The position numbers and the translations under genes are program-made. Below the pieces are notes generated by a model that searched no databases, was not told the origin of the DNA, and was given only the letters and a program-made list of their open reading frames with translations. Source: Candidatus Altarchaeum sp. (GTDB lineage: Archaea; Altiarchaeota; Altiarchaeia; Altiarchaeales; Altiarchaeaceae). Taken from it: a stretch of 13,219 nucleotides of DNA. This document shows, piece after piece, positions 1 through 13,219 of the stretch. Every line of letters starts with the position of its first letter. The first letter of the stretch is position 1. The stretch is from the NCBI GenBank assembly GCA_018260755.1, contig JAGTWP010000031.1, positions 2,946-16,164 of the forward strand, given 5' to 3'.

Positions 1-1082
1 CAGGAACAAGCACAAGCGGAACAACTTCAAACAATAGCACATCCTCAAGCGGAACAACAACATCAACCACAAACGGAACATCAGGAACATCAGCATATAA
101 TAACAGCACATCCTCAAGCGGAACAAGTAATAATGCTACTAATGGCACAACCTCAACAGGAACAAACACTGGCACTGACTCAAATAGTGGTAATGTAATC
201 AACTCCGATGTTGGAAATAATATGGTTCAAAATTCAATAATTCAAGATTCCCAAATATCCTCAATGAATGCTTTAATATATGGTGCAGTAATACAAAATA
301 ACATAATGACAAAGGGAACGATAATTATAGGTGGAACCGAAATAGTTATCAACGAAACAGGAACTTATGTTAATGGAAGTAAATACAGCGAGGATAAATC
401 ACTAAATTTATCAAATTTCAGTTTAGAGAAATTTATCTCAAGAACAGGTGGGGCAAGTGGAACCAACGAGGTTATAATATCTTATGGATGCAGCACAGGC
501 GAATGCTACAAACAACATAAAGAAGAATTACTAACGCGATCAATCATACAAACATCAGGATATGTCACAAAAGAAGAAACAGCAAACACTTCAGCAAGCA
601 TTGAAACAGTTAACATGCCAATAGAAAACGATGTTTTAAAGAAAGTAAAAGATACAGAAATAAATGCTGTTACAGTAGCAACTAAAAATAATGAAGGTAT
701 AAATACCGGCAACGAATATTTGTTAGTTGTTTTGATGATGGCATTAGGATTGTTGCTTGGCGTAATGATTGTAAGAAGAAAGGATGTTGTTGTAGATGAT
801 GAAACCCTTATGAACAAGCCGGAAGATACGATAAATACTTTAAGAAAGAAATACAACAAAATCTTTGTGAGCGAAAACGGAATGAACTATCTTAAAGAGC
901 TGTATGGTGTTGATGAAAGAGTTATTAAAGTTATTGAAATTTCACAGGAAGACACAATGAAATATGGCTTTGGAAACGATGTAATAGCTTATGCTATGAA
1001 AAGAGGAATTCCGGTTGCGGTAGCATCAGAAAGAAAAGAGGTATACAACTATTATATGACAAAGACAGACGTATTAAATTAA
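1..1082 (+). CDS. Membrane-anchored surface protein, 3' part only
   Basis: The frame is open from base 3 to the stop at 1080-1082, so the true start lies before the window; the ATG at 222 is internal. The first ~65 residues are almost only Ser, Thr, Gly, Asn and Ala, typical of a glycosylated extracellular stalk. A region with beta-helix-like spacing follows (NSIIQDS, YGAVIQN, GTIIIGG). One transmembrane segment is encoded at about 717-773 (LLVVLMMALGLLLGVMIV) and is followed by RRK, a positive-inside stop-transfer signal. The last ~100 residues should be cytosolic and form a small alpha/beta domain (KIFVSENG, NDVIAYAMKRGIPVAVAS). That domain faintly resembles the C-terminal half of a PIN-like fold, but the catalytic acidic residues cannot be assigned. 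I do not recognise the family. A surface role is inferred from composition and topology only. Confidence 0.8.
   Translation, partial: GTSTSGTTSNNSTSSSGTTTSTTNGTSGTSAYNNSTSSSGTSNNATNGTTSTGTNTGTDSNSGNVINSDVGNNMVQNSIIQDSQISSMNALIYGAVIQNNIMTKGTIIIGGTEIVINETGTYVNGSKYSEDKSLNLSNFSLEKFISRTGGASGTNEVIISYGCSTGECYKQHKEELLTRSIIQTSGYVTKEETANTSASIETVNMPIENDVLKKVKDTEINAVTVATKNNEGINTGNEYLLVVLMMALGLLLGVMIVRRKDVVVDDETLMNKPEDTINTLRKKYNKIFVSENGMNYLKELYGVDERVIKVIEISQEDTMKYGFGNDVIAYAMKRGIPVAVASERKEVYNYYMTKTDVLN
36..126 (+). repeat. In-frame 22-bp direct repeat in the Ser/Thr-rich linker
   Basis: A 22-base stretch at 36-57 recurs exactly at 105-126, 69 bases later and so in frame (23 codons). Each copy encodes STSSSGT. 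This suggests growth of the low-complexity stalk by internal duplication. Confidence 0.8.
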
Positions 1083-1100
1083 GGAAGGAAATAAAACAAC

Positions 1101-1131
1101 TATTTTTTCTTTTTTCTTTTAATTTGTTTTT
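1101..1131 (+). terminator. T-rich archaeal-type terminator
   Basis: About 20 bases after the stop codon of the surface-protein gene the plus strand carries several T runs (T6, T6, T4 and T5) with no hairpin before them. Archaeal RNA polymerase commonly terminates at such T-rich tracts. This call rests on position and composition only. Confidence 0.45.
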
Positions 1132-1642
1132 GATGTAGTCGATCTTCTGATTTCTATACTATTCATTATAATTTTAAAATTAGAAATATTGTTTCTTGAT
1201 ATTTTTATTTAATCTTCAAAATTTAATTGATAATTTACAAGAAATATAGGTGGCCTATGTTGACTCGTATTTAATAATGCGTGATTAATTATACTTGTTA
1301 TAAATTACATTGAAATAAAAATGAAAAAAAAGCACAATGTATCTTGCTGTAAAGAATTGATGGTTCAGAGGCACAAAAGTGGAAAGATACGTATGTACAC
1401 ATTTGAAAATACCTTTAATGTTAAAACAAAGACAATATTTGAAAATTCAAAATCCCTTTACAAAAGTGGTTCGTAATGCTCGCCCTTTTAGGCACAAATT
1501 ATATACTATTTTTATCAGAATTCTTAAATGTTGCTTTATAGATAACTGCGAAAATCGACATTCTTTACTTATACCTTTTCTCATAATCAGACGAGGAGTA
1601 TCAAAGTACAACTTACAATATTAAAAAATATGAGCCAAAAAA
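1132..1642. other. Intergenic region without a supported gene
   Basis: This stretch is AT-rich. A GTG-initiated frame at 1379-1624 encodes 81 residues with no recognisable motif, no ribosome binding site and low-complexity composition, so I do not call it a gene. A small perfect inverted repeat (ATAGG-tgg-CCTAT) lies at 1246-1258. A GAGGAG sequence at 1592-1597 is too far from the next start (1643) to act as its ribosome binding site. The promoter of bud32 must lie in the last ~100 bases, but no single box stands out. Confidence 0.5.
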
Positions 1643-2329
1643 ATGGAACTTATAGCAAAAGGTGCGGAATCAAATTTGTATAAGGACGGAGAAATTTTAA
1701 TAAAGGAAAGAATAAAGAAAGAATATAGAATAAGTGAAATTGACGAAAAATTAAGAAAAAAAAGAACCTTGGGCGAAAGCAAAATTTTAAAAAAACTGAA
1801 AAACGAGAAAGTAAATGTTCCTGACATTGTGAAGGTTGATGAACAAAATTTTAAAATTTTTATGAAATTTATAGATGGAAATTTAATGAAAGACATTGAT
1901 GTTGAAAATGACAAAGATAAAGATGACTTAACAGGCATAGCAAAACAACTCGGACGACAAATTGCAAAAATGCACTGTTTAAATGTAACCCACAACGATT
2001 TAACAACCTCAAATATAATCATAAGTAATGGTAATGACGAAGAAAACAAAGAAAAAAAGGTCTATATTATTGATTTCGGATTATCTTTTACTTCACAAAG
2101 AGATGAAGATAAGGCAACAGACCTTGTTGTGCTGGAACATTCCCTGAATGCAACAGGTTTTGGATTTTTGTTTGAGGATGTTATTACTGGTTATAAAGAA
2201 GAATATGAAAAAACCGAATTATCCCAAAAAGCAGCTCAAATTTTTAAACGGTTTAAAGCGGTTAAAAAAAGAGTAAGGTATTTTGAAGAAGAAACAGAAA
2301 AAACAGAAAAAATAGAGGAAAATGTTTGA
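1643..2329 (+). CDS. bud32: KEOPS complex atypical kinase/ATPase Bud32
   Basis: Bud32 is the small RIO-related ATPase of the KEOPS complex. With Kae1, Cgi121 and Pcc1 it makes the universal N6-threonylcarbamoyl-adenosine at position 37 of ANN-decoding tRNAs in the cytoplasm. The 228-residue product shows the family pattern in order: start motif KGAES (6-10), ATP-binding K21 followed by the KEYR segment (26-29), E45, HNDLTTSN (117-124) with catalytic D119, DFG at 144-146, and DKATDLVVLE (156-165). The basic tail KKRVRYFEEE fits the Bud32 C-terminus, although the last ~15 residues are an extra Glu/Lys/Thr run. It is a stand-alone protein, not fused to Kae1 as in Methanocaldococcus. The stop overlaps the next gene by 8 bases, indicating translational coupling. 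The start chosen is the ATG directly before ELIAKGAES. Confidence 0.96.
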   Translation: MELIAKGAESNLYKDGEILIKERIKKEYRISEIDEKLRKKRTLGESKILKKLKNEKVNVPDIVKVDEQNFKIFMKFIDGNLMKDIDVENDKDKDDLTGIAKQLGRQIAKMHCLNVTHNDLTTSNIIISNGNDEENKEKKVYIIDFGLSFTSQRDEDKATDLVVLEHSLNATGFGFLFEDVITGYKEEYEKTELSQKAAQIFKRFKAVKKRVRYFEEETEKTEKIEENV

Positions 2330-2918
2330 GGGCATAAATAAATTTTTGGCAAGGGTTAAAGAGGAAAATTTTGTGTTTGTAATCCCAAATGAAAGATGTA
2401 GAAAGGCAATGGCAATAGCAATTACCGAAATGTCAAAGCGCAATAAAAATTTTGTAAATTTATTGAATCATACCTTTAGGGTTGCGAGTGTAAGTTTATA
2501 TCTGGCACAAAAGGAAAAACAAACCGCCGCAAGCAAAGAAATTTGTTTTTTGGCAGCAATCTTTCACGATGTTTTTAAGGAAGAAGAAAATCACGAAGTT
2601 ATGGGCGGGGACTTTGCGGAAAAAATTTTAAAATCGTTGAAATACAAGCCGGATGTTATTGAAAAAGTCGCAGAGAGTATTGCTTACCACAACAACAATG
2701 AGAAAATTTTACGCACAATTGAAGCAAAAATTTTATGGGATGCGGATAAATTAGATAAAGTAGGTGCAACAGCATTTTTGAGAAGAATGGATGAAAGAAA
2801 TTTAAAAAGCCGCCTTGAAAAGGATAAGAATGTATTTCTTTATCTGGATTTTTCAAAGGAAATTTATCGGAAAAGGACTGAACATACGAATGAATGTTTA
2901 GTGGTGCTAAAGAAGTAA
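2322..2918 (+). CDS. HD-domain phosphohydrolase, C-terminus probably truncated
   Basis: This is a predicted metal-dependent phosphohydrolase of the HD superfamily (YedJ/HDIG-like; substrate unknown). Visible metal ligands are H50 (LNHTFRVA), H82-D83 (AAIFHDVFK), H91 and H123 (IAYHNN), then the late acidic motif WDADKLDKVG (139-148). It overlaps bud32 by 8 bases, so the two are probably co-translated. An HD protein beside bud32 may point to nucleotide or tRNA-related turnover, but this is inference. Oddly, the final codons (2902-2918, encoding most of VVLKK and the stop) lie inside the left terminal repeat of a mini IS element. Related proteins usually end in a longer helix after the RTxTA-like segment, here RKRTEHTNE. 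The gene therefore seems to have lost its native 3' end and gained a stop from the element; activity may remain because all visible HD residues are present. Confidence 0.88.
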   Translation: MFEGINKFLARVKEENFVFVIPNERCRKAMAIAITEMSKRNKNFVNLLNHTFRVASVSLYLAQKEKQTAASKEICFLAAIFHDVFKEEENHEVMGGDFAEKILKSLKYKPDVIEKVAESIAYHNNNEKILRTIEAKILWDADKLDKVGATAFLRRMDERNLKSRLEKDKNVFLYLDFSKEIYRKRTEHTNECLVVLKK

Positions 2919-3111
2919 TGCTAAATTATACTGATAGATGAAATATTTAATAGCTCCAATGTGATTTTCAATTTTTTTAGTTTTTTCTAATTTGCATTCG
3001 GGATTACCAATTTCATCTTAATTTTATAGAAAAATATTTTTATTTATTTTTATAGAATCATAATTATAAATTGGAATTATTTGAAATAGCATTACTTGTT
3101 TATCATTACCA
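2902..3111 (-). mobile_element. 210-bp internally deleted IS1-family derivative (MITE-like, 'B-mini')
   Basis: The left end TGGTGCTAAAGAAGTAATGC is an imperfect inverted match to the right end ...GCATTACTTGTTTATCATTACCA, with GTAATGCTA in common. Bases 3017-3111 are 94/95 identical to 5985-6079, the 5' end of truncated element IS-B, including the region before its transposase start. On the minus strand, after a start codon at 3016-3014 (ATG, versus GTG in IS-B) and a few decayed codons, the sequence jumps to a frame ending at 2908 that reads IENHIGAIKYFIYQYN. This is the typical C-terminus of an IS1-family transposase. The element is thus both ends of an IS1-type transposon with the middle removed, unable to encode transposase but perhaps mobilisable in trans. 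No clear target duplication is visible. Confidence 0.8.
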
Positions 3112-3151
3112 AAAAATCTAATTAGTTAAACAAATACAAATTTAAAAAGAA

Positions 3152-3159
3152 GAGGTGAT
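3152..3159 (+). promoter_or_regulatory. Strong Shine-Dalgarno site GAGGTGAT
   Basis: GAGGTGAT is an extended match to the 16S rRNA 3' end and lies 10 bases before the GTG at 3170 that opens the short fragment below. Most other starts in the window lack such a site, so this one stands out and supports the idea that a real gene once began here. Confidence 0.6.
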
Positions 3160-3169
3160 AACAAAAACG

Positions 3170-3283
3170 GTGAAAATTATGTTTGGGTTCGGTGATTCAT
3201 GGGTTTTTGGCGAGTTAAATAGAAAAGAGATCAACATCATGAAGAGAGAACCCGCAGGGGATCCAAGTAGAATGTTGAAATAA
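3170..3283 (+). pseudogene. N-terminal fragment of a GDS-type (SGNH-like) hydrolase
   Basis: A strong ribosome binding site precedes GTG at 3170 (alternative ATG at 3179). The 37-residue reading begins VKIMFGFGDSWVFGELN and stops at 3281-3283. FGFGDSWVFGEL resembles the first beta strand and nucleophile block of SGNH/GDSL-type hydrolases, where the Ser of GDS is catalytic. The remaining blocks (Gly, Asn and the Asp-x-x-His) are absent and the following DNA has no continuing frame. I read it as a gene relic cut short next to the B-mini element (ends 3111). A functional microprotein cannot be excluded. Confidence 0.5.
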
Positions 3284-3414
3284 ATTTGAATAAAAATTTA
3301 AAAATATACTGACCCGCCAGTGAAATTGGTAATTTTTTCATTAGAGTATTCTTAAAACTCATCGTAATAGTTACTTAAATTACCTAAAAATTACAAAAAA
3401 TACTTGCGGTTTAG

Positions 3415-3424
3415 TATATAAAAT
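3415..3424 (+). promoter_or_regulatory. TATA box for the prodomain-like gene
   Basis: TATATAAAAT lies with its centre about 30 bases before the ATG at 3449. Archaeal transcription starts roughly 25 bases after the TATA box, so the mRNA would be nearly leaderless. No Shine-Dalgarno site precedes the ATG, which agrees. The stretch 3284-3414 before it shows no gene. Confidence 0.55.
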
Positions 3425-3448
3425 AAGTAAAAATTAAACAAAACAAAT

Positions 3449-4129
3449 ATGACAAATACAATAAAAAATACCGCCAATGCCCATGAGAAAGCGGTTGAAA
3501 GGATTGGGCAAATAGCAATATATGGGGTACTAATAGCACTTCTGGTTGGAGTAGCATTTGCAGTTGTGAATGCTCAAGGACAGGATAGTGGTGGAAAACC
3601 TGCATTTGATGCTAAGGATCCACTGTTGTATGATGCACAAATATATGCATCAAATAATAATGTTAGTACTGAAGAAGCTCTACGCCGATTCCAACTTCAA
3701 AACATTCCAGTTCCCGAAGAAGAACTGAGAACGAAGGAAGGAGAGACATTTGCAGGACTTTGGATAGAGCACACTCCAGAGTTCAAGTTTGTTGCGCTGT
3801 TTACTCGTAATGGTGAGGAGACAATCAAACCGTACCTAGAACAGTATCCCGAGTTCGCCGACATTGTTGAGGTGCGCAACACTGCAAAGGTGTCCTTAGC
3901 CGACCTCGAAAGGACTCAATCTATGGCTATATCTTCTGCCCGTGCCTTAGGTATATTTGTAGAGTCAGAAATCGATATATATAATAATAGTGTTAAGTTA
4001 TATATGACTAAATCTGATAGGAGCCGGTTTGATGACGCTTTGCAAAGAGGGGAGATACAATTACCTGATACAGTTAGAGTGATTACGGTTGAAGCTGAGC
4101 AGATGGGATTAATACTCGAAGCAGATTAG
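3449..4129 (+). CDS. Membrane-anchored protein resembling a bacterial protease prodomain
   Basis: The 226-residue protein has a short charged N-terminus, one hydrophobic segment (about 22-42, QIAIYGVLIALLVGVAFAVV) and an exported domain. The exported part contains DAQIYASNNNVSTEEALRRF (62-81), GLWIEHTPEFKFVALFTRNG (103-122) and a second alpha/beta unit around 140-190 ending in KLYMT. This pattern resembles the N-terminal domain found before trypsin-like (alpha-lytic-type) peptidases or alone in secreted proteins of Chloroflexota, Cyanobacteria and Actinomycetota. No catalytic His-Asp-Ser protease domain follows, so it would be an orphan prodomain, perhaps an inhibitor or folding partner (inference). 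Base composition is higher in G+C (26 of 60 in 3781-3840) than in typical flanking genes. It is probably co-transcribed with the lipoprotein gene 12 bases downstream and lies between IS ends, suggesting acquisition from bacteria. Confidence 0.75.
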   Translation: MTNTIKNTANAHEKAVERIGQIAIYGVLIALLVGVAFAVVNAQGQDSGGKPAFDAKDPLLYDAQIYASNNNVSTEEALRRFQLQNIPVPEEELRTKEGETFAGLWIEHTPEFKFVALFTRNGEETIKPYLEQYPEFADIVEVRNTAKVSLADLERTQSMAISSARALGIFVESEIDIYNNSVKLYMTKSDRSRFDDALQRGEIQLPDTVRVITVEAEQMGLILEAD

Positions 4130-4141
4130 TAAAACTCAAAT

Positions 4142-4588
4142 ATGAACCCAAAATTAAAAGCGTTAATCATAGGATTTGGAATCATTATGTCAATATTAGT
4201 TATTGGATGTGTTGAAAAACCATCGCAAAATGGTGTCTCTGTCAATACTTCATTATCTCCGGCTCCTTTCTTTCCAGTGCAAAAGAATGATTCCAATGGA
4301 TTGTTTATGGATGCGTTATTAGAAGGTGAATTAGTATTAGAGAGTGGTTGTCTCCGTGCCGGTGGTTATTTGCTTGTATGGCCTCATGGTTTTTCACTAA
4401 GCACCAAAGATGGGGTAATACAGATTATTGATGCTACTGGCAAACCCGTAGCACGCGTGGGAGATAAACTCAAAGTTGGAGGTGGTGAAATGCCAAGTGA
4501 AATTATAGCAAAATATTCTGTAGAGTTGCCGAGTGCTCGTTGTTCAGGACCTTACTGGATTGTCGGAGAAGTGATAACAAGTGATTAA
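4142..4588 (+). CDS. Small lipoprotein with a beta-rich domain
   Basis: This 148-residue exported protein has a lipoprotein signal: MNPK, a hydrophobic stretch (7-21) and lipobox VIGC with the acylated cysteine at C23. After a flexible linker comes a beta-rich domain with ALLEGELVLESGCLRAGGYL, WPHGFSLSTKDGVIQIID and VARVGDKLKVGGGE, closing with CSGPYWIVGEV. The two cysteines (C in SGCL and in RCSGP) may form a disulfide. I recall similar short lipoproteins from Chloroflexota and Actinomycetota but know no function. It follows the prodomain-like gene after 12 bases and very likely shares its mRNA, so both would act together at the outer face of the membrane. There is no Shine-Dalgarno site before the ATG. 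Confidence 0.8.
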   Translation: MNPKLKALIIGFGIIMSILVIGCVEKPSQNGVSVNTSLSPAPFFPVQKNDSNGLFMDALLEGELVLESGCLRAGGYLLVWPHGFSLSTKDGVIQIIDATGKPVARVGDKLKVGGGEMPSEIIAKYSVELPSARCSGPYWIVGEVITSD

Positions 4589-4925
4589 AAGCCAGAGAGA
4601 TATATAGACTACTTGGAAAGATAAAAAAGAGAACACATTTTTCGTAGTATAATTATACTCAACAACCGCAAAAATTGCGCTTTTTTAACAGAGTATAATT
4701 GATTAGCGCTCGCACTTCAGAGGTCATCTAATCATCTTTAGATTTAAGTTTCTCTTTCAACTGCTTATGTTGTTCTTTTGTCAATTGGCACTGTATCAAA
4801 ATATAGTGATTTTTGGTTTTTAATTATATTCCAAAATTTATTCAACAATGCGCAGGCATTCGATTTTGATTTAAATTTTTTTGCACATGTTTATATCCAT
4901 CACTAGAATTAAATATTAAATTTTA
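4589..4925. other. Intergenic region with inverted repeats, left flank of IS-A
   Basis: No convincing gene is present. A minus-strand open frame at 4765-4890 (42 codons, ending FDTVPIDKRTT) might be a decayed protein end but is too short to support. AATTATACTC (4651-4660) is inverted at 4691-4700 around a hairpin, and TGATTAG (4700-4706) is inverted at 4728-4734. The rest of IS-B, expected here if IS-A had simply inserted into it, was not found, so a deletion must have occurred. Confidence 0.5.
4667..4686 (+). terminator. Hairpin plus T6, possible terminator
   Basis: CGCAA-AAA-TTGCG (4667-4679) forms a short perfect hairpin followed by C and six T. It lies about 80 bases after the lipoprotein stop and could end that mRNA. 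The stem is only 5 bp, so support is moderate at best. Confidence 0.35.
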
Positions 4926-5694
4926 GGGAGTGTTAACTATAGATATATTTAATGTTTGAATCCTAATTAAATATATGGAAACCGTATGTAAAAAATGTGG
5001 GGGCACAAAATGGGTAAAGAGCGGAAAAGTTCGCAATAAGCAGCGATACAATTGTAAGTTGTGTGGGTATAATTTTGTGCTTGGTGATGAAAGAGAAAAA
5101 GTTGGACAAGAAGGAAAGGCGTTGGCAGTTTTGTTGTATTCTGCGGGCAAATCAAGTTATGGGTTTATCGCGAAACTTTTTAATGTATCAAGACTGCAGT
5201 TTTGAAATGGATGAGATGTATGGGAAAAAGATTGCCAGAACCAAGTGTTGATAGTGAAATCAAAAAATTAAATAGATGAGATGTGGCATTTCCTCAATAA
5301 AAAAAACGAAAAATATGGGTCTGGAGAGCCTTGGATTGTAGTACAAACAAAACCATTGGATGGGTTATTGGCGATCGTTCTATTAAAACGGCTAAAAAAC
5401 TCTACGAAAAATTGAAACATTTAGATGCAGTATTTTATGTGGACGATTGGGATCCATACAAACAGATTTTTCCAAAAAATAAACTCGTGATAAGTAAAAA
5501 ACACACTACTCTCATAGAAAGTAACAATTCCAACATAAGGCATTTCTTGGCAAGAATGACAAGGAGGACAAAGGTTGTTTCAAGATCTGTAGAAATGGTT
5601 GATTTGACTTTAAGACTATGCTGGAATATAAATGAGAACAATATGTTTAGCACATTCCAAGATAAATTTTTATCTATCTTTGGTTAACACTCCC
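4926..5694 (+). mobile_element. Complete but decayed 769-bp IS1-family element (IS-A)
   Basis: The ends are GGGAGTGTTAAC (4926-4937) and GTTAACACTCCC (5683-5694). These are perfect 12-bp inverted repeats, extending to 18 of 20 matching bases. The 769-bp length equals that of classical IS1 elements, and the single encoded protein is an IS1-type transposase. Flanking 9-mers TAAATTTTA and ATATTTTTA agree at only 6 of 9 positions, so a target duplication is not clear. The right end falls inside the transposase frame of IS-B, showing that IS-A inserted after IS-B was in place. A mini-derivative of the same element lies at 12752-12834. Confidence 0.9.
4975..5687 (+). pseudogene. IS1-family transposase of IS-A, frameshifted
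   Basis: The ATG at 4975 starts a zinc ribbon (C5, C8, C27, C30; VCKKCGGTKW, NCKLCGYNF) and a helix-turn-helix (YGFIAKLFNVSR). The frame breaks at about 5191-5195 (one base missing), continues as VLKWMRCMGKRLPEPSVDSE, and breaks again near 5270 (most simply two bases missing). It then gives DEMWHFLNKK, the first catalytic Asp. At the A8C run (5299-5307) a third shift of -1 leads to WVWRALDCSTNKTIGWVIGD, YVDDWDPY (second Asp) and the IESNN motif (Glu) up to the stop, which sits inside the right terminal repeat. Repairing all shifts yields about 238 residues, normal for a one-gene IS1-family transposase. The first two breaks make it inactive; the third could be programmed. Confidence 0.88.
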
Positions 5695-5984
5695 ATATTT
5701 TTATCCCGAGATCTTCTGGCACCTGTTTATATTCCTTTGCAATGAAACCTAAAAGCCAAGGCAAACTTACGCCTGTTACTCTACATACACCTCGTAGAGC
5801 TATTCGCTCTAATAATAGCTTTTTGATCAAAGATCGTATTTCCTCTGAAACAACTTTTTTTTTCAATATCAAAAACAAATTCCCTTCCACAGACTTTACA
5901 CCTATAATTCTGTTTACCGTTGTGTATATGCCCATTTAGTTTTATATTTCCTGATCCACATTCAGGACAAATTATCAATTCCAC
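5695..5984 (-). pseudogene. IS1-family transposase of IS-B, N-terminal part, frameshifted
   Basis: A GTG start at 5984 gives a zinc ribbon (C6, C9, C29, C32: IICPECGSGNIKLNG and YRCKVCGREFVF). Within an A9 run (plus-strand T9 at 5855-5863) the frame must shift by +1 (one A too many) to continue as VVSEEIRSLIKKLLLERIAL and RGVCRVTGVSLPWLLGFI. That is the helix-turn-helix of InsA-like proteins, and it runs on to QVPEDLGIKI. The next codons come from the IS-A terminal repeat and end in a stop. The sequence differs clearly from IS-A's transposase, so these are two distinct IS1-family members. A -1 slip at the A run does not restore the frame, so the shift is probably a mutation. Confidence 0.85.
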
Positions 5985-6079
5985 CTTAATTTTATAGAAA
6001 AATATTTTTATTTATTTTTATAGAATCATAATTATAAATTGGAATTATTTAAAATAGCATTACTTGTTTATCATTACCA
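5985..6079. repeat. 95-bp direct repeat (second copy of 3017-3111)
   Basis: Bases 5985-6079 match 3017-3111 at 94 of 95 positions; the difference lies in ATTTAAAATAG versus ATTTGAAATAG. Both copies are IS-B 5' ends (terminal repeat plus transposase promoter/leader) in the same orientation, 2968 bases apart. The near-identity implies a recent common origin and makes the intervening DNA prone to excision by recombination. Confidence 0.93.
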
Positions 6080-6110
6080 TAAATTAATCCCCTGTATATA
6101 ATTACTAAAA

Positions 6111-6593
6111 ATGGAAACCGAGATAATCAGGATTGAAAAGCCAAAGGACTTGAACATGATACTCGGGCAGTCGCACTTCATAAAGACCGTCGAGGATTTG
6201 TATGAGGCGATTGTGTGCTGCGTGCCGGGGATAAAGTTCGGTTTGGCGTTCTGCGAGGCTTCTGGGCCCTGCCTTGTGCGCATCGCTGGAAATGACCAGG
6301 AACTTAAGAGATTAGCCGCAAAAAATGCCATGAAAATCGGTGCTGGGCATTGTTTCATAATATTTCTGAAAGACGCGTTCCCGATAAACATCCTAAACGC
6401 GGTTAAGAATACCCCCGAGGTGTGCCGCATTTTCTGCGCGACGGCAAACGACGTCGAGGTGGTCGTGGCTGAAACCGCGCTGGGGCGAGGAATACTCGGC
6501 GTGGTGGACGGCGCGAAACCGAATGGGATTGAGACCGAAAAGGATGCAAAAGAAAGAAGGGATTTCCTGAGAAATATCGGGTATAAATTGTGA
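6111..6593 (+). CDS. Adenosine-specific kinase family protein (PF04008/COG1839)
   Basis: The 160-residue protein fits this compact archaeal and bacterial family throughout. Its members have been described as adenosine-specific kinases, probably converting adenosine to AMP in the cytoplasm. Conserved blocks are [16 protein letters not shown] (18-33), [13 protein letters not shown] (40-52), [20 protein letters not shown] (75-94), [10 protein letters not shown] (104-113) and [14 protein letters not shown] (121-134). The length is full and both ends look natural. The gene is much richer in G+C (38 of 60 in 6421-6480) than the bulk of the window and ends 4 bases from the convergent rhomboid gene, which has the same composition. 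It begins only 32 bases from the end of IS-B. Transfer from a GC-richer genome is likely. There is no Shine-Dalgarno site; a TA-rich stretch around 6080-6100 may be the promoter. Confidence 0.92.
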
Positions 6594-6597
6594 TTTT

Positions 6598-7174
6598 TTA
6601 GTAACCAGCGCGTCCGCCAATTGAATTTTTCAGTTTGAGCCCGAAATATATCCCGGCCAAAAGCCCGCCTATGGCGCCCCTGCCATGCAGTTTCTGGCTG
6701 AAACGAGAGGATTACCATTACCCTGAATACCGCGATGTAAAGCGGTATCGGAAATGGAATCGGGAATACGAACATCTTGATGTTCGGCCGAAGTATCGCC
6801 ATGGTTGCCGCCACGGCAAATATCGCCCCCGATGCCCCGACAACCATCACATTCGGGTTTGCGATAAGCAAAAACAGCACGCTTCCTGCGATGCCGCCGA
6901 TGAAGTATATCTTTAAGAATTCGTATTCCCCGACAAGCCCCTCGAGGTATGTGCCCAAAAAGAAGAGCGCGATCATGTTGAACAATATGTGGCTGACACC
7001 GTCGTGCATGAAAATGCTCGTGATTAATGTCCACGGCTCGCCCATGAAGGAGCAGGGGCTCATGGCGAAGTTCTGGAAGAACCACCCCGGGGATATTAAC
7101 GTCAGAATGAACATTACAAAGTTCGCTATTATGAGATTCTCAACCGCCCCGAAGCCAAACAAACTTAACCTCAT
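6598..7174 (-). pseudogene. Rhomboid family intramembrane serine protease with a 2-bp frameshift
   Basis: Rhomboids cleave transmembrane substrates inside the lipid bilayer. From the ATG at 7174 the protein shows several hydrophobic helices, HILFN (H62 and N66, oxyanion-hole region), the active-site loop GASG (113-116, catalytic S115), and AWQGRH (163-168), which carries the catalytic His. Directly after H168 the frame is wrong. Adding two bases at about 6672-6674 (CCATATAGG instead of CCATAGG) gives IGGLLAGIYFGLKLKN and SIGGRAGY with a stop at 6598-6600. The repaired length is about 192 residues, normal for a 6-helix rhomboid. Without repair, translation runs on into unrelated sequence as far as 6074. 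The break may be a natural AT-dinucleotide loss or an assembly error. Composition is GC-rich, like the convergent kinase gene. Confidence 0.88.
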
Positions 7175-7432
7175 CTGAAATTACCTAATTTGCTTTGTTT
7201 TTCGAATGTGCTCAATATTAACGGGTAAGCCAAAGCGCATCGGTTTATGACCCATTTTTTTGTTCTGCCCACCAAAAAATTTCAGTGATGGATTTTTGCA
7301 TAGGGTTCGACACAATGCGATTTTTAGAAATAACCATTAAATGATTGCCCAAAAATTGTGTCAAAATTTGCTTTAAAAATCGCCATGCAACGACTTACCC
7401 CTCATTATTGAGCAAATACAAAAATCAGTTAT
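7175..7432. other. Divergent intergenic region with interleaved inverted repeats
   Basis: This 258-base gap separates the rhomboid start from the next plus-strand gene. It holds GACACAAT (7309-7316) with complement 7355-7362, and GCGATTTTTA (7317-7326) with complement 7374-7383. Because the arms alternate (A, B, A', B'), RNA from this region could form an H-type pseudoknot. An additional 11-bp perfect inverted repeat begins at 7408. Promoters for both genes must be here, but no clear TATA box stands out. Confidence 0.55.
7309..7383 (+). repeat. Two interleaved perfect inverted repeats (8 bp and 10 bp)
   Basis: Arm A is at 7309-7316, arm B at 7317-7326, A' at 7355-7362 and B' at 7374-7383; A and B are directly adjacent. 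All pairs are Watson-Crick without mismatch. The interleaving excludes two simple nested hairpins and fits a pseudoknot, or two alternative hairpins that exclude each other. Confidence 0.7.
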
Positions 7433-7440
7433 TTGCTCAA
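7408..7440 (+). repeat. 11-bp perfect inverted repeat at a start codon
   Basis: TTGAGCAAATA (7408-7418) and TATTTGCTCAA (7430-7440) are exact complements with an 11-base loop. The proposed TTG start (7433-7435) of the next gene lies in the right arm. The site could be an operator for a dimeric repressor or an RNA hairpin hiding the start. Confidence 0.75.
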
Positions 7441-7816
7441 TGTCCTGGATAAATATTTTGACCTGATTTCTCTCTCTGTTCGTAATGATATGCTTTTACA
7501 GATGATTGTGGCGAAAGATTTCGAAGTGGCGAAAATTATAAAGGAGCATTTAAAAGAAATTCAGGCGGAAATTTTGAATAAGGCATTCATTGAGTTGAGC
7601 GAGAGTGGAGAAATAATGGAAATTTTATATGATTATGATAAATCAGCATGCATTGATGAAAAGATGAAAGAAGATGCGTTAAGAAAATATGTTGAAGTTT
7701 GGTGGATAAATACGGATGTTGAAATTTTAAAGAAGTTTTTGGAAAGAGGAATACAAAATCAGGAATTAAGGCAGGATATTATTACTATATTGGAGGTAAA
7801 GCATAAAAATTCTTAA
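7433..7816 (+). CDS. Unknown helical protein
   Basis: The 127-residue frame opens after a stop at 7409-7411 and has no ATG near its beginning. I use TTG at 7433; the first ATG is about 20 codons later (before [10 protein letters not shown]). The predicted protein is soluble, rich in Leu, Ile, Glu and Lys, and almost all helical, with segments [40 protein letters not shown] and [19 protein letters not shown]. The spacing is reminiscent of HEAT/ARM-type repeats, without a clear match. It may be an N-terminally truncated relic of a larger repeat protein. Its last 4 bases overlap the 3' end of argG on the other strand. Composition is AT-rich like the host genes, unlike the GC-rich pair upstream. 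No function can be proposed. Confidence 0.55.
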
Positions 7817-9057
7817 ATTTTTTCTTTCTTTGCCCTTTTTTCTCTTTCGTAATTTATCTGCAATCTCAACGCATTAATATCTATAAATCCCCTTGCTTTT
7901 TCTGGCTCGTATTTTCCTTTTTCGTGCATGCTTACCAATTCTTCATTATATAGTGAAAATTCCGAGTTTCTTCCAATTACAGTTGTATTGCCTTTATAAA
8001 GTGAAATTCGGACAACCCCGCTTACATACTCTTGTGTTGATGCAAAAAATTTCCTTAAAATTTCCATTTCCGGCGAGAACCAGTATCCACAATAAATTTT
8101 TTCAGCAAACAATGGAATAAGCATATCTCTGATTTTCATAACTTCCCTGTCCATCGTCATTCCTTCAAGGTCAATATGAGCGATATGAAGTATTGTTGCC
8201 GCAGGGCTTTCATAAACACCTCTTGACTTCATTCCAACATATCTGCTTTCAACCATATCTAATCGCCCTATTCCGTTTTTTCCGCCGATTTCATTTAAGT
8301 AAGAAAATAAATTTAATGCACCTCTTTTTGTTGTTCCGTCGCTTAAATTTCTAACCTCAACGGGAATTCCTTTTTCAAAAACGACTTCAATTATTGTCTC
8401 TTTGTCAGGAGCATTTTTTGGCGAAACAGTGAGCTGAAACATTCTTTCCAATGGCTCATGCATCGGATTTTCAAGAATTCCTGCTTCATAACTTATATGC
8501 ATTAAATTTTCATCTGTACTCCAGGGATCGCTTTTTGTTGATTTTACAGGTATATTGTTTTGTTTTGCGTATTCAATTAAGTCATCTCTTCCTTTAAATT
8601 TATCCAAAAACTCTTGAGCTTTCCATGGTGCATAAACACTCATTTCAGGAGCAAGTGTTAAATATGCCATTTCAAATCTTACCTGATCGTTGCCTTTTCC
8701 CGTTGCTCCGTGCGATAAAATTTGCGCATTTTCTTTTCTTGCAATTTCAACCTGCTTTTTTGCAATTAAAGGTCTCGCAAGTGCAGTTCCGAGCAAATAC
8801 CTTCCTTCGTATTTTGCATTTGCCATTATAGCAGGAAATACGTAATCATTCAAAAATTCTTCCCTTACATCAACAGAGTAAAATTTACTCGCTCCGACAT
8901 TCAATGCCTTCTCTTTAATTTTATTTTCATCAAAGTCATTCTGTCCTACATTGCAGGTATAGGCAATAACTTCATAGTTCTTTTCAACTAACCATTTTAA
9001 TATTACGGAAGTATCAAGCCCGCCGCTGTATGCCAATACGACCTTTTCTTTAGTCAT
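7813..9057 (-). CDS. argG: Argininosuccinate synthase
   Basis: ArgG joins citrulline and aspartate using ATP to give argininosuccinate, the penultimate step of arginine synthesis in the cytoplasm. The 414-residue product has the N-type ATP pyrophosphatase loop SGGLDTS (11-17), [10 protein letters not shown] (87-96), the signature [13 protein letters not shown] (117-129) and [13 protein letters not shown] (179-191), followed by the synthetase and tetramerisation domain to a charged tail (KRAKKEKI). Length and order are normal and there are no gaps. The ATG at 9057 directly precedes [12 protein letters not shown]. No Shine-Dalgarno site is seen; a TTTAAAT-rich stretch about 20 bases upstream could serve as TATA box for a nearly leaderless mRNA. 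No argH or other arginine gene is adjacent, so it seems to be a single-gene unit. Confidence 0.98.
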
Positions 9058-9336
9058 TTTTTTATTGTTCTAAGATTTAAATTTAGTTAAATTTACGATT
9101 TGTTAAAAATTTAATTTAATCCTGTTAAAATTAATTCTGTTAAAATTTACTATTGATAATTAGTTGTGCTAAACAAAATGTCATCTTTTCTGAAAGAGAA
9201 GAGTTCTGCTCAGGTGACTACAAAATAATCAAAATATGGTCACCTAAAATAACATTTAAATTTAAATCTATTTTTACTTAATTTATTATTAGGTATATAG
9301 AAAAAAGAAAACTCTTTTTCACCAACAGAGTTTTAA
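9058..9336. other. AT-rich intergenic region upstream of argG
   Basis: This region holds the argG promoter and no supported gene. AGGTGAC (9212-9218) is inverted as GTCACCT (9239-9245), a possible hairpin or binding site. TTTAAATTTAAA around 9256 is self-complementary and TATA-like. Confidence 0.5.
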
Positions 9337-9498
9337 ACAGTCTCTAAATTTTTAGAAAAGCATTATCCTAAACTTGTGCCAAAATATAAGAGTTTATACA
9401 GAATCTTTTTTGCACCGCCAAAAGAATATCAGAAGGCACTTGAGGAAAAATCAAAGAGATTGTGTGAGAAATATGGAATTAAAAACGGACTTGCCTAA
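9337..9498 (+). pseudogene. C-terminal relic of a radical SAM (SPL-like) protein
   Basis: After a stop at 9334-9336 the frame encodes SKFLEKHYPKLVPKYKSLYR, then PPKEYQKALEEKSKRLCEKY and GIKNGLA, ending at 9496-9498. The pattern YPxLVxxYxxLY followed by a C-terminal LCxKYGIxxG matches, from memory, the end of archaeal radical SAM proteins of the spore photoproduct lyase-like group (COG1533). There is no start codon near the beginning and the iron-sulfur CxxxCxxC part is absent. It is therefore the last ~50 residues of a deleted gene. Three bases later the convergent DUF366 gene ends, so the deletion removed upstream sequence but left the neighbour intact. Confidence 0.6.
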
Positions 9499-9501
9499 TG
9501 C

Positions 9502-10083
9502 TCATTCAAAAACCTTTGTCTTCTTTATATCCTTTTCAATCTTTTGAACATCAAAAATATATTGCTTTAAAATTTCATCAATAAATTTCTCCACTTTTGC
9601 ATTATTCAATCCTTTCTCATCAGCGAGACATTTAAAATTTTCAAGTGCAATTGTCTTTACATCAGCAGGTGTTCCCTTTGTGGTTAAATTTATTCCAAAA
9701 TGAATCTTTTGGGTTTCGCCTATTGTTGCTATGCTCACGCTCAACTTTTTTCCTTCAACATATAAATCACTTCCTTTTCTTTCCACACCTACATTGTATT
9801 TTCTTAAAATTTCTTCAACCTCAATGCAAAAGATCCGCTGTCTGTAGTATGCTAATCGTATGTCTTTGCTGTCATAATGCTCAATTAAGAAATGAATTGC
9901 CTTATCTGTCTTTATTGCTTTTTGATCTCTTAAATCATCCTTATCAATCATATTTTCAAACTTCACATCCATACTTCCGGTCATAACGACGATATTATCC
10001 TCAGAAATACCGAATTTTTCATTTGCCCAAAGCGGTTTTATCTGGCTTCCGTCATAATTTCCAAAAATTTTTAAAAGTATCAT
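9502..10083 (-). CDS. DUF366 family protein
   Basis: This 193-residue cytosolic protein matches the archaeal/bacterial family DUF366 (PF04017, COG2029), whose function is unknown; a distant relation to biotin/lipoate ligase folds has been suggested. Family blocks seen are YDGSQIKPLW (10-19), VVMTGSMDV, MIDKDDLRD, IHFLIEHYD, YYRQRIF, the central RKGSDLYVEGKKLSVSIATI stretch and KIHFGINLTTKGTPADV. The length is typical. The start at 10083 is the first ATG and gives the usual short lead before YDGSQ. No Shine-Dalgarno site is visible; the 107 bases between it and rpl44e contain a TTTAAATTTTTT stretch that could be its own promoter. Co-transcription with rpl44e is also possible. Confidence 0.85.
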   Translation of the reverse strand: MILLKIFGNYDGSQIKPLWANEKFGISEDNIVVMTGSMDVKFENMIDKDDLRDQKAIKTDKAIHFLIEHYDSKDIRLAYYRQRIFCIEVEEILRKYNVGVERKGSDLYVEGKKLSVSIATIGETQKIHFGINLTTKGTPADVKTIALENFKCLADEKGLNNAKVEKFIDEILKQYIFDVQKIEKDIKKTKVFE

Positions 10084-10190
10084 TTCATATATTTCGTATA
10101 CTAACTATTCTAATTAAGAAAAATCCGAATATTAAAAAAATAGGTAAAAAATTTAAATACAAAGACATCCTTATTTGTTTTTCCTTTTCA

Positions 10191-10478
10191 CTAATCCACC
10201 TTCATTATCTCTGTTGTCTTCTTTGTCCTGTTATAGATCTTTTGATGCTTTTTGCTGCATACCTTGCACTTTAAAATAAGCAATACCCTCTTAGCTGTCT
10301 TAAATACCGGCTTTTTAGGAGTTCTTGCCATCCCCCCATAACCCTTTTTAATTTCCCTGAATTTTCTTGTGCCTTCGCTATTGTGCCTTACTTCGCCCTT
10401 TCGGTTAAGTGCCACCGTATGCTCTGTATGAGCATTACAAAATGGACAATGTGCCATTATTTTTTCCGGAACTTTCAT
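10191..10478 (-). CDS. rpl44e: Ribosomal protein L44e
   Basis: L44e is a zinc-binding protein of the archaeal/eukaryotic large ribosomal subunit near the E site. The 95-residue product shows the two metal-binding pairs CPFC (C11, C14) and CKVC (C71, C74), the N-terminal MKVPEKIMAHCPFCNAHTEH and the core GTRKFREIKKGYGGM (36-50) that identifies the family. Length is normal for archaea. In many euryarchaea the gene for S27e follows directly; here the next gene downstream is DUF366 after 107 bases, so the usual cluster is broken. Upstream, the divergent region contains the 27-bp repeat array shared with the dph6 side. Confidence 0.95.
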   Translation of the reverse strand: MKVPEKIMAHCPFCNAHTEHTVALNRKGEVRHNSEGTRKFREIKKGYGGMARTPKKPVFKTAKRVLLILKCKVCSKKHQKIYNRTKKTTEIMKVD

Positions 10479-10570
10479 TTTGATGTTTTGTTATTAAATT
10501 TTACTTTAATTTTATGCAAACTAATTATAATTTCAAAGAAAAATTATGAAAAGAAATATAAATTATAGAT

Positions 10571-10688
10571 AATACAAAAGCATGATACATAATACCTAAT
10601 ACAAAAGCATGATGCATAATACCTAATACAAAAGCATGATGCATAATACCTAATACAAAAGCATGATACATAATACCTAATACAAAAG
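10571..10688 (+). repeat. 27-bp tandem repeat, 4.4 copies, in a divergent promoter region
   Basis: Units start at 10571, 10598, 10625 and 10652, and a 10-base partial unit at 10679. Each reads AATACAAAAGCATGAT[A/G]CATAATACCT; the only variation is A in units 1 and 4 and G in units 2 and 3. The array is uninterrupted, so it is not a CRISPR (no spacers). It lies between rpl44e and dph6 and ends 25 bases before the dph6 start. Confidence 0.97.
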
Positions 10689-10696
10689 TATAATAC
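10689..10696 (+). promoter_or_regulatory. TATA-like box of dph6
   Basis: TATAATAC directly follows the last partial repeat, centred about 21 bases before the dph6 ATG. This is close to the spacing for an archaeal leaderless transcript, and no Shine-Dalgarno site is present. The tandem repeats then sit exactly where upstream regulator sites or the BRE element would be. Confidence 0.4.
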
Positions 10697-10713
10697 AAAA
10701 TTAAATTTTCAGA

Positions 10714-11391
10714 ATGAGATTAATTTCATTGTTTTCAGGAGGAAAGGACAGTGTAATAACAACATACAAAGCAATAAAGGCAAAACACGACATAAAATTT
10801 TTACTTTCCTTTGTTCCGGATAAAGAAAGTTATATGTTTCATTATCCTAATATAAAATTTGCAAAAATTTCTGCGGAAGCGATGAACATCCCGATAATAA
10901 TGAAGGTAGCAGACAAAGACAAAGAGAAAGAAATAGACGATTTGAAAAGAGAGCTCAAAAATTTAAGAGATGAGTATGGAATTCAGGGTGTTTGTGCAGG
11001 TGCCGTATCATCAAATTATCAGTATGGTAGAGTAAGGAAAATCTGCGATGAGTTAAATTTAGAGGTCTTTGCACCATACTGGCAAAAAAGTCATGAAAAC
11101 CTGATAAGAGAGGCAATAAAATTAAATTTTAAAATTTTAATCGTGGGTGTTTATGCAGATGGATTTGATGAAAGTTGGCTCGGAAGAGAATTAGATTTGA
11201 AGGCGTTAGAGGACTTGAAAAAATTGGAGGATAAATTTCACATAAACATAGGCGGAGAAGGAGGAGAATATGAGACCTTTGTATTGGATTGTCCGTTATT
11301 TAAGAAGAGGGTAATAATTGAAGAATCGGAAAAAATTTGGGATAAAGTAAGGGGGGAATTGATAATAAAGAAGGTGAAATTGGGGGGATAA
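10714..11391 (+). CDS. dph6: Diphthine--ammonia ligase
   Basis: Dph6 performs the last step of diphthamide formation, the ATP-dependent amidation of diphthine on translation elongation factor 2. The 225-residue product has the ATP pyrophosphatase loop SGGKDS (8-13), GVCAGAVSSNYQ (92-103), the segment LIVGVYADGFDESWLGREL (142-160) and the family signature GGEGGEYETFVLD (180-192). The length agrees with the archaeal one-domain form, which lacks the extra C-terminal domains of yeast Dph6. The start at 10714 is directly followed by RLISLFSGGKDS, so the N-terminus is certain. No Shine-Dalgarno site is present. It is transcribed away from rpl44e, both translation-related, across the repeat-containing region. 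Confidence 0.95.
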   Translation: MRLISLFSGGKDSVITTYKAIKAKHDIKFLLSFVPDKESYMFHYPNIKFAKISAEAMNIPIIMKVADKDKEKEIDDLKRELKNLRDEYGIQGVCAGAVSSNYQYGRVRKICDELNLEVFAPYWQKSHENLIREAIKLNFKILIVGVYADGFDESWLGRELDLKALEDLKKLEDKFHINIGGEGGEYETFVLDCPLFKKRVIIEESEKIWDKVRGELIIKKVKLGG

Positions 11392-11473
11392 ATTTTAAAA
11401 TTTTCGGTAGCAAGTCCCTTTTTGATTTATCATAGTTGGCGTTTAATTTACAACATAAATTTATCAATCTAAA

Positions 11474-12091
11474 ATGAACCAAAAAGATCAAATATCAGAG
11501 GACGAAGCAATTGGTGTTGTCAAAAAGTTTATAAAAGAAAATTATAAATATAGCGAATTTGCTCTTGTTAGAATGGGATATACTATTGAAGGTATAGAAT
11601 ATAATAAAGACCTAAATTTCTGGGTTATTAGAAGTAAGATTATAAATGAGCTTGAGAAAGAAATATGGGATAGGGTTTCAAAGATACTTAGTACTCCTTC
11701 ATCTGATATTGCTAGCATGTTAAAAAAATACCCTGATATATTAAAATTGAGAGACGTTGGTGACTTTTGTTTTTATATTAATTCTTATGGAAAAATTTGT
11801 GCTTTATTCATGTGTAAGATAGATAATTCAATAACTAAAAAACTAATAGATGATATTAAACCAGAAGAAAAAGATGTAAATGATGTTGTTAAAAAAGCAA
11901 AAGAAATTTTAGGCGAGGGAACATCATTTAAATATATTGATTACTTTCCTTTTCTTATAACACGTTCTCAGGGAAAGTGGGAAATGATGATGGTTGTAAT
12001 ATATTATGCACGATTTGATATGTTTCCAAAGAGCTGTATTTTTCACTTTTCTTCTGAAGGAAGAGTATTGGATTTTAAAACGTATAATTAA
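11474..12091 (+). CDS. Unknown protein paired with a PIN-domain gene
   Basis: I do not recognise this 205-residue protein. It has no signal peptide or membrane segment. Two parts look alike in layout: residues ~8-55 (helix EDEAIGVVKKFIKENY, then strand-rich FALVRMGYTI and NFWVIRSKII) and ~135-205 (helix NDVVKKAKEILGEG, then strands KWEMMMVVIYYARF and SEGRVLDFKTYN). A helix followed by strands and ending in a G-x-V-x-D/F hairpin recalls PepSY-like repeats, but this is weak. The gene for a PIN nuclease starts 27 bases downstream with its own ribosome binding site, so the pair is probably one transcript. An antitoxin role is possible by position only, and at 205 residues it would be unusually long. 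Confidence 0.7.
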   Translation: MNQKDQISEDEAIGVVKKFIKENYKYSEFALVRMGYTIEGIEYNKDLNFWVIRSKIINELEKEIWDRVSKILSTPSSDIASMLKKYPDILKLRDVGDFCFYINSYGKICALFMCKIDNSITKKLIDDIKPEEKDVNDVVKKAKEILGEGTSFKYIDYFPFLITRSQGKWEMMMVVIYYARFDMFPKSCIFHFSSEGRVLDFKTYN

Positions 12092-12102
12092 AACGTATGA
12101 TT
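12077..12102 (+). repeat. 13-bp tandem duplication across a stop codon
   Basis: AAAACGTATAATT (12077-12089) is followed at once by AAAACGTATGATT (12090-12102), one mismatch. It spans the end of the unknown gene; the stop TAA at 12089-12091 is formed at the junction. Confidence 0.75.
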
Positions 12103-12118
12103 AGAAGGATGTTACAAA

Positions 12119-12673
12119 ATGAAGAAACGAAAATATGTGGTAGATACAGGGCCACTAATTGACTTACTTTTGATTATATGCTGCAACATTAAAGAAGAAA
12201 ATATAGCAAAAGATGAATGCAAAAAACACGAGAAATATTTTTCACAAATCGGAGAAGAAGAAAGAGAAATGGTATGGAAAAAAATATATGCTCTTATTAT
12301 AACAAAGGACATTATTGTCACGCCACATATTTTAGCCGAAACTTACGATCTGCTTGAAACAAGATATAATATAAAAGGTAAAATACAAGAACCCTTTTGG
12401 GCATCTGTGATGGATTTTCTTGAGAAAATCAGAGAAGAGTGCGTGAGAAAAGAAGATATCATAAATGAAAAAATGTTTATGAAGTATGGATTTGCAGATA
12501 CTTCTGTTTATTTAGCCGCAAAGAAGTTAAAAAACGAAAATAAAGAATTTGAATTGGTTTTAGTAACAGGTGAAGATAAAGATGCAGGCAAGTTAAAAAG
12601 TTTAAGCAAAAAGGACGGATTTTCTGTAACCGGATTTGAAGAAATTTTTTGGAAATGGACGGATGTTTATTGA
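12119..12673 (+). CDS. PIN-domain protein, probable ribonuclease
   Basis: PIN domains are Mg2+-dependent ribonucleases, often VapC-type toxins. This 184-residue protein has the acidic set in the right order: D9 in YVVDTGPLID, E74 in HILAETYDLL, D127 in YGFADTSVYLAA and D153 in LVTGEDKDAG, the strand order of the fold. It is longer than classic VapC (about 130 residues), with an insertion of some 45 residues after the first strand-helix unit (DECKKHEKYFSQIGEEEREM). GAAGG at 12104-12108 sits 10 bases before the ATG as ribosome binding site. The gene follows the unknown protein after 27 bases. No typical small VapB-like antitoxin (AbrB or ribbon-helix-helix) is present, so either the upstream gene or nothing neutralises it. 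Confidence 0.88.
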   Translation: MKKRKYVVDTGPLIDLLLIICCNIKEENIAKDECKKHEKYFSQIGEEEREMVWKKIYALIITKDIIVTPHILAETYDLLETRYNIKGKIQEPFWASVMDFLEKIREECVRKEDIINEKMFMKYGFADTSVYLAAKKLKNENKEFELVLVTGEDKDAGKLKSLSKKDGFSVTGFEEIFWKWTDVY

Positions 12674-12751
12674 AAATAGATAAATAGACAAGCAAAGAAA
12701 ATTTGTAACTATTCACTCATCTTAAAAATTACGAGTAAAATTTAAAAATTT

Positions 12752-12834
12752 AGGAGTGTTAACCAAAAGATAGATGGCACACTTAAATCACTCATAAAAA
12801 CAATATGTTGTTCTATCTATAGTTTACACCTCCC
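12752..12834 (-). mobile_element. 83-bp mini-derivative of IS-A (MITE-like, 'A-mini')
   Basis: The left end AGGAGTGTTAACCAAAAGAT matches the reverse complement of the IS-A right end (GGGAGTGTTAACCAAAGATA) with one substitution and one extra A. The right end CTATAGTTTACACCTCCC matches the reverse complement of the IS-A left end (CTATAGTTAACACTCCC) with small changes. In between, about 40 bases include ACAATATGTT, also present near the IS-A right end (5639-5648). The element is therefore two IS-A ends with almost everything between them deleted, lying in the opposite orientation to the parent. The flanks are A/T-rich; no exact target duplication is seen. Confidence 0.75.
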
Positions 12835-13060
12835 GAAAATCTTAAGTTGACGAAGAAAAAATTTGTGTTTCATTCAAAATCTTGAAAATGTCTGTAATAC
12901 ATAACTATCGGCTATCAACCGAATTAAATATTACTATTTAAATACTTGTATTTCACGACTATCGGCAATTAACCAAAGTAGATTATACCACTTACACAAA
13001 TATTTTTGCACAAAATGGTAACCTTCAGTTTGGTTGCACATCTACTTTGCAGCCGATACT
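12835..13060. other. Non-coding region with direct and inverted repeats
   Basis: ACTATCGGC occurs at 12904-12912 and 12958-12966, each followed by a related NATNAACC. The second copy starts an interrupted inverted repeat: TATCGGC (12960-12966) and AAAGTAGAT (12975-12983) are complementary to GCCGATA (13052-13058) and ATCTACTTT (13040-13048), around a loop of 56 bases. This could be a structured RNA or a mobile-element end. No open frame of note is present. Confidence 0.5.
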
Positions 13061-13084
13061 CATGTAATATTTAATATTTAATAT

Positions 13085-13215
13085 CTAACTTTTATTATTT
13101 ATTTAATATTTATTTAAAATATTTATTTAATATTTAATATCTAACTTTTATTATTTATTTAATATCAAAATTTAATTATTTATTTAATATCTAACTTTTA
13201 TTATTTATTTAATAT
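13085..13215 (+). repeat. AT-only long repeats at the window end
   Basis: A 25-base unit beginning CTAACTTTTATTATTT and ending in TTAATAT occurs at 13085-13109, 13141-13165 and 13191-13215. The spacers of 31 and 25 bases consist of TTTATTTAATAT-like sequence. The block from 13061 on is nearly free of G. Its function is unknown; such arrays often stop assembly and may mark a contig edge. Confidence 0.85.
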
Positions 13216-13219
13216 CAAA

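Follow-up and report, generated by a model that had tools for sequence, protein, structure and literature searches.

Downstream of an HD-domain gene in a Candidatus Altarchaeum genome lies a short segment bounded by inverted repeats. It raises two questions: whether it was made from the two ends of an IS1-family transposon, and whether it has moved. The window, by which we mean the whole stretch of 13,219 nucleotides that was analysed, is G000:C64:2946-16164. The host genome, G000, comprises 1.32 Mb in 78 contigs and is about 85% complete. It was compared with those of three congeners, the Candidatus Altarchaeum / Altiarchaeales MAGs G003, G002 and G001.

Limits and make-up of the mini-element

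The pair of terminal inverted repeats (TIRs), matches to the TIR pattern and the end of homology in the upstream gene together delimit a miniature element (MITE) of 211 bp. The initial annotation had recognised the element itself but set it at 2902-3111, limits that are better given as 2900-3110. The relevant features are as follows.

2900..3110, minus strand (orientation of the parental transposase gene): complete mini-element, 211 bp
3087..3110, minus strand: start-side TIR relative to the transposase, reading GGTAATGATAAACAAGTAATGCTA on this strand and matching the IS-B end at 6055-6078 without a difference
2900..2923, plus strand: TIR on the transposase-end side, AGTGGTGCTAAAGAAGTAATGCTA, matching the copies on G000:C42
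2981..3110, minus strand: retained 5' part with TIR, leader and first transposase codons (..NPEC..); identity to IS-B 96% over 108 bp
2907..2978, minus strand: retained 3' part with C-terminal transposase codons KIENHIGAIKYFIYQYNLALLL and a TAG stop within the TIR, from tblastn and the L045/L046 alignment
2916..2918, plus strand: stop codon contributed by the terminal repeat of the element to the HD-domain gene upstream (2322-2918)
5694..6078, minus strand: IS-B, 5' part of a parental-type IS1-family element, frameshifted and cut off at the start of IS-A
4925-5694: IS-A, a second IS1-family element, its transposase broken by an in-frame stop, adjoining the cut end of IS-B

The window copy retains both TIRs intact. 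Over 24 nt, the left repeat and the reverse complement of the right are identical at 19 positions, whereas none of 20,000 random 211-bp draws from the window reached 18 matches. Read on the minus strand, the copy shares 96% identity with the start of IS-B (5971-6078) over its first 108 bp, and comparison of bases 3003-3115 with 5971-6083 gives the same figure. Beyond this point the homology to IS-B, interrupted by a deletion of 4 nt, extends to the codons at the start of the transposase. The C-terminal codons, KIENHIGAIKYFIYQYNLALLL*, start about 20 bp past NPEC and their stop sits in the opposite TIR; the minus-strand reading of 2972-2925 is IENHIGAIKYFIYQYN. When an intact sibling transposase was used as a tblastn query, its residues 220-244 independently matched 2916-2990 with 72% identity (E 1.5e-5). 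The transposase core is thus absent and both transposase ends are kept, in agreement with the original proposal that the element derives from the two ends of an IS1-family transposon and retains C-terminal transposase codons.

That proposal also had the start of the IS-B transposase joined to the C-terminal frame. This holds for the codons '...NPEC' and 'KIENHIGAIKYFIYQYNLALLL*', which lie in a common frame. It does not hold for the apparent ATG (about 3016), which is out of frame with the C-terminal codons because a small deletion of 4 nt follows it and alters the reading frame; no start-to-stop fusion ORF is left in the window copy.

Sibling elements and the parent

Since IS-B comprises only the 5' half of an element, frameshifted and abutting IS-A, it cannot itself show the 3' end, and it was rejected as sole parent. 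We also rejected the idea that the mini-element and IS-B are two ends of one composite, as their outer flanks differ. Sibling ISs in two congeners, by contrast, have both ends present and in the same order as in the window copy. That on G003:C42 encodes an intact transposase of 246 aa (L045) with the C-terminus SFSKTIENHIGAIKYFIYHYN and a match to PF03400 (DDE_Tnp_IS1; E 7.6e-27), and that on G002:C180 measures 840 bp, has both TIRs and contains one stop codon. The L046 transposase was also found with the PF03400 model. Family membership was scored on the siblings because the mini-element no longer has the DDE_Tnp_IS1 domain.

Identity between IS-B and the L045 protein is about 52-63%, making these elements siblings rather than parents, and the search for an intact IS-B that the initial annotation had proposed produced nothing closer. 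The exact parent, a full-length element of IS-B type, was not found in 29 genomes of the phylum, and neither the parent nor further copies turned up in viral, phage and plasmid collections. Within this 85%-complete MAG there is no intact IS1 transposase, the sole PF03400 match being the broken IS-A. Since the two ends keep their order in the siblings, the mini-element is explained by the loss of a single internal stretch of roughly 0.6 kb. With the exact parent missing, this single-deletion model is well supported, if short of the direct demonstration that had been claimed for it.

The neighbourhood has other features. At 12753-12833 the window holds an 81-bp mini-element with IS-A ends, and ends of the same type bound 81 bp at G003:C57:5198-5278 and 80 bp at G001:C150:1048-1127. 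The region 6111-7180 contains an ORF with a G003 homologue (L034) and a rhomboid-like ORF; it is visibly higher in G+C than its surroundings and these ORFs were possibly acquired.

Related copies in the genome

The TIR pattern has 43 matches in the host genome compared with one in the reversed control, and 20 compared with none in G003; G001 and G002 have fewer. When convergent TIRs in the host genome are paired, about 15 complete elements emerge; they are 112-235 bp long and fall into three groups.

IS-remnant group: the 211-bp window copy, copies of 129 and 130 bp on C42, and one of 178 bp on C76
112-114-bp family: includes one 235-bp member, on C29, with another repeat nested inside
133-147-bp family: has relatives in G003, where a 151-bp family numbers five copies

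The C76 copy keeps N-terminal zinc-ribbon codons of the transposase and represents an independent internal deletion. The initial annotation had looked to multiple copies at different loci as proof of mobility and allowed that its reading would weaken if the sequence occurred only here and no intact IS had both ends. The exact 211-bp form is indeed single in the assembly, but related short elements are found at many other loci and the congener ISs carry both ends. On contigs C13, C15, C40 and C48, a mini-element repeat lies no more than about 155 bp from the contig end, which suggests that these repeats broke the assembly there; the true copy number is therefore probably higher. The element is a MITE, mobile as a family.

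Repeats of other kinds were also seen. At about 3305-3420 of the window is a multicopy repeat of ~115 bp with ends ACTgAcCCG/CGGTTTAGT and ATAT on its flanks, near copies of which lie on C48, C29 (nested in a 113-bp MITE), C27, C26 and C76. AT-rich intergenic tandem repeats have units of 27 bp at 10549-10701 and about 25 bp at 13068-13215.

Target-site duplications and the insertion site

Across 27 elements, flank identity shows its clearest excess over the control at offset 8 (0.574 versus 0.461). Exact 8-bp duplications are present at C30, at G003:C9 and around the pair of copies on G000:C42, with a 7/8 flank match at four further elements. A clean duplication is missing at most copies; where preserved, it is of 8 bp. 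The IS1-type target duplication of 8-9 bp is therefore seen in the family but not at the window copy, where no duplication of 4-12 bp was found and the 8-bp flanks match at three of eight positions.

The left junction of the window copy is clean. The HD gene aligns with its counterparts in G003 and G002 until 2897-2901, where homology stops, and the element is absent from this site in both congeners. In the window, the final codons of the gene and its stop come from the left TIR; relatives end in ..NECLDVEK or similar. On the right the ancestral neighbour, which in G003 encodes 284 aa, has been displaced, and only its C-terminal part is left in the window at about 7433-7816. Since the DNA to the right of the copy is not this neighbour, the flank was rearranged. 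IS1 elements are known to cause deletions and other rearrangements next to them, and such an event beside the element would account for the missing duplication. We infer that the window copy lost its duplication later in this way.

Paired copies around a surface-protein gene

The two sister copies of about 130 bp on contig C42 (G000:C42:11903-14238 with their cargo; L154 3404-5739) are 98% identical to each other, have the same orientation and bound 2,077 bp. Between them lie a gene for a DUF7507 repeat surface protein, which contains a short run of N in the assembly, and a 3' gene fragment that, from its sequence, we take to be the end of a phosphoglucosamine-mutase gene. The insertion separates rpl24e from ndk, beside S28e and L7Ae; the assignment of rpl24e to ribosomal protein L24e was made by eye. 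Its outer flanks form an exact 8-bp duplication, AAAAGTAG, and when joined they align unbroken in all three congeners (83-89%), where the site is empty. A homologue of the cargo is found elsewhere in G003, with no TIR seen beside it.

It appears, then, that a pair of close sisters carried the surface-protein gene into a ribosomal-protein operon. The inner flanks of the pair share the 7 bp AAATATA; this would suggest capture via a circular or cointegrate intermediate, although so AT-rich a match may be due to chance. As a broader statement, we think it rather probable that in Altiarchaeota IS1-derived mini-elements, working in pairs as compound transposons, carry surface-protein genes of the host into conserved operons.

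Origin and movement

Taken as a whole, the element is very probably a MITE that arose by one internal deletion from an IS1-family IS of ~840 bp, and moved in trans with 8-bp duplications. The parent would have been an insertion sequence of approximately 840 bp. A single deletion would have taken out its transposase core, with the HTH, the DDE domain and most of the zinc ribbon, so that some 130 bp remained at the 5' end and some 80 bp at the 3' end. An IS1-family transposase is predicted to bind the 24-nt TIRs and would act on them in trans, insertion producing target duplications of 8 bp. At the window copy, an IS1-type adjacent deletion, for instance, may have removed the duplication together with the first half of the next gene, and the two sisters on C42 appear to have jointly formed the ends of a compound transposon.

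Might the window copy instead be a dead relic, a full-length IS1 that inserted here, lost its middle in place and never moved as a mini-element? The missing target duplication, the out-of-frame ATG and the single occurrence of the exact 211-bp form all fit such a history, which we regard as possible but on the unlikely side. Against it, the window copy has two intact TIRs, and two shorter, mutually near-identical sisters elsewhere carry the same 3' remnant and serve as functional ends with an exact duplication. This history is in any case compatible with a MITE origin, and differs only on whether the window copy itself jumped.

Recombination between two different IS copies, joining the left end of one to the right end of the other, would likewise leave no duplication and a non-ancestral right flank, and no intact IS was found to have exactly these two ends. 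Such a chimera is nevertheless improbable: on C42 the same two ends (left 86%, right 94% identical) are found joined at another point, so that both belong to one IS type. Finally, the sequence might be retained because it serves the host, for instance by giving the HD gene its 3' end and stop codon or as a regulatory RNA, with mobility incidental. The left TIR does complete the HD gene, but the congeners have this gene without the element and with different short tails, and there is no other sign of a role; we consider this explanation highly implausible. The internally deleted, trans-mobilised MITE is the reading that we carry forward.

Comparison with known systems

The findings add IS1-family MITEs to a poorly sampled archaeal phylum, and the C42 unit is a clear case of a gene moved by mini-elements in an archaeon that has not been cultivated, the site being empty in three relatives. 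Apart from these two points, this is an ordinary transposon case. Nothing relevant on IS1-derived archaeal MITEs or on Altiarchaeum transposons was found in the open-access literature, though an earlier report is possible. A 2024 review of prokaryotic MITEs lists few archaeal genera, and the passages found there mention no IS1 case.

Among archaea, MITEs have been described from Sulfolobus and a small number of others. The Sulfolobus MITEs SM1-SM4 have been reviewed (PMC10969869), and SMN1 and SM3A have been tied to ISC1733 and ISC1058, respectively (PMC3718332). Like SMN1 and SM3A, the elements described here are short, non-autonomous, multicopy and bounded by TIRs and, by analogy, would be mobilised in trans by a related IS. 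They differ in having IS1-family ends and transposase remnants, and in their altiarchaeotal host.

Tn6645 is bounded by ISAba3-like IS1-family elements with 24-bp TIRs starting GGTGGTG and 8-bp target duplications (PMC6382973). The elements here share that TIR length and start and that duplication length, and their siblings match DDE_Tnp_IS1; unlike IS1-family ISs, the mini-element has no transposase. TIR similarity to ISAba3 was rejected as proof of family, because the match of 15/24 is no better than at chance window positions, so that the resemblance rests on the TIR start and the duplication length.

Composite transposons bounded by MITEs or TIMEs are known in bacteria (PMC3934969; TIME-COMPs, PMC13367494, PMC4133298). 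The C42 unit resembles them in that two mini-element copies bound host genes moved as a unit, but it is archaeal and of IS1 type, and its cargo is a surface-protein gene rather than resistance genes.
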